Positions 1-64,000 of a DNA stretch of 64,000 nt are shown piece by piece. The position numbers and the translations under genes were made by a program. Below the pieces are notes generated by a model. That model was not told the DNA's origin. It saw only the letters and a program-made list of their open reading frames with translations, and did not search any database. How positions within the stretch are numbered: the stretch's first letter is position 1; each line of letters begins with the position of its first letter. The DNA lies in assembly GCA_017443845.1 (NCBI GenBank), contig JAFSXX010000045.1, positions 1 through 64,000 on the forward strand, written 5' to 3'. This DNA is from Bacteroidales bacterium (GTDB taxonomy: Bacteria; Bacteroidota; Bacteroidia; Bacteroidales; UBA932).

Positions 1-298
1 CCGCGCACTCTATCAGCGTCTCAAAGGCCGTGACCTCTTCGACGTTTACACCGCACTCATCACCGGCAAACTGAATCTTGACCGCGTAATGACGGCCTAC
101 GACCGCTACCTCCGCTTCGTGGCCAGCCACGCCCCAACCTACAAGGAATTCGTGCTGAATATGGACGAGAAGATGCAGAATCCCGAATTCCTCGGCGACA
201 CCACCGGTCTCCTCCGTCCCGGTCTCACCTTCGATCCGCAACCAGCCTGGGAAAAGGTCCGCGACGAGATTGTCGCCAAACTACTACCGGTCAAGTAA
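1..298 (+). CDS. AbiEii/AbiGii-type nucleotidyltransferase toxin, C-terminal fragment
   Basis: The reading frame is open from base 2 and stops with TAA at 296-298, so the 5' part lies outside the window. About 98 residues remain. The stretch RALYQRLKGRDLFDVYTAL near the cut is the signature of the C-terminal half of AbiEii/AbiGii proteins (former DUF1814), the toxin partner of type IV toxin-antitoxin/abortive infection pairs. The nucleotidyltransferase core would lie upstream and cannot be checked. By family precedent a small AbiEi-type antitoxin gene would precede it, also outside the window. The assignment rests on motif recognition; that the system is complete and active is not shown. Confidence 0.75.
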   Translation, partial: RALYQRLKGRDLFDVYTALITGKLNLDRVMTAYDRYLRFVASHAPTYKEFVLNMDEKMQNPEFLGDTTGLLRPGLTFDPQPAWEKVRDEIVAKLLPVK

Positions 299-464
299 CA
301 GCCTCCGACAAACCAAACTGCCGTCATCTCCTCCAAGATAACGGCACTCTGCGCAAGAGGTGAAGCGGTTGTGCGGGGACAAGGTCCTGGCGCCGTATTT
401 CTGTATGGGGTTTTCCATGCTGTCGGTGGAGACTGGAAGCGAAAGTTTATTTCAAGACCAACTA

Positions 465-497
465 TTGGCATAATTTCGGCATTAATTAGTATCTTTG
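465..497 (+). promoter_or_regulatory. Bacteroidales promoter for tamB (-33 TTGG, -7 TATCTTTG)
   Basis: TTGG at 465-468 and TATCTTTG at 490-497 are separated by 21 bases, matching the Bacteroidota consensus TTTG-N19-21-TAnnTTTG. Transcription should begin a few bases after 497. The 190 bases between the AbiEii-like stop and this box hold no coding region I can support, only a weak 6-bp stem (319-324 with 341-346). Confidence 0.7.
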
Positions 498-521
498 AAG
501 GATATTTCCGTCGACAATAAA

Positions 522-3500
522 GTGAGGACAGTCCGAAATATAATCCTTGGGATACTGGTGGCGGCGCTGCTGATTCCGGTGGCGGCCGTTATGCTGATAC
601 AGATACCTGCGGTGCAGACATTTGCGGCGCGGCAGGCGGCATCGGCACTGTCGAAGAAGATCGACGGCGAGATATCGATCGGCTCGGTCTATATCGCGCC
701 GTTCAACACCGTCATCCTCAAGGAGGTGACGGCGCTCGGGCCCGAGGGGGACACTATCGCCGACGTGCGCAGGCTCTCGGCGCGGCTCGAGGGCAAGTCG
801 CTCTTCAATCCGCAGGAACTCAAGGTGCGGCACGTGGCTCTCGATGAGGGGCAGGTCAATATCCGCTACCTCACTCCTGAGCAGACCAACGTGGGGCGCC
901 TCATAGCCCAGCTCTCGGGCGAAAAGAAAGAGAAGAAGGAGCCGGCCAAGCTGCCCTGGGAGAAGATAACGGTCGATAAGGTCAATGTCTCCGGGGTGGA
1001 TTTCTCGATGGTCAACCCCTTCGCCCCCGAAAAGGAGATCGCCGGCACGGCGATGGATTTCAACGACCTGCACGTCAAGGACCTCAACCTCAAGGCGTCG
1101 AACCTCTCGTACGCCGGGTTGAACGACATCGCGGGCGATATCCGCAACATCTCCTTCAGCGAGACCAAGAGCGGATACCATCTGGACAACCTGAGCCTCA
1201 GCGCCAGGCTCTCCGAGAGCGGCCTCAACGTCAAGGACCTCAGATACGACGACGGCAACACCCGCTTCGAGGCCGACGCCTCGGTGGGATTTTCGTCGTT
1301 CGAGGAGCTGACCAAGGCAACGGGAAGCCTGCCCGTAAGCGTCACCCTGAAGCGCTCGCTGCTCGATGCGGGGACCGCCAAATCGTTCATCGACGGCCTG
1401 GAGGGGACCGACCTCAGGCTCTACCTGAGCGGCGAGATCGCCGGCACGGTGGACAACCTCACCGCCAAGAACCTCAAGGTCGAATCGGAGAGCGGACAGA
1501 CGGTCCTCAACGTAAAAGGCAACGTCAAGGGTCTTCCCGATACCGACAGGATGGTGCTCGACCTCCAGATCCCCGACCTCGTGACCAATACCTCCGACCT
1601 CGGTTCGCTGCTTCACTCGGTGAGCCCCAAGATCAACTCCAGGAGCATAGCGCAGTATCTGCCGGGCGAGAATGTGCACCTTAGCGGAAGCGTCAAGGGC
1701 CGCCTCGCGGACCTCGCCACCGACCTCAGCCTCAGCACCGACACCTACGGCCAGGCCGACGCCGACCTGCGCTGCAGGAACCTCACCTCGGGCAAGCCCT
1801 CGTTCGAGGGAACCGTGGCGGGACGCTCGCTGGCGGTGGGCAGGTTCCTCAAGGATACCACTATGGGCAACCTCACATTCAATGCCGACCTCTCCGCCGA
1901 ACTGGGCAGGACCACCAAGGCCGACATCAGGCAGCTCCACATCGACGAATTCGGATACAACGGATACAAATACAGCCAGATCGACGCGTCGGGAAGCCTC
2001 GACGGCAGGAATGTCAAACTCGAGCTCACCGGCTCCGACCCCAACCTGGCGCTGAACCTGACGGCCGACGCCATTCTGGGCGACAAGAAGAACGGCACCT
2101 ATGTCAAGGCCGACATCAACCTCGACAATGCCGACCTCCACGCCCTCAACTTCGACAAGCGCGACACCTGCGAGGTCAGCGGCCGGATAGTCGCCGAAGG
2201 CGAGTTCACCCCCGGCAGGTTCATCCTCGGCGACGCCACGGTCAAGGACCTTAAGGCCGCCCTCAACGGCGGTACGCACCATATCGGCGACATCTATGTG
2301 AGCGCGTTCAACGACGACCTCTACAACATCACCCTCCAGTCGCAGATAGCCGACGCCTCCTACCGCGGTGCGAGTTCGATCGGCGAGCTGGTATCCGGAG
2401 TCAAGGCTTACCTGGCAAGGGAGCTGGGCAATGTCATCAAGACCGGCGGCAAGGCCGGAGAGGCGGTCCCCGCAAGCGGAACATTCTACCTCAAGACGGG
2501 CAACCTGAAGCCGGTCGCGGCCTTCTTCATGCCCAATCTCCACGTGAGCGAGGGTACGACCGTCAAGGCTGAGCTCAACGGCACCGACGCCATCTCGATG
2601 CACGCCACCTCTCCCCTTATCGCCATTGGCAGCAACTATATAAAGAATCTCTCGCTCGACGCCGGCGGACAGGAGGGTCCCATCAACGCGACCATCAACG
2701 CCGACATCCTCCAGAGCGGCAACCTCATCCTGCGCAACAACAAGATCGGCATCACCGCCAACGACAACAAGGTGATCCTCGGCCTGCGCTTCGACAACAA
2801 GGAGGAAGAGAACCGCAAGGGCAACTTCAATACAGTCATAGAGTTCCCCGAGCAGGGTGGCGACGCGTATATGCTGGTGGCCAACCTACTCAACTCCGAC
2901 CTCACGTTCGAGGATGTCACCTGGAACATCTCCCCCTCGCGCATCAGCTACCGCGACAAGAAGATCGCCATCGACAACTTCCACCTCTCCTCGGGCGACG
3001 ACCAGTACCTCATCGCGGACGGAATATTATCCGACGATCCCGAATCGAAGGTGGCATTCAACCTCAACAATTTCGACATCTCGATAGTCAACCGTCTCCT
3101 CAAAATGCCCCTCGAGGTGGGAGGCCTGATAACCGGAAAGGCCAACGGAAAGGGGGTCCTCTGCAAGAATCCCGAGCTGACCACCGACCTCTCGTGCCGT
3201 TCGCTCACGCTCAACGACGAGCAGATGGGTCACCTCTTCGTGCGCTGCAGCTGGGACGACGCCCTGGAGCAGATCAAGCTCTCGGTGGAGAACATCTTCG
3301 AGGAGAGCTATCCCCTGAGGGTGGGAGGATTCTACAAGCCCTCCGACAAGCACCTCTCGGCCAGGGTCGATTTCGACCGCTTCAAGGTGAGCTGGCTCGA
3401 TCCCCTTCTGACCGGGATAGCCCGCAAGACGGGCGGCTCCATTTCGGGCGGCATCAAGGCCGAAGGAGCCCTCGACAAGCTCAAGGTCACGAGTGAGGGG

Positions 3501-5012
3501 ACCCGCTTCAACGACTTCGCGGCCACCATCGACTTCACCAACGTGCCTTATGTGATCAACGGTCCCTTCAGCGTCAGCGAGAAGGGCATAACCTTCCAGA
3601 GCGACACCATCGCCGACCGCTACGGCCACATCGCCCGCATCGGCGGAGGAGTTACCTACGACCTCTTCAAGGATATCAGGCTCAACGTGCTAATCGACCG
3701 TCTCCGCGACATGCACGTGCTCAACACCAACGCCTCGATGGCCGACAGCGGAATGTACGGCAGGGCCTTCGGATCGGGCCGCATCTCCCTCACGGGCCCG
3801 ATCAGCAACATCCTGCTCGCCCTCAATCTCCGCACCGGGGACGGCGCCATCCACTTCCCCATCTCCTCGAGCGGCTCGCAGAAGAACTCCATCCTGACCT
3901 TCGTGGACAACCGCGTGAGGGTGCTCGACGAGTACGACTCGCTGCTCATAAGCAAGAAGGCGACGGTCGAGAAGAAGAGATCCTCGTCGAACCTCAAGGT
4001 CAACGCCAAGCTCGACATCACCAACGCCACCGAGGTGGGCCTCGACGTCAACCGTTCGCTCGGCGATATGCTCAAGGCGCACGGAAACGGCAACATAGAG
4101 GTCAATTTCGCCAAGGACCTGCTCGATATCAAGGGCGGCTACAATGTGGAGGACGGAAGCTATAAATTCGCCCTGATGGGCATCACCTCCAAGGACTTCA
4201 TCATCGAGCCGGGCGGAACCGTGAGCTTCAACGGCGACATAATGCAGTCCGACCTCGACCTGACGGCGACCTACCGCACCAAGGCCTCCATCGGAACCCT
4301 CATCGCCGACTCCACGTCGGTCAGCTCCCGAAGGACCGTGAACTGCGGCATCGACATCAACGGCAAGCTCTCCAACCCGCAGATCGGCTTCAACATCGAC
4401 ATCCCCGACCTCGACCCTACCACCCAGACCCTCGTGCAGGCGGCCCTCTCCACCGAGGAGAAGCAGCTCAAGCAGTTCCTGGCCCTGCTGCTCTCCGGCA
4501 GTTTCGTGCCCGACGAGCAGAGCGGCATCGTCAACAACACCACCCTGCTCTACTCCAACGCCTCCGAGATTATGGCCAACCAGGTCAATACGATATTCCG
4601 GCAGCTCGACATCCCTCTCGATCTGGGATTCAACTACCAGCCGGGAATGGGCGGAGTGGATATCTTCGACGTGGCTATCTCCACCCAGCTCTTCAACAAC
4701 AGGGTGACCATCAACGGCAGCATCGGCAACCAGGAGTACGCCACCTCCTCGAGCAACAGCGACCTCATCGGCAACGTGGATGTCGAAATCAAGCTCAACA
4801 AGAACGGCGGCCTGCGCCTCAACATATTCTCGCACGCGGCCGACCGCTACAGCAACTATCTCGACCAGACGCAGCGCAACGGCGCCGGTATAGTGTACCA
4901 GCAGGATTTCGATACGTTCAGGGAATTCTTCAGGAAGCTGTTCCGCAAGAAGGATCTGCCCGATATGGCGCAGCCGGCAGCTACAGTCGCACCTCCGCTA
5001 TCCGTCCAATAA
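522..5012 (+). CDS. tamB: TamB-family translocation/assembly module protein (DUF490 C-terminus)
   Basis: A very large protein of about 1496 residues with an N-terminal membrane anchor (residues 6-28, rich in I, L, V and A), a long repetitive beta-strand-rich middle and a C-terminal TamB/DUF490 domain over roughly the last 400 residues. TamB proteins span the periplasm and help move lipid or proteins to the outer membrane. In Bacteroidota they usually stand without TamA, as here. The frame is open from a TTG at 495, but that TTG lies inside the -7 box TATCTTTG (490-497), so a transcript from this promoter would not contain it; I therefore choose GTG at 522. The 3' end overlaps the convergent mtaB by 32 bases. 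The family is clear; the exact start is inferred. Confidence 0.88.
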   Translation: MRTVRNIILGILVAALLIPVAAVMLIQIPAVQTFAARQAASALSKKIDGEISIGSVYIAPFNTVILKEVTALGPEGDTIADVRRLSARLEGKSLFNPQELKVRHVALDEGQVNIRYLTPEQTNVGRLIAQLSGEKKEKKEPAKLPWEKITVDKVNVSGVDFSMVNPFAPEKEIAGTAMDFNDLHVKDLNLKASNLSYAGLNDIAGDIRNISFSETKSGYHLDNLSLSARLSESGLNVKDLRYDDGNTRFEADASVGFSSFEELTKATGSLPVSVTLKRSLLDAGTAKSFIDGLEGTDLRLYLSGEIAGTVDNLTAKNLKVESESGQTVLNVKGNVKGLPDTDRMVLDLQIPDLVTNTSDLGSLLHSVSPKINSRSIAQYLPGENVHLSGSVKGRLADLATDLSLSTDTYGQADADLRCRNLTSGKPSFEGTVAGRSLAVGRFLKDTTMGNLTFNADLSAELGRTTKADIRQLHIDEFGYNGYKYSQIDASGSLDGRNVKLELTGSDPNLALNLTADAILGDKKNGTYVKADINLDNADLHALNFDKRDTCEVSGRIVAEGEFTPGRFILGDATVKDLKAALNGGTHHIGDIYVSAFNDDLYNITLQSQIADASYRGASSIGELVSGVKAYLARELGNVIKTGGKAGEAVPASGTFYLKTGNLKPVAAFFMPNLHVSEGTTVKAELNGTDAISMHATSPLIAIGSNYIKNLSLDAGGQEGPINATINADILQSGNLILRNNKIGITANDNKVILGLRFDNKEEENRKGNFNTVIEFPEQGGDAYMLVANLLNSDLTFEDVTWNISPSRISYRDKKIAIDNFHLSSGDDQYLIADGILSDDPESKVAFNLNNFDISIVNRLLKMPLEVGGLITGKANGKGVLCKNPELTTDLSCRSLTLNDEQMGHLFVRCSWDDALEQIKLSVENIFEESYPLRVGGFYKPSDKHLSARVDFDRFKVSWLDPLLTGIARKTGGSISGGIKAEGALDKLKVTSEGTRFNDFAATIDFTNVPYVINGPFSVSEKGITFQSDTIADRYGHIARIGGGVTYDLFKDIRLNVLIDRLRDMHVLNTNASMADSGMYGRAFGSGRISLTGPISNILLALNLRTGDGAIHFPISSSGSQKNSILTFVDNRVRVLDEYDSLLISKKATVEKKRSSSNLKVNAKLDITNATEVGLDVNRSLGDMLKAHGNGNIEVNFAKDLLDIKGGYNVEDGSYKFALMGITSKDFIIEPGGTVSFNGDIMQSDLDLTATYRTKASIGTLIADSTSVSSRRTVNCGIDINGKLSNPQIGFNIDIPDLDPTTQTLVQAALSTEEKQLKQFLALLLSGSFVPDEQSGIVNNTTLLYSNASEIMANQVNTIFRQLDIPLDLGFNYQPGMGGVDIFDVAISTQLFNNRVTINGSIGNQEYATSSSNSDLIGNVDVEIKLNKNGGLRLNIFSHAADRYSNYLDQTQRNGAGIVYQQDFDTFREFFRKLFRKKDLPDMAQPAATVAPPLSVQ

Positions 5013-6261
5013 GCGCGGGATCGTAAGGGCGCTCGACCCTTATGTAGTTCTCCGTATAGCCCGACATCATTCCGCCCTTCTCCTTGCTCTCGAAGAGCAC
5101 CTCGGCCATCCGGCCGCGGTTGGCCTCGCAGAATTCGTTGTGGAGCCTCTCGCAGAGGGCTTCGAGCCGTGCCACGCGGTCGGCCTTGACGGCCGCAGTC
5201 AGTTGGCCCGGAAGGGCCGCCGCCTCGGTTCCCGCCCTGCGGGAATAGGGGAAGACGTGCAAAAAGGCCGGTCTCACGCGTTCCAGGAGCGAGTATGTGG
5301 CCTGGAAGTCCTCCTCGCTCTCGCCGGGGAAGCCGACGATCACGTCGATGCCGAAGAAGACTTTGGTAAAGCGCTCCTCAGGGGTTTCGAGGATGTCGCG
5401 CACCAGCGCAATCTTCTCCTCGAACATAGGCGAGGTGTAGCGGCGGTGCATCGCCTTGAGGGTCTTGTCGCAGCCCGACTGGATGGGAATGTGGAAGTGG
5501 GGCAGGAATTTGGTGCCGGTGGCGATCCAGCGGAGGATATCCTCGGTCAGCAGGTTCGGCTCGATGGAGGAGATGCGGTAACGCTCTATGCCCTCCACCT
5601 CGTCCAGGGCCTTGAGCAGGTCGAGGAACGACTCTCCGGTGGTCTTGCCGAAGTCGCCGGTATTGACTCCCGTGATGACTATCTCCTTCATCCCTTCGGA
5701 TGCCGCGCGGCTGGCCTGGGCGACGATGTCGGCTATGGGAAGGTTGCGGCTGTGGCCCCTCGCAAGGGGGACAGTGCAGTATGAGCAGCGGTAGTCGCAG
5801 CCGTCCTGCACCTTGAGGAAGGTGCGGGTCCTCTCGCCCGAGGAGCAGGCGGGGAAGATATTCTCCACATCGTCGATCGGGCAGTTGTAGATGCGTCCCC
5901 CGGTTGCGGAGCTCTGCAGTGCCTCCTCGACCAGGTCGCAGAGGCGCCCCTTGTCGCGGGCTCCGGCCACTACGGCGACGCCCTCTATGGCGGCGATCTC
6001 CTCGGCCTTGAGCTGGGCATAGCAGCCCGTGACCGCGATTATGGCTTCGGGCGAGGCCTTGTGGAACTTGCGGATGGCGTTGCGGCCCTTCTTGTCGGCG
6101 GTTTCGGTCACCGAGCAGGTGTTGATTACATATACATCGGCCTTCTCCCCCGCCCTTACGACCTTATATCCGCGCGAGACGAACTCCCGGGCGAGGGTCG
6201 AGGTTTCGGAGAAGTTGAGCTTGCAGCCCAGGGTCACGAATGCCACCTTCTTATCTGACAT
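4981..6261 (-). CDS. mtaB: tRNA t6A37 methylthiotransferase MtaB
   Basis: A radical-SAM methylthiotransferase of 426 residues. The N-terminal UPF0004 domain has the three cluster cysteines C13, C49 and C80. The radical-SAM motif GCDYRCSYC gives C155, C159 and C162. A TRAM-like segment ends the protein. The N-terminal pattern FVTLGCKLN is that of MtaB, which adds a methylthio group to N6-threonylcarbamoyladenosine at tRNA position 37, rather than MiaB or RimO. RimO is separately present at 24743-26071. The frame is open well upstream, but MSDKK at 6259-6261 is the natural start because family homology begins there and the RsmI-like gene ends six bases earlier. It is the last gene of the long minus-strand run and its end overlaps tamB tail to tail. 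Confidence 0.92.
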   Translation of the reverse strand: MSDKKVAFVTLGCKLNFSETSTLAREFVSRGYKVVRAGEKADVYVINTCSVTETADKKGRNAIRKFHKASPEAIIAVTGCYAQLKAEEIAAIEGVAVVAGARDKGRLCDLVEEALQSSATGGRIYNCPIDDVENIFPACSSGERTRTFLKVQDGCDYRCSYCTVPLARGHSRNLPIADIVAQASRAASEGMKEIVITGVNTGDFGKTTGESFLDLLKALDEVEGIERYRISSIEPNLLTEDILRWIATGTKFLPHFHIPIQSGCDKTLKAMHRRYTSPMFEEKIALVRDILETPEERFTKVFFGIDVIVGFPGESEEDFQATYSLLERVRPAFLHVFPYSRRAGTEAAALPGQLTAAVKADRVARLEALCERLHNEFCEANRGRMAEVLFESKEKGGMMSGYTENYIRVERPYDPALIGRIAEVRL

Positions 6262-6266
6262 AGCAT

Positions 6267-6965
6267 CTACAGGATTATGAAGACGCAGGGGCGCTTGCCG
6301 ATGGTCATCGGCGCGCGCTTCCACTGCGCTATGGTTCGGGTGAGGATAGTCTGGTCGGGGCAGGTGATGTCGGCGGCCACGCAGAGGCGGGTGTCGGGAC
6401 GGCATACCGCCAGCAGGTCGGCCAGCAGGGAGTCGTTGCGATAGGGAGTCTCTATCATTATCTGCGACTGGCGCTTGCGGCGGGCGTCGGCCTCGAGGTC
6501 GCGGATAGCGGCGCGGCGGGCGTCGGGCTTCACCGGCAGATACCCCGCGAAGGCGAAGCACTGCCCGTTGAGTCCCGAGGACATCAGCGCCATCATAAGG
6601 GACGAGGGACCCGGATGGGGCACCACCTCCACCCCTTTGGCGTGCGCCATCTCGACCAGGCGCGCACCGGGGTCCGCCACGGCGGGAAGGCCTGCCTCAG
6701 AGATAAGGGCGGCGTCGCGGGTGCCGAGCAGGGCCGAGTACGAGGAGATCTGCTCCTCGGTGGAGTGCTCGTTGATCTCGTGCAGTTCGAGGCTGTCGAT
6801 GTGCCCCTTGAGCCCAGCCGCGGAGAGGAAGCGGCGCGCGGTGCGGAGTTCCTCCACGAAGAAGAGACCGATGCCCCTGATGGTCTCGAGGGTCGGGGCC
6901 GCGAGTACCTGCGAGGGGGCGTAATCGCCGAGCGGCGTGGGTATCAGATGGAGTTTGCCTGCCAT
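6267..6965 (-). CDS. RsmI-like SAM-dependent methyltransferase (tetrapyrrole methylase fold)
   Basis: A protein of 232 residues that begins KLHLIPTPLGD and carries SEAGLPAVADPG at 89-100, the equivalent of the RsmI motif SDAGTPxxSDPG that shapes the SAM site. A later ETPYRN matches the RsmI E-[ST]-P-H-R position. RsmI 2'-O-methylates C1402 of 16S rRNA. This shorter Bacteroidota form lacks the C-terminal extension of Escherichia coli RsmI (about 286 residues), so the target is inferred rather than certain. The start is placed at ATG 6963-6965, two bases after the MBL gene ends at 6967, where homology begins; the frame extends 9 codons further upstream. Confidence 0.8.
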   Translation of the reverse strand: MAGKLHLIPTPLGDYAPSQVLAAPTLETIRGIGLFFVEELRTARRFLSAAGLKGHIDSLELHEINEHSTEEQISSYSALLGTRDAALISEAGLPAVADPGARLVEMAHAKGVEVVPHPGPSSLMMALMSSGLNGQCFAFAGYLPVKPDARRAAIRDLEADARRKRQSQIMIETPYRNDSLLADLLAVCRPDTRLCVAADITCPDQTILTRTIAQWKRAPMTIGKRPCVFIIL

Positions 6966-6966
6966 A

Positions 6967-7746
6967 TCAAAACTCGACTTCCAGGCCGTCATAGGCCGGT
7001 TCTATGCCCTCCGGGAGTTCGGCCAGGAGCTCCTCGTAGCGGGGCAGCTGGTGCGAGAGGTGGGTCAGGAAAGTTCGCTTCGCCCCCACCCTCTGCGCCA
7101 CCTTGATGGCCTCCTCGAGCGAGAAGTGCGATATGTGGTGTCCGCGCCGGACGGTGTTGATTACAAATATGTCCAGCCCCTTGAGATTCTCGAACTCCTC
7201 CTCGGGGATGAAATTGGCGTCGGTGACGTAGGCCAGCTTTCCGAAGCGGTAGCCGAGCACCGGAAGTTTATAGTGCCATACCCTTATCGGATCGATCTCG
7301 ACCCCTTTTATTGCGAAGGGCCGTTCGTCGATCGTTATAAGGTCGTAATCCGGGACTCCGGGATACTTTGACTCGGCGAAGGCGTAATAGAACATCTTGT
7401 GCAGGGCCTCCTCGACCCTTTTCTCGCAATAGATCGGGAACGGGGTGCAGGCCCAGTTGTTCTCGGGGCGGTAGTTGAAGGCCCTCACGTCATCGAGCCC
7501 GCCTACGTGGTCGATATGGTGATGGGTGAGCAGGATGGCGTCGGGGCGAGAAATGCCCGCCGAGAGCATCTGCTGGCGGAAATCGGGGCCCGCATCGATT
7601 ACGATGTCGAGCCCTTGGTAACGCACTCGGGCCGAGGTGCGCAGACGCTTGTCGCGCGGGTCGGCCGAAGTGCAGACCGGGCAGGTGCATCCGATCATAG
7701 GCACGCCCTGCGAGGTTCCGGTTCCAAGAAAAGTAATCGAATTCAT
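6967..7746 (-). CDS. MBL-fold hydrolase, PhnP-like cyclic phosphodiesterase
   Basis: A protein of 259 residues with the metallo-beta-lactamase motif HHHIDH at 75-80 (H75, H77, D79, H80), an upstream DAGPDF at 51-56 and a cysteine cluster GCTCPVC (C20, C22, C25) that in PhnP binds a structural zinc. The opening ITFLGTGTSQGVP is typical of the PhnP branch. PhnP hydrolyses 5-phosphoribosyl 1,2-cyclic phosphate in phosphonate breakdown, but no phn genes are near. In Bacteroidota this protein is a lone housekeeping-type phosphodiesterase, so the substrate remains open. It sits between the HEXXH/barrel gene and the RsmI-like gene in the minus-strand run. Confidence 0.82.
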   Translation of the reverse strand: MNSITFLGTGTSQGVPMIGCTCPVCTSADPRDKRLRTSARVRYQGLDIVIDAGPDFRQQMLSAGISRPDAILLTHHHIDHVGGLDDVRAFNYRPENNWACTPFPIYCEKRVEEALHKMFYYAFAESKYPGVPDYDLITIDERPFAIKGVEIDPIRVWHYKLPVLGYRFGKLAYVTDANFIPEEEFENLKGLDIFVINTVRRGHHISHFSLEEAIKVAQRVGAKRTFLTHLSHQLPRYEELLAELPEGIEPAYDGLEVEF

Positions 7747-7764
7747 CCTGCAAAAATAACCATT

Positions 7765-10707
7765 TTAGAGTCCCACTCCGACAAGAGGGCCGAAAAAGTT
7801 CTTCGACTTGCCCGGCACGTCGTCGGTGAAGAGGCGGGCATACCTGATGCCGGCCTTGATTTCGGCGCCGAGGCGGAAGATATGGAAATGGAACATTATA
7901 TCGGTTCCGGCCGAGCCGTACCAGCGGTTGTTGCCGTCCCTGTCGCGGTCGTAGGCGAAGTCGGCGAAGGGGATCAGCTGCATCCGCTTCAGGTAGAGCA
8001 CGCTCGGAATCGAGACGTCGCCCAGCCATACGGGGATGGCGTAATCCATCATCACCTTGGCGTAGTCCACGGTGGGTTTGCTGACCTTGTAGCCCCTTGG
8101 CAGCGCGGCTATCGATTCCAGGAGGAGCTTCTCCCCTTTCCCGAGGAAATGGTGCTGCAGCACGCCGGAGAGCTTTAGGCCCTGCGAGCGGGTGAATCCC
8201 GGGAAGTAGAGATAGCCCGACATAAAGGCCTGCGGCGAATAGACGCCGGTGCTCAGCAGCGGCATATTGAAGGCGAGGGAGAGGCTGCCGCCGTGTCTGG
8301 GGAATATGGCGGCCTTGGCCGCATTGAGCATCTTGAAGTAACGCAGCCCGAGGGTCAGGTCCGACTTGGGGACGTAGCGGACCGCGTCGTCCTCTCCGAC
8401 TCCTGTCAGATCGTTGGAGAGGTTGGCCGTAGCCGAAGGGATCAGCATACTCTGCCAGCCATCGTGATAGAGATTGAGCGGATAGTCGAGGGTCAGGGAG
8501 CCTTTGATGAGCCGTTTGGTGCTCGTCGGGGCTATATAATCGGGGTCCTGCGCCGCTTTGAAGGGCATTTCGATGGTCCTGAAGCGGTCGTTGAAATCGA
8601 CCGAGGCCTCGACGTCGAAGTCGAGCAGCGTGCCCGTCACCTTTCCGTGGGCGGAGTGGAATCCGCCGTGGTATGAATATCCAAGCATCGTGGTCATAGT
8701 GCCCAGCAGGTTCTGCGAATAGACCGTGGCTCCGAGGGAGGCCAGCTCGTAATAATTGTCCATAGAGAAGGCCCTTATGCGGTCCACGTCGTAATAGACC
8801 GGAGCGAAGGAATGGATATTTATGGCATTGAGGACCTTGCTGTAGTTACGGGCCGGATAGAGATTGACGTCGAAGTAGGAGGAATCCCCGGCAGGGGCCT
8901 CCAGGCCGGCCTCATAAACCTGCTCGGTAAGGGCTTCGGCTATGGTGTTGACATAGGGCTCGTCGAAGCTCGAGACCGACCACTCCAGCTCATTCTCGCC
9001 GGCCGAGGCCAGATGATAACCAAAGCGGTCGTACTCGCTGTAGGCCATCAGGTGGCTGTTGGGGCCCAGGAAGGGATAATTGGCGCCATACTTGGCGTTG
9101 GTCAGCTTGTGGAGCGAGAAGTCGGAGGCGTCCATCGAGTAGATATTCATCACTCCGTCGAGGTCGGTGGCGAAGACTATGCCGTCGCCGCAGGAGCGCA
9201 GGTTGCGGATCTCCTTCCGCTGCTGCGGGGTTACGGTCTCCCACTGCGAACCCTCCCCGGAGAAGATATACTTGCGGTAGATGCCCACTCCGGAGGCGCC
9301 GATGCAGGTGATATAGACATAGTCGCCGCTGAAGCACGATTCGACCACCTGTCCCCCTTCGGGAGCGCCGAAATCGGCGAGTACCTCGCCGTTGTCGGTC
9401 GAGACTATAAGCAGCCTCGAGGAGCCGTCAATCGGGTATTCGGAGACCGCCAGCACGGTGCCGTCGGGATGGACCGAAGGGTTGTACCAGCGGGTGCTCG
9501 GGGCTAAGGAATGACATCCGCCACCGCGGAGGTCGAGATAGCATATCTCGGAGAAGTTCTCGAGGTTCGCGGCCTCGTGCATCACCGTCTCGGACCAGTA
9601 GATGCGTCCGCCCACGGCTTCGGTAAGTTTGGAGGAGTAGGAGCTGAACCAGCAGACGTGATGCTCCTTGCCGAGGGTGTCGATCCGCACTACCTCGGGG
9701 ACATACTCAAGCCCGTTCTTGACTGCGAAGACCGAGGGGCCGTAGCCGGAGAGCGAATCGTTGACCGGCACGGGGCTGGTGTAGTCGCAGTAGAGGCGCG
9801 GCTCGCTGCTGAGCCTCACGGAGGGGGTTATCTCCCCTATCTGCTCGAATTCCTTCCGCCACATATCGCCGAAGAGCTGTTGATAGTCGCTTATCATCTT
9901 GTCCTTGGAGGGGAGCAGACGGTCCGATTTCTTCATAAACATCTTCCTGATGGCATACAGGTGGGCCTTTTCGCGGAAGAAGCGGCCGGAAAAGTAGGGA
10001 TCGCCGTTCAGCATCCTCTGTGCGGCGAACATTGTGTAGCCTACGGCATATTTGTCGATGGTCTTGTTGTGATACGAGCCGAATACCGACCTGTCCCAGT
10101 TCCACTCGATGCCGTCCAGAAGGAGCGCACGCTGGTACATCAGGAAGGAGGCGCTGCGGCCGCGGCCCGACTCGGAGTTCTCGGTCTCGGCGAGGACGGC
10201 GTCGCCCTCCATAAAGACCGAGGAGGAGAAGAGCCCCAGCCCGAGTCCGACCGCCTGCTGGCCCATCAGGTACTTGAGGGCCGAGAAGACGCCTTTGGTG
10301 AAGTGCTGCGTCTGGACCACGTGGCGCAGTTCGTGGGTAGCGAGTTGCTCCACCCAGGGCTCGCTGGTCCACCTGTAAGCCTCCGGAGTGGTGATGAGGT
10401 TTACCACTTTCGGGGCCCACGACACGGAGCCGTTACTGAGGGTCGTGTAGGGATGCAGCACTACCGGGATCGGCTTGGTGTCGAGCATCAGCTGGGCGTT
10501 GACCACCGGCCGCATCCGCTGGAGGTTGAAGAGATATACCCTGGCCAGGGAGTCCAGGCCGCGCGGATAGATGAGCTGGAAATCGGGCGTGCGGATCTGC
10601 GACCACTTAACGAACGAGGGGTCGGTTCCGAAATTGTAGAACTGGGCGTCGGCGGCATAGGATGCAATGAGCAGCAGCGCGCCTGCCAGGAGGGACTTTA
10701 TACGCAT
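7765..10707 (-). CDS. Exported HEXXH peptidase-like, TolB-propeller and beta-barrel protein
   Basis: About 980 residues starting MRIKSLLAGALLLIASYAADAQ, a signal peptide with likely cleavage after ADA. Residues 80-180 hold HELRH (125-129) followed by FMEGDA with E167, the spacing of a gluzincin metallopeptidase (HEXXH plus a downstream Glu). The middle (about 280-620) has repeated WYNPSVHPDG/YLDLRGGG-type strands resembling TolB/WD40-like propeller blades. The last 300 residues alternate aromatic and polar strands and end FFGPLVGVGL, consistent with an outer-membrane barrel. No cytosolic role is expected. The gene start overlaps the end of addA by 10 bases, suggesting translational coupling. 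Function is unknown; protease activity is inferred from the motif only. I chose the ATG at 10705-10707 because the signal peptide begins there. Confidence 0.7.
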   Translation of the reverse strand: MRIKSLLAGALLLIASYAADAQFYNFGTDPSFVKWSQIRTPDFQLIYPRGLDSLARVYLFNLQRMRPVVNAQLMLDTKPIPVVLHPYTTLSNGSVSWAPKVVNLITTPEAYRWTSEPWVEQLATHELRHVVQTQHFTKGVFSALKYLMGQQAVGLGLGLFSSSVFMEGDAVLAETENSESGRGRSASFLMYQRALLLDGIEWNWDRSVFGSYHNKTIDKYAVGYTMFAAQRMLNGDPYFSGRFFREKAHLYAIRKMFMKKSDRLLPSKDKMISDYQQLFGDMWRKEFEQIGEITPSVRLSSEPRLYCDYTSPVPVNDSLSGYGPSVFAVKNGLEYVPEVVRIDTLGKEHHVCWFSSYSSKLTEAVGGRIYWSETVMHEAANLENFSEICYLDLRGGGCHSLAPSTRWYNPSVHPDGTVLAVSEYPIDGSSRLLIVSTDNGEVLADFGAPEGGQVVESCFSGDYVYITCIGASGVGIYRKYIFSGEGSQWETVTPQQRKEIRNLRSCGDGIVFATDLDGVMNIYSMDASDFSLHKLTNAKYGANYPFLGPNSHLMAYSEYDRFGYHLASAGENELEWSVSSFDEPYVNTIAEALTEQVYEAGLEAPAGDSSYFDVNLYPARNYSKVLNAINIHSFAPVYYDVDRIRAFSMDNYYELASLGATVYSQNLLGTMTTMLGYSYHGGFHSAHGKVTGTLLDFDVEASVDFNDRFRTIEMPFKAAQDPDYIAPTSTKRLIKGSLTLDYPLNLYHDGWQSMLIPSATANLSNDLTGVGEDDAVRYVPKSDLTLGLRYFKMLNAAKAAIFPRHGGSLSLAFNMPLLSTGVYSPQAFMSGYLYFPGFTRSQGLKLSGVLQHHFLGKGEKLLLESIAALPRGYKVSKPTVDYAKVMMDYAIPVWLGDVSIPSVLYLKRMQLIPFADFAYDRDRDGNNRWYGSAGTDIMFHFHIFRLGAEIKAGIRYARLFTDDVPGKSKNFFGPLVGVGL

Positions 10708-13700
10708 TCTTCGACCTTGTTTAACTTGCAATACCATATATATCCGGTAACATCTCTGTAACCGATCTGCGAGAGGAGCTCCATATACTTCCGGACCTGA
10801 TTGCGGTACGAGGATTTCTCCTGCCCGAACTTGTAATCGATGACGATGGCGCGCCCCTGCCCCACCGGCATTCCCTTCTCCACCAGCACGCGGTCGGGGC
10901 GGTGAACCTCGCCGTCGGCATCGACTATCGAAACCTCGTTCAGGGGGGCGTAGGTGCCGTCGAACCAGTGGCGCCCGGCCACGGAGGCGAGGTAGCCCTC
11001 CATCTCGGCTGATACTTTTTCCCGCTCCGCGGCATCGAGTTCCTCGGCATTGACGGCCGATTCCACGGCGCGGCCGACATCTTCGGCGGTGTCGATCCGG
11101 GCCAGTATGTCGTGACGCACTATGCCGGCCTCGCGGTCGTAGTAGTCGTCTCCACGGAGCGAGACGGAGAGGCGGCCCGAAAGGGGAACGGTGGCATAAT
11201 CCTTCATCCTGATGCTCTCGGCCGCGGGTTCGCTGGAGAGCCTGACCTCGTCGGGGGTCCCCAGCTCATACACCCCCTCGGGGGAGATTTCATCCCTGAG
11301 ATGCTGATACAGCAAATCGGAGACCGAGTTGCATTTGTTCTCATTTTCGGGTGCCGGCGCGATGATGACCATATCGCCCACGGCGCGCGTCATAGCGACA
11401 TAAGCGGTATTGACCGCATCCACCGCGTAGCCGAGCTTCTCGCGCTTGTATTCCTCGCTGAAAACGGTATCTTCGAGGGCCGATGTCATCTTCACCGGAA
11501 CCACTCCCACTTTGGAGAAAGGCTCCTCGGAAGGGGTGCACCAGATATAATCGTTGCTCAGCCCCGAAGGCGAGAGCTTCGATTCCAGGAACGGCAGCAC
11601 CACGGCTCCGGACTTCAGTCCCTTGGCTTTGTGGATGGTCATCACCCGGATGGCGTCGGATCCCTCGGGGGCGGAGATGCTCTTGCGGCATCCGACATTC
11701 TCCCACCACTCCACAAATCCTGCGAGGTCGGAACCGTACCGGTCCATATAGGAGAGCACCGAATCCATGAATGCCGTCACGAACGGGGTGTCCGAGCGGC
11801 TCACCTGAGCGCAGACCTGCGACAGGAGCGATTCGCAGAGGCCGTAAAGCGAGGCATCGACCGATGCGGCCTGCGACAGATCGAGTTCGTGGAACGCACC
11901 GCCGAAAAGGGCCGCGAGTATCTGGTTGTTGACATCGTCGTCGGGGTTGACCTGATGCTTCAGCAGCGCCGCGATCTTGCGCACCGCCAGCGAGGAGGCG
12001 ATATTGAGCGAATCCTCTGTCACCACCTCGTAACCCAGGGAGATCAGTTTGGCAGCCACAAGCGCGCCCTCGCTGTTCTTCCTGACGAGGAAGGTGATCT
12101 CGGGCAGGTCGTAACGCTTGCGGAGGGACTCCACGATGGGGCCGGTCATCTCCAGTGCCGCTTCCTTCCACTTGACCTCCCTGCCGGAGTCGTCCTCGCG
12201 TTTCCTGGGAAGGAAGATCACCTTGACGTACCCGCTGCCGGCCTCGGTACGCATCACATCCTGCCTGCTGTCGGCATAGAACTCCTTGATGCGCGGGGCT
12301 ATATTGGGATGGGAGCCGCTTAGCAGGTCGCCCACCCTGAGGTAGAAATCGGTGTTGAAGCCGACTATATTGGAGGCGCTGCGCCAGTTGCCGTGAAGGG
12401 TGTCGGTGTTCGATGAGGGTGCGGGGAACTCCCTTTCGAGATCTTCGCCCAGCAGCGTGAGGTCCGCCCCGCGCCAGCGGTAGATGCTCTGCTTGATATC
12501 GCCCACTATCAGGTCCGAATGGCCCGAAGCGATGCTCTCGGAGAGCAGCGGCCTGAAGGCCTCCCACTGCAGGCGGGAGGTATCCTGGAACTCGTCGAGC
12601 ATATAGTTGTCGTAGCGGGTTCCCGTCTTCTCGTAGATGAACGGGGTGTCGCTGCCGTCGATGATCTTTCCGAGCACTTCCGCAGTCTCGCTGAGTAGTA
12701 TAGTGTTGTTCTCCTTGAGGTACTCGTGCATCCGCGCGTAGAGGTCAGAGAAAATGCCGGTGATATAGAGTTTGTCGCGCAGCATCAAGGCCGTATTGTA
12801 GTGCCTCAGGCGGCTCGAACCGGGCCCCAGGAGGGCCGCGACCTCCGTTACGGCGTCATTGAGCCCGCCGTGATATGCGGCCTCGATATCCGCTTTGCGG
12901 GGGGAGGTTTTGGTGCACCAGTTATTGAGATTGTCGGGCAGGTCGAGGAAAGTTTTCGTCATGAACTTGCTCCTGTCCGAGCGCGGATATTCGCCTTTGG
13001 CCAACTTGACGAAGCGGATGAATGGCGATTTACTCTGCCCTCCCTTGAAGTCGCCGTAATCCAGCGAATGCCTCTCCATTATCGCCACTCCCCTCTTTCC
13101 GAGGGCGACCAGGTCGCTTTCGAACTGACGGACCATCTCCTCCATCTCGCCGCGAAGGGTCTTGATCGCCCCGCGGTCCCCGAATCCGGTCCCCGCCCTG
13201 CGGCGGCTGAGCTTGAAATCCTCCTTCAGGAAAAGGCCCGCCATCTGCTTGAGGGAGGATGTCACGTCCCACTTCTCCCCGCTCTCTATCTGGCTTATGG
13301 AGTACTCCCTGAGCCAGCCGAAGAGGTCGGCGTTGGAGGGGTCCTCGAGCGAGGCCATCATCAGGTCCACTGCGTGGTCGAGCACCTGGTTGGAGTCGAG
13401 TTCCACCTTGTAGGAGGCGAATTCGCCTATCTCACGCGCGAAGGCGCGCATCACTCCCTGGAAGAAGCGGTCGATGGTGCTTATCGAGAAGCCCGAATAG
13501 TCGTGCAATATGGCAGTCAGTATCCTGGAGGCCTGTTTCGCCTCCGGCTTCCCGGACTTCGAGAGGGCGTAGAGGTTCTCGATGACGCGGGATTTCATCT
13601 CGTCGGTGGCCTTGTTGGTGAAGGTCACGGCCAGGATATGCCTGTAGGCATCCTCCCTCGCGGGGAGGCCGTCGTCGCCCTTGATCAGCCGCCCGATATA

Positions 13701-13766
13701 CTCTTCGGCGAGCCTGTGCGTCTTTCCGCTGCCGGCGGAAGCCTTGATTATTTGGAGTCCGACCAT
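10698..13766 (-). CDS. addA: AddA/RecB-type ATP-dependent helicase-nuclease
   Basis: A UvrD-superfamily helicase of 1022 residues. Walker A is ASAGSGKT at 9-16. Further motifs are DEFQDT (II), GDIKQSIYRWRGAD (III), NWRS (IV), MTIHKAKGLKSG (V) and AYVAMTRA (VI). Near the C-terminus HRPDRVLVEKG followed by IVIDYKFG matches the PD-(D/E)XK nuclease core of AddA/RecB. The product would act with AddB in double-strand-break resection and recombination. Its ATG at 13764-13766 lies inside the end of addB (19-base overlap), so the two are probably translated together; a GTG three codons upstream is an alternative. Its own end overlaps the next gene by 10 bases. Confidence 0.9.
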   Translation of the reverse strand: MVGLQIIKASAGSGKTHRLAEEYIGRLIKGDDGLPAREDAYRHILAVTFTNKATDEMKSRVIENLYALSKSGKPEAKQASRILTAILHDYSGFSISTIDRFFQGVMRAFAREIGEFASYKVELDSNQVLDHAVDLMMASLEDPSNADLFGWLREYSISQIESGEKWDVTSSLKQMAGLFLKEDFKLSRRRAGTGFGDRGAIKTLRGEMEEMVRQFESDLVALGKRGVAIMERHSLDYGDFKGGQSKSPFIRFVKLAKGEYPRSDRSKFMTKTFLDLPDNLNNWCTKTSPRKADIEAAYHGGLNDAVTEVAALLGPGSSRLRHYNTALMLRDKLYITGIFSDLYARMHEYLKENNTILLSETAEVLGKIIDGSDTPFIYEKTGTRYDNYMLDEFQDTSRLQWEAFRPLLSESIASGHSDLIVGDIKQSIYRWRGADLTLLGEDLEREFPAPSSNTDTLHGNWRSASNIVGFNTDFYLRVGDLLSGSHPNIAPRIKEFYADSRQDVMRTEAGSGYVKVIFLPRKREDDSGREVKWKEAALEMTGPIVESLRKRYDLPEITFLVRKNSEGALVAAKLISLGYEVVTEDSLNIASSLAVRKIAALLKHQVNPDDDVNNQILAALFGGAFHELDLSQAASVDASLYGLCESLLSQVCAQVSRSDTPFVTAFMDSVLSYMDRYGSDLAGFVEWWENVGCRKSISAPEGSDAIRVMTIHKAKGLKSGAVVLPFLESKLSPSGLSNDYIWCTPSEEPFSKVGVVPVKMTSALEDTVFSEEYKREKLGYAVDAVNTAYVAMTRAVGDMVIIAPAPENENKCNSVSDLLYQHLRDEISPEGVYELGTPDEVRLSSEPAAESIRMKDYATVPLSGRLSVSLRGDDYYDREAGIVRHDILARIDTAEDVGRAVESAVNAEELDAAEREKVSAEMEGYLASVAGRHWFDGTYAPLNEVSIVDADGEVHRPDRVLVEKGMPVGQGRAIVIDYKFGQEKSSYRNQVRKYMELLSQIGYRDVTGYIWYCKLNKVEECV

Positions 13767-16585
13767 CTGTTGCACAGTTTGTTGAAATTACAATATCCGC
13801 AGGTCTGGGAGAAATCGTCCTCACGCGGCGAGAATGGCACCGCGGGGTCCAGGATCTCGGAAATGAGATCCACCAGTTCCTGCCTGAACTTCACCATATC
13901 CTCCTCGGTGCAGGCTATTCCGGCGGGTGCCCCTTCGAAAATATCCCTCAGGGCATAGACCGCTGTCGTGTAGTTGGAGCATCTCGCCGATACCTCGCCG
14001 CCGAGAACCAGCAAAGCGTAGAGATAGAGCTGGAAGCCGATATACGGGCGCTCCTTGTCGCGGGCGAACATATCTTTCAACTCCTTGGAAACCACCTTGC
14101 CCTTGACGGCTCCGGTCTTGTAATCCACTATCCTGGTCTGTCCTCCCTTGGAATCCACGCGGTCGATCTTTCCGAATATGGTCACTTCCCGCTCCCGGTC
14201 GAGTTTCAACCTGAATGAGCGCCCCTCCTCCGCCTTTACGAAAGTGAATGGCGCATAGGCCGCATCCACTTCGAGCACGGCGCGGATAAACCTGATTATC
14301 AAGTCCCTGACGATAAGGTTCCGGCCCGTCACCTCGCGTATCCGGCACTCCGTGCGGAAGGCCTCATCGACTATGGGGACAAGGTCTGTTTCCCCAAGGG
14401 CGCGGACATCTTCGGGAGTGAGGAGCCGGCCCTCGCAGGGCTTGTATATCACCTCCATCGACTTGTGGAACACAGAGCCGAACATTCCGGCATCCAGTCC
14501 CTCGCTGACCTCGTCGGCCTCCGATATGCCAAGTACGTTGCCGTAGTAGAATTTCAGCCTGCAGTCGAGATAGTTATTGAGGCTCGTCGCCGAGAAACGC
14601 CCGTCGCCCCTGAGGAATAACTCCTCGAGGTGGGCCATCACTTCGGGCGTCTTTTCGACGGGCACGGGCCCCATCGCCGAATCCCCGTCCCCCATCACAT
14701 ACGAGGCGGTCTCTTCCTTTATGGGTACCCCGTAGAGATACTTGAGCTGCTTGACATAGCGGCTCACCTCGCCGCTGTTGAGCCCCTCCATCCTCGAATC
14801 GTAGATGAAGGTCACATTCTCGGCGCGGCAGATGCTGCGGTAGAAATGATAGGCCGAGATGGCATCCTGGAATTCGTAGGTAGGCAGGCCGAATCCGCGG
14901 CGCAGGTTATAGGGTATGAACGACGCGCTGACGCTGCGTTTGGGGAAGGTCCCCTCGTTGGAGGAGAGGATTATGACATTCTTGAAATCGAGGGCGCGGG
15001 TCTCGAGCGGGCCCATAATCTGGAGCCCCCGGAGGGGTTCGCCGCTGAACTGGACCTTTATCACCTCGGCCAGACGCCCGAGAAGGCGGAAGAAGGTGGC
15101 GGGCTTGACCTCGAGGCCGTAATTGGCGAGCGAGGTGACGCACTTGTCGAGATTGTAGAGGAATTCCCGGTCGATCTTCTCCTGATTCTCCTGCAGTATG
15201 GCGATGGCCTTATGGAGGTAATCCGGAAGGCCGGCGGCCCCTTCCACTCCGCGGAATATGGCACTGAGGGCCTCGTGGGCGGCAAAATCCGCCTCCGGCG
15301 AATAGACTATATTGTTCTTGCGGATCGAGGCCGTAAGGCTGTCGGCTATCTTTGTCCCGTCCCCGGAGCCCTCCAGGGCGCGCCGGATGAAGGGATGGGT
15401 GAGCAGCGCTATGACATCCTTATGGTAGAACTGGTACTCCCCGTTCTTGATGCGGCAGTTGCGGTGCAGGCGGTCGAGCATCCTCAGGAATGTGGCCACA
15501 TTGCTGGCCGAGAGGGGGAATCCCATCGTCACGTTGACATCCTGGATGGACTCCGGAATGGCGCCGAGCATCGGCATCAGCAGGTTCTCGTCGGGTAGGA
15601 TGACGGCGGTCTCCTCGGCTACCCTCCCCTGTCCGGCGACGAGATCTTCGAGCAATTCGGCGGTAAGGCGGGTCTGCCCCACGGCCGAAGGGACGGCTAT
15701 GGAGCGGAACTCCTGAGATGCGGCGAGGGCCGGATCGATTTTGTGACGGGAGGGATAATCCGCTATATTTGAGGGGAGGAACATCGACGACTTGTTCTTG
15801 GGATCGGTGAGCCTGTCGCCGTAGAAATCCCAGTAGAAATCGGTCTCGCACTCTTTCTTGAGACGGTTCAGGAGCCTCTTCTCGCACTCGTTGAGCGCGT
15901 TCAGGCCGACGAATACGATCCTGCGGTAGCCCTTCAGCGGATCCAGCGGGGCGGAGGATTCCGCTACCTCGCGGTATATCATCCCCTCGTAGGCCAGCCC
16001 CTTCTCCCTGAGGTCGTTGCGGAAGCCCTCGTAAAGCGGGTAGAGGATGGTCCAGACGGTGGTGAACTCCCCCTTCTTGTCGAGGCGCGCCTCTTCCGGG
16101 GCCACCGCTCCGTTTGCGAGGAAATTGCCCCAGAAGGTGCGGATAGCCTCCTTCTGCTCCTCGCTCAGGTAGGAATAAGCCGAATCGATGCGCGACAGGT
16201 CGTCGATATTTGTGAAGAGGCCGCGGGCATCGACCATATATTTGTCGATATCGTCGAAATCGTTGAGCAGGGTGTCGCCCCAGAAAACGAATTCGTCGAA
16301 GCTCTCCCTGGGTTCCCTGTCGGGCCACATCAGGGCGGAATAACGGCGCCAGAGCATATCCAGGGCCGGAATCTTGCCTACGGTCCCGAGGCCGGAGAGT
16401 TTCGAGAAGAGGTCGTTGATCGACATCAGGTGAGGCGCGATCAAGGGCTTTCCGGCACACTGTCCCAGATACTTCCGGAAAAAGAGGGCGGAACGGCGGT
16501 TAGGGAAGACGAAGCAGCACTCCCCCACCTCCTTGCCCAGTTCATCATAGTAGCACCGCGCTACCTGCCGGAGAAACTCATTCAT
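13748..16585 (-). CDS. addB: AddB-type PD-(D/E)XK nuclease subunit with Fe-S cluster
   Basis: A protein of 945 residues that opens with an inactivated-helicase-like N-terminus (CFVFPNRRSALFFRKYL) and ends with a RecB-family nuclease domain. RIVDYKTG supplies the D-x-K core. One cysteine lies in YLDCRLKFYY and three lie at the C-terminus (C929, C932, C938 in TCGYCNFNKLC). This 1+3 arrangement is the AddB iron-sulfur staple. AddB pairs with AddA for end resection. The overlap with addA downstream (19 bases) and with pgi upstream (8 bases) puts it inside a tightly packed operon. The N-terminal Walker A is degenerate (FPNRRS in place of GxxGxGK[ST]), common in the Bacteroidota form. Confidence 0.88.
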   Translation of the reverse strand: MNEFLRQVARCYYDELGKEVGECCFVFPNRRSALFFRKYLGQCAGKPLIAPHLMSINDLFSKLSGLGTVGKIPALDMLWRRYSALMWPDREPRESFDEFVFWGDTLLNDFDDIDKYMVDARGLFTNIDDLSRIDSAYSYLSEEQKEAIRTFWGNFLANGAVAPEEARLDKKGEFTTVWTILYPLYEGFRNDLREKGLAYEGMIYREVAESSAPLDPLKGYRRIVFVGLNALNECEKRLLNRLKKECETDFYWDFYGDRLTDPKNKSSMFLPSNIADYPSRHKIDPALAASQEFRSIAVPSAVGQTRLTAELLEDLVAGQGRVAEETAVILPDENLLMPMLGAIPESIQDVNVTMGFPLSASNVATFLRMLDRLHRNCRIKNGEYQFYHKDVIALLTHPFIRRALEGSGDGTKIADSLTASIRKNNIVYSPEADFAAHEALSAIFRGVEGAAGLPDYLHKAIAILQENQEKIDREFLYNLDKCVTSLANYGLEVKPATFFRLLGRLAEVIKVQFSGEPLRGLQIMGPLETRALDFKNVIILSSNEGTFPKRSVSASFIPYNLRRGFGLPTYEFQDAISAYHFYRSICRAENVTFIYDSRMEGLNSGEVSRYVKQLKYLYGVPIKEETASYVMGDGDSAMGPVPVEKTPEVMAHLEELFLRGDGRFSATSLNNYLDCRLKFYYGNVLGISEADEVSEGLDAGMFGSVFHKSMEVIYKPCEGRLLTPEDVRALGETDLVPIVDEAFRTECRIREVTGRNLIVRDLIIRFIRAVLEVDAAYAPFTFVKAEEGRSFRLKLDREREVTIFGKIDRVDSKGGQTRIVDYKTGAVKGKVVSKELKDMFARDKERPYIGFQLYLYALLVLGGEVSARCSNYTTAVYALRDIFEGAPAGIACTEEDMVKFRQELVDLISEILDPAVPFSPREDDFSQTCGYCNFNKLCNRWSDSK

Positions 16586-17918
16586 CTATGCGTCGGCGGA
16601 GCTCCTCCGCGAGTTCTTCATAACCCGGCTTGCCCAGCAGGGCGAACATATTCTTCTTGTAGGACTCCACGCCCGGCTGGTCGAAAGGGTTGACGCCGAG
16701 CATATAGGCGCTCAGGCCGCAGGCCTTCTCGAAGAAGTAGAATAGCTGCCCGAGGTTGTACTCGTCGAGCTGGTCGATGGAGATCGTTATATTGGGGACA
16801 CCGCCGTCGATATGGGCCAGGCGGGTGCCGAGCTGCGCCATATCGTTGCAGTGCTCGAGGTTGGTATTCTCGAGGAAATTGAGACCGTCGGAGTTCTCCT
16901 CGTCGTGCTCGATGGTCTCCTCGCGGCGGCTGTTCTCCACCTTGAGGAAGGTCTCGAAGAGATGGCGCTCGCCCTGCTGGATATACTGCCCCATCGAGTG
17001 GAGGTCGGTGGTGAAGGTGACCGATGCAGGGAAGAGCCCCTTCCCCTCCTTGCCCTCGCTCTCGCCGAAGAGCTGTTTCCACCACTCGCCGATGAAGGAC
17101 ATTTTGGGGTTGAAGGAGGCCAGGATCTCGATCTTCTTGCCGGAGTTGTAGAGCAGGTTGCGCATCGCGGCATATTTGACGGCCGGGTTGGTCTCGTCAG
17201 GGACGTCGCAGATGCGCTGCATCTGGCGCGCGCCGTCGATCATCGCGTGGATGTCGAATCCGGCCAGGGCGATGGGCAGCAGCCCCACCGGGGTCAGGAC
17301 CGAGAAGCGGCCGCCCACATTGTCGGGGATGACGAAGGTGCGGTATCCGTTGCGGTCGGCCAGGGACTTGAGGGCGCCACGGGAGGCGTCGGTGATGGCC
17401 ACTATGCGGCTCGCGGCCTCCTCAGGGCCATACTGGCGCTCGAGGTGGCTCCTGAGCAGGCGGAAGGCCACCGCGGTCTCGGTCGTGGTGCCGGATTTGG
17501 AGATGACCACCACCGCAGTATTCTTCATATAGACCAGGTCCATCAGTTCGGCCATGTACTCCTCCGAGAGGGTGTGGCCCGCGAAGACCACATGCGGCGA
17601 GGCCGTAAGGTTCATCTCCCGGCTGAAGCTGTGCGAGAGGGCCTCGATGGCGGCCCTGGCGCCGAGGTACGACCCTCCGATGCCGGCTACCACTATCAGC
17701 TCGATCTCCTTCTCGAGCCACGAATCGACCACCTCGAGGCAGGCATCCAGCAACTCCTTCGGGGTCTCGGACGGAAGCTCGTTCCAGCCGAGGAAATCAT
17801 TGCCGGCACCGGTGCCGCTGTCGAGCGTCATCAATGCCCTTTTGGCTCCCGATACATACTCCTGGTACTCCATATTTGCGGCAAACGGCCTGCAACCTTC
17901 CAAATCGACCTTTATCAT
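16578..17918 (-). CDS. pgi: Glucose-6-phosphate isomerase
   Basis: A protein of 446 residues, the short bacterial PGI length. It has the sugar-phosphate-binding SIS signature AGIGGSYLGARAA, the SKSGTTTETAVAF motif and the later signature FNQPGVE-like stretch (here FDQPGVESYKKN). It interconverts glucose-6-phosphate and fructose-6-phosphate in the cytosol. The gene overlaps addB by 8 bases and lies 56 bases downstream of the PD-(D/E)XK-like hypothetical gene, a gap that holds a 25-bp tandem duplication. I see no canonical -7 box directly upstream, so it may be read from the bcp promoter. Confidence 0.95.
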   Translation of the reverse strand: MIKVDLEGCRPFAANMEYQEYVSGAKRALMTLDSGTGAGNDFLGWNELPSETPKELLDACLEVVDSWLEKEIELIVVAGIGGSYLGARAAIEALSHSFSREMNLTASPHVVFAGHTLSEEYMAELMDLVYMKNTAVVVISKSGTTTETAVAFRLLRSHLERQYGPEEAASRIVAITDASRGALKSLADRNGYRTFVIPDNVGGRFSVLTPVGLLPIALAGFDIHAMIDGARQMQRICDVPDETNPAVKYAAMRNLLYNSGKKIEILASFNPKMSFIGEWWKQLFGESEGKEGKGLFPASVTFTTDLHSMGQYIQQGERHLFETFLKVENSRREETIEHDEENSDGLNFLENTNLEHCNDMAQLGTRLAHIDGGVPNITISIDQLDEYNLGQLFYFFEKACGLSAYMLGVNPFDQPGVESYKKNMFALLGKPGYEELAEELRRRIDE

Positions 17919-17946
17919 ATATACTGCTGTTTTTAACTTTTCTTTT

Positions 17947-17997
17947 ACTTATGCGTTTTGGCGCCTTGTGGTACTTATGCGTTTTGGCGCCTTATGG
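17947..17997. repeat. Tandem 26-bp duplication at the 3' end of the upstream hypothetical gene
   Basis: Two copies of a 25-base unit (ACTTATGCGTTTTGGCGCCT begins each) lie at 17947-17971 and 17973-17997 and differ at one base. The right copy contains the last codons and stop (RRQNA-stop on the minus strand) of the gene at 17975-18631; the left copy repeats those codons and the stop after the gene has ended. The pattern is a local slippage-type duplication. Confidence 0.9.
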
Positions 17998-18631
17998 CCT
18001 CCATATAGAAACTCTGCCGCTGTTCCCTGGTTATGGCGATGCGCACGAGGCGGGAGGCCTCGCTGAGACCCTCCTCCAGATTGCAGACGAACAGATCGTC
18101 GACATCGGCCAGGTAAAGGCGGTCGTAGCGGCGCTCGAGATTCTTCTGCAGCGACATCGTATAGTTCATCGCCTTGAGCGCCTCGGGTTCGAGGAGATTG
18201 TCGTGCGAGAAGATGAAGAGCCCCATCTGGTCGAAAGTGCCGTAGAATCCGTCGCCGTTCTTGTGGACCTTGCTCTCGATGATGCGCTGCATCGGCAGGG
18301 CCATCGACCAGTAGGAGAGCTCCCTCGCGCCCACGAAGCGGCCCTTCCTGAGGCCGTATCCGTATCCGAACTCCACTATGCGGCCGAGGTCGGTCTCCTC
18401 CTCCCTGCCGGAGGGGGTGATGCCGGAGATATCCTTGAGCAGGTCGAGATGGGCCTTGCGGCTCTCCTCCATCGCCCGGGTAACCTCGATGCCCATAGAG
18501 TGGCCGTCGCTGCTCTGCAGGTCGGGCCTGTCGCGGTTCACCAGACAGTCGTAATCGCTGCCCAGCAGGGCCGAGAGCGATATCTGCGCGTATTGCTCGA
18601 AGAAACAGGTGCCGAATTCTCGTTTTGCCAT
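17975..18631 (-). CDS. Hypothetical protein with PD-(D/E)XK-like motif
   Basis: A soluble-looking protein of 218 residues that I do not recognise as a named family. It has no signal peptide or membrane segment. Residues 36-37 (PD) followed by GIEVT (E49, T51) resemble the PD...(D/E)xK/T core found in restriction-endonuclease-fold proteins, although the usual Lys is replaced by Thr. The C-terminal half (residues 95-200) is helical and charged. It is preceded by the carbonic anhydrase gene with a 4-base gap and followed by pgi. The last codons are part of a tandem duplication (17947-17997). A nuclease role is a guess; the protein could equally be a catalytically dead relative. Confidence 0.6.
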   Translation of the reverse strand: MAKREFGTCFFEQYAQISLSALLGSDYDCLVNRDRPDLQSSDGHSMGIEVTRAMEESRKAHLDLLKDISGITPSGREEETDLGRIVEFGYGYGLRKGRFVGARELSYWSMALPMQRIIESKVHKNGDGFYGTFDQMGLFIFSHDNLLEPEALKAMNYTMSLQKNLERRYDRLYLADVDDLFVCNLEEGLSEASRLVRIAITREQRQSFYMEAIRRQNA

Positions 18632-18635
18632 AATG

Positions 18636-19175
18636 CTATTTCACTTCTGTCAGTTCGCCGGTGGCGGAGTCGATTATGAAACCCCTCACGACAAGGTCCT
18701 TGGGAATCAGGGGATGGCCCGTTATGGCGCCTACGGTGTCGCGGACCGACTTTTCGGTATCGTGGAAGCCTTCGAGCCAGGAGTCCAGGTCGATGTCGGT
18801 GCGGCGGAGTTCCTCTTCGGGGATTCCGCGGCGGAGCATCTCCTCGCGGAAATGACCGAAACTCATATGGCAGGCACCGCAGGTGGTGTGGGCCACTACC
18901 ATTATCTCCTCCACTCCGAGCTCATAGACGGCAACTATGATGCTTCGCATCGCCGAATCCCAGGGTGTCGGGATGACGGCGCCGGCGTTCTTTATGATCT
19001 TGGCATCGCCGTTATTGAGGCCGAGGGCCTCCTGGAGAAGCACCGACAGGCGGGTGTCCATACAGCTGAGCACCGCCAGCTTCTTGTCGGGGAACTTATC
19101 CGTCAGATGCTTCTCATAGCCCTTGGAGGCCACGAAAGCGCGGTTGAAGGCGAGTACTTTGTCTATATTTCCCAT
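18636..19175 (-). CDS. Beta-class carbonic anhydrase
   Basis: A protein of 179 residues with the beta-CA zinc ligands: C38 in CMDTR with the D40/R42 dyad, and H96 and C99 in AHTTCGAC. Its length and the KNAGAVI segment at 62-68 fit the small clade of bacterial beta-carbonic anhydrases. It hydrates CO2 to bicarbonate in the cytosol, feeding carboxylases and pH balance. It has no signal peptide. It sits one base downstream of bcp and four bases upstream of the PD-(D/E)XK-like hypothetical, so it is probably cotranscribed with both. Confidence 0.92.
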   Translation of the reverse strand: MGNIDKVLAFNRAFVASKGYEKHLTDKFPDKKLAVLSCMDTRLSVLLQEALGLNNGDAKIIKNAGAVIPTPWDSAMRSIIVAVYELGVEEIMVVAHTTCGACHMSFGHFREEMLRRGIPEEELRRTDIDLDSWLEGFHDTEKSVRDTVGAITGHPLIPKDLVVRGFIIDSATGELTEVK

Positions 19176-19176
19176 A

Positions 19177-19632
19177 CTAATCCTGCAGAATCTGCGCTGC
19201 GGCGTTCTTGGTATCGACCTTCTCTATGATCCTCTCCAGGATACCGTTCTCGTCGAAGATGAAGGTGCGGCGGAGTGTTCCCATCGTGGTCTTGCCGTAC
19301 ATCTTCTTCTCGCCCCAGGCTCCGAAATCCTGCATCATCTGCATCGAAGTATCGGCCAGAAGGCGGAAGGGCAGCTCGAACTTGGCGCGGAATCCGGTAT
19401 GGGACTTGGCGCTGTCGCGGCTCACTCCCACCACATTGTAGCCGGCCTCGGTCAGGGCCGCATAGTTGTCCCTGAAGGAGCAGGCCTCGGAAGTGCAGCC
19501 CGAGGTATTGTCCTTCGGATAGAAATAAATTATAGTCTTTTTGCCTTTGCCGATGAAATCCTCGGACCTCACCGCAACCCCGTCCTGGTCGATCACCTCG
19601 AAGGAGGGCATCTTATCGCCTATCTTCAGCAT
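19177..19632 (-). CDS. bcp: Thioredoxin-dependent thiol peroxidase (BCP-type peroxiredoxin)
   Basis: A peroxiredoxin of 151 residues with the peroxidatic cysteine C46 and probable resolving cysteine C51 in NTSGCTSEACSFRDNY, the atypical 2-Cys BCP/PrxQ arrangement. It reduces hydrogen peroxide and organic hydroperoxides using thioredoxin. It is the first gene of the long minus-strand run, directly behind a TATCTTTG box at 19655-19662. A likely untranslated leader of about 15-20 bases fits that box. Position at the head of the run suggests that downstream genes may share its transcription. Confidence 0.94.
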   Translation of the reverse strand: MLKIGDKMPSFEVIDQDGVAVRSEDFIGKGKKTIIYFYPKDNTSGCTSEACSFRDNYAALTEAGYNVVGVSRDSAKSHTGFRAKFELPFRLLADTSMQMMQDFGAWGEKKMYGKTTMGTLRRTFIFDENGILERIIEKVDTKNAAAQILQD

Positions 19633-19654
19633 AATGTCTGTTTTAGATTATCTA

Positions 19655-19662
19655 CAAAGATA
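19655..19662 (-). promoter_or_regulatory. -7 box TATCTTTG (minus) for bcp
   Basis: CAAAGATA on the plus strand reads TATCTTTG on the minus strand, 22 bases before the bcp ATG. I do not find a good TTTG -33 element 19-21 bases further upstream, so the call rests on the -7 match and position. Confidence 0.55.
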
Positions 19663-19719
19663 ATAAAAAAGAAGCCTATAAAGTGAAGGCCCGCAGGTGC
19701 GATTAAGGAATCTTTTGAT

Positions 19720-19727
19720 TATTTTTG
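19720..19727 (+). promoter_or_regulatory. -7 box TATTTTTG for the small membrane protein and glnS
   Basis: TATTTTTG matches TAnnTTTG and lies 23 bases before the ATG at 19751. The -33 region (around 19696-19699, GGTG) is weak. It stands back-to-back with the bcp box. Confidence 0.5.
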
Positions 19728-19750
19728 TGATTTAAAACACTTACGCCGGA

Positions 19751-19906
19751 ATGTTCAAGAATCTCAAGGATTGGTACAACCGCCAGAGCGACACTACGAA
19801 GGCTTTCATCTGGCTCGGACTGATATGCGTCATTGGCATCATCATCCGCTGGAATGCCGTCGTGGATGGCGTCGCAAAGGGATTCAGGTTCTACTCCACG
19901 AAATAA
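19751..19906 (+). CDS. Small single-pass membrane protein, 51 residues
   Basis: ATG at 19751 opens a 51-residue frame ending TAA at 19904-19906. It has a charged N-terminus (MFKNLKDWYNRQSD), one hydrophobic segment at about residues 18-31 (IWLGLICVIGIIIR) and a short charged tail ending FRFYSTK. It lies between a -7 box (19720-19727) and glnS, eight bases ahead of the glnS start, so it is positioned as the first gene of a two-gene unit. I do not recognise a named family. The basis is the promoter, good start context, coding-like composition and spacing; translation is not proved. Confidence 0.65.
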   Translation: MFKNLKDWYNRQSDTTKAFIWLGLICVIGIIIRWNAVVDGVAKGFRFYSTK

Positions 19907-19914
19907 TCACCACT

Positions 19915-21594
19915 ATGGAAGAGAAAGTAAATGCAGCGGCCGAAGCGCCCGAGAAGAAACTCAATTTCCTCGAAGAGATCATCGAGAAAGACCTTGCGGA
20001 AGGCAAGTTCAAGAGCATAATAACCCGTTTCCCTCCCGAGCCCAACGGATATCTCCACCTGGGACACGCCAAGAGCCTCTGCATAAATTTCGGCCTCGCC
20101 CAGAAATACGGCGGCAAGACCAACCTGCGCTACGACGACACCAACCCCACCAAGGAGGACACCGAATATGTGGATGCCATCAAGGACGACATCCGCTGGC
20201 TGGGCTTCCAGTGGGCTGAGGAGCGCTACGCTTCCGATTACTTCGACCAACTTTACGAGTGGGCAGAGATGATGATCGAGCGCGGACAGGCGTATGTGGA
20301 TGACCAGACCCTCGAGCAGATCCGCGAGGGCCGCGGCACCATCGACAAGCCGGGCACCGACAGCCCCTGGCGCAACCGCAGCGTGGAGGAGAACCTCCGC
20401 CTCTTCCGTGAGATGAAGGCCGGCAAATATGCCGACGGCGAGAAGGTGCTCCGCGCGAAGATCGATATGGCGCATCCCAATATGATGTTCCGCGACCCCA
20501 TTCTCTACCGCATCAAGCACGCCCATCACCACCGCACCGGCGACAAGTGGTGCATCTACCCGATGTACGACTATACCCACGGACAGTGCGACTCCATCGA
20601 GCATATCACCCACTCCATCTGCACCCTTGAGTTCGACGTGCACAGGCCGCTTTACGACTGGTTCATCCAGACCCTGGGCATCTATCCCAGCCACCAGTAC
20701 GAATTCGCCCGCCTCAACCTGACATATACCCTTATGAGCAAGCGCAAGCTGCTCGAACTGGTCCAGAAGGGCTTCGTAAGCGGATGGGACGATCCCCGTA
20801 TGCCGACCCTCTGCGGAGTGCGCCGCCGCGGCTACACTCCCGAGGCGCTCAAGGCCTTCTGCGAGAAGATCGGAGTGAGCAAGCGCGACCAGCTGATGGA
20901 TATCGGCCTGCTCGAGTGGTGCGTCCGCCAGGACCTCAACGAGCGCAGCAACCGCTATATGGTGGTCTCCGACGACCCTATCAAGATTACCCTTACCAAC
21001 TGGGAACCCGGCAAGGTGGAGTGGTTCGACGCTCCCCTCAACCCGGCCGCTCCCGACGGAGCGAAACGCCGCGTCCCCTTCACCGGAGAACTGCTCATCG
21101 ACAGGGCCGACTTCATGGAGGATGCTCCCAAGAAATATTTCCGCCTCAAGCCCGACGGCGAGGTACGTCTCAAATATACCTTCATCATCAAGTGCAACGA
21201 GGTCATCAAGGACGCCGACGGCAAGGTCGTCGAGCTCAAGTGCACCTACGACCCCGATACCCATCCCCAGAGCGGACAGTGGCGTTCGGTCAAGGGTACC
21301 ATCCACTGGGTCAGCACGGCTTATATGAAGGAGATCGAGTGCCGCATCTACGACCGCCTCTTTACCGAGGCCGATATGGGCAACATCCCCGAGGACCGCG
21401 ACTACAAGGAGTTCCTCAACCCCGACAGCCTCGTGGTCAAGACGGGTTACGCCGAGCCGGCGCTGCTTGAGGACAAGCACGACCTGGCTGTGCAGTTCGA
21501 GCGCGTGGGATATTTCTTCCGCGACCCTGACTCCACTCCCGAAAAGCTCGTGATGAACAAGACCACGGGCCTCAAAGACAGCTTCAAGCTTTAA
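19915..21594 (+). CDS. glnS: Glutaminyl-tRNA synthetase
   Basis: A class I aminoacyl-tRNA synthetase of 559 residues. PPEPNGYLHLGHAKS (40-54) holds the HIGH-type motif and LMSKRKL is the KMSKS-type motif. The catalytic domain is followed by the two C-terminal anticodon-binding barrels; the length is close to E. coli GlnS (554). It charges tRNA-Gln directly. Other in-frame codons upstream would run through the small membrane-protein gene in another frame; the ATG at 19915-19917 (MEEKVNAAAE) is chosen because it immediately follows that gene and starts the conserved region at a normal distance. Confidence 0.97.
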   Translation: MEEKVNAAAEAPEKKLNFLEEIIEKDLAEGKFKSIITRFPPEPNGYLHLGHAKSLCINFGLAQKYGGKTNLRYDDTNPTKEDTEYVDAIKDDIRWLGFQWAEERYASDYFDQLYEWAEMMIERGQAYVDDQTLEQIREGRGTIDKPGTDSPWRNRSVEENLRLFREMKAGKYADGEKVLRAKIDMAHPNMMFRDPILYRIKHAHHHRTGDKWCIYPMYDYTHGQCDSIEHITHSICTLEFDVHRPLYDWFIQTLGIYPSHQYEFARLNLTYTLMSKRKLLELVQKGFVSGWDDPRMPTLCGVRRRGYTPEALKAFCEKIGVSKRDQLMDIGLLEWCVRQDLNERSNRYMVVSDDPIKITLTNWEPGKVEWFDAPLNPAAPDGAKRRVPFTGELLIDRADFMEDAPKKYFRLKPDGEVRLKYTFIIKCNEVIKDADGKVVELKCTYDPDTHPQSGQWRSVKGTIHWVSTAYMKEIECRIYDRLFTEADMGNIPEDRDYKEFLNPDSLVVKTGYAEPALLEDKHDLAVQFERVGYFFRDPDSTPEKLVMNKTTGLKDSFKL

Positions 21595-21617
21595 CAAAAG
21601 CTTTCAAAATCAATAAA

Positions 21618-23591
21618 ATGCAGATTATGAGAAGGTTTCTCACCGCCATTCTCCTGGCATCCGTATGCATTTCGGGCATAGTCTCCTGCCAGGGCAGCAA
21701 GTCAGCCTCATCCGATGAACTTTACTCCAACCACAAGCCCTACACCCGCTGGTGGTGGTTCTCCTCCTATATCGACAAGGGGGATGTACGCGACCAGTTG
21801 GTCTATCTCAAGGAGCACGGATTCGGAGGCGTCGAGATAGCCTGGATCTATCCGATGTTCCTCGACTCCACCAAGGCGCATCCCGATTTCCTCTCCCCCG
21901 AATGGGCGGAACCGGTGGTTTATGCCAAGAGGGTCGCAGATTCGCTCGCTCTGGGCTGCGACTTCACCTACGGCACCCTCTGGCCCTTCTGCCAGCGGGA
22001 CCTCCCCGACGGCGACCAGACCCGCACATACTCCGACACCACTAAGGGCTGGAAGCGCAACACCTGGGATATGCCCAACCCTCTCAGGACCATCAACCAT
22101 CTGGATTCCAACGTATTCTACCGCTATGCCCAGAAGATGAACGCAGGGCTCGGCGAGGCCTACAAGGGCGGCAAGTCGGGACTCTTCGTGGATTCCTGGG
22201 AGGTCAACACCCATTACATCTGGACCGACGGCTTCGGTGATACATTTATGGCTGAGCACGGATACGACATCGAGCCCTATATGAAGGCCGAGACCCTCAA
22301 GGATCCGGAGAACTCGGATGTGATGTACGACTATATGAGCACCCTCTCCAAATATGTGATGGAGCAGTTCTACTACCCCTTCGCCGAAAATGCGAGGCGC
22401 GTCGGAGCCTTCTCCAGGGCTCAGGTGGGCGGCGCCCCGACCGATCTTTTGACCGCTTTCTCGCTGGTGGATGTTCCCGAGACCGAGGCTATCCTCTATG
22501 AGCCCGGATTCAGCCGCATTGTGGCTTCCGCGGCCACCCTCGGCGGGAAGGAAGCCGTCTCCTCGGAGACCTTCACCTGTGCGTACGGCTGGACCGGCCT
22601 GCGCTATATGAACGGCCGCGGCCACAGCCCCCATCAGGGCGAGGAGCAGATAGCCGACCTAAAGCTGATATGCGACGCCATATTCGCCAACGGCACCAAC
22701 CAGATATTCTGGCACGGCTTCGCCTTCAACAAGGTCGGAACCCAGGACAACTGGTTCTACACCACCTGCCAGGCATCCTCCTGCGAGGATGAGAACCTCA
22801 GCGGCGACAATCTCACCGCCTTCAACAACTATATGACGAAGATCTCGGACTATATGCGCAGGGGCTATAATTATACCGACATCGCCGTCTATATGCCCGT
22901 GGAGGATGGCTGGATGAGCGGCCAGTATCCCGACGAGATAATCAAAGCGATGCACTGGATCGGCGGAAAGTACGAGTTCCGCTATCTCGAGACCCCCGAA
23001 GTCTTCAAGGGCCGCCAGCCGATGTGGATCAACGGACACTTCCTCAAGCAGGCATCCTTCTCCGACGAGACCCTCCATTTGGACAACACTTCTTTCAAAT
23101 CGCTCTGCGTGGATGTCGAGCATATGGATTATGCCTCTTTGAAGGAGATCGTCCGCCTGGCGAAAGACGGGCTGCCCGTCTGCCTGATGCGCGCGCCGAA
23201 GGAGCCCGGTATGGTGAAGCATATCGACTACAATGCGCTTGTCGATGAACTCTACTCAATGGACAACGTCTCGGCCGATCCCGCGATCATTCCCGGCAAG
23301 CCCCTCATCGAGGGTGAGAATCTGCCCGATTTCTGGTGCCGCGAGGATGGCAACGAGCTTTACGCATTCGTAGCCAACCCCATCTGCTCCGAAGTCGCTT
23401 ACCCGATGGAATACGGCATGGCATTCAAGGACAAGGGCTGCAGCCGCGAGGTGACAGTCAACCACCACGGACGCAGCGACACCGTCAAACTGGACTTCGC
23501 CCCCATGGAGTCCCTCATTCTGAAAATCACCCCCCGCGGAGTCAAGGTCATCAGGCCGGGCTACATTCCGCCCAGGCTCAAAGGCCTATAG
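21618..23591 (+). CDS. GH106-like glycoside hydrolase lipoprotein
   Basis: A protein of 657 residues with a lipoprotein signal ending SGIVSC (C24), so it should be anchored to a membrane on the periplasmic or surface side. PYTRWWWF (41-48), the GFGGVEI segment, DSWE (192-195) and SSETFT (315-320) are landmarks of the GH106 alpha-L-rhamnosidase family and its relatives. GH106 enzymes usually exceed 900 residues because of beta-sandwich domains; this one ends soon after the catalytic region, so it is a short family member. No SusC/SusD pair or other carbohydrate genes are adjacent. It follows glnS by 23 bases. A second Met four codons in is an equally good start. Substrate is unproven. Confidence 0.75.
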   Translation: MQIMRRFLTAILLASVCISGIVSCQGSKSASSDELYSNHKPYTRWWWFSSYIDKGDVRDQLVYLKEHGFGGVEIAWIYPMFLDSTKAHPDFLSPEWAEPVVYAKRVADSLALGCDFTYGTLWPFCQRDLPDGDQTRTYSDTTKGWKRNTWDMPNPLRTINHLDSNVFYRYAQKMNAGLGEAYKGGKSGLFVDSWEVNTHYIWTDGFGDTFMAEHGYDIEPYMKAETLKDPENSDVMYDYMSTLSKYVMEQFYYPFAENARRVGAFSRAQVGGAPTDLLTAFSLVDVPETEAILYEPGFSRIVASAATLGGKEAVSSETFTCAYGWTGLRYMNGRGHSPHQGEEQIADLKLICDAIFANGTNQIFWHGFAFNKVGTQDNWFYTTCQASSCEDENLSGDNLTAFNNYMTKISDYMRRGYNYTDIAVYMPVEDGWMSGQYPDEIIKAMHWIGGKYEFRYLETPEVFKGRQPMWINGHFLKQASFSDETLHLDNTSFKSLCVDVEHMDYASLKEIVRLAKDGLPVCLMRAPKEPGMVKHIDYNALVDELYSMDNVSADPAIIPGKPLIEGENLPDFWCREDGNELYAFVANPICSEVAYPMEYGMAFKDKGCSREVTVNHHGRSDTVKLDFAPMESLILKITPRGVKVIRPGYIPPRLKGL

Positions 23592-23608
23592 GAGATATTG
23601 CATAGCCA

Positions 23609-23651
23609 GCCACGCTAATCAACGTTTCAGCCGCCACGCTAATCAACGTTT
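23609..23651. repeat. Two direct repeats, 19 bp with 24-bp period
   Basis: GCCACGCTAATCAACGTTT occurs at 23609-23627 and again, identical, at 23633-23651. It starts 18 bases after the GH106-like stop, at the left edge of the repeat-rich gap between that gene and fabG. No gene is visible here. Confidence 0.95.
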
Positions 23652-23665
23652 GAGAGTTGAGAGTT

Positions 23666-23803
23666 GCATCCCCAACGCTGCGATATCTGATGCACGGGGG
23701 GACGTAGAGTCTCGCATCCTGCGTCATTCGCCTGCGGCGAATAACTTGTCTGCTGCGAATCGAATCCCCCCTACGCATCAGATATCTCCGCTTATGGGGA
23801 TGC
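23666..23803. repeat. Large imperfect inverted repeat with nested hairpin
   Basis: Arms 23666-23693 and 23775-23803 are inverse complements apart from a short internal mismatch: each outer end reads GCATCCCC and each inner end GATATCTGATGC. Pairing can extend inward through a G6/C6 run (about 23695-23700 with 23766-23771). The centre holds a perfect 7-bp hairpin ATTCGCC-TGC-GGCGAAT (23726-23742). The whole unit is about 138 bases and looks like a small palindromic repeat element rather than a coding region. Confidence 0.85.
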
Positions 23804-23806
23804 AGT

Positions 23807-23922
23807 TGCCACGAAATGAACATAAGGGCCATTTCTTTCATTTCGTGGCAGTGAAATGCGGGATTTCTGTCAATTTGCTGCCACGAAATGAAAAAAACAC
23901 CACACTATTTCATTTCGTGGCA
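23807..23922. repeat. Two tandem hairpins built from TGCCACGAAATGAA
   Basis: TGCCACGAAATGAA lies at 23807-23820 and 23879-23892, and its exact inverse complement at 23837-23850 and 23909-23922. This makes two hairpins with perfect 14-bp stems and 16-base loops of different sequence, repeated with a 72-base period. No T-run follows the stems in the way of a classical terminator. The conserved stems with unrelated loops suggest selection or copying of the stem sequence. Confidence 0.95.
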
Positions 23923-23933
23923 GGCAAACAAAC

Positions 23934-23970
23934 GAAAGAAATCCTGCAGAAGATCTGCAGGATTTCTTTC
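23934..23970 (-). terminator. Rho-independent terminator after fabG
   Basis: GAAAGAAATCCTGCAG (23934-23949) pairs perfectly with 23955-23970 across a 5-base loop. On the minus strand it lies 21 bases after the fabG stop and the 3' arm is T-rich with more T's behind it, so it probably ends the nusB-to-fabG transcript. It could also stop GH106-like transcripts on the plus strand. Confidence 0.85.
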
Positions 23971-23991
23971 ACGTCTCAGTACACCAGCGTG

Positions 23992-24738
23992 TTACATCAG
24001 CATGCCGCCATCCACCTGAATAACCTGCCCCGACACATAAGAAGCCAGGTCGGAGGCCAGGAAGAGGCAGACCTTGGCGACTTCGTCGGGGGTGCCGCCG
24101 CGGCGCATCGGGATGGCGTCGTTCCAGGCCTTCATCGCGTCGGCGGGGAGATTGGCCGTCATATCGGTGAGGATAAAGCCGGGAGCTACGGCGTTGGCGC
24201 GGATACCGCGGGAGCCGAGTTCCTTGGCGATACTCTTGGCCAGACCGATCATACCGGCCTTGGAAGCCGAGTAGTTGCACTGTCCGGCGTTGCCGTGGAC
24301 TCCCACGACGGAGCTGATATTGATGATCGAACCCGATTTCTGGCGCATCATCACCGGCGAAACGGCGTGTACGAAGTTGAACGCGCTCTTGAGGTTGACA
24401 TTCAGCACGGCATCCCATTGGGCCTCGGTCATACGGAGCATCAGGGTATCCTTCGTGATACCGGCGTTGTTGACCAGGATGTCGATGTGTCCGAATTCAT
24501 CCTTGACGGCATCGACCACTTTGTGCGACGCCTCGAAGTCGGCGGCATTGGATGCCAGTGCCAGAACCTTTGCCCCGAGAGCCTCGAGCTCTGCCTTGGT
24601 GGCCAGAGCGCCCTCGTCTATATTAAGGTCGGTAAATGCTATGTCAGCGCCTTCTGCGGCGAATGCAAGGGCTATGCTCTTGCCGATTCCTCTTGCCGCG
24701 CCAGTGATCAGCGCGACCTTTCCTTCCAAAAGTTTCAT
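23992..24738 (-). CDS. fabG: 3-oxoacyl-[acyl-carrier-protein] reductase
   Basis: A short-chain dehydrogenase of 248 residues. GAARGIG (13-19) is the NADPH-binding glycine motif, NNAG the structural motif, and SS...YSASK the Ser-Tyr-Lys catalytic set. Length and the C-terminal VDGGMLM fit FabG, which reduces 3-oxoacyl-ACP in fatty-acid elongation. It is the last gene of the nusB-yajC-cdaR-coaE-DUF5606-rimO run, four bases after rimO, and is followed by a strong terminator at 23934-23970. Confidence 0.92.
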   Translation of the reverse strand: MKLLEGKVALITGAARGIGKSIALAFAAEGADIAFTDLNIDEGALATKAELEALGAKVLALASNAADFEASHKVVDAVKDEFGHIDILVNNAGITKDTLMLRMTEAQWDAVLNVNLKSAFNFVHAVSPVMMRQKSGSIINISSVVGVHGNAGQCNYSASKAGMIGLAKSIAKELGSRGIRANAVAPGFILTDMTANLPADAMKAWNDAIPMRRGGTPDEVAKVCLFLASDLASYVSGQVIQVDGGMLM

Positions 24739-24742
24739 AATC

Positions 24743-26071
24743 TTATTTCTCTATTTCTGCCAGCAGGTCATACTCGCCCGCCGACTTGATTTTAACATTC
24801 ACAAAATTGCCAATTATTTCCCTGGTATCCAAACCTTCGAGCGACGCGGCATCCCCGATGAGGATTTCGCCGTCCACCTCGGGCGACTCGAACTGCGAGC
24901 GGGCAGTGAGCACGCCGTCGCTGAAAGAGTCCACCAGAACCCTCTCGCGGCTTCCGATGCGGGAGATATTGTAATCCTCGGAGATGAGGCTCTGGACCTC
25001 CATCAGGCGGTCGTAACGCTCCTGCTTGATCTCGGCCGGAATGGAATCCCTGAGGTGCTCGGCGCCCCAAGTCCCCTCCTCCTCGCTGTACTGGAATGCC
25101 CCCAGACGCTCAAAGCGGTACTTGCGTACGAAGTCGAGCAGCGCATCGAACTCCTCCTCTCCCTCACCGGGATGGCCCACCATCATAGTGGTGCGGAGCA
25201 CGACGCCGGGCACCTTCTCGCGGAACCGCTCGACCAGCGCGCGGGTGGCGGCGCCGTCAACCGAGCGACGCATCGCCTTGAGGACGGCATCCTCGCTGTG
25301 CTGGAGGGGGATATCGATGTACTTGCAGATCTTGGGATTGACGGCCATCTCCGAGAGGACATCCTCGGGGAAGGCATCCGGATAGGAGTAGTGAAGCCTT
25401 ATCCACTCGATGCCGTCGATCTCCGAGAGGCGGGCCATAAGCCGCGCCAGGGTCCGCTTGCCATAGATATCGAGTCCGTACCAGGTGGTATCCTGGGCTA
25501 TGAGGATCAACTCTTTCACCCCCTTAGAGGCGAGCGAACGGGCCTCGCGCAGAAGTATCTCCTCGGGCACGCTGACGTGCGGGCCGCGGATTAGCGGGAT
25601 GGCGCAATATGAGCAGCGCCTGTCGCATCCTTCCGATATCTTGAGATATGCCACGTGGGATGGCGTGGTCAGCAGACGGCCGGTATATTCGGCGTCGGAG
25701 GGCGTTGCGGCAAGGCCCAGGTCGGCCTTCAGCCGGTCGGATTCGTCCATCGCGTAAAATGAGTCCACCTCCGGAATGAGTCCCGGCAGTTCGCTGCGGT
25801 AGCGCTGGGCAAGGCATCCGAATACCAGAAGGCGCTTTATGAGCCCCTCCTCCCTGGCACGGGCCGCCTCGAGGATGACGTTGATGGACTCCTCCTTGGC
25901 GTCGCCGATGAAGCCGCAGGTGTTGATCAGCACCGTATCGATGCCGGCGGTGGCGAGGTCGGCCCCTTCGGGCGCAATCTCCCACCCGGCAGCCTCAGCC
26001 CTTGCGAGCAGATGCTCCGAATCGACCCTGTTCTTGGAACAGCCCAGGTTTATGAGCTGGAGCTTGGGCAT
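24743..26071 (-). CDS. rimO: Ribosomal protein S12 methylthiotransferase RimO
   Basis: A radical-SAM methylthiotransferase of 442 residues. It starts LQLINLGCSKNRVDSE (C11), the RimO-specific form of the first cluster motif, and has CDRRCSYC as the radical-SAM CxxxCxxC. The C-terminal TRAM domain follows. It modifies an aspartate of ribosomal protein S12. Its start codon shares one base with the stop of the DUF5606 gene (TAATG), so translation is probably coupled. Confidence 0.95.
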   Translation of the reverse strand: MPKLQLINLGCSKNRVDSEHLLARAEAAGWEIAPEGADLATAGIDTVLINTCGFIGDAKEESINVILEAARAREEGLIKRLLVFGCLAQRYRSELPGLIPEVDSFYAMDESDRLKADLGLAATPSDAEYTGRLLTTPSHVAYLKISEGCDRRCSYCAIPLIRGPHVSVPEEILLREARSLASKGVKELILIAQDTTWYGLDIYGKRTLARLMARLSEIDGIEWIRLHYSYPDAFPEDVLSEMAVNPKICKYIDIPLQHSEDAVLKAMRRSVDGAATRALVERFREKVPGVVLRTTMMVGHPGEGEEEFDALLDFVRKYRFERLGAFQYSEEEGTWGAEHLRDSIPAEIKQERYDRLMEVQSLISEDYNISRIGSRERVLVDSFSDGVLTARSQFESPEVDGEILIGDAASLEGLDTREIIGNFVNVKIKSAGEYDLLAEIEK

Positions 26072-26514
26072 TATTCAGCCTTGGGAGCTGCCTCTTCGGC
26101 CTTTTCTTCCTCTTCGTCGTCGGCGAACTCGAGAGTCGCGAACTTACGGAGGCAGTTGTACCACTCGAGGATCTTCTTCATGTGCGAGACATAGAAGCGG
26201 TCGGCATCGTAGTCAGGCACGACCTCGCCGAAGAATTTCTCGATTTCGCGGGGATCGCTCTTGGGGGAGATGGCTTCGCCGCCGTCGAGTTTGGTGACCA
26301 TCCTGCGCAGGACCTCCTTGAGGGGAAGTTCCTCGGTTTCGGTGTAAATCGCTATATCGGCCAGCGAGGAGACGCGGGCGTGGGCTCCGAAAGTGGAGCG
26401 CTTCTTGGTTTCGAGATTCTCGGCGATCAGGCCGGCCTTGGCCTGCGCCAGATAGTTGAAGAGTCCGTGCTCTCCCGATATGGAGAGGATTTTCTTGAGA
26501 TCAGTCTTTTCCAT
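26071..26514 (-). CDS. DUF5606 domain-containing protein
   Basis: A protein of 147 residues beginning KKILSISGEHGLF, the hallmark opening of the Bacteroidota DUF5606 family, with the SSLADIAIYT segment in the middle. The last 20 residues are very acidic (DDEEEEKAEE). No signal peptide or membrane segment is visible. Its role is unknown. Conserved placement after coaE and before rimO in this window suggests a housekeeping function. The start overlaps the end of coaE by 14 bases. Confidence 0.88.
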   Translation of the reverse strand: MEKTDLKKILSISGEHGLFNYLAQAKAGLIAENLETKKRSTFGAHARVSSLADIAIYTETEELPLKEVLRRMVTKLDGGEAISPKSDPREIEKFFGEVVPDYDADRFYVSHMKKILEWYNCLRKFATLEFADDEEEEKAEEAAPKAE

Positions 26515-27109
26515 TTTTATTGTTCTCTTTTATTGTATTCAAAACATTTATAATCTGCGGCAGGATGGCCTGCACGCCGTCATTTTCTATCGTAAAGTCG
26601 GAGAGGGCGGCCCTCTGGGCGTCGCTCCACTGGCAGGCGATGCGCTCGGCCACTTTGTCGCGGCTTATGCCGTCACGCTCCATAACCCTGCGGATACGCA
26701 CCTCCAGGGGGGCTGTCACCGCCAGTTTGTAATCCATCTGAGAGAGCAGTTCGGGATGCTCCATCAGGATCGCGGATTCCATTATTACAATCCCTTCTTC
26801 GCATCTGTCGCGCCAGCGGAAGAAGTCGCGCATCACCGCGGGATGCACGAGCGCCTCGATTTCGGCCTTCAGGGCCGGTGTCGTAAATATCTTCGCGGCA
26901 AGTGCGCGGCGGTCCAGACGGCCTTCGCGCAGGATATCCTCCCCTGCCGCATCAACGACCGCACGCAGCAGCGCGGGGTCGGTGTCATACAGTCCCTTGG
27001 CCCTCGAATCGGCGTCGTACGAGGGTACGCCCAGCATATTGAAAGTCTTTATGACATAAGACTTTCCGCTGCCGATGCCGCCGCTTACGAGCAATGTCTC
27101 CGCACTCAT
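26501..27109 (-). CDS. coaE: Dephospho-CoA kinase
   Basis: A P-loop kinase of 202 residues; GGIGSGKS at 10-17 is the ATP site and the following segment carries YDADSRAK, the CoaE substrate region. It phosphorylates dephospho-CoA in the last step of coenzyme A synthesis. The ATG at 27107-27109 is preceded by an AGGAGGTGGCAGG stretch, an unusually good Shine-Dalgarno for this lineage, which supports that start over one 11 codons upstream. It overlaps the DUF5606 gene by 14 bases. Confidence 0.93.
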   Translation of the reverse strand: MSAETLLVSGGIGSGKSYVIKTFNMLGVPSYDADSRAKGLYDTDPALLRAVVDAAGEDILREGRLDRRALAAKIFTTPALKAEIEALVHPAVMRDFFRWRDRCEEGIVIMESAILMEHPELLSQMDYKLAVTAPLEVRIRRVMERDGISRDKVAERIACQWSDAQRAALSDFTIENDGVQAILPQIINVLNTIKENNKNGKD

Positions 27110-27120
27110 CCTGCCACCTC

Positions 27121-28107
27121 CTAATAATCGGCGATTATGCAATCGACCACTTTGGGATAGGTCTCGCAGGCGTACACCGTACCGTTGGAGAGACGCATCA
27201 CGGGAACAGCCTGCGAGCCGGCGGATGAGACCACCTCGTTGTAATCGACCTCGAAGTGGATGTCGTCGCGCGTGAGGCTGCCCTCGTTGCGGAACGGAAT
27301 GCGGCAGACGGCCTTGACACGCGAGGGAATCACTATCAGCCTCTTGCCGGCGGGGACATTGACGGCCACGACATCGGTCTCGACCGTCTGCTCGACATAA
27401 CGCTCTACCTCTATCTCATAGCTTACGGTGCGGCTGCCTATGCGCATTCCTGGAATCCCGCGCAGGGGGAGTTCCCCTTTCGTGCGCTTTGAGAGGTTCT
27501 GAAGGCGCAGCGGGTAGGCGTGGACAGCGCTGATGTGGGCGATTTCGTCCTCATTGCCATAGACGAGCACCGAATCCGGCTGTATGGTTATGTCGGAGAC
27601 CACCATATACTGCGGCCTGCAGAGGACCCGGGTCTCGGACAGTACCACCGGCACCTTGCGGTTGGACTGTCGGTCGAATACGAACGAGAGCTTCTGGTCG
27701 GGCACATAGGTAATGTTGAACTCCGTGCCCACCTTCTGGTTGAGAGTCTCCTGTATGTCGCGCGCCTTTACGGTGAAGAGGTCGGAACGGTACATATCCT
27801 GGGTGAAGTATTTGGGATCGACCTCGATGGTGACCGATTCGGCATTGCGGGCGCGGCCGGAGCGCCGCCCGATGATATCGAAGCCCTTGGCGTCGCCGCC
27901 CGCGATGAGGATATCCTCCGATTCGGCCTGCGATGCGAAGCCCGGGAGGCTCGTGACCACGGTTATCCGGTACTGGCGGTACGAGAAATAATCCTGGGTG
28001 AGGTTGTGCGCCACCCAGATGACAAAAGCAAGAAGAAGGGAGGATGCGAAAATCGCCACCTCTCCCCTTCTTCTAAAGCGTTCTTTCTTATTTCCGTAAA
28101 GGGCCAT
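27121..28107 (-). CDS. YbbR/CdaR-like membrane-anchored protein
   Basis: A protein of 328 residues with an N-terminal membrane segment at about residues 16-34 (EVAIFASSLLLAFVIWVAH), followed by a periplasmic region of beta-rich YbbR-like repeats. In Bacillus CdaR (YbbR) regulates the diadenylate cyclase CdaA, but no cdaA is visible in this window; in Bacteroidota the protein typically sits between yajC and coaE, as here. Function in this group is not established. The gap to yajC is 16 bases and to coaE 11 bases. Confidence 0.8.
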   Translation of the reverse strand: MALYGNKKERFRRRGEVAIFASSLLLAFVIWVAHNLTQDYFSYRQYRITVVTSLPGFASQAESEDILIAGGDAKGFDIIGRRSGRARNAESVTIEVDPKYFTQDMYRSDLFTVKARDIQETLNQKVGTEFNITYVPDQKLSFVFDRQSNRKVPVVLSETRVLCRPQYMVVSDITIQPDSVLVYGNEDEIAHISAVHAYPLRLQNLSKRTKGELPLRGIPGMRIGSRTVSYEIEVERYVEQTVETDVVAVNVPAGKRLIVIPSRVKAVCRIPFRNEGSLTRDDIHFEVDYNEVVSSAGSQAVPVMRLSNGTVYACETYPKVVDCIIADY

Positions 28108-28123
28108 CGCCGGGAAGGCTCAG

Positions 28124-28462
28124 CTATTGCTGCTGGGCTTCGCTGAAGTCCTTGACGAGGGATGCCTTATCGACGGTGATCTTGACATTGGCGTCGATCT
28201 CGAGGACAATCTTGCCATTGCCCTTGACCTCGTTCACGGTGCCGTAGATGCCACCGACGGTAACGACCTTGTCGCCCTTCTTGAGCGAATCGCGGAACTG
28301 GTTGAGCTCCTTCTGCCTCTTCTGCTGGGGACGGACCATAAAGAGCCACATCACCACGAAGATAAGGGCGAGCATAAGGAAGAACGAGAGGCCTGTGCCT
28401 CCCTTGGGAGCCTGAGCCGCTTCCGCGGAGGCAGCCTGCAGGAAAATTGCGAGATAATTCAT
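28124..28462 (-). CDS. yajC: Preprotein translocase subunit YajC
   Basis: A protein of 112 residues with one membrane segment (about residues 25-44, LSFFLMLALIFVVMWLFMVR), followed by RPQQKRQKE and the conserved GDKVVTVGGIYGTV segment that marks YajC. It associates with SecDF/SecYEG at the inner membrane. Start ATG at 28460-28462 is preferred over one four codons upstream. It follows nusB by 26 bases. Confidence 0.94.
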   Translation of the reverse strand: MNYLAIFLQAASAEAAQAPKGGTGLSFFLMLALIFVVMWLFMVRPQQKRQKELNQFRDSLKKGDKVVTVGGIYGTVNEVKGNGKIVLEIDANVKITVDKASLVKDFSEAQQQ

Positions 28463-28488
28463 TATAGGTAACAATTAATTGGTTTGAA

Positions 28489-29430
28489 TCAGTTTTCGTC
28501 AAGGCCGCGGCCGACCTTGGTTATCTCCCCGCTCTCCATCTTGGCGCGAACCAGGCGGTCGAGCATTCCGTTGACGAACGAGCGGCTGTTGGGAGTGCTG
28601 TAGAACTTGGAAATCTCCACATATTCGTTGATCGTGACCTTGACGGGGATGCTAGGGAAGGTCACGGCCTCGGCAAGACCCATCACGATGAGGGCGATGT
28701 CGGTAGAGACCAGACGGTCGGGCTCCCAGTTGGAGAGATTCGAGGAGATGAGCTCTACATATTCGTCGTAGCCGGCGATGCTCTCCTCGAGGAGCTTGAC
28801 AGCGAATTCGCGGTCATCCTCCTTCTGGAAGACCTCGGGCTTCGCGATACGGCGGGTCCGGATGGTCTCGTCGATATTGCGGATAATGACATTGAGCACA
28901 TAGGCCACGTCATCGACCCAATATACGGAGAGATCCTCGAGCATCGGCTCGAGCATCTCGTTGTCCTCGAACTCCTCCTCGTAGATGCGCTGCCAAAGGC
29001 GGCAGTCCTCCTCGAAGGAGTCCTCTCCGGAGGCCATATACTCCCGATAGTAATCGGAAGCCTGTATCGACGCGAAAAGCTTCTTGATAAAGACATCGTA
29101 CTCGCCCCAGACAAGATGCTTCTTCTGGCAGATGCGGCCCACCTCGGGATCGTCGAGGATCAGGGCGGCGAAACGGTTGTTGACGAATTTGTAGTTGGGG
29201 TTCGCCTCTTCTTCGGTGGGATGGAACTTGTGGAGCCCCACATCTATCCTCTCCCTGGCGACCTCCACAACCGGTCCGGCTATATTGAGTAAGAAGAAAT
29301 AGAGATCCCGGCTCTTTTCGCAGGAGAGGAGAAGTTCCTTGACTGCGGCATCGGGATGTCCGGCCCCGGAATTTTCGTATGAGAACAAGGTCTTGAAGGC
29401 CTTTATACGTATCAGACGACGGTTCAGCAT
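28489..29430 (-). CDS. nusB: Transcription antitermination factor NusB (long Bacteroidota form)
   Basis: A protein of 313 residues, more than twice the E. coli NusB length. The start MLNRRLIRIKAFKTLFSYE carries the R-x-x-A-F-x-x-L NusB opening and the C-terminal third (from about residue 200) is the main NusB helical domain with VSTDIALIVMGLAEAV and the INEYVEISK segment. NusB binds boxA RNA with NusE in rRNA antitermination. This bipartite length is normal for Bacteroidota. It is the first gene of the run ending at fabG and stands behind a TATCTTTG box at 29453-29460. Confidence 0.92.
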   Translation of the reverse strand: MLNRRLIRIKAFKTLFSYENSGAGHPDAAVKELLLSCEKSRDLYFFLLNIAGPVVEVARERIDVGLHKFHPTEEEANPNYKFVNNRFAALILDDPEVGRICQKKHLVWGEYDVFIKKLFASIQASDYYREYMASGEDSFEEDCRLWQRIYEEEFEDNEMLEPMLEDLSVYWVDDVAYVLNVIIRNIDETIRTRRIAKPEVFQKEDDREFAVKLLEESIAGYDEYVELISSNLSNWEPDRLVSTDIALIVMGLAEAVTFPSIPVKVTINEYVEISKFYSTPNSRSFVNGMLDRLVRAKMESGEITKVGRGLDEN

Positions 29431-29452
29431 ATCAATTTTTACAATTATTGCA

Positions 29453-29460
29453 CAAAGATA
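29453..29460 (-). promoter_or_regulatory. -7 box TATCTTTG (minus) for nusB operon
   Basis: CAAAGATA on the plus strand is TATCTTTG on the minus strand, 22 bases before the nusB ATG. It forms a perfect inverted pair with the plus-strand box at 29484-29491. A good -33 TTTG is not seen. Confidence 0.6.
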
Positions 29461-29483
29461 ACCTTTCAAACCAAAATAAAGTT

Positions 29484-29491
29484 TATCTTTG
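29484..29491 (+). promoter_or_regulatory. -7 box TATCTTTG for DUF3276 gene
   Basis: TATCTTTG lies 27 bases before the DUF3276 ATG and faces away from the identical minus-strand box 23 bases to its left. The -33 element is not clear. Confidence 0.6.
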
Positions 29492-29518
29492 TTAAACTTT
29501 TACCAAAAAATGTGAGAT

Positions 29519-29854
29519 ATGTACTTTGAGGATTACGACAACGGTGGTCAGCAGGAGCATACGGGCGACGATGTTTACTCCAAGCCCGTAAGAGCGGGAA
29601 AGCGCACCTATTTCTTTGACGTCAAGGCGACAAAGGGAAATGATTATTACCTGACCATCACCGAGAGCAAGCGCAGGCAGGAACGCGACGGAAGATTTGT
29701 CTATGACAAGCATAAGATATTCCTCTACAAGGAAGATTTCCAGAAATTCTCCGACGGACTGCAGGAAGTGGTAAACTACATCAAGGAGCGCTGCCCGGTC
29801 GTAGAGGCTGTTCCGCGCGACAATTTCTCGGATGTCAAGTTCGAGGAACTCTGA
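29519..29854 (+). CDS. DUF3276 (PUR-alpha-like) nucleic-acid-binding protein
   Basis: A protein of 111 residues. After an acidic start, residues 25-95 read KRTYFFDVKATKGNDYYLTITESKRRQ and on to the helix EDFQKFSDGLQEVVNYI, the compact PUR repeat of the Bacteroidota DUF3276 family. PUR proteins of this size bind RNA and single-stranded DNA; the Borrelia relative BpuR is a post-transcriptional regulator. The gene is alone with its promoter, followed 22 bases later by a short-chain dehydrogenase. Its target here is unknown. Confidence 0.88.
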   Translation: MYFEDYDNGGQQEHTGDDVYSKPVRAGKRTYFFDVKATKGNDYYLTITESKRRQERDGRFVYDKHKIFLYKEDFQKFSDGLQEVVNYIKERCPVVEAVPRDNFSDVKFEEL

Positions 29855-29876
29855 TTGACGGCCACAGGGCCAGAAT

Positions 29877-30698
29877 ATGGAATCCCATAAAATCATTCTT
29901 ATAACCGGTGCCTCCTCCGGCATCGGTATGAGCGCGGCTTTCAGGCTGCTCGCCGCAGGGCATAAGGTTTATGCCGCGGCGAGACGCCTTGAGAGGATGA
30001 CGGCGCTCAAGGACGCGGGCGCCACTCTGCTCAATATGGACGTAACCGACGAGGCCTCCATGCAGGAGGGTATCGGGCGGATAATCGCGGAGCAGGGGCG
30101 CATCGACGTTTTGGTCAACAATGCGGGCTACGGCTACTTCGGCCCTCTCGAGACGGTGCCCCAGGAGGAGGCCCGCAGGCAGTTCGACGTAAATGTCTTC
30201 GGCCTCGCGCGCCTCACCCAACTCGTGCTTCCATATATGAGGGAGCAGGGCGGCGGACGCATCATCAACGTGGCGTCGATGGCCGGCCACTTCTGCGAAC
30301 CCCGCGGCGACTGGTACCACGCAACGAAATATGCCGTCGTAGGACTCAGCGGATGCCTGAGGATGGAGGTGCGCGATTTCGGCATCAAAGTGGTTCTCAT
30401 CGAGCCCGGCGCCATCCGCAGCGAGTGGAGCGGCATAGCGATGCAGCATCTCGAGGAGACCACCGAGGGGACTCCCTACGAGGAGGGGGCTAAACGCCAG
30501 GCAGGGCTCTTCCGCTGGGCCTACAGCCATCTGGCATCCTCTCCCGAGAAGGTCTCGAAGGCCATTTTCAAGGCCGCCACCGCTCCCAACCCCCACATCA
30601 GCTACAGGATGGGGATGGGTTCAAAAGCGACGCGCGCGCTGAAAGCAGTGCTCCCCGCGCGCGCATTCGACGCAATAATGATCAAGACCTTCGGTTAA
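29877..30698 (+). CDS. Short-chain dehydrogenase/reductase
   Basis: A classical SDR of 273 residues: GASSGIG (11-17) for the dinucleotide, NNAGYG for the core, and YHATK as the Tyr-x-x-x-Lys catalytic pair. The sequence following the catalytic region (RMEVRDFGIKVVLIEPGAIRSEW) is that of the oxidoreductase subgroup that takes hydroxysteroid-like or unknown small alcohols; the substrate cannot be told. It follows the DUF3276 gene and its last bases overlap the convergent ddl by four. Confidence 0.88.
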   Translation: MESHKIILITGASSGIGMSAAFRLLAAGHKVYAAARRLERMTALKDAGATLLNMDVTDEASMQEGIGRIIAEQGRIDVLVNNAGYGYFGPLETVPQEEARRQFDVNVFGLARLTQLVLPYMREQGGGRIINVASMAGHFCEPRGDWYHATKYAVVGLSGCLRMEVRDFGIKVVLIEPGAIRSEWSGIAMQHLEETTEGTPYEEGAKRQAGLFRWAYSHLASSPEKVSKAIFKAATAPNPHISYRMGMGSKATRALKAVLPARAFDAIMIKTFG

Positions 30699-31651
30699 GC
30701 CAGGTCCCCGGGAGCCTCGAGGCCATACTCGAGGATCTTCTCCACCAGATCTTCATAAGACATTCCGACATACCGGGCAGCGTCCGGGAAGAGGCTCATA
30801 TCGGTCATACCCGGAAGGGTGTTGACCTCGATGATCATAGGCCCCTTCTGGCGGTCGATGATGAAATCGACCCTCGAGAGGCCGCGGCATTCGAGCACGC
30901 GGTAGGCCTTGCGGCCGATCTCGGAGACCTTCGCGGCATCCTCCCCGCTGATGCGGGCGGGAATGATATGGTGGCAGAGGCCCGAGGTATATTTGGCGGT
31001 ATAGTCGTAGAATTCCCTTTCGGAAGTTATCTCTATAATAGGCAGGGCGGTGGGCTCGTCATTTCCCAGAACCGGAAGGGTGACTTCGGTTCCGTCGAGG
31101 AACTGCTCCGCGAGCAGATGGTCGCCATAACGGAAGACCTCCTCAAGCGCGGCGGGGACATCCTCCTCCTTCTTCGCCATCACCACTCCGATACTGGAGC
31201 CCTGGCAGGGGGATTTGAGGACCATCGGAAATCCGACTTTCTCCCTCAGGACGGCGGTGACCCGGGCAGGGTCGGAGCATTCGTCGCGCCTCATCACGTG
31301 GAAAGGCGAGGTGGGCAGCCCTGCGTCGCGCAGGACCCTTTTGGTGAAAACCTTGTTCATACAGACGGCGCTGCAGGCCACGCCGGGACCCGTGTAGGGT
31401 ATCCCGGCGAGGTCGAGCATGCCTTGTATGGTGCCGTCTTCCCCACCCTTTCCGTGCAGGCCGAGGAATACGATGTCGGGGCGCATCTCGATGATCTCAC
31501 CGATGTTGTCACCGGTAAGGTCGAAGAGGGCCGCATTGCGGAAGCCGCGGCTGACGAGCGCCTTATAGATGGCATTGCCGCTGCGGAGCGAGACCTCCCT
31601 TTCGGTGGAGATGCCGCCGCAGACGACAAGCACCCTTATGCTTTTGTCCAC
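30695..31651 (-). CDS. ddl: D-alanine--D-alanine ligase
   Basis: An ATP-grasp enzyme of about 318 residues. It opens with RVLVVCGGISTEREVSLRSG, the Ddl N-terminal signature, has the glycine-rich LKSPCQGSSIGV loop and the metal-binding EVNTLPGMT near the C-terminus. It makes the D-Ala-D-Ala dipeptide for peptidoglycan. No ATG lies at the right point; GTG at 31649-31651 (or GTG two codons upstream) follows the aminotransferase stop by 17 bases and is the likely start. The frame is open further upstream inside the aminotransferase gene, which I do not take as coding. Confidence 0.93.
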   Translation of the reverse strand: MDKSIRVLVVCGGISTEREVSLRSGNAIYKALVSRGFRNAALFDLTGDNIGEIIEMRPDIVFLGLHGKGGEDGTIQGMLDLAGIPYTGPGVACSAVCMNKVFTKRVLRDAGLPTSPFHVMRRDECSDPARVTAVLREKVGFPMVLKSPCQGSSIGVVMAKKEEDVPAALEEVFRYGDHLLAEQFLDGTEVTLPVLGNDEPTALPIIEITSEREFYDYTAKYTSGLCHHIIPARISGEDAAKVSEIGRKAYRVLECRGLSRVDFIIDRQKGPMIIEVNTLPGMTDMSLFPDAARYVGMSYEDLVEKILEYGLEAPGDLA

Positions 31652-31668
31652 TGACACTTTCCGGAGAA

Positions 31669-32865
31669 TTAACGGATGGTGCCGGGATACTGCTCGAGGG
31701 CGAGTTTGATGCACTCGACGGCTTCGAGAAGCTCTTCGGCGGAGAGGACGTAAGCTATGCGGATCATCTGGTCACCGAGGTTGGTGGTGCAGAATCCGGC
31801 CATAGGGGTAACCTGTACGGTGTGGCCCTTGTGCTCGAAGTGCTCGAGCATCCAGATTGCGAACTTCTCGGCGTTGTCGACAGGAAGTTTGGCAACCGCG
31901 TAGAAGGCTCCCATAGGCATCGGGCTGGTGACGCCGGGGATCTTGTTGAGGGCCTCTACCAGGACGTCGCGGCGATGCATGAACTCGGCGCGGGTCTGGT
32001 CGAAATAGGACTGGGGGGTTGCGAGTGCCCCTTCAGCCGCGATCTGTCCGAGAGCGCCGGAGCAGAGGCGTGCCTGCGCGAAGCGGAGGACGCTGCCCAT
32101 AAACTCCTTGTTGTGCGAAACGAGGAAACCGATGCGCACGCCGCAGAGGTTGTAGCGCTTCGAGACGGAGTCGATGAGGATGACGTTCTGCTCGAGGCCG
32201 GGGATGTGCATGCAGGAGAAGTGAGGCTCATCGGTGAAGCAGAATTCACGGTAAACCTCGTCGGAGATGATCCAGAGGTCGTGCTTCTTGGCGATCTCAC
32301 CCAGTTGGAGGAGGGATTCCTTGCTGTAGAGGCATCCGGTAGGGTTGCCGGGGTTGATGACGAGCAGCGCCCTGGTCTTGGGGGTGATGTTCTTCTCGAT
32401 CTCGGACATATCGGGGAGGGCGAAGCCGTTCTCGATATGGGTGGGAACCGTACGGAGGTTGACACCGTGCTGGATGCACATGTTCTTGTAGTTTGCATAG
32501 AACGGCTCGAAGGTGAGGAGTTCCTCGCCGGGGTTGCAGGTAGCCGCGATTGCGATGGAAACGCCCTCGCTGCCGCCGTTGGTGACGATGATATCCTCGG
32601 TCTCTACGTTGATGCCGATTCCCTTGTAATATTTGACCATTCCCTCGCGGAGGCTGGTGTTACCGTGCGAGTCGGGATAGCTGATCTTCTTGAGGTTGAT
32701 GGCCTTGACAGCGTCGATAGCGCACTTGGGGGAATCGACGTCGGGCTGGCCGATGTTGAGTTTATAGACTTTCACGCCCCTCGCTGCAGCCTGCTGAGCG
32801 TAAGGGATAAGTTTTCTTGTGGCCGAGAAAGGCAGATTCTTTGCCACTTCAGAGAGTTTAACCAT
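31669..32865 (-). CDS. Class I/II aminotransferase, aspartate-type
   Basis: A fold-type I PLP enzyme of 398 residues. The N-terminal YKLNIGQPDVDSP, the substrate-binding NPGNPTG motif, the DEVYREF metal/PLP motif and the internal aldimine lysine in SVSKRYNLCGVRIG are all present. It matches the bacterial aspartate/aromatic aminotransferase subgroup I. It lies just upstream of ddl on the same strand, which could couple alanine or aspartate chemistry to cell-wall synthesis, although substrate is not read from sequence. A -7 box lies at 32911-32918. Confidence 0.88.
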   Translation of the reverse strand: MVKLSEVAKNLPFSATRKLIPYAQQAAARGVKVYKLNIGQPDVDSPKCAIDAVKAINLKKISYPDSHGNTSLREGMVKYYKGIGINVETEDIIVTNGGSEGVSIAIAATCNPGEELLTFEPFYANYKNMCIQHGVNLRTVPTHIENGFALPDMSEIEKNITPKTRALLVINPGNPTGCLYSKESLLQLGEIAKKHDLWIISDEVYREFCFTDEPHFSCMHIPGLEQNVILIDSVSKRYNLCGVRIGFLVSHNKEFMGSVLRFAQARLCSGALGQIAAEGALATPQSYFDQTRAEFMHRRDVLVEALNKIPGVTSPMPMGAFYAVAKLPVDNAEKFAIWMLEHFEHKGHTVQVTPMAGFCTTNLGDQMIRIAYVLSAEELLEAVECIKLALEQYPGTIR

Positions 32866-32910
32866 GGTTATAAAAAAATATGCGGTTCGTTATGAAATAT
32901 TAAAGTGCTG

Positions 32911-32918
32911 CAAAGTTA
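32911..32918 (-). promoter_or_regulatory. -7 box TAACTTTG (minus) for aminotransferase-ddl
   Basis: CAAAGTTA on the plus strand gives TAACTTTG on the minus strand, 45 bases before the ATG. Surroundings are AT-rich. No clear -33. Confidence 0.5.
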
Positions 32919-32924
32919 TAAAAA

Positions 32925-32957
32925 TTGCACATATTTAATTAAGAAATAGTAAATTTG
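32925..32957 (+). promoter_or_regulatory. Promoter TTG-N22-TAAATTTG for racemase-like lipoprotein operon
   Basis: TAAATTTG at 32950-32957 matches the -7 consensus and ATTG ending at 32927 stands 22 bases upstream as a near -33. The operon's first ATG is at 32992. Confidence 0.6.
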
Positions 32958-32991
32958 CAGGATAAAAAGATTGTCTTAGACGAGAATTTAT

Positions 32992-34482
32992 ATGAAACTC
33001 AGAATCAATGCAGTAATACTGCTTATCTGCGTGGCCGCCGCCGCGACAGGATGCAAGGGAAAAGCAGCCGCACCGGTCGATAACATTCCCGCGGTCGAAA
33101 AGGCGCTCAACGATCCGCAATCACCCATATACGTAGGCTTCGGGGATTATCCCGATAATCTCAAGGGGCTTCCCATCGGTGTCTTCGACAGCGGCACCGG
33201 CGGACTCACCGTACTCGAGAAGATTCTGTCGCTCGACAATTTCGACAATATCTCAGGCTCCGAAGGGTCCGACGGCATCCTCGATTTCGCAGGCGAGCAT
33301 TTCATCTATCTGGCCGACCAGGCAAATATGCCTTACGGCGTATATGACGCCTGCGGAAAGGCCGACTACCTGCGCGAGCTGGTTATAAAGGACGCGGCCT
33401 TCCTGACCGGCACCAAGTATTACGAAAACGCATTCCAGGAGACTCCTACGGGCACCAAGCCCCGCGTCAAGATCATAGTCATCGCCTGCAATACCGCTAC
33501 GGCGTACGGCCTCAAGGACGTCCGCTCGATGCTCGACCAGGCCGGCAAGGGAGTGAAGGTCATCGGTGTCATCAACGCCGGTGTCAATGCGGTCCTCGAC
33601 CAGCTCAAGGACGAGACGGCGCCCTATGCCATCGGAGTCCTGGCGACGCAGGGCACCATCGCTTCCGGGGCATACGAACGCACCATCAGGGAATCGATAA
33701 CCGAGCGCGGGCTCAAGACCCAGGTCACCGTCGTCAACCAGAGCGGCTACGGATTCGCCGAGTCGGTGGACAGCGAGCCCGATTATGTCAATGTATATCT
33801 CAACACTCCCCGCGAGAGCTACCGCGGCCCCAAGGTGGGCACCGGAGACGCCGACCTCAAGGAGGAGCTGATGGGAGCCTACAATTTCGACTACTCCGAG
33901 AACAGGATGCTCTTCAACGTGGATGAGAACGGCATCAAGACCGACCTCCAGCTCAACAGCGCCATCAATTACGCCCGCTTCAATCTCGTCTCCCTCGTGG
34001 AGAGGCACCGCGCGAGCGGGAGCAGCGTTCCCCTCAAGGCCGTGATCCTGGGCTGCACCCACTATCCCTTCCTGATCGAGACCCTCCAGCAGGTAATCGA
34101 TGAGCTGCGCAACTACACCAAGGACGGACTCAAGCCCTACGCGCACCTGATCGCCAACGATTTCACATTCATCGACCCCGCAGTCTATACCGCCATCGAG
34201 TGCTACAACACCCTCCGCACCGACGGCAACCTCGCCTTCAACATCGAGCCTATGAAGGTCAACGGATACATCTCCGTGCCTTCGGGCAGCCTCAGCGCCG
34301 ACAAGCTTACCCCGGAGGGCAACCTTACCTACGATTTCAAGTACGGCCGCAACGCCGGCACCGACGAGATCACCACCAAGCAGGTCCCCTTCGCGAAGTC
34401 GAATATCGATGAAACCAACCTCCAGCGTATAGAGAAGCTCCTTCCATATTCGTACTCTCTGATAGCTCCCTCGATGCTCTGA
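32992..34482 (+). CDS. Exported Asp/Glu racemase-like lipoprotein
   Basis: A protein of 496 residues with a lipoprotein signal: hydrophobic residues 5-19 and lipobox ATGC (C21). The mature part has the MurI/aspartate racemase motifs VFDSGTGG (65-71), IACNTAT (165-170) with C166, and GCTHYPF (354-360) with C355, so both catalytic cysteines and the flanking Thr/His are kept. Cytosolic MurI is about 270 residues; here an extra block at about 255-340 and a C-terminal extension enlarge it. Activity outside the cytosol would act on free or peptidoglycan-derived amino acids, an inference. It heads a four-gene unit with an exonuclease, an RlmI-like and an RluA-like enzyme. Confidence 0.8.
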   Translation: MKLRINAVILLICVAAAATGCKGKAAAPVDNIPAVEKALNDPQSPIYVGFGDYPDNLKGLPIGVFDSGTGGLTVLEKILSLDNFDNISGSEGSDGILDFAGEHFIYLADQANMPYGVYDACGKADYLRELVIKDAAFLTGTKYYENAFQETPTGTKPRVKIIVIACNTATAYGLKDVRSMLDQAGKGVKVIGVINAGVNAVLDQLKDETAPYAIGVLATQGTIASGAYERTIRESITERGLKTQVTVVNQSGYGFAESVDSEPDYVNVYLNTPRESYRGPKVGTGDADLKEELMGAYNFDYSENRMLFNVDENGIKTDLQLNSAINYARFNLVSLVERHRASGSSVPLKAVILGCTHYPFLIETLQQVIDELRNYTKDGLKPYAHLIANDFTFIDPAVYTAIECYNTLRTDGNLAFNIEPMKVNGYISVPSGSLSADKLTPEGNLTYDFKYGRNAGTDEITTKQVPFAKSNIDETNLQRIEKLLPYSYSLIAPSML

Positions 34483-35096
34483 TGTATAAGGAAACAATTA
34501 CACCCGAAGAGATAGAGACGTACGAACTGATTTCTTTCCCCGGCAAGATTTGGGTAATCGAAGCCGAGGGAGAGGATCTTGATTTTGCGGTGAGTCATCT
34601 CGCTTCGCAGCGTATTATAGGTTTCGATACCGAAACGCGCCCCGTCTTCACCCCGAACACCCCCCGGCACAAGACGGCGCTCCTGCAGCTTTCCAGCGAA
34701 ACCGACGCATTCCTGTTCAGGCTCAACAAGATGGGCCTTCCCAGGGCAGTCGCCGACATCCTGGCCGACCGCAGCATCACCAAGGTGGGCGCGGCGGTCC
34801 AGGACGATATCTACGGGCTCTACAAGCATCTGGATTTCAGGGCAGCGCGGTTTATGGACCTGCAGCAGCTCGGATTTGAATACGGCATCCGCGAGAAGAG
34901 CGTCCGCAAGATGGCGGCCATAATCTTCGGCCGCAAGGTCTCCAAGGCGCAGCAGTGCTCCAACTGGGAAGAGGATCCCCTCTCCGACGCGCAGCAGCTC
35001 TATGCCGCCACCGACGCCTGGATCTGCCTTAGGATGTACAAGACCCTCCTGGTCTCGCCGAAGGTCAAACTCAAGCCCCTCACAGCTGCGTTATGA
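34482..35096 (+). CDS. DnaQ-like 3'-5' exonuclease (RNase D-type domain)
   Basis: A protein of 204 residues, essentially one DEDD exonuclease domain. IGFDTETRP (46-54) is Exo I; the Exo II Asp lies in KVGAAVQDDI; TDAWICLRMY is Exo III with the D-x3-x pattern of the DEDDy subgroup. The fold and length match bacterial stand-alone RNase D/WRN-like exonucleases. Its start overlaps the racemase-like stop by one base (TGATG) and its end overlaps the RlmI-like start by four, so it is translated within the unit. Confidence 0.85.
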   Translation: MYKETITPEEIETYELISFPGKIWVIEAEGEDLDFAVSHLASQRIIGFDTETRPVFTPNTPRHKTALLQLSSETDAFLFRLNKMGLPRAVADILADRSITKVGAAVQDDIYGLYKHLDFRAARFMDLQQLGFEYGIREKSVRKMAAIIFGRKVSKAQQCSNWEEDPLSDAQQLYAATDAWICLRMYKTLLVSPKVKLKPLTAAL

Positions 35097-36316
35097 CGAG
35101 CGTCATTCTCAGAAAGGGACGCGAGGATTCGCTGCTCAGGTTCCACCCCTGGGTCTTCTCGGGTGCGATAGCCCGCCTTGAGGGCGACGAGCCTGCGGAG
35201 GGCGATGTGGTGGAGGTCCGTTCCGCCTCGGGACAGGTTATGGGATGCGGCCACTGGCAGATCGGATCCATCGCGGTCAGGATACTCTGCTTCGGCGAAG
35301 CGGTCCTTCCCGAAGGATTCTGGAAGATGCGTCTCGGAGCGGCCCTGGCGGAGCGCAAGGCCCTCGGCATGGCTCCTGAAGATGCAACTTCAACCACCTG
35401 CTACCGCCTTGTGCACGGCGAGGGAGACTCGCTGCCAGGCCTTATCATCGACTATTATGGCGGAGTCTGCGTAATGCAGGCCCATTCGGTGGGAATGTTC
35501 CTGGCCCGCCACGAGATAGCGGCGGCGCTCAGAGAGGTTTACGGCTCCGGACTCAAGGCAGTATATGACAAAAGTTCGGGTACGGCCCCTTTCAAGGCCG
35601 GCCTCGACTTGCTTGACGGGTATCTCTACGGCGACGGTTCCGCGCTTGCCAAGGATGCCTTCGTGCTCGAAAACGGGCACAAGTTCCACGTGAACTGGGA
35701 GGAGGGTCAGAAAACCGGATTCTTCCTCGACCAGAGGGAGAACCGGCAGCTCGTAGGGCTTCATTCCGCGGGCCGGAGGGTACTCAACCTCTTCTGCTAT
35801 ACGGGCGGATTTTCGATTTACGCCCTCGCTTCAGGCGCGCTCAGCGTCGATTCGGTGGACAGTTCGGCCAAGGCTATGGCGATGACCGACAGGAATGTGA
35901 TCCTCAACGGCTTTGCCACTTCCCGCGAGGAGGGTGACGGAGCGGTTCATCACAGCTACTGCTGCGACGCACTCGATTTCCTGCATTCGGCTCCCGAGGG
36001 CAAATACGATCTGATGATTGTCGATCCGCCTGCTTTCGCCAAACACCGCGGAGCGCTCCACAATGCGCTGCGCGCTTATCAGAGGCTCAATGCGGACGCC
36101 ATCTCCAAGGTGGCTCACGGCGGCATCGTATTCACTTTCAGTTGCTCGCAGGCAGTTGACCGCCAAGCCTTTTCGCTGGCGGTATTCTCGGCTGCGGCGC
36201 AGACCGGGCGCAATGTCCGCATCCTCGCGCGGCTCAGCCAGCCCGCCGACCATCCGGTGAGCATTTACCACCCCGAAGGGGAGTATCTCAAAGGACTGAT
36301 GCTCTATGTCGAATAG
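35093..36316 (+). CDS. RlmI-like class I SAM-dependent rRNA methyltransferase
   Basis: A protein of 407 residues with an N-terminal PUA-like part (VILRKGREDSLLRFHPWVFSGAI) and a Rossmann methyltransferase domain: NLFCYTGGFSIYA is the SAM-binding motif and IVDPPAFAKH the catalytic DPPxF motif. RlmI makes m5C1962 in 23S rRNA. This branch is the usual RlmI/RlmK-like family of Bacteroidota. The start ATGA overlaps the exonuclease stop and its end overlaps the RluA-like gene by 11 bases. Confidence 0.88.
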   Translation: MTSVILRKGREDSLLRFHPWVFSGAIARLEGDEPAEGDVVEVRSASGQVMGCGHWQIGSIAVRILCFGEAVLPEGFWKMRLGAALAERKALGMAPEDATSTTCYRLVHGEGDSLPGLIIDYYGGVCVMQAHSVGMFLARHEIAAALREVYGSGLKAVYDKSSGTAPFKAGLDLLDGYLYGDGSALAKDAFVLENGHKFHVNWEEGQKTGFFLDQRENRQLVGLHSAGRRVLNLFCYTGGFSIYALASGALSVDSVDSSAKAMAMTDRNVILNGFATSREEGDGAVHHSYCCDALDFLHSAPEGKYDLMIVDPPAFAKHRGALHNALRAYQRLNADAISKVAHGGIVFTFSCSQAVDRQAFSLAVFSAAAQTGRNVRILARLSQPADHPVSIYHPEGEYLKGLMLYVE

Positions 36317-37640
36317 CGCCTCCGGGGCGGCCTCCGCTCAGGTGACGCAACTTCCCGAAAAGTTTACCTATCCATTCTGCTATATGCCGCATCCGCTTGT
36401 GGCCGAGGCGGCTGCAAATCTCTGCCGCCGCATCGGCTCGGACCCTGGACTCCACTCACTCTTCGCCGAAGGCAAGATGATGGGGGTCCTGATGGTCGGA
36501 AAGCCCGGAGGCGGCACGGACTTCTTATATGGCTTTTCCGGCCTTGCCGGAGGGCGCTCGATCGTCGAAGGCTTCGTGCCGCCGATATTCGACACAACGG
36601 CTGTAGATATCGATTCGGGATCGCACGAGGAATCCGTCCGGCTGCAGGAGTGGCTCTTCGGGCAGTACATAGTTTCAAACGCCCGCGGAGAACAGCTGAG
36701 TATCAAGGATATATTCGCCCGGAGCGGCCTTGTGCCCCCCGGCGGAACCGGCGACTGTGCGGCTCCCAAGCTTCTGCAGTACGCATATGGGCACGGCCTG
36801 AAGCCCCTCGCGATGGGCGAATTCTGGTACGGAGCCTCCCCTGCCTCGGAAGTGCGGCGTCAGGGGGCATTCTATCCCTCCTGCACAGGCAAATGCGGCC
36901 CCCTGCTGGGTTTTATGCTGCAGGGGCTGGACGTCGAACCCAACCCTCTCGACTGCGACCATCTTTGGCAGCTCGGAGATCCGGTGATCCACTTCGAGGA
37001 CAGTTCGATCGTGGTGGTCGACAAGCCCGCCGGAATGCTCTCCGTCCCTGGCAGGACCTCGCGCGGCAATCTGCTGGAATGGCTCTCACAGCGCTGCGGG
37101 TGCCATATCCTGGAGTGCCACCGGCTCGATATGGACACTTCCGGACTGATGGTCTTCGCCAAGACTCCCGAGGCGCAGGCAGCGATCCGCCACCAGTTCG
37201 AAGGCCGCGAGGTTCGCAAGCAGTATCTGGCAAGACTCTGCCCTGCGGCGGCCGATGCCAAGGGGCCGGGAAGTCTCTCCCCCAGGCCGTTGAAGCCGGG
37301 CGAAAGCGGCAAGATTTCCCTTCCGCTGATGCTGGATTACTACGACCGCCCGCGCCAGAAAGTCGATTTCGAAAACGGAAAGCCCGCAGTGACCGATTAC
37401 GAGGTGCTCCGCGAACTGCCAGGCGGCATCCTCGAGGTGCGTTTCACTCCCTACACCGGCCGCACCCACCAGCTCCGCGTCCACGCCGCCCATCCCCTGG
37501 GCCTAGGCCGCCCCATACTCGGCGACCGCCTCTACGGCGGCCAGATGCCCGGCACCGACCGCCTGATGCTCCACTCCTCCCTCCTCGCCTTCCGCCACCC
37601 CGTGACCGGCTCAAGAATGAGATTCGAGTCGGGGCTGTAA
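36306..37640 (+). CDS. RluA-family pseudouridine synthase with N-terminal extension
   Basis: A protein of 444 residues. Residues 230-440 are the RluA domain: DSSIVVVDKPAGMLSVPG, then HRLDMDTSG (272-280) with catalytic D275, and the closing GRTHQLRVH motif. Residues 1-220 form the Bacteroidota-specific N-terminal part that includes GTGDCAAPKLLQYA. It isomerises uridine in rRNA or tRNA; the site cannot be told. It is the last gene of the racemase-like operon and nearly abuts the convergent DjlA-like gene. Confidence 0.88.
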   Translation: MSNSASGAASAQVTQLPEKFTYPFCYMPHPLVAEAAANLCRRIGSDPGLHSLFAEGKMMGVLMVGKPGGGTDFLYGFSGLAGGRSIVEGFVPPIFDTTAVDIDSGSHEESVRLQEWLFGQYIVSNARGEQLSIKDIFARSGLVPPGGTGDCAAPKLLQYAYGHGLKPLAMGEFWYGASPASEVRRQGAFYPSCTGKCGPLLGFMLQGLDVEPNPLDCDHLWQLGDPVIHFEDSSIVVVDKPAGMLSVPGRTSRGNLLEWLSQRCGCHILECHRLDMDTSGLMVFAKTPEAQAAIRHQFEGREVRKQYLARLCPAAADAKGPGSLSPRPLKPGESGKISLPLMLDYYDRPRQKVDFENGKPAVTDYEVLRELPGGILEVRFTPYTGRTHQLRVHAAHPLGLGRPILGDRLYGGQMPGTDRLMLHSSLLAFRHPVTGSRMRFESGL

Positions 37641-37645
37641 AAGCC

Positions 37646-38458
37646 TTAGTTCATCCCGCGTTCCCTCTTGATGGATTCGTAGGCGTCCTGGATTTGGCGG
37701 AATTTTTCGGCGGCGGCCTTCTGGACATCCGGGCCGAGGGTGGCGACTTTGTCGGGGTGGTTCTTCATCGCCATTTTGCGGTATGCGGTGCGGACTTCTT
37801 CGTCGGTCGCATCAGGGGATATCTCGAGGACGGCGTAGGCCGAATTCGTATCCCTGTAGAACATCGAAATCACGGAATTGATATCGGCGCCGCTCAGTCC
37901 GATTGTGGAGCCCACGGTCTCCAGGACAGCTTTTTCGTTACGTGAGAAATCTCCGTCGGCAAGGGCCAGCTGCACAAGATAGTGGAAGAGCTGAAGGCGC
38001 TGGGAATAGTTCATATTCCCGGCTATCTGGGCTCCGACAGTATAGATATTGATATCCTGCCGCATCAGCTGTTCGAGGATCTGCATAGCCTCCTGGACAG
38101 CGGAATCGCCGAAGTTCCTGCGGACGAAATCCCTCACATAGTCCTTCTCGGCCTGTAGATTCTTGCCATCGGCCTTGATGATGGCGGCGGAAAGCACCAG
38201 GAGGCTCACCATAAAGCTGTTGCGCTGCTCCTGCTGCGTATATGTGCGGCGATAACTCCCGCCGGGACCGTAGCCGGAGCCGGAAGAGGTGGTGCGGGAA
38301 TAGGTCCGCGAACCTGAACCTCCGTTGCCGGAGCTTATCCTGCGGGAAGAGTCGATATATCCGTCAACGGCGGCCCCGAGCCAGAAGCCGAGAAGCGCTC
38401 CGATGGGTCCGAAAGCCACCCATCCGAGATATCCGCCGATCCATTTTGCGAGTCCCAT
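37646..38458 (-). CDS. DjlA-like membrane protein: TerB-like and J domains
   Basis: A protein of 270 residues with an N-terminal membrane segment (about 8-30, glycine-rich), a Gly/Ser/Arg-rich linker (40-75), a TerB-like helical domain (about 78-195) and a C-terminal J domain with HPD at 234-236. This is the DjlA architecture, a membrane-anchored DnaK co-chaperone. DnaK itself is not in this window. It stands apart from the exonuclease gene by 77 bases and I see no canonical -7 box directly upstream. Confidence 0.88.
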   Translation of the reverse strand: MGLAKWIGGYLGWVAFGPIGALLGFWLGAAVDGYIDSSRRISSGNGGSGSRTYSRTTSSGSGYGPGGSYRRTYTQQEQRNSFMVSLLVLSAAIIKADGKNLQAEKDYVRDFVRRNFGDSAVQEAMQILEQLMRQDINIYTVGAQIAGNMNYSQRLQLFHYLVQLALADGDFSRNEKAVLETVGSTIGLSGADINSVISMFYRDTNSAYAVLEISPDATDEEVRTAYRKMAMKNHPDKVATLGPDVQKAAAEKFRQIQDAYESIKRERGMN

Positions 38459-38535
38459 ATTATCTTGTTTGCGCTGTTATTCTACAAATCCCGGTCCATG
38501 GGGCGTTTCTGCCATTTTGGCGTACCGATGGCCCT

Positions 38536-39030
38536 CTACAATAATTCCATCGCTATCGCGGCGCAGGCCTCGGCGTCGGCCAGGGCGTGGTGATGACGCG
38601 TGAGGTCGTAGCCCACCGCGGTAGCGACCGTCTGGAGCTGATGATTGGGCAATGTGCGGCCGAAATGGCGCCGGGAGGCCGCCAGGGTGTCGTAGAACCG
38701 GTAATCGGGATAATCCATCTGATAGACCCTGAAAACCGATTTGAGACAGCCTTCGTCGAAACGGGCATTGTGGGCCACGAGCGGCAGGCCTTCGATCAGC
38801 GGCTCGATGCGTTCCCATACCCTCGGGAAAACCGGCGCGCCGTCGGTATCCTCGGGGCCGAGGCCGTGGACACGGCGGCAGAACCACTGGTAATAATCGG
38901 GTTCGGGATGGATGAGGCTGTAGAACCGCTCTGCAATCTCACCTTCCCGCACCACGACAATCCCCACGCTGCAGACGCTGCACGGGCACTCGTTCGCGGT
39001 TTCGAAGTCTATCGCGGCGAAATCCCTCAT
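38536..39030 (-). CDS. DnaQ-type 3'-5' exonuclease (polymerase III epsilon-like)
   Basis: A protein of 164 residues. AAIDFETAN at residues 5-13 gives the Exo I acidic pair D8 and E10. LVAHNARFDEGCL is Exo II and HHALADAEACA is Exo III with the DEDDh His. It is one bare exonuclease domain, as in the short DnaQ-like proteins of Bacteroidota. Start ATG at 39028-39030 is chosen because the fold begins there. It follows the tyrosine phosphatase by four bases. Confidence 0.88.
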   Translation of the reverse strand: MRDFAAIDFETANECPCSVCSVGIVVVREGEIAERFYSLIHPEPDYYQWFCRRVHGLGPEDTDGAPVFPRVWERIEPLIEGLPLVAHNARFDEGCLKSVFRVYQMDYPDYRFYDTLAASRRHFGRTLPNHQLQTVATAVGYDLTRHHHALADAEACAAIAMELL

Positions 39031-39034
39031 AAGG

Positions 39035-39496
39035 TCATTCGTTCCCCTCGAGGCTGTCGAGCATTGCCGCGCAGCCCAGCGAAAGGTCCCTCCAGGTGGC
39101 TTCAAAATCCCCTGTGTACCAGGGATCTGCTACATCGCGGTCAGAACCGGCATAAGACATCATAAGGTGGATCTTGCCCTCCGGGTCGGATGGAATGATG
39201 CGGCGGATGAGGCGCAGGTTGGAGGCATCCATACAGATGATAATGTCGAACCTGCCATAATCCTCCGCCTTAATGCGACGCGCGCGTTTGGCATCGTCGT
39301 ATGGCACGCCGTGGCGCTCCAGGCACCGTTTTGCGGGCGGGTAGATGGGATTGCCTATCTCCTCCGATGAGACGGCGGCGGACTCTATATGATAGGCGGA
39401 TCCGAGCCCGCGCCTGGCGACAAGGTCCTTGAGTATGAATTCGCCCATCGGGCTGCGGCAGATGTTGCCGTGGCAGACGAAGAGTATATTTTTCAT
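39035..39496 (-). CDS. Low-molecular-weight protein tyrosine phosphatase
   Basis: A protein of 153 residues with the P-loop CHGNICRS (C8 to S15, CX5R) and the acidic loop VADPWYTGDF that supplies the general-acid Asp. Such enzymes dephosphorylate tyrosine kinases of capsule/exopolysaccharide systems or arsenate. No partner kinase is nearby. It overlaps the EamA transporter by four bases (ATGA). Confidence 0.93.
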   Translation of the reverse strand: MKNILFVCHGNICRSPMGEFILKDLVARRGLGSAYHIESAAVSSEEIGNPIYPPAKRCLERHGVPYDDAKRARRIKAEDYGRFDIIICMDASNLRLIRRIIPSDPEGKIHLMMSYAGSDRDVADPWYTGDFEATWRDLSLGCAAMLDSLEGNE

Positions 39497-40416
39497 TTTG
39501 ATCCGGCGGTTTTGGGAGTGGGTAATTGTGCGATGATCACTGCGGCGAAGACAAGGACCGCACCGATGCTCTCGCGGACGGTCAGGCTCTGATGGAGGAT
39601 GAGCCATCCCGCGAGGACCGCGAAGAGCGACTCGAGGCTCATAAGGAGGGATGCCACCGTGGGGTTGAGCCCCTTCTGCCCCATTATCTGGAAGGTGTAG
39701 CCGATGGCGCTCGAGAGGATCGCGGCGTAGGAGAGGGATATCCAGGCTCCTGGCGAGGAGAATGACGAAGCCCAGGTCTGGAAACCATTCGGTATGATAT
39801 CCATAGGAATCATCAGCAGCGAGGATAGCGCTCCGCAGGTAAAGAACTGGACAGCTGCGAGTTTGAGGGCATCATACAGAGGCGAGAAACGGTCCACAGC
39901 CAGGATCTGGAAGGCGAAAAGCAGAGCGCACGCCACTACCAGCAGGTCGGAGAGCCGGAAGGTGAAAGCCTCGTTGATGCACAGAAGATAGAGCCCTCCG
40001 AGGGCCAGGATGACTCCAATCCATATAGTCCGGGAGGTTGTCTTTTTGAAGATGAGCAAGTTCAGAATCGGCACCAGGACAATATAGACCGCCGTCAGGA
40101 ATCCGGCCTTTCCGGCACTGGTTCCCTGCGCGATGCCTTCCTGTTGGAGAAGGCTGGCGGCGCACAGGAGGACGCCGCAGATAATGCCTGAGGGCCAGAG
40201 AGCCCTGCCGTTCTCCCCTGCCGGCCGCTCTCCCCTCGCCTTGCGGTCCCTTATGAGGATGAAGGGAAGAAGCACGGCGGATGCCACGAGGAACCTGATG
40301 CCCGTGAAGGTACACGAGCCGAAATGCTCGCTTCCTTCGCTCTGGGCAACGAAAGCGACGCCCCATATCAGGGCGGTGAAGGTAAGCAGCAGCGAGTTCC
40401 TGATTTGTCTGTTCAT
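39493..40416 (-). CDS. EamA-type drug/metabolite transporter
   Basis: A protein of 307 residues with about ten hydrophobic segments in two EamA repeats, starting LLLTFTALIWGVAFVAQ. The second repeat contains the conserved SLESLFAVLAGWLILHQ. DMT/EamA carriers move amino acids or other metabolites; the substrate is not known. Its start codon lies only eight bases after a -7 box at 40425-40432 (minus), so the transcript would be almost leaderless. Confidence 0.88.
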   Translation of the reverse strand: MNRQIRNSLLLTFTALIWGVAFVAQSEGSEHFGSCTFTGIRFLVASAVLLPFILIRDRKARGERPAGENGRALWPSGIICGVLLCAASLLQQEGIAQGTSAGKAGFLTAVYIVLVPILNLLIFKKTTSRTIWIGVILALGGLYLLCINEAFTFRLSDLLVVACALLFAFQILAVDRFSPLYDALKLAAVQFFTCGALSSLLMIPMDIIPNGFQTWASSFSSPGAWISLSYAAILSSAIGYTFQIMGQKGLNPTVASLLMSLESLFAVLAGWLILHQSLTVRESIGAVLVFAAVIIAQLPTPKTAGSK

Positions 40417-40424
40417 CTCGAGGG

Positions 40425-40432
40425 CAAATATA
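40425..40432 (-). promoter_or_regulatory. -7 box TATATTTG (minus) for EamA transporter operon
   Basis: CAAATATA on the plus strand reads TATATTTG on the minus strand, ending eight bases before the ATG at 40414-40416. It pairs symmetrically with the plus box at 40443-40450. No clear -33. Confidence 0.6.
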
Positions 40433-40442
40433 GTGTTTTTGC

Positions 40443-40450
40443 TATATTTG
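40443..40450 (+). promoter_or_regulatory. -7 box TATATTTG for HAD hydrolase
   Basis: TATATTTG ends four bases before the first ATG of the HAD gene (40455). The transcript would be leaderless from that ATG, or would use the ATG at 40470. It mirrors the minus box ten bases away. Confidence 0.6.
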
Positions 40451-40454
40451 CGCT

Positions 40455-41120
40455 ATGATTGAAACAGGAATGACAAGATGTGCCATTGTCGACTTCGACG
40501 GCACACTGGGCGATACACGCCAGAATATCATCAAGACTTTCCGCGACACGATGATCAGGCTCGGCCTGCCGCTGAAGGACGAGAACACTTGCGGAGCCAC
40601 CATCGGGCTGCCGCTGCCGGAGGGATTCCGTCAGTTGTTCCCCGACCTGCCCCAGACAAAGATAGATGAGTGCGTAACCGTTTACCGGGAGATTTTCGAC
40701 GAGAACAAGGTGCTGCTCCAGCCAAAGCTCTTCCCCGGCGCCCTCGAAGCAGTCAGGGAGATATATGGGCGCGGAATCAAGATAACCATCGCCTCGTCGC
40801 GTGGCGAGAAGACTCTCAACGAATTCCTGGAGGAGATGGGGATTTCCGATTACATCTGCTATGTCCTCGGTGCCAACGGAGCCCCGCGCCCCAAGCCCGA
40901 TCCCGCGCCTGTGCTCAAAACGCTTGAGGACCTCGGATTCAGCGCTTCCGAAGCCATAGTCATAGGCGATATGCCGGTGGATATCCTTATGGGTGCCCGC
41001 GCCGGCGTCAGGACCTGCGGCGTCACCTGGGGCAACGCCTCCCGCGAGGACCTTGCCGCCGCCGGCGCCGACTACATCATCGACAGTTTTCCGGAATTGC
41101 TGGAAGTATCAGGCCTGTAA
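40455..41120 (+). CDS. HAD-family hydrolase (Gph/PgmB-like)
   Basis: A protein of 221 residues. Motif I is VDFDGTLGDT with D13 and D15; ASSRGEKT is motif II and VIGDMPVDI motif IV; the C1 cap (about 20-85) is of the phosphoglycolate-phosphatase type. It dephosphorylates a small phosphorylated metabolite that sequence does not fix. The -7 box ends four bases before the ATG at 40455; a start at ATG 40470 (MTRCAIVDFDG) would leave a short leader and still keep motif I. Confidence 0.85.
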   Translation: MIETGMTRCAIVDFDGTLGDTRQNIIKTFRDTMIRLGLPLKDENTCGATIGLPLPEGFRQLFPDLPQTKIDECVTVYREIFDENKVLLQPKLFPGALEAVREIYGRGIKITIASSRGEKTLNEFLEEMGISDYICYVLGANGAPRPKPDPAPVLKTLEDLGFSASEAIVIGDMPVDILMGARAGVRTCGVTWGNASREDLAAAGADYIIDSFPELLEVSGL

Positions 41121-41135
41121 AGACAACGGAGGATA

Positions 41136-41624
41136 TCACTCCCCGCAAGTCACTTTCCACCGGAGGCGCCAGCGGCCATCCTCATAATCGTGGCTGATAA
41201 TCTTGAACGTTCCCACCTCGGAGGTGTTGGAAACGTGGTTGCCAATGCAGGCGCAGGTATCGTAGTCGCCAACCCGTACAATCCTCAGAGTATCGGATAC
41301 ATTCTCCGGAAGCTTGCTCAGATCGACCACCGAAGCGGCCTCTGCCAGGGGCAGGTATTCGATGGTTACGTCCAGGTTCCGGGCGATGACCTCATTCACC
41401 CGCCGCTCGATCTCTGCCACCTGGGCCTCTGTAGGCGCTTCGGCCAGCAGATAATCGCACTTGCTCTTCTTGCGCTCCACGTGCGCGTTACGGGAACGGG
41501 GACAGCCGAACATCTTCACCATAGTGGCATTAAGGATATGCTCCGCCGTGTGGGCCGGAGCATATTCCTCTTTGTTATGGGCGTTGAGCACGGGAGCCGC
41601 GCCAATAGTATCCTGTTCTGACAT
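41136..41624 (-). CDS. AlaX-like tRNA editing (SAD-domain) protein
   Basis: A protein of 162 residues carrying the zinc-binding set of the second additional domain of alanyl/threonyl-tRNA synthetases: HTAEH (25-29) with H25 and H29, and CACIGNH near the C-terminus with the C-x3-H pair. Stand-alone AlaX proteins clear mischarged Ser- or Gly-tRNA-Ala in trans. This short form lacks the N-terminal glycine-rich motif of longer AlaX. It ends 16 bases after the HAD gene (convergent) and is preceded by rubrerythrin three bases upstream. Confidence 0.82.
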   Translation of the reverse strand: MSEQDTIGAAPVLNAHNKEEYAPAHTAEHILNATMVKMFGCPRSRNAHVERKKSKCDYLLAEAPTEAQVAEIERRVNEVIARNLDVTIEYLPLAEAASVVDLSKLPENVSDTLRIVRVGDYDTCACIGNHVSNTSEVGTFKIISHDYEDGRWRLRWKVTCGE

Positions 41625-41627
41625 AGA

Positions 41628-42203
41628 CTAATAGTTGTCTTTCAGAACCTCGAAATAAGCCTGCGGATGGAGGCATGCAGGGCATTTTTCAGGTGCCTCT
41701 TCGGCCTCGATGATGAATCCGCAGTTGCGGCACTGCCAGTAAACCTTGCCGTCCTTCTTGAACATAGTATATTCCTCGAGGTTCTTCAGAAGCTTGTTGT
41801 AGCGCTCCTCGTGGCCCTTCTCGGCTACCGCGATGTTGGTGTACATCTCTGCAATTTCGTCGAAGCCCTCCTCGCGCGCGATGCGTGCGAACTCGGGATA
41901 AGCCTCGGTCCACTCCTCGTTCTCGCCTGCTGCGGCTGCCTTGAGGTTGTCAATGGTCTTGCCGATTACGCCTGCGGGGAAAGATGCGGTGATCTCGCAC
42001 ATTCCGCCCTCAAGGTATTTGAACATCCTCTTGGCGTGCTCCTTCTCCTGGTTGGCCGTCTCTTCGAAAATGGCCGCAACCTGCTCGTAGCCCTCTTTCT
42101 TGGCTGCCGAAGCGAAATAGTTATAGCGCATCCTGGCCTGGCTCTCGCCGGCGAACGAATGCATCAGGTTCTTCTCTGTCCTGGTTCCTTTAAGTGATTT
42201 CAT
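41628..42203 (-). CDS. rbr: Rubrerythrin
   Basis: A protein of 191 residues: an N-terminal four-helix ferritin-like domain with E-x-x-H diiron motifs (HSFAGESQARMRY, EETANQEKEHA, and ENIAVAEKGHEERY-type) and a C-terminal rubredoxin-like Fe(SCys)4 site (CRNCGF ... CPAC). It reduces hydrogen peroxide in anaerobes, which fits an oxygen-sensitive gut-type bacterium. It lies 16 bases after the small lipoprotein gene and 3 bases before the AlaX-like gene. Confidence 0.95.
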   Translation of the reverse strand: MKSLKGTRTEKNLMHSFAGESQARMRYNYFASAAKKEGYEQVAAIFEETANQEKEHAKRMFKYLEGGMCEITASFPAGVIGKTIDNLKAAAAGENEEWTEAYPEFARIAREEGFDEIAEMYTNIAVAEKGHEERYNKLLKNLEEYTMFKKDGKVYWQCRNCGFIIEAEEAPEKCPACLHPQAYFEVLKDNY

Positions 42204-42219
42204 ATTGATGTTTTTAGGA

Positions 42220-42675
42220 TTATTGTCTGGTGAAGACCACGTCGTGGAGTACTCCCGACATCAATGAGCCGTCGAAGAGTCCCTCAAACTCTTTGATGAT
42301 CATCTGCTTGCCGTCTTCGGATACCGTTCCGGTCCAATAATAAGTTACTTCGTTATTCTTGCCGTCCTTTCTCAGATAAGGAATTTTTACAGTCGGATAC
42401 TCGTAGAAGACTTCTCCTATGTATCTAGATTGAGTTCCTGCATTCATATCGCCCGGGCTACCCGGCCGTTCGACCTTTTCCGCCGTCAAACTGAAACGAT
42501 ATCCATTTGATGTAAACATTATAACGGCCTCACCGGTGTCTATTTCGTCATAGATGCTCAGGTCGGCTACCCAGCGGGTGTTCTTGATGGATTCGGTGAT
42601 GTCGGCGCAGGATGAGAGCGCAAAAATGAGTGCGCATACGGCGACCGTGAAGGACAGGATCTTTTTCATTTCCAT
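42220..42675 (-). CDS. Small hypothetical lipoprotein
   Basis: A protein of 151 residues with a lipoprotein signal ending LSSC (about residue 23). The rest is beta-rich with many Asp, Thr and Tyr and no motif I recognise; its size and pattern resemble lipocalin-like or other small beta-sandwich lipoproteins of Bacteroidales. Two close Mets (MEMKK) make the start ambiguous by two codons. It lies directly upstream of rubrerythrin. Function unknown. Confidence 0.75.
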   Translation of the reverse strand: MEMKKILSFTVAVCALIFALSSCADITESIKNTRWVADLSIYDEIDTGEAVIMFTSNGYRFSLTAEKVERPGSPGDMNAGTQSRYIGEVFYEYPTVKIPYLRKDGKNNEVTYYWTGTVSEDGKQMIIKEFEGLFDGSLMSGVLHDVVFTRQ

Positions 42676-42732
42676 AGTTTATTCAATAGTGTAAAGTTAA
42701 CCATATTGCGACATTAATCAAAAGAAATTCGG

Positions 42733-42740
42733 TAACTTTG
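42733..42740 (+). promoter_or_regulatory. -7 box TAACTTTG for nitroreductase lipoprotein
   Basis: TAACTTTG lies 30 bases before the ATG at 42771; the nearest TTG upstream (42706-42708) is 24 bases away, longer than consensus. A one-mismatch box (TAACTTTA) reads the other way at 42692-42699. Confidence 0.5.
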
Positions 42741-42770
42741 CGTTATATACATTGCTTAATAATTTCCACT

Positions 42771-43385
42771 ATGAAAAAGATTCTGTTCGTTATGTGCGCT
42801 CTCGCCGCAATGGCGCTTTCCGGATGCACGCCGAAAGAGGCTGCGCCCGCTTCTCCCACCCTCGACGAGGTTTTCACCACCCGCAGGAGCATCCGCGCCT
42901 ATGAGGCCGGCAGGACCATCTCCGAGGCTGAACTCAACGAGCTTTTCACCGCAACCCAGAATGCTCCCTCCTGGGCAAACCAGCAGCCGAGCAAGTATTA
43001 TGTAGCCGTAAGCCAGGAGAAGCACGATGCCGTGCTCGAGATGGTCGGCGGCAACAAGGAGAGGGTTCTCAACGCTCCCGTTTTCATCATATCCACCTTC
43101 GAGCAGGGCAAGTCCGGTTTCTTCAAAGGCAACCAGACCAACGAATTGGGCGACTTCTGGGGAGCCTATGACAACGGTCTGAGCAACGCCTATCTGATAC
43201 TGAAGGCAAGGGCTATGGGATTCGACACCCTGATTATGGGAATGCGCGACGCAGATGCCCTCAGGGCCCTGTTCTCGATTCCCTCGAACGAGGTCATCAC
43301 CGCCGCTATCGCCCTCGGCTACCGCGACCAGGAGCCCAGAATGCCAACCCACAGGGACCTCGACGAAGTCGTGAAATATTTCTAG
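42771..43385 (+). CDS. Nitroreductase-family lipoprotein
   Basis: A protein of 204 residues. The first 19 (MKKILFVMCALAAMALSGC, C19) form a lipoprotein signal. The mature part is a small FMN-dependent nitroreductase: TTRRSIRAYEAGRTISEAEL, the ATQNAPSWANQQPSKYYV FMN-site segment and the closing IALGYRD. Most nitroreductases are cytosolic and use NAD(P)H, so an exported one raises the question of its electron donor. Start is ATG 42771 because the signal begins there; an ATG 11 codons upstream is in frame but lies close to the -7 box. A terminator follows at 43453-43475. Confidence 0.82.
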   Translation: MKKILFVMCALAAMALSGCTPKEAAPASPTLDEVFTTRRSIRAYEAGRTISEAELNELFTATQNAPSWANQQPSKYYVAVSQEKHDAVLEMVGGNKERVLNAPVFIISTFEQGKSGFFKGNQTNELGDFWGAYDNGLSNAYLILKARAMGFDTLIMGMRDADALRALFSIPSNEVITAAIALGYRDQEPRMPTHRDLDEVVKYF

Positions 43386-43446
43386 ACGAGGGGTTCGGGG
43401 GCCGTGCCCCCGTCAAAAACGAGTGCCCTTAGGGGCACCTCAAAAC
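43385..43446. repeat. Duplicated hairpin module, copy A
   Basis: A roughly 62-base unit beginning ACGAGGGGTTCGGGGGCCGT. It holds two hairpins: CGGGGGC-CGT-GCCCCCG (43396-43412) and GTGCCC-TTAG-GGGCAC (43423-43438), and ends CACCTCAAAA. It begins on the last base of the nitroreductase stop. A near-identical copy is at 43491-43549. Confidence 0.9.
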
Positions 43447-43452
43447 AAATAC

Positions 43453-43475
43453 AGCCGCATTTCTGCGGCTTTTTT
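43453..43475 (+). terminator. Rho-independent terminator after nitroreductase
   Basis: AGCCGCA-TTTC-TGCGGCT followed by TTTTT: a 7-bp GC-rich stem and T-run on the plus strand, 67 bases after the nitroreductase stop. Confidence 0.9.
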
Positions 43476-43490
43476 AAACGTAGCGAAGCT

Positions 43491-43549
43491 ACGAGGGGTT
43501 CGGGGGCCGTGCCCCCGTCAGAAGTGAGTGCCTAAGGGCACCTCAAAAA
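43491..43549. repeat. Duplicated hairpin module, copy B
   Basis: Second copy of the module at 43385-43446, differing at only a few bases and one deletion. The same two hairpins are present. Its last bases (GGGCACCTCAAAA) also form the outer left arm of the long terminator palindrome that reaches tRNA-Cys. A small CGTAGC-GAA-GCTACG hairpin (43479-43493) precedes it. Confidence 0.9.
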
Positions 43550-43594
43550 TAAAAGCGGAGCCGATTTGGCTTCGCTTTTATTTTTGAGGTGCCC
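43536..43594 (-). terminator. Long palindromic terminator of tRNA-Cys, overlapping the tRNA
   Basis: Arms 43536-43562 and 43568-43594 are inverse complements over 27 bases with one mismatch, loop GATTT. On the minus strand the T-rich arm follows tRNA-Cys, which suits a terminator. The right arm includes the acceptor strand of the tRNA itself (43588-43594), so the downstream arm carries a copy of the tRNA 5' acceptor sequence. Confidence 0.85.
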
Positions 43595-43657
43595 AGCGGA
43601 ATTGAACCGCTCTACCTGGTTTTGCAGACCAGTGCCTAACCTCCCGGCCCGGGCACC
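43587..43657 (-). tRNA. tRNA-Cys (anticodon GCA)
   Basis: On the minus strand the 71-base gene starts GGTGCCC and ends GGGCACC plus a U discriminator, giving a perfect 7-bp acceptor. The D arm is GCC...GGC, the anticodon arm CTGGT-CTGCAAA-ACCAG with anticodon GCA, and the T arm AGCGG-TTCAATT-CCGCT. CCA is not encoded. U at the discriminator is the usual cysteine identity element. Confidence 0.95.
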
Positions 43658-43667
43658 AATGGGACGA

Positions 43668-43698
43668 CAAAGATAAGGATTTTTTTCTGAACCCCAAA
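43668..43698 (-). promoter_or_regulatory. Promoter for tRNA-Cys (-33 TTTG, -7 TATCTTTG)
   Basis: On the minus strand TTTG (43695-43698) and TATCTTTG (43668-43675) are 19 bases apart, an exact consensus match, and the -7 box ends 10 bases before the tRNA 5' end. Confidence 0.8.
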
Positions 43699-43712
43699 AA
43701 TATTGTAACCAT

Positions 43713-44573
43713 TCAGCCTTCGCCGGAAGAAGAACTTTCCCTCTCCTTCTTGGCCTCCTTGGCCTGGGCTATGAACCAGTCGAAAATCCTCAGGTGCGGG
43801 ACAAGACCCATCTTGCCGTACAGCACCTCGGGATGGAACTGCACGCCCATAATCCGTTTATTGTCCTTCCCCTCTATGGCCTCGACGATGCCGTCGCCGG
43901 CACGGGCTGTCACCCATACCTTGGAAGAGACATTCGCAACCGCATATTCGTGGCTCGAGTTGACCATCACCTTGGTTTCGCCCAGGAGGGTATAAAGGAT
44001 CGAAGTAGAATCGACTGTGATTTCGTGGATCAGGGTGTTGAGCCCGACGTTAGAGCCGTTCTGGGAGAGTTTGTGGGTAACCTCGGAGCTCGGGGCGAGC
44101 ACGGAGACGGCCTTTGTCGAACCGCCGAGGACGACATTGAGCCGCTGATGTCCGTAGCAGATTCCAAGCACGGGCTTTCCCGCATCCAATGCGGCCTGGA
44201 TCAGGTTGTTGTCACTGACCGAGCGCTTGGGCTTGCCGTCGCTGCCGTCAGCATCGCCCGACGTCGAGCCGGGAGAGATCAGGGCATCGATCTTGGCTAC
44301 ATAGGCTTCGGCTTCGGCCTTGGTAAAGCAGTAGTTGCCATTGAGGAGAATCGTTCCGCCGGCGTCACCGATGCATTTCTGATAATTGGAAAGGCCTGTG
44401 GAGGTCATTCCGCTGTGGCATATTCCGATGACGATTTTCGCAGATGGAGGAGGGACCACCGGAGTAGTAGTTGTCGTATCCTGTCCTGCTGAAGGACCTG
44501 AGGGCTCGATATCCGGATTGCAGGAAACGAGCGCAAAAGCCATTGCGGCGAGTACTGCAAATATCTTTTTCAT
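43713..44573 (-). CDS. Class-I glutamine amidotransferase/peptidase C26-like lipoprotein
   Basis: A protein of 286 residues with a lipoprotein signal ending LVSC (C18) and a Thr/Pro-rich linker (about 31-44). The mature domain is a class I amidotransferase/peptidase C26 fold: GICYGHQ with nucleophile C139 and VQFHPEV with the His-Glu pair. The closest cytosolic relatives are gamma-glutamyl-GABA hydrolases. The C-terminal tail is Lys/Glu/Ser-rich. Export implies activity on a gamma-glutamyl compound in the periplasm or at the surface, an inference. Its -7 box (44578-44585) ends only four bases from the ATG, so the mRNA may be leaderless. Confidence 0.8.
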   Translation of the reverse strand: MKKIFAVLAAMAFALVSCNPDIEPSGPSAGQDTTTTTPVVPPPSAKIVIGICHSGMTSTGLSNYQKCIGDAGGTILLNGNYCFTKAEAEAYVAKIDALISPGSTSGDADGSDGKPKRSVSDNNLIQAALDAGKPVLGICYGHQRLNVVLGGSTKAVSVLAPSSEVTHKLSQNGSNVGLNTLIHEITVDSTSILYTLLGETKVMVNSSHEYAVANVSSKVWVTARAGDGIVEAIEGKDNKRIMGVQFHPEVLYGKMGLVPHLRIFDWFIAQAKEAKKERESSSSGEG

Positions 44574-44577
44574 ATGG

Positions 44578-44585
44578 CAAACTTA
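44578..44585 (-). promoter_or_regulatory. -7 box TAAGTTTG (minus) for C26-like lipoprotein
   Basis: CAAACTTA on the plus strand reads TAAGTTTG on the minus strand and ends four bases before the ATG (44571-44573). Confidence 0.55.
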
Positions 44586-44598
44586 CTCCTTTTTTTCC

Positions 44599-44606
44599 TA
44601 CTTTTG
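44599..44606 (+). promoter_or_regulatory. -7 box TACTTTTG for dtd operon
   Basis: TACTTTTG lies 21 bases before the GTG start of dtd and faces away from the minus box at 44578-44585, making a compact divergent promoter. Confidence 0.55.
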
Positions 44607-44627
44607 TAAAAATCTTTACCGAAACAA

Positions 44628-45080
44628 GTGAGAATCGTCGTCCAGCGCGCATCCCAAGCCTCGGTAACCGTCTCAGGCGAGACGGTCGCCTCCATAGGCA
44701 AGGGCCTTTTCATACTCGTAGGAGTCGAGACCGGAGACACCTTGGAAGATGCCAGGTGGCTCTCCGCCAAGGCCGCCGCCCTGAGGATATTCGACGATGC
44801 TGACGGGGTGATGAACGTCAATGTCTCCGATGCGGGAGGCGAACTCCTGGCCGTATCGCAGTTCACCCTGACGGCCTCGACAAAAAAAGGCAACCGCCCC
44901 TCTTACTACCGCGCCGCCGGGCACGAGACCGCCGTCCCTCTTTACGAAGAGTTCTGCCGGCTGCTCTCCGAAGCCGCGGGAAAGCCTGTCCAGAAAGGCA
45001 TTTTCGGCGCGGAGATGATGTGTTCCCTGGTCAACGACGGCCCCGTGACCATAATAATTGACAGCCGCCTCAAAGAATAA
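44628..45080 (+). CDS. dtd: D-aminoacyl-tRNA deacylase
   Basis: A protein of 150 residues starting at GTG 44628 (MRIVVQRASQASVTV, the universal DTD opening). The SQFTL and NDGPVT motifs that form the cross-subunit active site are present. DTD removes D-amino acids and glycine from tRNAs. The gene is first of a unit with DUF2461 and guaA; the stop shares a base with the next ATG (TAATG). Confidence 0.95.
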   Translation: MRIVVQRASQASVTVSGETVASIGKGLFILVGVETGDTLEDARWLSAKAAALRIFDDADGVMNVNVSDAGGELLAVSQFTLTASTKKGNRPSYYRAAGHETAVPLYEEFCRLLSEAAGKPVQKGIFGAEMMCSLVNDGPVTIIIDSRLKE

Positions 45081-45763
45081 TGGAACAGATACTGGAATTC
45101 CTCGAGCAACTCAGGCAGAACAACAACAAGTTCTGGTTCGACGCCCACAGGGCGGAATACCTGCAGGCCAAGAATACCTTCAACGAAATTGCGGTCCGGC
45201 TTATCCAGGGCATCCGCAAGTTCGACCCGTCGATAGGGCCGCTGACCATCCAGGACTGCTCTTTCCGAATCAACCGCGACATCCGATTCTCCAAGGACAA
45301 ATCCCCCTACAAGACCCACTTCGGGCTCTTTGTCTGCCCCGGAGGCAAGAAATCGGGCTTCAGCGGCTACTACTTCCACGTAACCCCGGAGAACGGGGAA
45401 TCTCAATTCGAAGTGCCGCTTCTCGCAGCCGGAGACTATATCTGCGACCCCAAGGTGCTCCGCATCCTGAGGGAGGACATCGAGCTGGGCGGCGACGAAT
45501 TCGACTCCATAGTCAAATCGGCCGGAAGGCGCTGGTATCTCGACAAATCGCAGTCGCTGAAGCGCGTCCCGCAGGGTTTCACAGCCGGCGGACCCAACGA
45601 CGAATACCTCAAGCTCCGGAATTTCTGCCTGATGACCGTCCTGGACAGGGAATTCCTCACTTCCCCCGACCTTGTGGACAATCTGCTGAAGCTCTTCAAG
45701 AAGACAAAGCCCTTCGTAGCCTACGTCAACAGGGCCATCGAGTACTCCCGCGAAGAAGAATAA
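45080..45763 (+). CDS. DUF2461 (TIGR02453) family protein
   Basis: A protein of 227 residues. NNNKFWFDAHRAEY near the start and FRINRDIRFSKDKSPYKTHFG in the middle are the signature of the DUF2461/TIGR02453 family. No signal peptide is seen. The family is widespread and its function is not established. It starts on the last base of dtd and is followed by guaA after 24 bases. Confidence 0.88.
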   Translation: MEQILEFLEQLRQNNNKFWFDAHRAEYLQAKNTFNEIAVRLIQGIRKFDPSIGPLTIQDCSFRINRDIRFSKDKSPYKTHFGLFVCPGGKKSGFSGYYFHVTPENGESQFEVPLLAAGDYICDPKVLRILREDIELGGDEFDSIVKSAGRRWYLDKSQSLKRVPQGFTAGGPNDEYLKLRNFCLMTVLDREFLTSPDLVDNLLKLFKKTKPFVAYVNRAIEYSREEE

Positions 45764-45787
45764 CGAAACCAAACTGAAACCATATAT

Positions 45788-47314
45788 ATGAACAACAGTC
45801 AGAAAATAATAATCCTCGACTTCGGTTCCCAGACGACGCAGCTTATCGCCAGAAGGGTGCGCGAGCTCCGCACATTCTGCGAAATACTGCCCTACAACAA
45901 ATTCCCCGAGGATACCGACGGAGTGATAGGAGTCATCCTCAGCGGCTCGCCCCTGAGCGTATATGACCCCTCGGCCTTCAAAATCGACCTGAGCGCTATC
46001 CGCGGCCGCTTCCCCGTGCTCGGAATATGCTACGGAGCGCAATACATCAGCCACACCCTCGGAGGCAAGGTGGAGGCCGCCGGCACCCGTGAATACGGCC
46101 GCGCGAACCTCTGCGACCTCGAAAAGTCACCGCTGCTCGAGGGCATCGGGGAAGGTTCGCAGGTATGGATGAGCCACGGCGACACCATCACCGCCATCCC
46201 CGCCGGTTTCAGGCGCATCGCCTCGACCCAGAAGGTGCGCTTCGCCGCCTTCGAATCGGAGAGCGAACCCGTCTGGGGAGTGCAGTTCCACCCCGAGGTG
46301 GCCCACTCCACCGACGGCAAGAAACTGCTTGAGAACTTCGTGGTAGGCATCTGCGGAAGCCGCCAGGAGTGGAGCCCCGCCTCCTTCGTGAGCAGCACGG
46401 TGGCCGAACTCAAGGCTGAACTCGGCAACGACCGCGTCATCCTCGGCCTCAGCGGCGGAGTCGATTCCTCGGTAGCCGCCGTCCTCCTCTCGAGAGCCAT
46501 AGGCGACAACCTCACCTGCATCTTCGTGAACCACGGCCTTCTCCGCAAGAACGAATACGAATCGGTGATAGCCAACTACTCCGGCCTCGGAGTCAACATT
46601 ATAGGCGTGGACGCGAGCGAGACCTTCCTCAACGCCCTCGAGGGCGTCACTGATCCCGAGCAGAAGCGCAAGATCATAGGCCGCCTCTTCGTAGAGACCT
46701 TCAACGCAGAGGCATCCAAGATAAAAGATGCCCGCTGGCTCGCCCAGGGCACCATTTACCCCGACCGCATCGAGAGCCTCAACATCACCGGCAAGACCAT
46801 CAAGAGCCACCACAACGTGGGAGGCCTGCCCAAGGAGATGAACCTCAAACTCTGCGAGCCGCTCAAATGGCTCTTTAAGGATGAAGTCCGCGAGGTTGGC
46901 CTCGAGCTCGGAATTCCCCGCGAACTGGTATTCCGCCATCCCTTCCCGGGTCCGGGCCTCGCAATCCGGATCCTGGGTGCTGTGGACCGCGAGAGCGTCC
47001 GCATCGCGCAGGAGGCCGACGACATATTCATCGGCGCGCTGCGCCGCCACGGCCTCTACGACAAGATCTGGCAGGCTGGAGTCATCCTGCTTCCCAACAA
47101 GACTGTCGGAGTCATGGGCGATGAGCGTACCTATGAGCAGGCCGTCGTACTCCGCGCAGTGACCAGTTCCGACGCAATGACTGCCGACTGGGCCGACCTC
47201 CCCCACTCCTTCCTCGCCGAGGTCAGCAACGACATTATCCGCAACGTCAAGGGCGTCAACCGCGTCTGCTACGACATCTCCTCGAAACCGCCGGCAACGA
47301 TCGAGTGGGAGTAA
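45788..47314 (+). CDS. guaA: GMP synthase (glutamine-hydrolysing)
   Basis: A protein of 508 residues. The N-terminal glutaminase has GICYGAQ (C81) and the FHPEVAHS His-Glu site; the ATP-pyrophosphatase domain has [10 protein letters not shown] and the C-terminal dimerisation domain ends in PATIEWE. It aminates XMP to GMP. It follows DUF2461 and ends at a bidirectional terminator (47323-47356). Length and domain order are normal. Confidence 0.97.
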
Positions 47315-47322
47315 TGGAGACA

Positions 47323-47356
47323 AAAAAACGCAGGAGCAAAAACTCCTGCGTTTTTT
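47323..47356. terminator. Bidirectional terminator between guaA and OmpA-like gene
   Basis: AAAAAACGCAGGAG (47323-47336) pairs with CTCCTGCGTTTTTT (47343-47356) across CAAAAA. T-runs on both strands suit termination in both directions, after guaA on plus and after the OmpA-like gene on minus. Confidence 0.92.
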
Positions 47357-47375
47357 ATCGTTTAAGCGTATATGA

Positions 47376-48551
47376 CTAGCGGGTAACGCAGACAGCTACG
47401 CGGTTCTCCTCGCGGACGCTGGAAACCTGCTCGGTGTCGCCGACATACTTGACGGTGATGCGGTCAGCGCTGATGCCTGCATCGGTAAGAGCCTTAGCCA
47501 CGCGCTCCGCACGCTGCTGCGAGAGGGTCATATTGCGCTTTGCGGTACCGGTCTGCTTGTCAGCATAGCCTGTAACGGTTACGACAGCCTCGGGATACTT
47601 GTTCATAAGGGCGACGACATTGTCAACCTTGACACTCTCGGCCTTCTTGATGACAGACTTGTTGAGGTCGAAATAGACATTCTCGACCGATGCGCGTGCC
47701 TCGGCGGCAGCCTTCTCGGCAGCAGCCTTGGCTGCGGCAGCCTCAGCTGCTGCCTTTTCTGCTGCGAGCTTCTCAGCGGCAGCCTTCTCGGCAGCTGCTT
47801 TCTCTGCGGCGAGTTTCTCAGCGGCAGCCCTTTCAGCGGCAGCCTTCTCTGCAGCCCTTGCAGCCTCGAGAGCGGCAGCCTCAGCGGCAGCGGCGCTTGC
47901 GATGGCAGCCTTCCTCTTGGCATTTGCGCCGATGTTGAACTTCAGGCCTGCGAGAGCAGCGAAGTTGTCATCCCACTGGAAGGGTTTCTTCCAATTGAGG
48001 ACGCCACCTGCGAAGATCCTGTTGTCATCCTTGGTATTGAACTGGTTGCCGAGCATATTGTCCTGAAGCTCGAGACCCAGGGTTACGAGGTCGCTGAGGC
48101 GGAAATTGACGCCGAGACCGCCGCGTACTCCGACGCCAATCTTGTTTGCTACGTCCTCTACTTTGAAACGGTCGTAAACCGCACCGCCGAGGAAGAGATA
48201 GGGATTGACAATCCTCTTGGGACCATATTTGAAAATATTGATAATGTCGATGGTTGCATCGAGGCCGAGCTGGCCGTAATTGAACCTGTGGGCGCCGTTT
48301 CCTTCAGGGAAGTTGGCAATGGGGCCGCTGAGGGTTCCGCGGAGTCCGAATACCGGAGTAAAATCGTATCCGAGGTTGAGGGCCGCGTTGGGGGTGATGT
48401 GCTTGAAGTGCCCCATATTCCAATAATTGGAAGTTGTATAATTGGCTCCACCCTGAAGGCCAAAGTACCAACCGGGATAGAATGTATCCTGTGCTTTAAC
48501 GGTCGAAGCGAGGACGACGAACGACACTAATGCGATAAATATCTTTTTCAT
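47376..48551 (-). CDS. OmpA-family outer-membrane protein with Ala/Lys/Glu helix linker
   Basis: A protein of 391 residues. Signal peptide MKKIFIALVSFVVLASTVKA; an eight-stranded-barrel-like domain (about 21-212); a 76-residue linker of AAAEK-type repeats (213-288); and the OmpA C-terminal domain from 289, with YFDLNKS and the peptidoglycan-binding segment LSQQRAERVAKAL...NRVAVCVTR. It links outer membrane and peptidoglycan. The linker should form one long charged helix. A -7 box stands at 48571-48578. It is followed by the terminator at 47323-47356. Confidence 0.92.
   Translation of the reverse strand: MKKIFIALVSFVVLASTVKAQDTFYPGWYFGLQGGANYTTSNYWNMGHFKHITPNAALNLGYDFTPVFGLRGTLSGPIANFPEGNGAHRFNYGQLGLDATIDIINIFKYGPKRIVNPYLFLGGAVYDRFKVEDVANKIGVGVRGGLGVNFRLSDLVTLGLELQDNMLGNQFNTKDDNRIFAGGVLNWKKPFQWDDNFAALAGLKFNIGANAKRKAAIASAAAAEAAALEAARAAEKAAAERAAAEKLAAEKAAAEKAAAEKLAAEKAAAEAAAAKAAAEKAAAEARASVENVYFDLNKSVIKKAESVKVDNVVALMNKYPEAVVTVTGYADKQTGTAKRNMTLSQQRAERVAKALTDAGISADRITVKYVGDTEQVSSVREENRVAVCVTR
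47688..47915. repeat. Ala/Glu/Lys codon repeats in OmpA-like gene
   Basis: About 228 bases of GC-rich near-repeats (units around GCAGCCTTCTC and GCGAGCTTCTC on the plus strand) encode the (AAAEK)n/(LAAEK)n linker. Such repeats can change copy number by slippage. Confidence 0.8.
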
Positions 48552-48570
48552 ATTCTTTTGTTTTGGCGCG

Positions 48571-48578
48571 CAAATATA
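48571..48578 (-). promoter_or_regulatory. -7 box TATATTTG (minus) for OmpA-like gene
   Basis: CAAATATA on the plus strand; ends 19 bases before the ATG. A -33 TTTG at the normal distance is not seen, but the region is AT-rich. Confidence 0.55.
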
Positions 48579-48606
48579 TAAAATCTTGCTTATTTTATAA
48601 AAAAAA

Positions 48607-49167
48607 TCAAAGCAGCAGCGAAACCCCTACGACGAAATCGGTCGGGTGCGCCGCGAGATACGAAGCATACTCTCCCTTGAACTCGTTGATGAAGCCGTGC
48701 TCATATCCCAGATGGATCCGGAGACGGTCGTAAAGGTCGAGTCCGACACCGCCTGCCGCATATACATTGTACTGCTTCATGCGGATATCCTCGAAGGCTA
48801 CTTTGAGATTGTCGGAGCCGTTGTCGGAAAATCTGTAGCAGAACTCGGGTCCCAGGAAGAGGAAGAGCTTGAAATCGGTATCCGAAACGAATATCAGCTT
48901 GCCCGCCACGGGAATCTTCGCGTAGGCCTTGTTACGGGGCAGCGAGAATCCGGCCTGCGCCTTCGTGAGAATCGAGAAATAGCGGTTCACCGGCATATCC
49001 ACGCCGACCTCCACGAAAGCGCCGTTGTAGAAATTCCTGGTAGTCTCGACATCGGCCATCTTCTCCTGGACAGCGGTATTGCAATATCCTGCGCCCAGTG
49101 AAAATTTCTGCGCTCCAGCCAGCGTGCAGCAGAGCAGCGCCGCCGTAATAATCAGCAATCTTTTCAT
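48607..49167 (-). CDS. Small outer-membrane beta-barrel protein
   Basis: A protein of 186 residues with signal peptide MKRLLIITAALLCCTLAGAQ and alternating aromatic/polar strands ending GVSLLL, an eight-stranded OMP/opacity-type pattern. It has no peptidoglycan-binding domain. Function unknown. It lies 55 bases upstream of the OmpA-like gene with its own promoter, so it is a separate unit. Confidence 0.75.
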   Translation of the reverse strand: MKRLLIITAALLCCTLAGAQKFSLGAGYCNTAVQEKMADVETTRNFYNGAFVEVGVDMPVNRYFSILTKAQAGFSLPRNKAYAKIPVAGKLIFVSDTDFKLFLFLGPEFCYRFSDNGSDNLKVAFEDIRMKQYNVYAAGGVGLDLYDRLRIHLGYEHGFINEFKGEYASYLAAHPTDFVVGVSLLL

Positions 49168-49187
49168 CTTTGTGATATTTTACGGAG

Positions 49188-49219
49188 GCAAAATTAATCA
49201 GTATTGACAAAAATTGCAA
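49188..49219 (-). promoter_or_regulatory. Promoter TTG-N21-TAATTTTG for small barrel gene
   Basis: On the minus strand TTG (49217-49219) and TAATTTTG (49188-49195) are 21 bases apart. The ATG follows about 20 bases later. Confidence 0.65.
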
Positions 49220-49221
49220 CC

Positions 49222-49863
49222 CTACAGGCTGGAAGGCAGGGAGTGCAGCAGCGAATCGATGACTCCGAACGAGCGTTCCGCCATCGATTGCCAGAAGTCG
49301 GTGTAGTTCTTCAGCTGCTGGCCGTCGTCGTGGCTGTCGCTGATGATGCGGAAACTGAGGAACGGGACATCGAAAATATGGCACACGTGCGCGATGGCGG
49401 CCGATTCCATATCCACCGCCAGCGCATCGGGATAGAGCATTTTCTGGCGCCGGTCCTCAACCTCGCTGAGGTAGAACTGGTCGCCTGTGATGATGAGTCC
49501 GCTGTGGAGGTCGGGAGCGCAGCCACGCGCGGCCTCCAGAAGCACGGGATGGGCGGCGAAGCGCTGCGGGAACCCCTCCACCATCCCGAGGGGCGTCTCT
49601 CCCCCGCACCAGACATCGTGGTATGCGGTTTTCGCCCCGATCACCACCGCCCCCTCGCGGATATCGCTGTTGAGGCTTCCGGCCACACCGGCGTTGATGA
49701 TGCAGTCGGGCGCATAATCGTATATCAGCCGGGTCGTAGCCACTGCGGCATTGACCTTTCCCATCCCTGAAAGGATGCACCTGATCTCGTTCTGGTTCCC
49801 AAAATCGGCAGCCGCCACAAGGTCGAGCTCCGACTTCATCGCGCATATTATGCCTACCTTCAT
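49222..49863 (-). CDS. mtnN: 5'-methylthioadenosine/S-adenosylhomocysteine nucleosidase
   Basis: A protein of 213 residues of the PNP/UDP phosphorylase family, with IICAMKSEL at the start, SGMGKVNAA, and DMESAAIAHV plus the following ISD that supply the ribose-binding Glu and catalytic Asp. It splits MTA and SAH in methionine salvage and the activated-methyl cycle. It is the last gene of the right-hand run and lies four bases after the ACT protein. Confidence 0.93.
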   Translation of the reverse strand: MKVGIICAMKSELDLVAAADFGNQNEIRCILSGMGKVNAAVATTRLIYDYAPDCIINAGVAGSLNSDIREGAVVIGAKTAYHDVWCGGETPLGMVEGFPQRFAAHPVLLEAARGCAPDLHSGLIITGDQFYLSEVEDRRQKMLYPDALAVDMESAAIAHVCHIFDVPFLSFRIISDSHDDGQQLKNYTDFWQSMAERSFGVIDSLLHSLPSSL

Positions 49864-49867
49864 ACCG

Positions 49868-50269
49868 TCAGACCTCCGCTAGTGTCAATCCGTTGGAAGA
49901 GACGATTTCCACCGCCCTGTCACTGTCGTTCGTGCGGAAAACCAGGAAGGGTTCGCCGCTGATTATCGCGGAGTAGAGGTATGCGATATCGACCCCGGCC
50001 GAGGCGAACATAGCCACTATGCCGGCAGCCGAACCGGGCTGGTCGTCCATCCTCACGGCGAAAACCCGGGTTATGGAGGAGACGAAGCCCGCGCCGCGGA
50101 GCGCCTCGCAGGCCCCTTCCGGATCGTCGCAGATCATCCTGCATATTCCATACTCGGCCGTATCGGCTATGCTGATGGCATAGAGCTGCATTCCGGCCTT
50201 CTTGAGGGTCTCGAGCACGCCGACCACGGTGCCGGCCTTATTCTCTATAAAAACTGATACTTGCTTCAT
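49868..50269 (-). CDS. Tandem ACT-domain protein
   Basis: A protein of 133 residues made of two ACT repeats (about 3-66 and 70-131): VSVFIENKAGTVVGVLETL and VFAVRMDDQPGSAAGIVAMF open them. ACT pairs bind amino acids. Stand-alone tandem ACT proteins next to paaK are common and probably sense an aromatic or related amino acid; ligand is not known. Lies between paaK (12 bases) and mtnN (4 bases). Confidence 0.85.
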   Translation of the reverse strand: MKQVSVFIENKAGTVVGVLETLKKAGMQLYAISIADTAEYGICRMICDDPEGACEALRGAGFVSSITRVFAVRMDDQPGSAAGIVAMFASAGVDIAYLYSAIISGEPFLVFRTNDSDRAVEIVSSNGLTLAEV

Positions 50270-50281
50270 ATCGGTATTCTG

Positions 50282-51592
50282 TTATTTCAAAACTCGCCTG
50301 TCTTCCACGAACCTGGTCTTGCCCTCGCTCCTGGCAATGGTGCCGGGAGTCTTTATCTGCACATTCGCGGCGATGCTCAGCACGCTCTTGAGCCTGGAGG
50401 CCACAAGCTTTTCGAGATCCGTGAAGGGGGAAAGGGTATCGAATCCCTTGGCAAAATACTCCGGACGCACTTCGACCTGGACCGTGAGGGTATCGAGATT
50501 CCTCTCCCGGTCGACGATAAGCTTGAATCTGGGCGCGCACTCGGGAATCGAGAGGAGCACGCTCTCCACCTGGCTCGGGAAGACATTGATTCCCCTGATG
50601 ATGAGCATATCGTCGCTCCGGCCCGTAATCCTGTCCATCCTCACGAATGTACGGCCGCAGCCGCATTCGCCGGGGAGAAGGCGGGTCAGATCGCGGGTAC
50701 GATAACGCAGCACCGGCATTCCCTCCTTAGTAAGGGTAGTGAAAACCAGCTCACCGGGAGTTCCGTCGGGCAGCCTCTCGCAAGTGACAGGGTCGATTAT
50801 CTCGGGATAGAAATGGTCCTCGTTGATGTGGGAGCCATCCTGGTGCTCGCACTCGTAGCTGACGCTGGGGCCCATAATCTCGCTGAGGCCATAGAGGTTG
50901 TAGGCCTTGAGGCCGAGGCGGGATTCTATCTCCCTGCGCATATTCTCGGTCCAGGGCTCGGCGCCGAAAGCGCCCACCCGCAGTTTCAGGTCCGAGACCC
51001 GGATTCCCATCTTTTCCATCGTCTCGGCAAGGTGGAGGGCGTAGGACGGCGTGCAGGCAATGCCCGTGACGCCCAGGTCTTTGATCAGCCTGACGTGCTT
51101 TTCGGTATTGCCGGTGGAGGTGGGTATGACGGTTCCGCCCAAATTCTCCACTCCGTAATGCGCGCCGAGGCCTCCCGTGAAGAGGCCGTAGCCATAGGCT
51201 ACCGAGAAGATGTCGTCGCGTCCCACTCCGTATGCCGAGAGGCATCGGCTCATACACTCGCTCCAGATGCCGATATCCTTCCGGGTATAACCCACGATAG
51301 TGGGGTTTCCCGTGGTTCCGGTAGAGGCGTGGATGCGGACTATTTCCGACTGCGGAGCGGCCTGAAGCCCGAAGGGATAGTTGTCCCGCAGGTCCTGCTT
51401 GGTGGTAAAAGGCAGCCGGACTATGTCGTCTATCGAATTGATGTCGTCAGGAGAGATATCCATCTCCTGCATCTTGTTGCGGTAGAAAGGCACGTTATGG
51501 TAAACATAGGCCACGACCTTGTGGAGCCTGCGCCCCTGCAGTCCGCGAAGCTCATCGCGCGACATGCACTCTTTATTGGGATTCCAGATCAT
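50282..51592 (-). CDS. paaK: Phenylacetate-CoA ligase-type acyl-CoA synthetase
   Basis: An adenylate-forming ligase of 436 residues. STGTTG (90-95) is the ATP loop; YGLSE lies in the adenylation core and the C-terminal lid includes GRSDDMLIIRG. Length and motifs match PaaK. It would activate phenylacetate or another aryl/short acid to its CoA ester. No phenylacetate-degradation genes and no indolepyruvate ferredoxin oxidoreductase are in the window, so the physiological acid is open. It lies three bases after the aminotransferase gene and 12 before the ACT gene. Confidence 0.9.
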   Translation of the reverse strand: MIWNPNKECMSRDELRGLQGRRLHKVVAYVYHNVPFYRNKMQEMDISPDDINSIDDIVRLPFTTKQDLRDNYPFGLQAAPQSEIVRIHASTGTTGNPTIVGYTRKDIGIWSECMSRCLSAYGVGRDDIFSVAYGYGLFTGGLGAHYGVENLGGTVIPTSTGNTEKHVRLIKDLGVTGIACTPSYALHLAETMEKMGIRVSDLKLRVGAFGAEPWTENMRREIESRLGLKAYNLYGLSEIMGPSVSYECEHQDGSHINEDHFYPEIIDPVTCERLPDGTPGELVFTTLTKEGMPVLRYRTRDLTRLLPGECGCGRTFVRMDRITGRSDDMLIIRGINVFPSQVESVLLSIPECAPRFKLIVDRERNLDTLTVQVEVRPEYFAKGFDTLSPFTDLEKLVASRLKSVLSIAANVQIKTPGTIARSEGKTRFVEDRRVLK

Positions 51593-51595
51593 GGC

Positions 51596-52912
51596 TCAAC
51601 GGGAAATATGGTCCTGTTCAAACTCCGCCATCCTGCTGTCGAGGACATCGTACATATCGTCGCGCATCCTGCTGGTGCATGCCCTGATGCCTTCGCGGAG
51701 GCTGCCGGTGGTGGAGAGCGAGATGCTGCTCACTCCGTAGCTCACCAGTTCGCTGAGGAGCTCGCCTCCCGTCAGGCCGGGGTAGCTCAGGGTGAAGAAG
51801 AAGCCGTCGCCGACCTTCTCCTCCACGTCGCGGTCGTAGGTGACATTGAAGCCGTGGCGGCAGAATATCTCCTTCATCCTGGCGGCGCGGCGCTCATATT
51901 CGCGGACATCTTCGACAAAGTCGATCACTCCGTCGCAGGAGAGGTCCAGCATCCTGGCATAGGCGTACTGGGTGGTGGCCGTGCAGCCGCTGGTAATCAT
52001 ATAGAGGATCGAGGCGGTGAGCGTCACCCCGAAGATTCCGGAGTCGTTGTAGCGCTCCGCCAGGGCGGGATAATGGCGCTTGTAAAGATTGTCTCCTACG
52101 CAGCACAGGGCGATGCGCTGGCCGGCATAGCTGAATATCTTGGAGGCCGAGAGCATAAGGATATAATTGTCTGTATAGCGGGCCACGGTGGGCAGGAAAG
52201 GAGCTTCGTATGGCTTCCCGAGCGGGTGCCTGAAATCCATACAGAAATAGGCCAGGTCCTCCATCACCACCACGTCGTATTTGGTGGCAAGTGAGCCTAC
52301 GACACGGAGTTCCGATTCATCGAGGCAGATCCAGGCCGGGTTGTTGGGATTGGAATAGATGATGGCAGCCACATCGCCCGAAGAGAGTTCCTCCTCGAGT
52401 TTGGCCCCGAGCGCCTCGGCCCCGCGGTAATGATAGATGTCGAACTCTTTCCACTTGATGCCGAGCACCCTCAGCTGGGATTTCTGGATGGGGAATCCGG
52501 GATCTATGAAGAGGACCTTGTCCTTGCCCGGGATGCGCTGTGTACAGCCGATAAACGCACCGAAGGAGGCCGCGACGGAACCAGTGGTCGGAACGCAGCC
52601 GACAGGCGAAATGTCGATATCGATAAAGGCCTTGATGAAGCGGGATGCGGCTTTCTTGAGTTCCGGCACTCCCCCTGCCGCGGGATATTGCGAGCCGATG
52701 CCGCTGTCGAGCGCGGCTTTCTCGGCCTCGATGCCGTAGCGGTTCATAGGAAGGCTCGGAGAGCCCTGGTCCATCCGGATAAAGGGAATGCCTGTCTTGG
52801 ATTCGAGATACTGCGCCACGAGCACCATCTCGCCTATCGTTGCGGTGGTCAGGTCCCGGACATTGCAGGAGTTGCAGGCTTCTGCCACCAATTCATCGCT
52901 GAAGAGTTTCAT
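51596..52912 (-). CDS. PLP-dependent aminotransferase (class I/II)
   Basis: A protein of 438 residues. SNPNNPAW (187-194) is the substrate-binding loop; MEDLAYF carries the PLP-pyridine Asp; K258 in SASKIFSYAGQR is the aldimine lysine. It belongs to the broad MocR/aspartate-type group; the amino donor is not readable. It overlaps the omega-amidase by four bases and precedes paaK by three, so these three enzymes are closely linked. Glutamine transaminase activity is a reasonable guess because omega-amidase usually partners such an enzyme. Confidence 0.85.
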   Translation of the reverse strand: MKLFSDELVAEACNSCNVRDLTTATIGEMVLVAQYLESKTGIPFIRMDQGSPSLPMNRYGIEAEKAALDSGIGSQYPAAGGVPELKKAASRFIKAFIDIDISPVGCVPTTGSVAASFGAFIGCTQRIPGKDKVLFIDPGFPIQKSQLRVLGIKWKEFDIYHYRGAEALGAKLEEELSSGDVAAIIYSNPNNPAWICLDESELRVVGSLATKYDVVVMEDLAYFCMDFRHPLGKPYEAPFLPTVARYTDNYILMLSASKIFSYAGQRIALCCVGDNLYKRHYPALAERYNDSGIFGVTLTASILYMITSGCTATTQYAYARMLDLSCDGVIDFVEDVREYERRAARMKEIFCRHGFNVTYDRDVEEKVGDGFFFTLSYPGLTGGELLSELVSYGVSSISLSTTGSLREGIRACTSRMRDDMYDVLDSRMAEFEQDHISR

Positions 52913-53673
52913 TTTTCACGGAGTGCAAAATCGTCCTCGTCGTCGAGGACGGGGAATTTGGAACAATAGGACCTGAGCAGGTCCATATCTATTTCGCCGA
53001 GGGCATACGACTCCTTGCCGAGGGGACAGGAGGCCACATACTCGCCGTAGGGATTGATCAGGACGGTATTGCCGTCATACTCGCAGAGCGGATCGGTGCC
53101 GCAGCGGTTGACCGCCAGGAACCAGCACTGATTCTCGATGGCGCGGGCGCGGGTGAGGGTATCCCAGGCCAGCTGGCGCGGGATGGGCCAGTTGGCGACG
53201 CAGATGATGGCGTCGTAATCCCCCCTGTTGCGGCTCCAGACCGGGAAGCGGAGGTCGTAGCAGACGGTCAGCAGGAACCGTACTCCACGCCACTGCACCA
53301 CCTTGCGATGGTTGCCGTTGCTGAAGGTCCTCCCCTCCCCGCCATACTTGAAGAGATGGCGCTTGTCGTAATATTCCTCCCACTGCGGAGTCACGAAGAA
53401 GAGGCGGTTCATAAGCTTATCCCCCTCCCGGCAGGCCACGCTGCCGGCTATGGCGCAGTCATTCCTGCGGGCGAATTCCCGCATCCAGAGAAGGCCGCGG
53501 GGAGGATCCTCCTCCCGGAACTCTCCGGGAGCCGTGGAGAAACCGGTGGTAAACATTTCGGGGAGGACGACCAAGTCGGCCCCGGGAGCGTCGGAAAGCA
53601 GGGACTCGAGCCTTTCGATATTGGCGGCCGGCGAGCCCCAGACGATATCCTGCTGAACGAGCAATACTTTCAT
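52909..53673 (-). CDS. Nitrilase-family omega-amidase (YafV/Nit2-like)
   Basis: A carbon-nitrogen hydrolase of 254 residues with the Glu-Lys-Cys triad: E39 in VVLPEMF, K104 in YYDKRHLF and C138 in TVCYDLRFP. The DKRHLF context is typical of the YafV/Nit2 omega-amidase branch, which hydrolyses 2-oxoglutaramate or 2-oxosuccinamate. It lies ten bases after ilvE and overlaps the aminotransferase gene, placing an aminotransferase-amidase pair directly behind the branched-chain operon. Confidence 0.88.
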   Translation of the reverse strand: MKVLLVQQDIVWGSPAANIERLESLLSDAPGADLVVLPEMFTTGFSTAPGEFREEDPPRGLLWMREFARRNDCAIAGSVACREGDKLMNRLFFVTPQWEEYYDKRHLFKYGGEGRTFSNGNHRKVVQWRGVRFLLTVCYDLRFPVWSRNRGDYDAIICVANWPIPRQLAWDTLTRARAIENQCWFLAVNRCGTDPLCEYDGNTVLINPYGEYVASCPLGKESYALGEIDMDLLRSYCSKFPVLDDEDDFALREK

Positions 53674-53683
53674 TTGAAATCAA

Positions 53684-54721
53684 TTATAGGACAAGGCACC
53701 AGCCATAGGGATCCTCTTCGGTTCCGTTCTGGATTCCGCGGATCCGCTCGTACAATTTCTGGCTGACGGGGCCGCATTTGTCGGGCGACCCGAAATGATA
53801 CGAGGCCGTAACCACGTCACTCTCCAGTCCGGGACGGTCCTCGATGGTATGGATGGGGGTGATCACCACGGCCGTGCCGCAGGCGTTGACCTCGTCGAAC
53901 TCTGCGAGCTCCTCCACCGGGATGGGGCGCTTCTCGACCGTCAGTCCGAAGTCGGTGGCAATCTGCTGGAGGCTCTTGTTGGTAATCGAAGGCAGGACGG
54001 AATTGGAGAGCGGCGTCACATACCTGTCGCCCTTTATGGCCATGAAGTTGGACGAGCCGAACTCGTCTATCTTGGTCTTGGTAGCCGAATCGAGGTAGAG
54101 CAGCTCGCCGTAACCCAGCCTGTGGGCCAGGTTGTAGGGATGGAGCGAGGTCGCATAGTTGGCCGAGAGTTTGAAGCGGCCCGTACCGTTCGGCGCTGCG
54201 CGGTCGTAATTGCGGGAAATTATCGCAGTAGTGGGAGTCAGCCCCTTGGAAGTGCTGTACAGTCCGACGGGGGAGCACATCACCATAAAGATGACCTCCT
54301 TGGAGGACTGCACTCCAAGCTGCGGGTTGCAGCCAATGAGCACGGGACGGATATAGAGCGACGCGCCGAATCCGTAAGGAGGCAGATAATCTATATTCTC
54401 CTTGACGCAGGTCACGCACATATCGATGAACATCTCCTCCGAGGGATATGCCATATCGAGATAAGCGCCGCTCGAGGCCATGCGCTTCGCATTCTCGTCG
54501 GGACGGAATATCCTTACCTTGCCGTCCGCTCCGCGGAATGCCTTGAGTCCTTCGAAACAGGAGTTGGAATAGTGGAATACGCCTGCGAAGATGTCGAGGT
54601 GAAGGTTGAAATCGTCACTTACCTCGGGAGCGGACCAGCGTCCGTCCCTGTAAACGCTCTTTACGACGGCTTTGGTGTGTCTGGCATTGAAAGAAAGGTT
54701 TGACCAGTCGAGATTTTCCAT
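53684..54721 (-). CDS. ilvE: Branched-chain amino-acid aminotransferase
   Basis: A fold-type IV PLP enzyme of 345 residues. YSNSCFEGLKAFR near the N-terminus and the PLP lysine region LYLDSATKTKIDEFGSSNF identify BCAT. It makes valine, leucine and isoleucine from their 2-oxo acids with glutamate. It closes the biosynthetic part of the operon, 18 bases after leuB and 10 bases before the omega-amidase gene. Confidence 0.95.
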   Translation of the reverse strand: MENLDWSNLSFNARHTKAVVKSVYRDGRWSAPEVSDDFNLHLDIFAGVFHYSNSCFEGLKAFRGADGKVRIFRPDENAKRMASSGAYLDMAYPSEEMFIDMCVTCVKENIDYLPPYGFGASLYIRPVLIGCNPQLGVQSSKEVIFMVMCSPVGLYSTSKGLTPTTAIISRNYDRAAPNGTGRFKLSANYATSLHPYNLAHRLGYGELLYLDSATKTKIDEFGSSNFMAIKGDRYVTPLSNSVLPSITNKSLQQIATDFGLTVEKRPIPVEELAEFDEVNACGTAVVITPIHTIEDRPGLESDVVTASYHFGSPDKCGPVSQKLYERIRGIQNGTEEDPYGWCLVL

Positions 54722-54739
54722 ATCGTTGTTCTTTATTAT

Positions 54740-55804
54740 TTATCTGCAAATCCGTGAAGCCACCCAGTCGCCCACCTCCGAGGTGGAGTAGGCCTTTCCG
54801 CCCGCGGAGAGGTCCTCTGTGACGACGCCCTCCTCTATCGAAGCGGCGACGGCGCGGCGGATGGCCGCACCCTCCTCCTTGAGGGCGAATGCATACTCGA
54901 ACATCATCGCGGCCGAGAGTATGGTGGCAAGGGGGTTGGCTATGTTCTTGCCGGCGGCCTGGGGGTATGAGCCGTGGATGGGCTCGAAAACGCCTGTCTT
55001 CTCCCCTATCGAAGCGGATGCCAGCAGGCCCATCGAACCGCTAATGCAGCTCGCCTCGTCGGTAAGTATGTCGCCGAAGGTATTCTCGGTGACCATCACG
55101 TCGAAAAACTCGGGACCCGTCACGAGCTTCATCGCGGCGTTGTCCACGAACATATAGTCGGTGACGACATCGGGATAGAGCGGAGCCATTTCCTGCGCCA
55201 CCTGCCTCCAGAGGCGGGAAGACTCCAGGACATTGGCCTTGTCCACGACCGTGAGGTGGCCGCGGCGGCGGCGCGCGTAGTCGAAGGCTAGTTTCAGGAT
55301 GCGCTCCACTTCGTAGCGGTGGTAGATATTGGTGTCATAGGCCGTATCTCCGCCGTCCAGGCGTCCCTTCTCGCCGAAATACATTCCGCCGGTGAGCTCG
55401 CGGATGCAGAGCAGGTCGGCTCCGTCGACGAGTTCTTCGCGAAGGGGGCTCTTGTGGATCAGGGGTTTGAAGGTCTCCACGGGCCTGAGGTTGGCATAGA
55501 GGCCCAGTTGCTTGCGCATGGCCAGGAGTCCCTGCTCGGGACGCACCTTCGCCGTAGGGTCGTTGTCGTATCGGGGATCGCCTACCGCGCCGAAAAGGAC
55601 GGCGTCGGCTTCGGTGCAGATACGGTATGTCTCTTCGGGGAACGGTGAGCCTGTCGCGTCTATGGCACAGGCGCCGGCAAGTCCGAACCGGTATTCAACC
55701 TCATGGCCAAAGAGGGAACATACGGCATCGGTCACCTTCACCGCCTGCTCCACCACTTCCGGGCCTATACCGTCACCTGGCAGCTTTGCAATTTTGAGTT
55801 TCAT
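54740..55804 (-). CDS. leuB: 3-isopropylmalate dehydrogenase
   Basis: A protein of 354 residues with [15 protein letters not shown] at the start, the dimer/active-site region around [14 protein letters not shown], and the [10 protein letters not shown] metal site. It oxidises 3-isopropylmalate to the leucine precursor. It abuts the cimA-like gene with no gap and lies 18 bases before ilvE. Confidence 0.97.
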
Positions 55805-57337
55805 TTACTTCAGCGAATTTAAATTAAAATTTTCAATAATGTTCAACATTTTGACGGTCGCCTTGATGGCGGCCTCCGTCTGGTCCGAATCGATGCCGCG
55901 GGTCTTGAAACGGTGCCCGGCGTTGTCCCAGAAGATGGTGGTCGAGACAAGGGCGTCCGTCTTGCCCCCAGGGGGTATCGAGACCTGATAGTCGGTCAGG
56001 ACGGGATGCGGCTTGCCCAGGCGGGCATATATCTTCCAGAGCGCCTTCATGAAAGCGTCGTACTGGCCGTCGCCGTCGGAGGAGGATTCGTATTCGGAGC
56101 CGTGGATATTGACCTTGAGGCTGGCCACGGGACGCATCCCGCGGGCCAGCTGGAGCGAATAGTTGACTATGCGTATGTTATCCTCCTCCATCGGGCCGGT
56201 CTTAAGCACATCGGCCACGATGAAAGGCAGGTCCTCGGCCGTCAGCATCTCCTTCTTGTCGCCGAGTTCGACGACGCGGTCGGTCACCATACGAACCTGC
56301 TCAGGAGAGAGATGCAGCCCGAGGGTATCGAGATTCTCCAGCACATTGGCCTTCCCGCTCATCTTGCCGAGGGCATAGGTGCGGGTGCGGCCGAAGCGCT
56401 GGGGCAGAAGCCGGTTGGCATAGAGTCCGCCCTTGCGGTCGCCGTCGGCGTGGATGCCGCTGCTCTGGGTGAAGACATTCTCGCCCGTCACGGGTTCATT
56501 GTCGGGGACCCTGACGCCCGAGATGCTCTCGACATATTTGCAGACGTGCATCAGCCGGCGCTCGTCGATGCCGCATGCGGTGCCGAGCATATCGTTGAGC
56601 CCTGCCACGAAAACGGCGACAGGGGTATTTCCGGTACGCTCGCCGAGGCCGTTGACGGTGCAGTGCACTCCGCGCACCCCGGCCTTGACCGCCGCCAGCG
56701 AATTGGCGACAGCAAGTCCGTAGTCATTGTGTCCGTGGAAATCGAAGCGCAGCTCCGGATGGCGCTGGAGCATCCTGGATACCGCATCCCCTGTCCTCCA
56801 GGGGTCGAGTATGCCGAGGGTATCGGGCAGCATCACGCGCCTGACAGGCATCTCGCTAAGGGCGTCGGCGAGCATATCCACGTATTTCGGAGAAGATGAG
56901 ATTCCGTTCGACCAGTCCTCGAGATAGACGTTGACCTCCATTCCGCGGGAACGGGCGTCCCCGACCGTCGAGGCGATATCGCGGATATGCTCCTCCGGCG
57001 TCTTGCGGAGTTGGTTAGTCAAATGGTGCATGGAGCCTTTGGCGAGGATGTTGATTACCCTGCCGCCGTGGCTGTAGATCCATTCGACCGATTTTCCGCC
57101 GTCCAGGAAGCCGAGGGCCTCGATGCGGTCGAGGATCCCTTTCGAGAGGGCCCAGGCGCAGATCCTGCGGAAGGATTCGGATTCGCCGCGGGAGACATTC
57201 GCGGAAGCCACCTCGATGCGGTCGGCCTTGAGCTCGTCGATCAGCATCCGGGCTATCGTCAGTTTCTCATCCGCATTGAATGAAACCCCGGCCGTCTGTT
57301 CGCCGTCGCGCAACGTGGTATCAAGTATCTCGATCAT
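55805..57337 (-). CDS. Citramalate/isopropylmalate synthase-like protein
   Basis: A DRE-TIM metallolyase of 510 residues, distinct from leuA at 59302-60795. [10 protein letters not shown] near residue 5 and FDFHGHNDYGLAVAN carry metal and substrate residues; the C-terminal 150 residues form a LeuA-type regulatory domain. In Bacteroidota this second synthase lies between leuD and leuB and is thought to be a citramalate synthase giving 2-oxobutyrate for isoleucine, although the annotation alpha-isopropylmalate synthase is also used. Start is the ATG at 57335-57337, overlapping the leuD stop by four bases. Confidence 0.82.
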   Translation of the reverse strand: MIEILDTTLRDGEQTAGVSFNADEKLTIARMLIDELKADRIEVASANVSRGESESFRRICAWALSKGILDRIEALGFLDGGKSVEWIYSHGGRVINILAKGSMHHLTNQLRKTPEEHIRDIASTVGDARSRGMEVNVYLEDWSNGISSSPKYVDMLADALSEMPVRRVMLPDTLGILDPWRTGDAVSRMLQRHPELRFDFHGHNDYGLAVANSLAAVKAGVRGVHCTVNGLGERTGNTPVAVFVAGLNDMLGTACGIDERRLMHVCKYVESISGVRVPDNEPVTGENVFTQSSGIHADGDRKGGLYANRLLPQRFGRTRTYALGKMSGKANVLENLDTLGLHLSPEQVRMVTDRVVELGDKKEMLTAEDLPFIVADVLKTGPMEEDNIRIVNYSLQLARGMRPVASLKVNIHGSEYESSSDGDGQYDAFMKALWKIYARLGKPHPVLTDYQVSIPPGGKTDALVSTTIFWDNAGHRFKTRGIDSDQTEAAIKATVKMLNIIENFNLNSLK

Positions 57338-57933
57338 CTGCGGCTCTTCTTTTCGAAATCCTCGATGGCCTCTTTCTGTTCGAGAAGCCAGTCGATATCG
57401 TCCAGGGCATTCATCAGGCAGTACTTCTTGTAGGAGTTGAGTTCGAACCGCTCGCTCCTGCCGGTCGCCAGGTTGGTCACCCTCTGGGAGGGCACGTCCA
57501 CCCTTACCTTCATCTTCGGATCGGCCGAAATGGAGGCGAACAGTTCGGAGAGGAACCCTTCGGAGACCACCACGGGGAGTACGAAATTGTTGAGTTCGTT
57601 GTTCTTGTGGATATCTGCGAAGAAACTGGAGATCACCACCCTGAATCCATAGCCCGCAATCGCCCAGGCGGCGTGCTCGCGGCTCGAACCCGAACCGAAA
57701 TTGCGCCCGGCGACCAATATGCACCCCGAATAACGGGGATCGTTGAGCACGAACGAGGGCTCCGGAGTGCCGTCGGCGTGGAAGCGCCAGTCCCGGAAAA
57801 GATTCTCCCCGAAGAACTTCTCGTCGCGCCCGGTCGCCTTCAGGAAGCGGGCCGGTATGATCTGGTCGGTGTCCACATTCTCGACGGGAAGGGGGACGCA
57901 GGTACTCTCTATTATGTCGAATTTCTGTTTCAT
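57334..57933 (-). CDS. leuD: 3-isopropylmalate dehydratase small subunit
   Basis: A protein of 199 residues. [12 protein letters not shown] and the [13 protein letters not shown] swivelling-domain motif are those of LeuD. With LeuC it isomerises 2- to 3-isopropylmalate. Start ATG 57931-57933 overlaps the leuC stop by four bases; the end overlaps the cimA-like gene by four. Confidence 0.95.
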
Positions 57934-59297
57934 AGCATTGTCCTCGGATCGGTTATGACGCCCGTAACCGCGGCCGCGGCGGCCGTCAGGGGGCTTGCAA
58001 GGATGGTTCTGGCGCCGGGTCCCTGGCGTCCTTCGAAATTGCGGTTTCCCGTCGATACGCAATATTTGCCGGCGGGCACCTTGTCGTCGTTCATCGCCAG
58101 GCAGGCCGAACAGCCGGGCTGACGGATCTCGAATCCGGAAGCCTCCAGTATCCTGTCGAGCCCCTCCTCCTCTATCTGGCGCCTTACCGCCCAGGAGCCG
58201 GGCACGAGCCAGGCGACCACGCCCTCAGCCTTGCGCCGTCCCTTCACTATGGAGGCGAAGGCCCTGAAATCCTCGATGCGGCCGTTGGTGCAGGCGCCGA
58301 GGAAGACGTAGTCCACCTTCCTGCCAAGCATCTTCTCTCCCGGGGCGAAGCCCATATATGCGAGGGAATGGGGCGCCGCATCTTCCGGAACGGTGCCGTC
58401 CACGGGAATCCCCATTCCGGGATTCGTACCGTAGGTCACCATCGGAGCGACCTCGGAGGCATCGAAGAGGATCTCCCTGTCGAATACGGCATCATCGCCG
58501 CTGCGGAGGGTCTTCCAATATTCGACGGCCGCATCCCAGTCCGCCCCCTTGGGCGCGAACTCGCGGCCTTTGATATACTCGAAAGTGGTCTCGTCGGGAG
58601 CGATGAAGCCGCCCCTGGCCCCCATCTCTATCGAGAGGTTGCAGAGGGTCAGACGCCCCTCCATCGAGAGGCTGCGGACCGCCTCACCTCGGTACTCCAC
58701 GAAATATCCGGTGGCTCCGGAGGTCGATATCCTCATCATCAGGAAGAGGGCCAGGTCCTTGGCCGTAACGCCCGGGCCCAGTTTACCCTCGATCCTGATA
58801 CTCATCGACTTGGGCTTCTGCTGGAGGATGCACTGGGAGGCGAGCACCATCTCCACCTCGCTCGTGCCGATGCCGAAGGCGACAGCGCCCATCGCGCCGT
58901 GGGTGGAGGTATGAGAGTCGCCGCAGACAATGGTCATTCCCGGCAGGGAGAGTCCCTTCTCGGGGCCCACAACGTGGATGATGCCGTTGTCGGGAGACAT
59001 CATCCCGTAATGGGTGAGCCCGAATTCGGCGGCATTCCTTTCGAGGGTATCGACCTGCGCCTTCGAGACGGGATCCGCGATGGGTTTGTCCTGGTCGTGG
59101 GTCGGAGTGTTGTGATCGGGCATGCAGAATATCTTATCGGGACGGAAGCAGCGGATACCGCGCGCCCTCAGCCCCTCGAATGCCTGCGGCGTGGTCACCT
59201 CATGGCAGTAGAGCCGGTCGATATAGAGCTGCTGCGGGCCATCTTCGATACTCTTCACCACGTGGGAATCCCATATCTTGTCAAAGAGGGTATTCAT
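57930..59297 (-). CDS. leuC: 3-isopropylmalate dehydratase large subunit
   Basis: An aconitase-family protein of 455 residues. It has HDQDKPIAD-type active-site loops, the [14 protein letters not shown] region and two cluster cysteine areas ([11 protein letters not shown] and [10 protein letters not shown]) for the 4Fe-4S site. Normal length for LeuC. It overlaps leuD by four bases and follows leuA by four. Confidence 0.96.
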
Positions 59298-59301
59298 CGT
59301 T

Positions 59302-60795
59302 TCAGAATTTGTTTATACAGTCGATGTAGGCCTCCACAGATGCGGTGACGATATCCGTATTGGCGCCGAAACCGTAATAGAGTCTGCCGTCATGCTCGAC
59401 CTGCATGTGGACCTTGCCGACATCGTTGGAGCCGCGGGTGATGTTCTGGATGGTGAACTCCTTGAGCACCATAGTACGCTTGATGATCGTCTTGAGGGCG
59501 TTGATGGCGGCGTCCACAGGGCCGTTTCCGGCGGAGGCGGCTTCGAATTTCTCGCCCGCAATGTCGAGTATCACGCTCGCCACGGGACGGACTCCGAGGC
59601 CGGCGGTAACCTGCAGGTATTCGAGTTTGATGTGATGGTTGGCTGTACGGTCGGCTCCGGCGAGGACGAGAAGGTCATCGTCGTTGATCTCCTTCTTCTT
59701 GTCGGCGAGTTTGAGGAATTCGCTGTAAAGCTTGTCGAGTTTCTCATCCGACAGGGTGACTCCGAGCGCCTCGAGGCGGGTACGGATGGCGGCGTGGCCG
59801 CTGCGGGCCGTCAGGACGATGGAGTTGCCGTCGAGTCCCACATCCTTGGGGTCGATGATCTCGTACGTCTGCATATTCTTGATGACGCCGTCCTGATGGA
59901 TTCCAGACGAGTGGGCGAAGGCGTTGCGGCCCACTATGGCCTTGTTGGCCTGCACCGGCATATTCATCAGGCTCGCGACCATACGGCTCATCGGGCAGAT
60001 GCGGGTGGTCTTGATATTGGTCTCGAGGGCGATGTCCTTGTGGCATTTGAGGATCATCGCTATCTCCTCGAGGGAGGTATTTCCGGCCCTCTCTCCCACT
60101 CCGTTGATGGTCACCTCGGCCTGGCGTGCGCCGTTGAGAAGGCCGGCCATGGTATTGGCGGTGGCCATTCCCAGGTCGTTGTGGCAGTGGGTCGAGATAA
60201 TGGCGTTCCCGATGCCGTCGACGTGATCGACCAGATATTTTATCTTGGCGCCGTATTCGTCCGGGAGGCAGTATCCCGTAGTATCCGGGATATTGACCAC
60301 GGTCGCTCCGGCCTTGATTACGGCTTCGATGACCATGGCCAGGAATTCATTGTCGGTGCGGCCGGCATCCTCGGCATAGAACTCCACGTCATCCACGAAC
60401 CTGCGGGCATATTTGACTGCCTTGACGGCACGCTCGAGTATCTCCTCCCTGGTGGAATTGAACTTGTAGCGGATATGCTGGTCGGATGTTCCGATTCCGG
60501 TGTGGATACGCTTGTTCTTGGCGTAGCGCAGGGACTCTACGGCCACATCGATATCCTTCTCCACGGCGCGCGTCAGGGCACATACCGAAGGCCAGGTCAC
60601 GGCCTTGGAAATCTCGACCACCGAGTTGAAATCCCCCGGGCTCGAGATCGGGAAGCCCGCTTCTATGACATCCACGCCGAGATCCTCGAGAGCCTTGGCC
60701 ACCTCGATTTTCTCGACCGTGTTGAGCTGGCATCCGGGCACCTGCTCCCCGTCGCGGAGAGTGGTATCGAAAATCAATACTCTGTCCTGTTTCAT
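59302..60795 (-). CDS. leuA: 2-isopropylmalate synthase
   Basis: A protein of 497 residues. [13 protein letters not shown] holds metal and substrate residues; [15 protein letters not shown] and [15 protein letters not shown] are typical of LeuA, and a regulatory domain closes the protein, so leucine feedback inhibition is likely by family precedent. It commits 2-oxoisovalerate to leucine. It lies 11 bases after ilvC. Confidence 0.96.
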
Positions 60796-60806
60796 GGCCG
60801 ACAGAT

Positions 60807-61853
60807 CTATTTGTTATTCTCGGGACGGAGGCTGCGGACGGTATTGGCGGTACGCCACATTTCACTTTCGCGGAGCGCCTTCAGCTCGGCCTCGAGACCT
60901 TCGCGGTAATCGGGTTTGCTGTTGGCGTCGATGGAGATCTGCGCCTCCTTGCCGCTCTTGACGCTCTCATAGAGTTTCTGGACGACCGGTTTGATGGCAT
61001 CGTGGAACGGGCCCATCCAGTCGAGCGCGCCGCGCTGCGCGGTAGTTGAGCAGTTGGCATACATCCAGTCCATTCCCTTGGCCGCGAAGAGGGGCATCAG
61101 GCTCTGGGTGAGCTCCTCGACGGTCTCGTTGAATGCCTCCGAAGGGGTATGGCCGTTCTCGCGGAGCACTTCGTACTGAGCCAGGAAAAGGCCCTGGATG
61201 GCACCCATAAGGGAGCCGCGCTCACCGGTGAGGTCGGAGACCGCCTCGCGCTGGAAGGTTGTCTCGAAGAGATATCCGGAGCCGATTCCGATTCCGATCG
61301 CGAGGGTCTTCTCGAGAGCCTTTCCGGTATAATCCTGATATACGGCATAGGAAGAGTTGATTCCCCTTCCCTCGAGATAGAGCGAACGGACAGTGGTGCC
61401 AGAGCCCTTCGGGGCTACCATCACGACATCCACGTCTGCGGGAGGGACGCATCCGGTGCGGTCGTTCCAGGTGATGGCGAAACCGTGAGAGAAATAGAGA
61501 GTCTTGCCGGTAGTGAGATGTTTCTTGATCACCGGCCATACCGACATCACCGCCGCATCGGAGAGCAGGCACATTATGATATCTCCCTTGGCGCACGCCT
61601 CCTCGATTCCGAAGAGCGTCTCGCCGGGCACCCAGCCGTCCTTTACAGCCTTGTCGAAGGTCTTGCCGGGACGCTGCCCTACGATGACATTGAAACCGTT
61701 GTCGCGCAGGTTGAGCGACTGACCGGGTCCCTGGACGCCGTATCCAATTACTGCCAAAGTCTGATTCTCAAGGGTTTTACGTGCTTTTTCGAGGGTAAAT
61801 TCCCCACGGGTCATGACGTTTTCCTCAACGCCGCCGAAATTCATTTTTGCCAT
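60807..61853 (-). CDS. ilvC: Ketol-acid reductoisomerase
   Basis: A protein of 348 residues, class I length. [20 protein letters not shown] is the NADPH-binding loop and the C-terminal knotted domain holds the metal Glu residues. It converts acetolactate and acetohydroxybutyrate to dihydroxy acids. It follows ilvN by 33 bases, the largest gap within the ilv-leu run, without a recognisable promoter or terminator. Confidence 0.96.
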
Positions 61854-61886
61854 AATCTTTAAGTTTATATTTTGTTACAGTTTGTC

Positions 61887-62219
61887 TCAATTAGTTTTCA
61901 GTTCTTCCCTGTTCCGGAGGATATCCTTCACTTCGGCTACCTCCCTCTTGGAACGCTGGCTGTCGATCTCGAAATAGGCTTTTATGACATCCACCTTCTT
62001 CTCGATCTGGAGAACCGCCTGACGGATCAGATCGGGGGTGGCCCACACATAGACCTTTATCTTGAATACCCCCTCTATCGCCGAGGGATAGCACAGCAGC
62101 TTGTAGATGTCGAGGCTGCGCCGCGCGAAGATTCCGGATATGGAGTATAGAAGGCCGAGGGAATCCTCGGTATATGCCGTCACTTCGTAGAGATTTTCGT
62201 TATCGCCGTGTATTTTCAT
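61887..62219 (-). CDS. ilvN: Acetolactate synthase small subunit
   Basis: A protein of 110 residues built around one ACT domain (EVTAYTEDSLGLLYSISGIF) with a short tail. It regulates the catalytic IlvB, typically by valine. It is shorter than the usual IlvH (about 160 residues) and closer to IlvN. It overlaps the ilvB end by four bases. Confidence 0.92.
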   Translation of the reverse strand: MKIHGDNENLYEVTAYTEDSLGLLYSISGIFARRSLDIYKLLCYPSAIEGVFKIKVYVWATPDLIRQAVLQIEKKVDVIKAYFEIDSQRSKREVAEVKDILRNREELKTN

Positions 62220-63931
62220 ATCCAGTCGGTTTCATTTAACATTATCTGATCCACACTCTTTCCCGGCGGAATCATCGGGAATACATTGAACGCTTCCTCA
62301 ACGTGTACGTCGAGCAGGAACGCCCCGTCGGTTTCGAACATCTGCCTTACCGCGGAGGCGAGTTCCCCGCGCTTTTCGACACGCTTGTACGCGATGCCGT
62401 AGGCAGCCGCGATCGCGGAATAATCGGGATTCATCATACGGGTGAAGCTGTAGCGGGAGCCGAAGAAGAGTTCCTGCCACTGGCGGACGTTGCCGAGCCA
62501 GTTGTTGTCGAGCAGGACGATCTTCACTCCGGTGCCCTCCTGCATTATGGTTCCCAGTTCCTGGATGGTCATCTGGATGCCGCCGTCTCCCACGAAAAGG
62601 CAGACCGTGCGCTCGGGAGCTGCGATCTTGGCTCCGATCGCGGCCGGAAGGCCGAATCCCATGGTGCCGAGGCCGCCCGAGGTTATCATACTCCTGCTGT
62701 TGTGGAAACGCGAATAGCGGGCCGCGGACATCTGGTGCTGGCCCACGTCGGTGACAATCACCGCATTGCCGCCGCATGCCTCCGCAACGGCAGCCACCAC
62801 CTCGCCCTGTTTCAGCATTCCGCCGGCGGGATGGAGTTCGGGATCGATCACCTTGTGCTTCTCGACCGAGGCCTCCATTATCGGACGCATCATCCACTCG
62901 GGGCGCTTCACCTCCCTGATCCTCGCTGTGAGTTCAGAGAGGACGTAACGGGCGTCACCAAGCACGGGAAGGTCCACCCTGACGAGTTTGTCGAGTTCCG
63001 CAGGGTCTATATCGATATGGATCTTTTTCGCCTGGCAGGCATAGGATGAGAGCGTACCGGTGACGCGATCGTCGAAACGCATTCCGACAGCTATCAGGAG
63101 GTCGCACTGCTGGGTCATCACATTTGGTGCGAGGTTGCCGTGCATTCCCACCATTCCGATGAAATGGGGATTGTCGCTGTCCAGGCAACTCAGTCCGAGG
63201 AGCGTCGAGCCGGCCGGAATGTCGCCCTTGGAGAGGAAGGCGGCGAGCTCTTTCTCCGCGCCGGAGAGCATCACACCGTGTCCGAACACCACCAGGGGCC
63301 TTTCGGCCGCATCTATCATCCGCGCCGCCCTATCGAGTATGGAATCATCCGGAACCGGGCAGGGCTGATAGCTTCGTATGAAGTCGCACTTCGCAGGCAC
63401 ATATTCGGCAATGCCGACCTGGGCGTCCTTGGTCATATCCAGCACCACGGGGCCCGGACGGCCGGAGCCGGCGATATAGAAGGCCCTGGCCACGGCGTGG
63501 GCCACATCCTCGGCGCTGCGGATCTGATAGTTCCACTTGGTGATCGGAGCCGTGAGGCCGATATAGTCGGTCTCCTGAAAGGCATCGGTACCGAGGGCGC
63601 CGTTGGGCACCTGGCCCGCTATGACCACCAGCGGAGTCGAATCTATCAATGCGTCGGCTATTCCGGTAAGGGCATTGGTGGCTCCGGGACCGGAAGTAAC
63701 CATCACCACTCCCGGAGCCCCCTTGATGCGCGCATAGCCCTGCGCCGCATGTACCGCCCCTTGCTCGTGACGCACGAGTATGTGGCGGATACGGTCGCCG
63801 TAATCGTATAATTTGTCATAGACAGGCATTATCTGTCCGCCCGGATATCCGAATACCGTTTCGGCCCCCTGGGCTATGAGTGACTCGAGAAGTATCTCGG
63901 CACCCGTCATCTTCTTTCCCGGTTCTGCCAT
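62216..63931 (-). CDS. ilvB: Acetolactate synthase large subunit
   Basis: A TPP enzyme of 571 residues. GYPGGQIMPVYD and VRHEQGAVHAAQGYAR are the N-terminal TPP site with the catalytic Glu; GDGGIQM...NNNWLG-type residues (here LLDNNWLGNVRQW) bind TPP-Mg; the central domain is FAD-type. It starts valine, leucine and isoleucine synthesis. The gap to ilvD is three bases. Confidence 0.96.
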   Translation of the reverse strand: MAEPGKKMTGAEILLESLIAQGAETVFGYPGGQIMPVYDKLYDYGDRIRHILVRHEQGAVHAAQGYARIKGAPGVVMVTSGPGATNALTGIADALIDSTPLVVIAGQVPNGALGTDAFQETDYIGLTAPITKWNYQIRSAEDVAHAVARAFYIAGSGRPGPVVLDMTKDAQVGIAEYVPAKCDFIRSYQPCPVPDDSILDRAARMIDAAERPLVVFGHGVMLSGAEKELAAFLSKGDIPAGSTLLGLSCLDSDNPHFIGMVGMHGNLAPNVMTQQCDLLIAVGMRFDDRVTGTLSSYACQAKKIHIDIDPAELDKLVRVDLPVLGDARYVLSELTARIREVKRPEWMMRPIMEASVEKHKVIDPELHPAGGMLKQGEVVAAVAEACGGNAVIVTDVGQHQMSAARYSRFHNSRSMITSGGLGTMGFGLPAAIGAKIAAPERTVCLFVGDGGIQMTIQELGTIMQEGTGVKIVLLDNNWLGNVRQWQELFFGSRYSFTRMMNPDYSAIAAAYGIAYKRVEKRGELASAVRQMFETDGAFLLDVHVEEAFNVFPMIPPGKSVDQIMLNETDWI

Positions 63932-63934
63932 CGC

Positions 63935-64000
63935 CTAATCCTCCACTATCCTGACCGCGCCCTTGTCGGCGGAACTGACCATCGAGGCGTATGCCCTGAG
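63935..64000 (-). CDS. ilvD: Dihydroxy-acid dehydratase, C-terminal fragment
   Basis: Only the last 21 residues and TAG stop are inside the window (minus strand). LRAYASMVSSADKGAVRI matches the IlvD C-terminus (RYA-x-MV-SSA-x-KGAV). It would be the first gene of the visible operon; its start and any leader lie outside. Confidence 0.88.
   Translation of the reverse strand, partial: LRAYASMVSSADKGAVRIVED

Follow-up and report, generated by a model that had tools for sequence, protein, structure and literature searches.

The tRNA-Cys gene and its tail

In the window (the whole 64,000-nt stretch of DNA that was analyzed), the minus-strand gene for tRNA-Cys is followed by a terminator palindrome that reaches 9 nt inside the gene. 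The arms, at 43536-43562 and 43568-43594, are 27 nt each, 96% complementary and separated by a 5-nt gap; an inverted-repeat search confirmed the original prediction that such a palindrome exists and includes the 3' acceptor strand of the tRNA. The inner part of the palindrome consists of an A-tract, a hairpin and a T-tract (T1), and its outer 9 bp are formed by the end of the tRNA (B) and an inverted copy of that end (B'). On the minus strand, the order of elements is tRNA-Cys, T1, B', a short loop, C, H3 and H4, with a second unit 105 nt on (Table 1). This unit contains its own hairpin, B', C and H3, and ends at the stop codon (43385) of a convergent gene that is putatively nitroreductase-like, judging from inspection of the open reading frame.

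Table 1. Features of the tRNA-Cys gene and its downstream tail
Feature	Position	Strand	Support
tRNA-Cys (anticodon GCA), without encoded CCA	43586..43657	-	ARAGORN; RF00005, 47.8 bits
B: 3' acceptor strand, discriminator U73 and C74 (GGGCACCTC)	43586..43594	-	
T1: A-tract, hairpin core and T-tract; terminator-shaped in both directions	43545..43585	-	
B': inverted copy of the tRNA 3' end (GAGGTGCCC), partner of B	43536..43544	-	
C: GGCACTC, pairs locally with B' (hairpin H2, loop TTA)	43526..43532	-	
H3: GACGGGGGCACGGCCCCCGAACCCCT, GC hairpin tail, common to tails of other tRNAs	43494..43519	-	
H4: CGTAGCTTCGCTACG hairpin	43479..43493	-	
Second tandem unit (105-nt spacing): T2, B', C and H3; repeat 93%	43386..43490	-	
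T2: stem-loop, terminator-like on both strands	43453..43470	.	terminator scan
B', second copy (GAGGTGCCC)	43433..43441	-	
H3, second copy	43389..43413	-	

By sequence, both T1 and T2 have the arrangement of intrinsic terminators, a GC-rich hairpin directly followed by a T-run, and the fold predicted for T1 is a long hairpin ending in a U-tract. It should be noted that T1 was not listed by a simple terminator scan, probably due to one mismatch and the long A/T stem. The search of the window against Rfam at the gathering threshold returned tRNA only, and no curated family was matched by the tail. The direct repeat of the tRNA 3' end that characterizes att sites was not found at tRNA-Cys, where the copies are inverted. 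The 13-mer GGGCACCTCAAAA has exactly three occurrences in the genome (2.06 Mb), none of them outside this locus: at the end of tRNA-Cys, in the first copy, and in the second copy (43433-43445) inside the tandem 105-nt unit. A dispersed repeat matching tRNA-Cys by accident was rejected because the 13-mer is found only here and each tail fits its own tRNA.

Inverted tRNA ends across the genome and the lineage

A census of the 38 tRNA loci of this genome, based on an ungapped score, revealed copies with a depth of at least 4 nt at 14 loci and at least 6 nt at 11 loci; these counts are low since the score overlooks tails with one-base bulges. The depth is 17 nt for Lys-ctt, 16 for Pro-cgg, 10 for Thr, 9 for Cys and Met, and 8 for Phe and Leu, among others, and the tmRNA gene likewise has an inverted copy of its own 3' end. 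A special role of tRNA-Cys was rejected, as many other tRNAs have copies of their own.

Palindromes and terminators were scanned in the window and 20 stretches of the same genome, 461 kb in total. All of the eight best palindromes (score of at least 19) are located at tRNA 3' ends, and seven of the eight enter the tRNA. An extension of at least 6 nt past the T-tract was found in 4/8 terminator-like sites at stable RNAs vs. 0/102 sites away from tRNA (106 non-tRNA sites minus four tRNA palindromes read from the opposite strand), suggesting that the extension belongs to tRNA genes, within the limit that the small number of intrinsic terminators sets on this comparison. The 4/8 vs. 0/102 comparison supersedes an estimate of tRNA specificity from the count of strict terminators, which reached only p = 0.03 owing to the rarity of intrinsic terminators (18 strict ones in 461 kb, counting both strands). 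Given this scarcity, tRNA genes may hold a large share of the intrinsic terminators of the genome.

Some matching is expected by chance: an intrinsic terminator flanked by A/T tracts is inherently a palindrome, and short matches should occur because the ends of many tRNA genes are similar (CAC, for example). However, when tRNA bodies were swapped among loci, matches of at least 9 nt dropped from 23.7% (own tRNA) to 0.46% (swapped), and depths of at least 6 nt dropped from 32.9% to 1.9%. Together with the location of the best palindromes, the absence of extensions at the 102 non-tRNA sites, and the genus-wide matches described below, these controls make chance, or an ordinary terminator that overlaps the tRNA incidentally, hardly credible.

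The spread of the architecture was scored with a covariance model of the T-arm plus the palindrome. In the genus of the window, 38/40 genomes match the model, 1-14 times each. Elsewhere in the family the distribution is patchy: two other genera have 4-11 matches per genome, others have 1-4, and many have none. Matches were detected in 14/246 other genomes of the order, nearly all once, and in 14/391 other genomes of the phylum, where the stricter filters used for these large sets lose some matches; outside the family, there are 0-2 cases per genome. The original prediction held that the overlap would be incidental if relatives had ordinary terminators that do not copy the acceptor sequence. 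By and large, the relatives do not refute a more-than-incidental overlap: a copy is present at 17 of the 29 tRNA-Cys loci of the genus, and at many other tRNAs. The copy behind tRNA-Cys is one instance of an architecture that occurs lineage-wide in a Bacteroidales family of uncultured gut and rumen bacteria. The named records with H3 tails are metagenome-assembled genomes of uncultured Bacteroidales/Bacteroidia, one from goat reticulum and the others with RUG bin names. In open-licence full texts, we found no description of this architecture.

The nuclease SbcCD cuts palindromes, and its SbcD subunit (TIGR00619) scores over the cut-off in 5/40 genomes of the genus vs. 52/148 in the order. Loss of SbcCD was nevertheless rejected as the cause, being neither needed nor sufficient: the SbcD-keeping genomes G008, G013, G030 and G034 have 5-7 cases each, and many SbcD-less genomes have none.

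Beyond the copies, tRNAs of one lineage have tails in common, and these tails vary from lineage to lineage. Within the genus, H3 recurs behind tRNA genes for Cys, Leu, Lys, Ala, Phe and Val, and none of its sites is clearly unrelated to tRNA; of its 20 matches, three (L061, L063, L068) are close to contig ends and have no tRNA within reach. At nearly all H3-bearing tRNA loci the terminator palindrome enters the 3' end of its own tRNA, the exception being a tRNA-Leu (L057). The B':C hairpin is present in 64/101 tails, and at L012, L025 and L204 joint changes have led B' and C away from the tRNA sequence. In one sublineage (L188, L192, L195, L228, L238), the tRNAs for Cys, Phe and Met are followed by a different tail, CCAGTCGCTTCGCTCCTTATCTACCCCTCC or a close variant of it, and a similar-looking tail, AGTCACTTCGTGACAGCCCC, is seen in genus g346. 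Behind tRNA-Cys of genome G019 (L116, G019:C4:177600-178700) there are three tandem units of ~99 nt, each with terminator, copy and hairpins, vs. one unit in the near relative G037.

What the copies mirror and where they end

Where the acceptor stem is wobble-paired or mismatched (~60 positions), B' carries the base complementary to the 3' strand, except for a few positions that fit neither strand or have decayed. Therefore, B' is the Watson-Crick complement of the 3' strand of the tRNA, and a copy of the 5' strand was rejected. The original prediction had described a downstream copy of the 5' acceptor sequence; this is correct in letter at tRNA-Cys, where the two are identical only because the stem is fully Watson-Crick paired; in relatives with wobble or mismatched acceptor pairs, the copy follows the 3' strand. 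It had also raised a possible interaction with the lack of encoded CCA. Among tRNA-Cys genes with copies, TGGAG is found in 8/8 with encoded CCA and 0/9 without it; thus, the copy is present in either case and simply mirrors the gene (8/8 and 9/9). A special role of the missing CCA was accordingly rejected.

In quasi-palindrome template-switch mutagenesis, the distal arm is rewritten from the proximal arm to perfect complementarity. The distal arms studied here mirror the proximal arms as such rewriting would predict, including non-conserved bases: linker bases are mirrored through double changes in 16/17 palindrome pairs (in an alignment chosen for pairing), and the palindrome cores vary between species while the arms remain matched. 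At three tRNA-Ser loci a hairpin tail lies inside the right arm, and the complement picks up exactly where it was interrupted.

Copies usually end at the border between acceptor and T-stem or before reaching it. Of 90 copies, 22 stop exactly after 9 nt (C74, 73 and 72-66), i.e., at this border, and 9 are deeper; matching is 0.59 at nt 66 and drops to 0.23 at nt 65. When Cys is excluded, half of the copies that reach nt 66 (9/18) stop there. A small deep class ends in the T-loop, with lengths of 16-18 nt, and 23 nt in the second unit of Val-gac. Conserved RNA pairing is expected to tolerate G.U pairs; B' substitutions that make G.U (28/331) are not more frequent than those that make A.C (27/376; p = 0.57, without correction for phylogeny), so that G.U-tolerant covariation of B and B' was not found in this set. 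This is as expected of templated copying followed by neutral decay.

Candidate origins and roles of the copies

As the main cause, we tentatively favor, with not quite even confidence, fold-back (templated) copying that recurrently rewrites the distal arm of the terminator. The following account of how the copies arise and why they end at nt 66 is our inference. The terminators of tRNA and tmRNA genes would be long palindromes, the distal arms of which are repeatedly rewritten from the proximal arms. The 3' end of a strand in the T-tract would pair with the A-tract of the same strand and be extended on the tRNA 3' end as the template, by quasi-palindrome template switching, for which DNA replication would be the simplest setting. 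As the tRNA half is not free to change, the copy would always track the tRNA. Copies past the acceptor stem would mostly be lost, plausibly because a read-through RNA would trap the T-arm. A further fold-back on the copy would yield the B':C hairpin, and tandem duplication would yield the second units. What favors fold-back is that the complement is that of one strand, that non-conserved bases are mirrored, that decay looks neutral, and that the same fold-back can be reused for C; it is also supported by the match of each copy to its own tRNA, by arms that stay matched despite differing cores, and by the tRNA-Ser complement resuming after the inserted tail. However, a purely DNA-level process should not see the border between acceptor and T-stem, and a generic one should act at mRNA terminators, too. 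Action at strong palindromes regardless of gene type was not observed in the 461 kb, nor was any intermediate or new event seen in the genomes compared, and fold-back alone does not explain tails common to several tRNAs. RNA structure, or selection against copies that would trap the T-arm in read-through RNA, is suggested by the border and by the confinement of the copies to tRNA genes. The process may still be of the template-switch kind if tRNA genes favor such copying.

The copies could instead be footprints of mobile elements: H3/H4 hairpin elements, or integrases acting at tRNA 3' ends, would leave inverted copies of the tRNA end upon insertion or exit. Consistent with this, H3 is shared by tails of six tRNAs and has no clearly non-tRNA site, sister lineages have another tail common to their tRNAs, and a tail splits the right arm of the tRNA-Ser palindromes. 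In addition, at G000:C46:3790 a deep palindrome follows a 3' fragment of tRNA-Val, and the fragment resembles a displaced att half. Conversely, each tRNA has a B' that fits it specifically, B' is also present where H3 tails are lacking (e.g., at Lys-ctt and Arg-ccg), and B' is inverted, whereas integration into tRNA genes yields direct repeats; the three H3 matches near contig ends could not be placed. We consider this origin quite unlikely. A further candidate is RNA-templated copying, in which a reverse transcriptase or an RNA polymerase would extend the 3' end of a terminated precursor, paired to the A-tract, along the 3' acceptor strand as far as the T-arm, which would block it, the product returning to the genome. 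Such copying would explain the choice of template, the end at nt 66 and the second class of ends in the T-loop; against it, a route back into DNA is needed, and no enzyme or intermediate was identified. We consider it decidedly improbable. In a more novel reading, a copying process specific to tRNA genes, either templated by RNA or linked to tRNA structure, would place the complement of each tRNA's acceptor 3' strand behind its terminator. Across the lineage, this would result in precursors of four segments (A, B, B', C) that can exchange the partners of the acceptor stem; such a process seems unlikely as well, if less so than RNA-templated copying alone.

The copies could also act in RNA, as a fail-safe or switch: read-through would add B', which would displace the 5' acceptor strand and form a duplex of 24-30 bp, and the precursor would be inactivated or sent to RNase III, with C, as a third copy, able to re-open the choice and selection holding B' at exact acceptor length. 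In models of the precursor, RNA that ends at the T-tract retains the acceptor stem, RNA that contains B' prefers B:B', and in RNA that includes C, A pairs with C and B with B'. Forced B:B' beats the forced native acceptor stem in 84/90 tails, by a median of 6.7 kcal/mol, in energies that cover secondary structure and ignore tertiary contacts and modified bases. In this folding check, the original claim of two possible partners for the 3' acceptor strand is borne out in silico. The ends of the copies at the end of the acceptor stem, the B':C hairpins that form even where B' has diverged from the tRNA, and the maintenance of the copies across the genus and in tmRNA are also consistent with a switch. 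However, B' lies past the T-tract and is therefore absent from properly terminated RNA, with no part in ordinary transcripts; it has no G.U preference, and copies of 16-18 nt reach the T-loop. Nor does C restore the native stem: adding the next 21 nt (C) to the model makes no average difference (median shift 0), and a general role of C in rescuing the acceptor stem is not supported on average. As the main rival of fold-back rewriting, a switch appears possible, if doubtful. The original interpretation is partly supported: the two predicted partners stand, but the copies are not specific to tRNA-Cys, lie beyond the T-tract, have no G.U bias and show no link to a missing CCA.

Several known systems share parts of this architecture. 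Intrinsic (Rho-independent) bidirectional terminators also have a GC hairpin between A- and T-tracts directly after the gene; unlike them, the palindromes here extend beyond the tracts by 6-18 nt, reaching into the mature RNA and copying it. Quasi-palindrome mutagenesis differs in that the copies are repeated at many tRNA loci, are tRNA-specific and have a border at the acceptor stem. The repeats of the E. coli tyrT operon (rtT RNA) are units behind a tRNA that carry a direct piece of the tRNA 3' end; the piece here is inverted and placed around a terminator. In E. coli rrn operons, a stable-RNA operon is likewise followed by more than one terminator, dual terminators with an sRNA, a structured RNA, between them, and the abstract describes no inverted copy of the mature RNA end (PMC8144298). 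Methanopyrus kandleri has a palindromic motif ~10 bp downstream of tRNAs with a proposed role in 3' maturation (PMC5217627); that motif is a fixed consensus outside the tRNA, vs. a copy of each tRNA here. Occurring in several genera of one Bacteroidales family and being largely absent elsewhere, the copies offer many parallel natural replicates of one process, and would document either the rewriting of terminator palindromes with a fixed template (tRNA) or a read-through check on precursors. Inverted tRNA fragments in 3' flanks could also confuse the annotation of att sites and terminators.

Other arrangements were noted. A tRNA-Gly gcc gene (L083 1576-1750, G000:C1) has a direct 21-nt copy of its 3' end 131 nt downstream, and a partial inverted copy of the T-arm lies between the gene and this direct copy. 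At L115 101-230 (G000:C46:3790-3920), the 3' fragment of tRNA-Val(gac) is followed by a palindrome copying about 24-26 nt of the tRNA end; the fragment looks like a displaced tRNA half after integration of an element. Soon after tRNA-His in L094, the sequence GCGAATCCCGGACAGTTCCCGC resembles, by eye, a putative cobalamin riboswitch.
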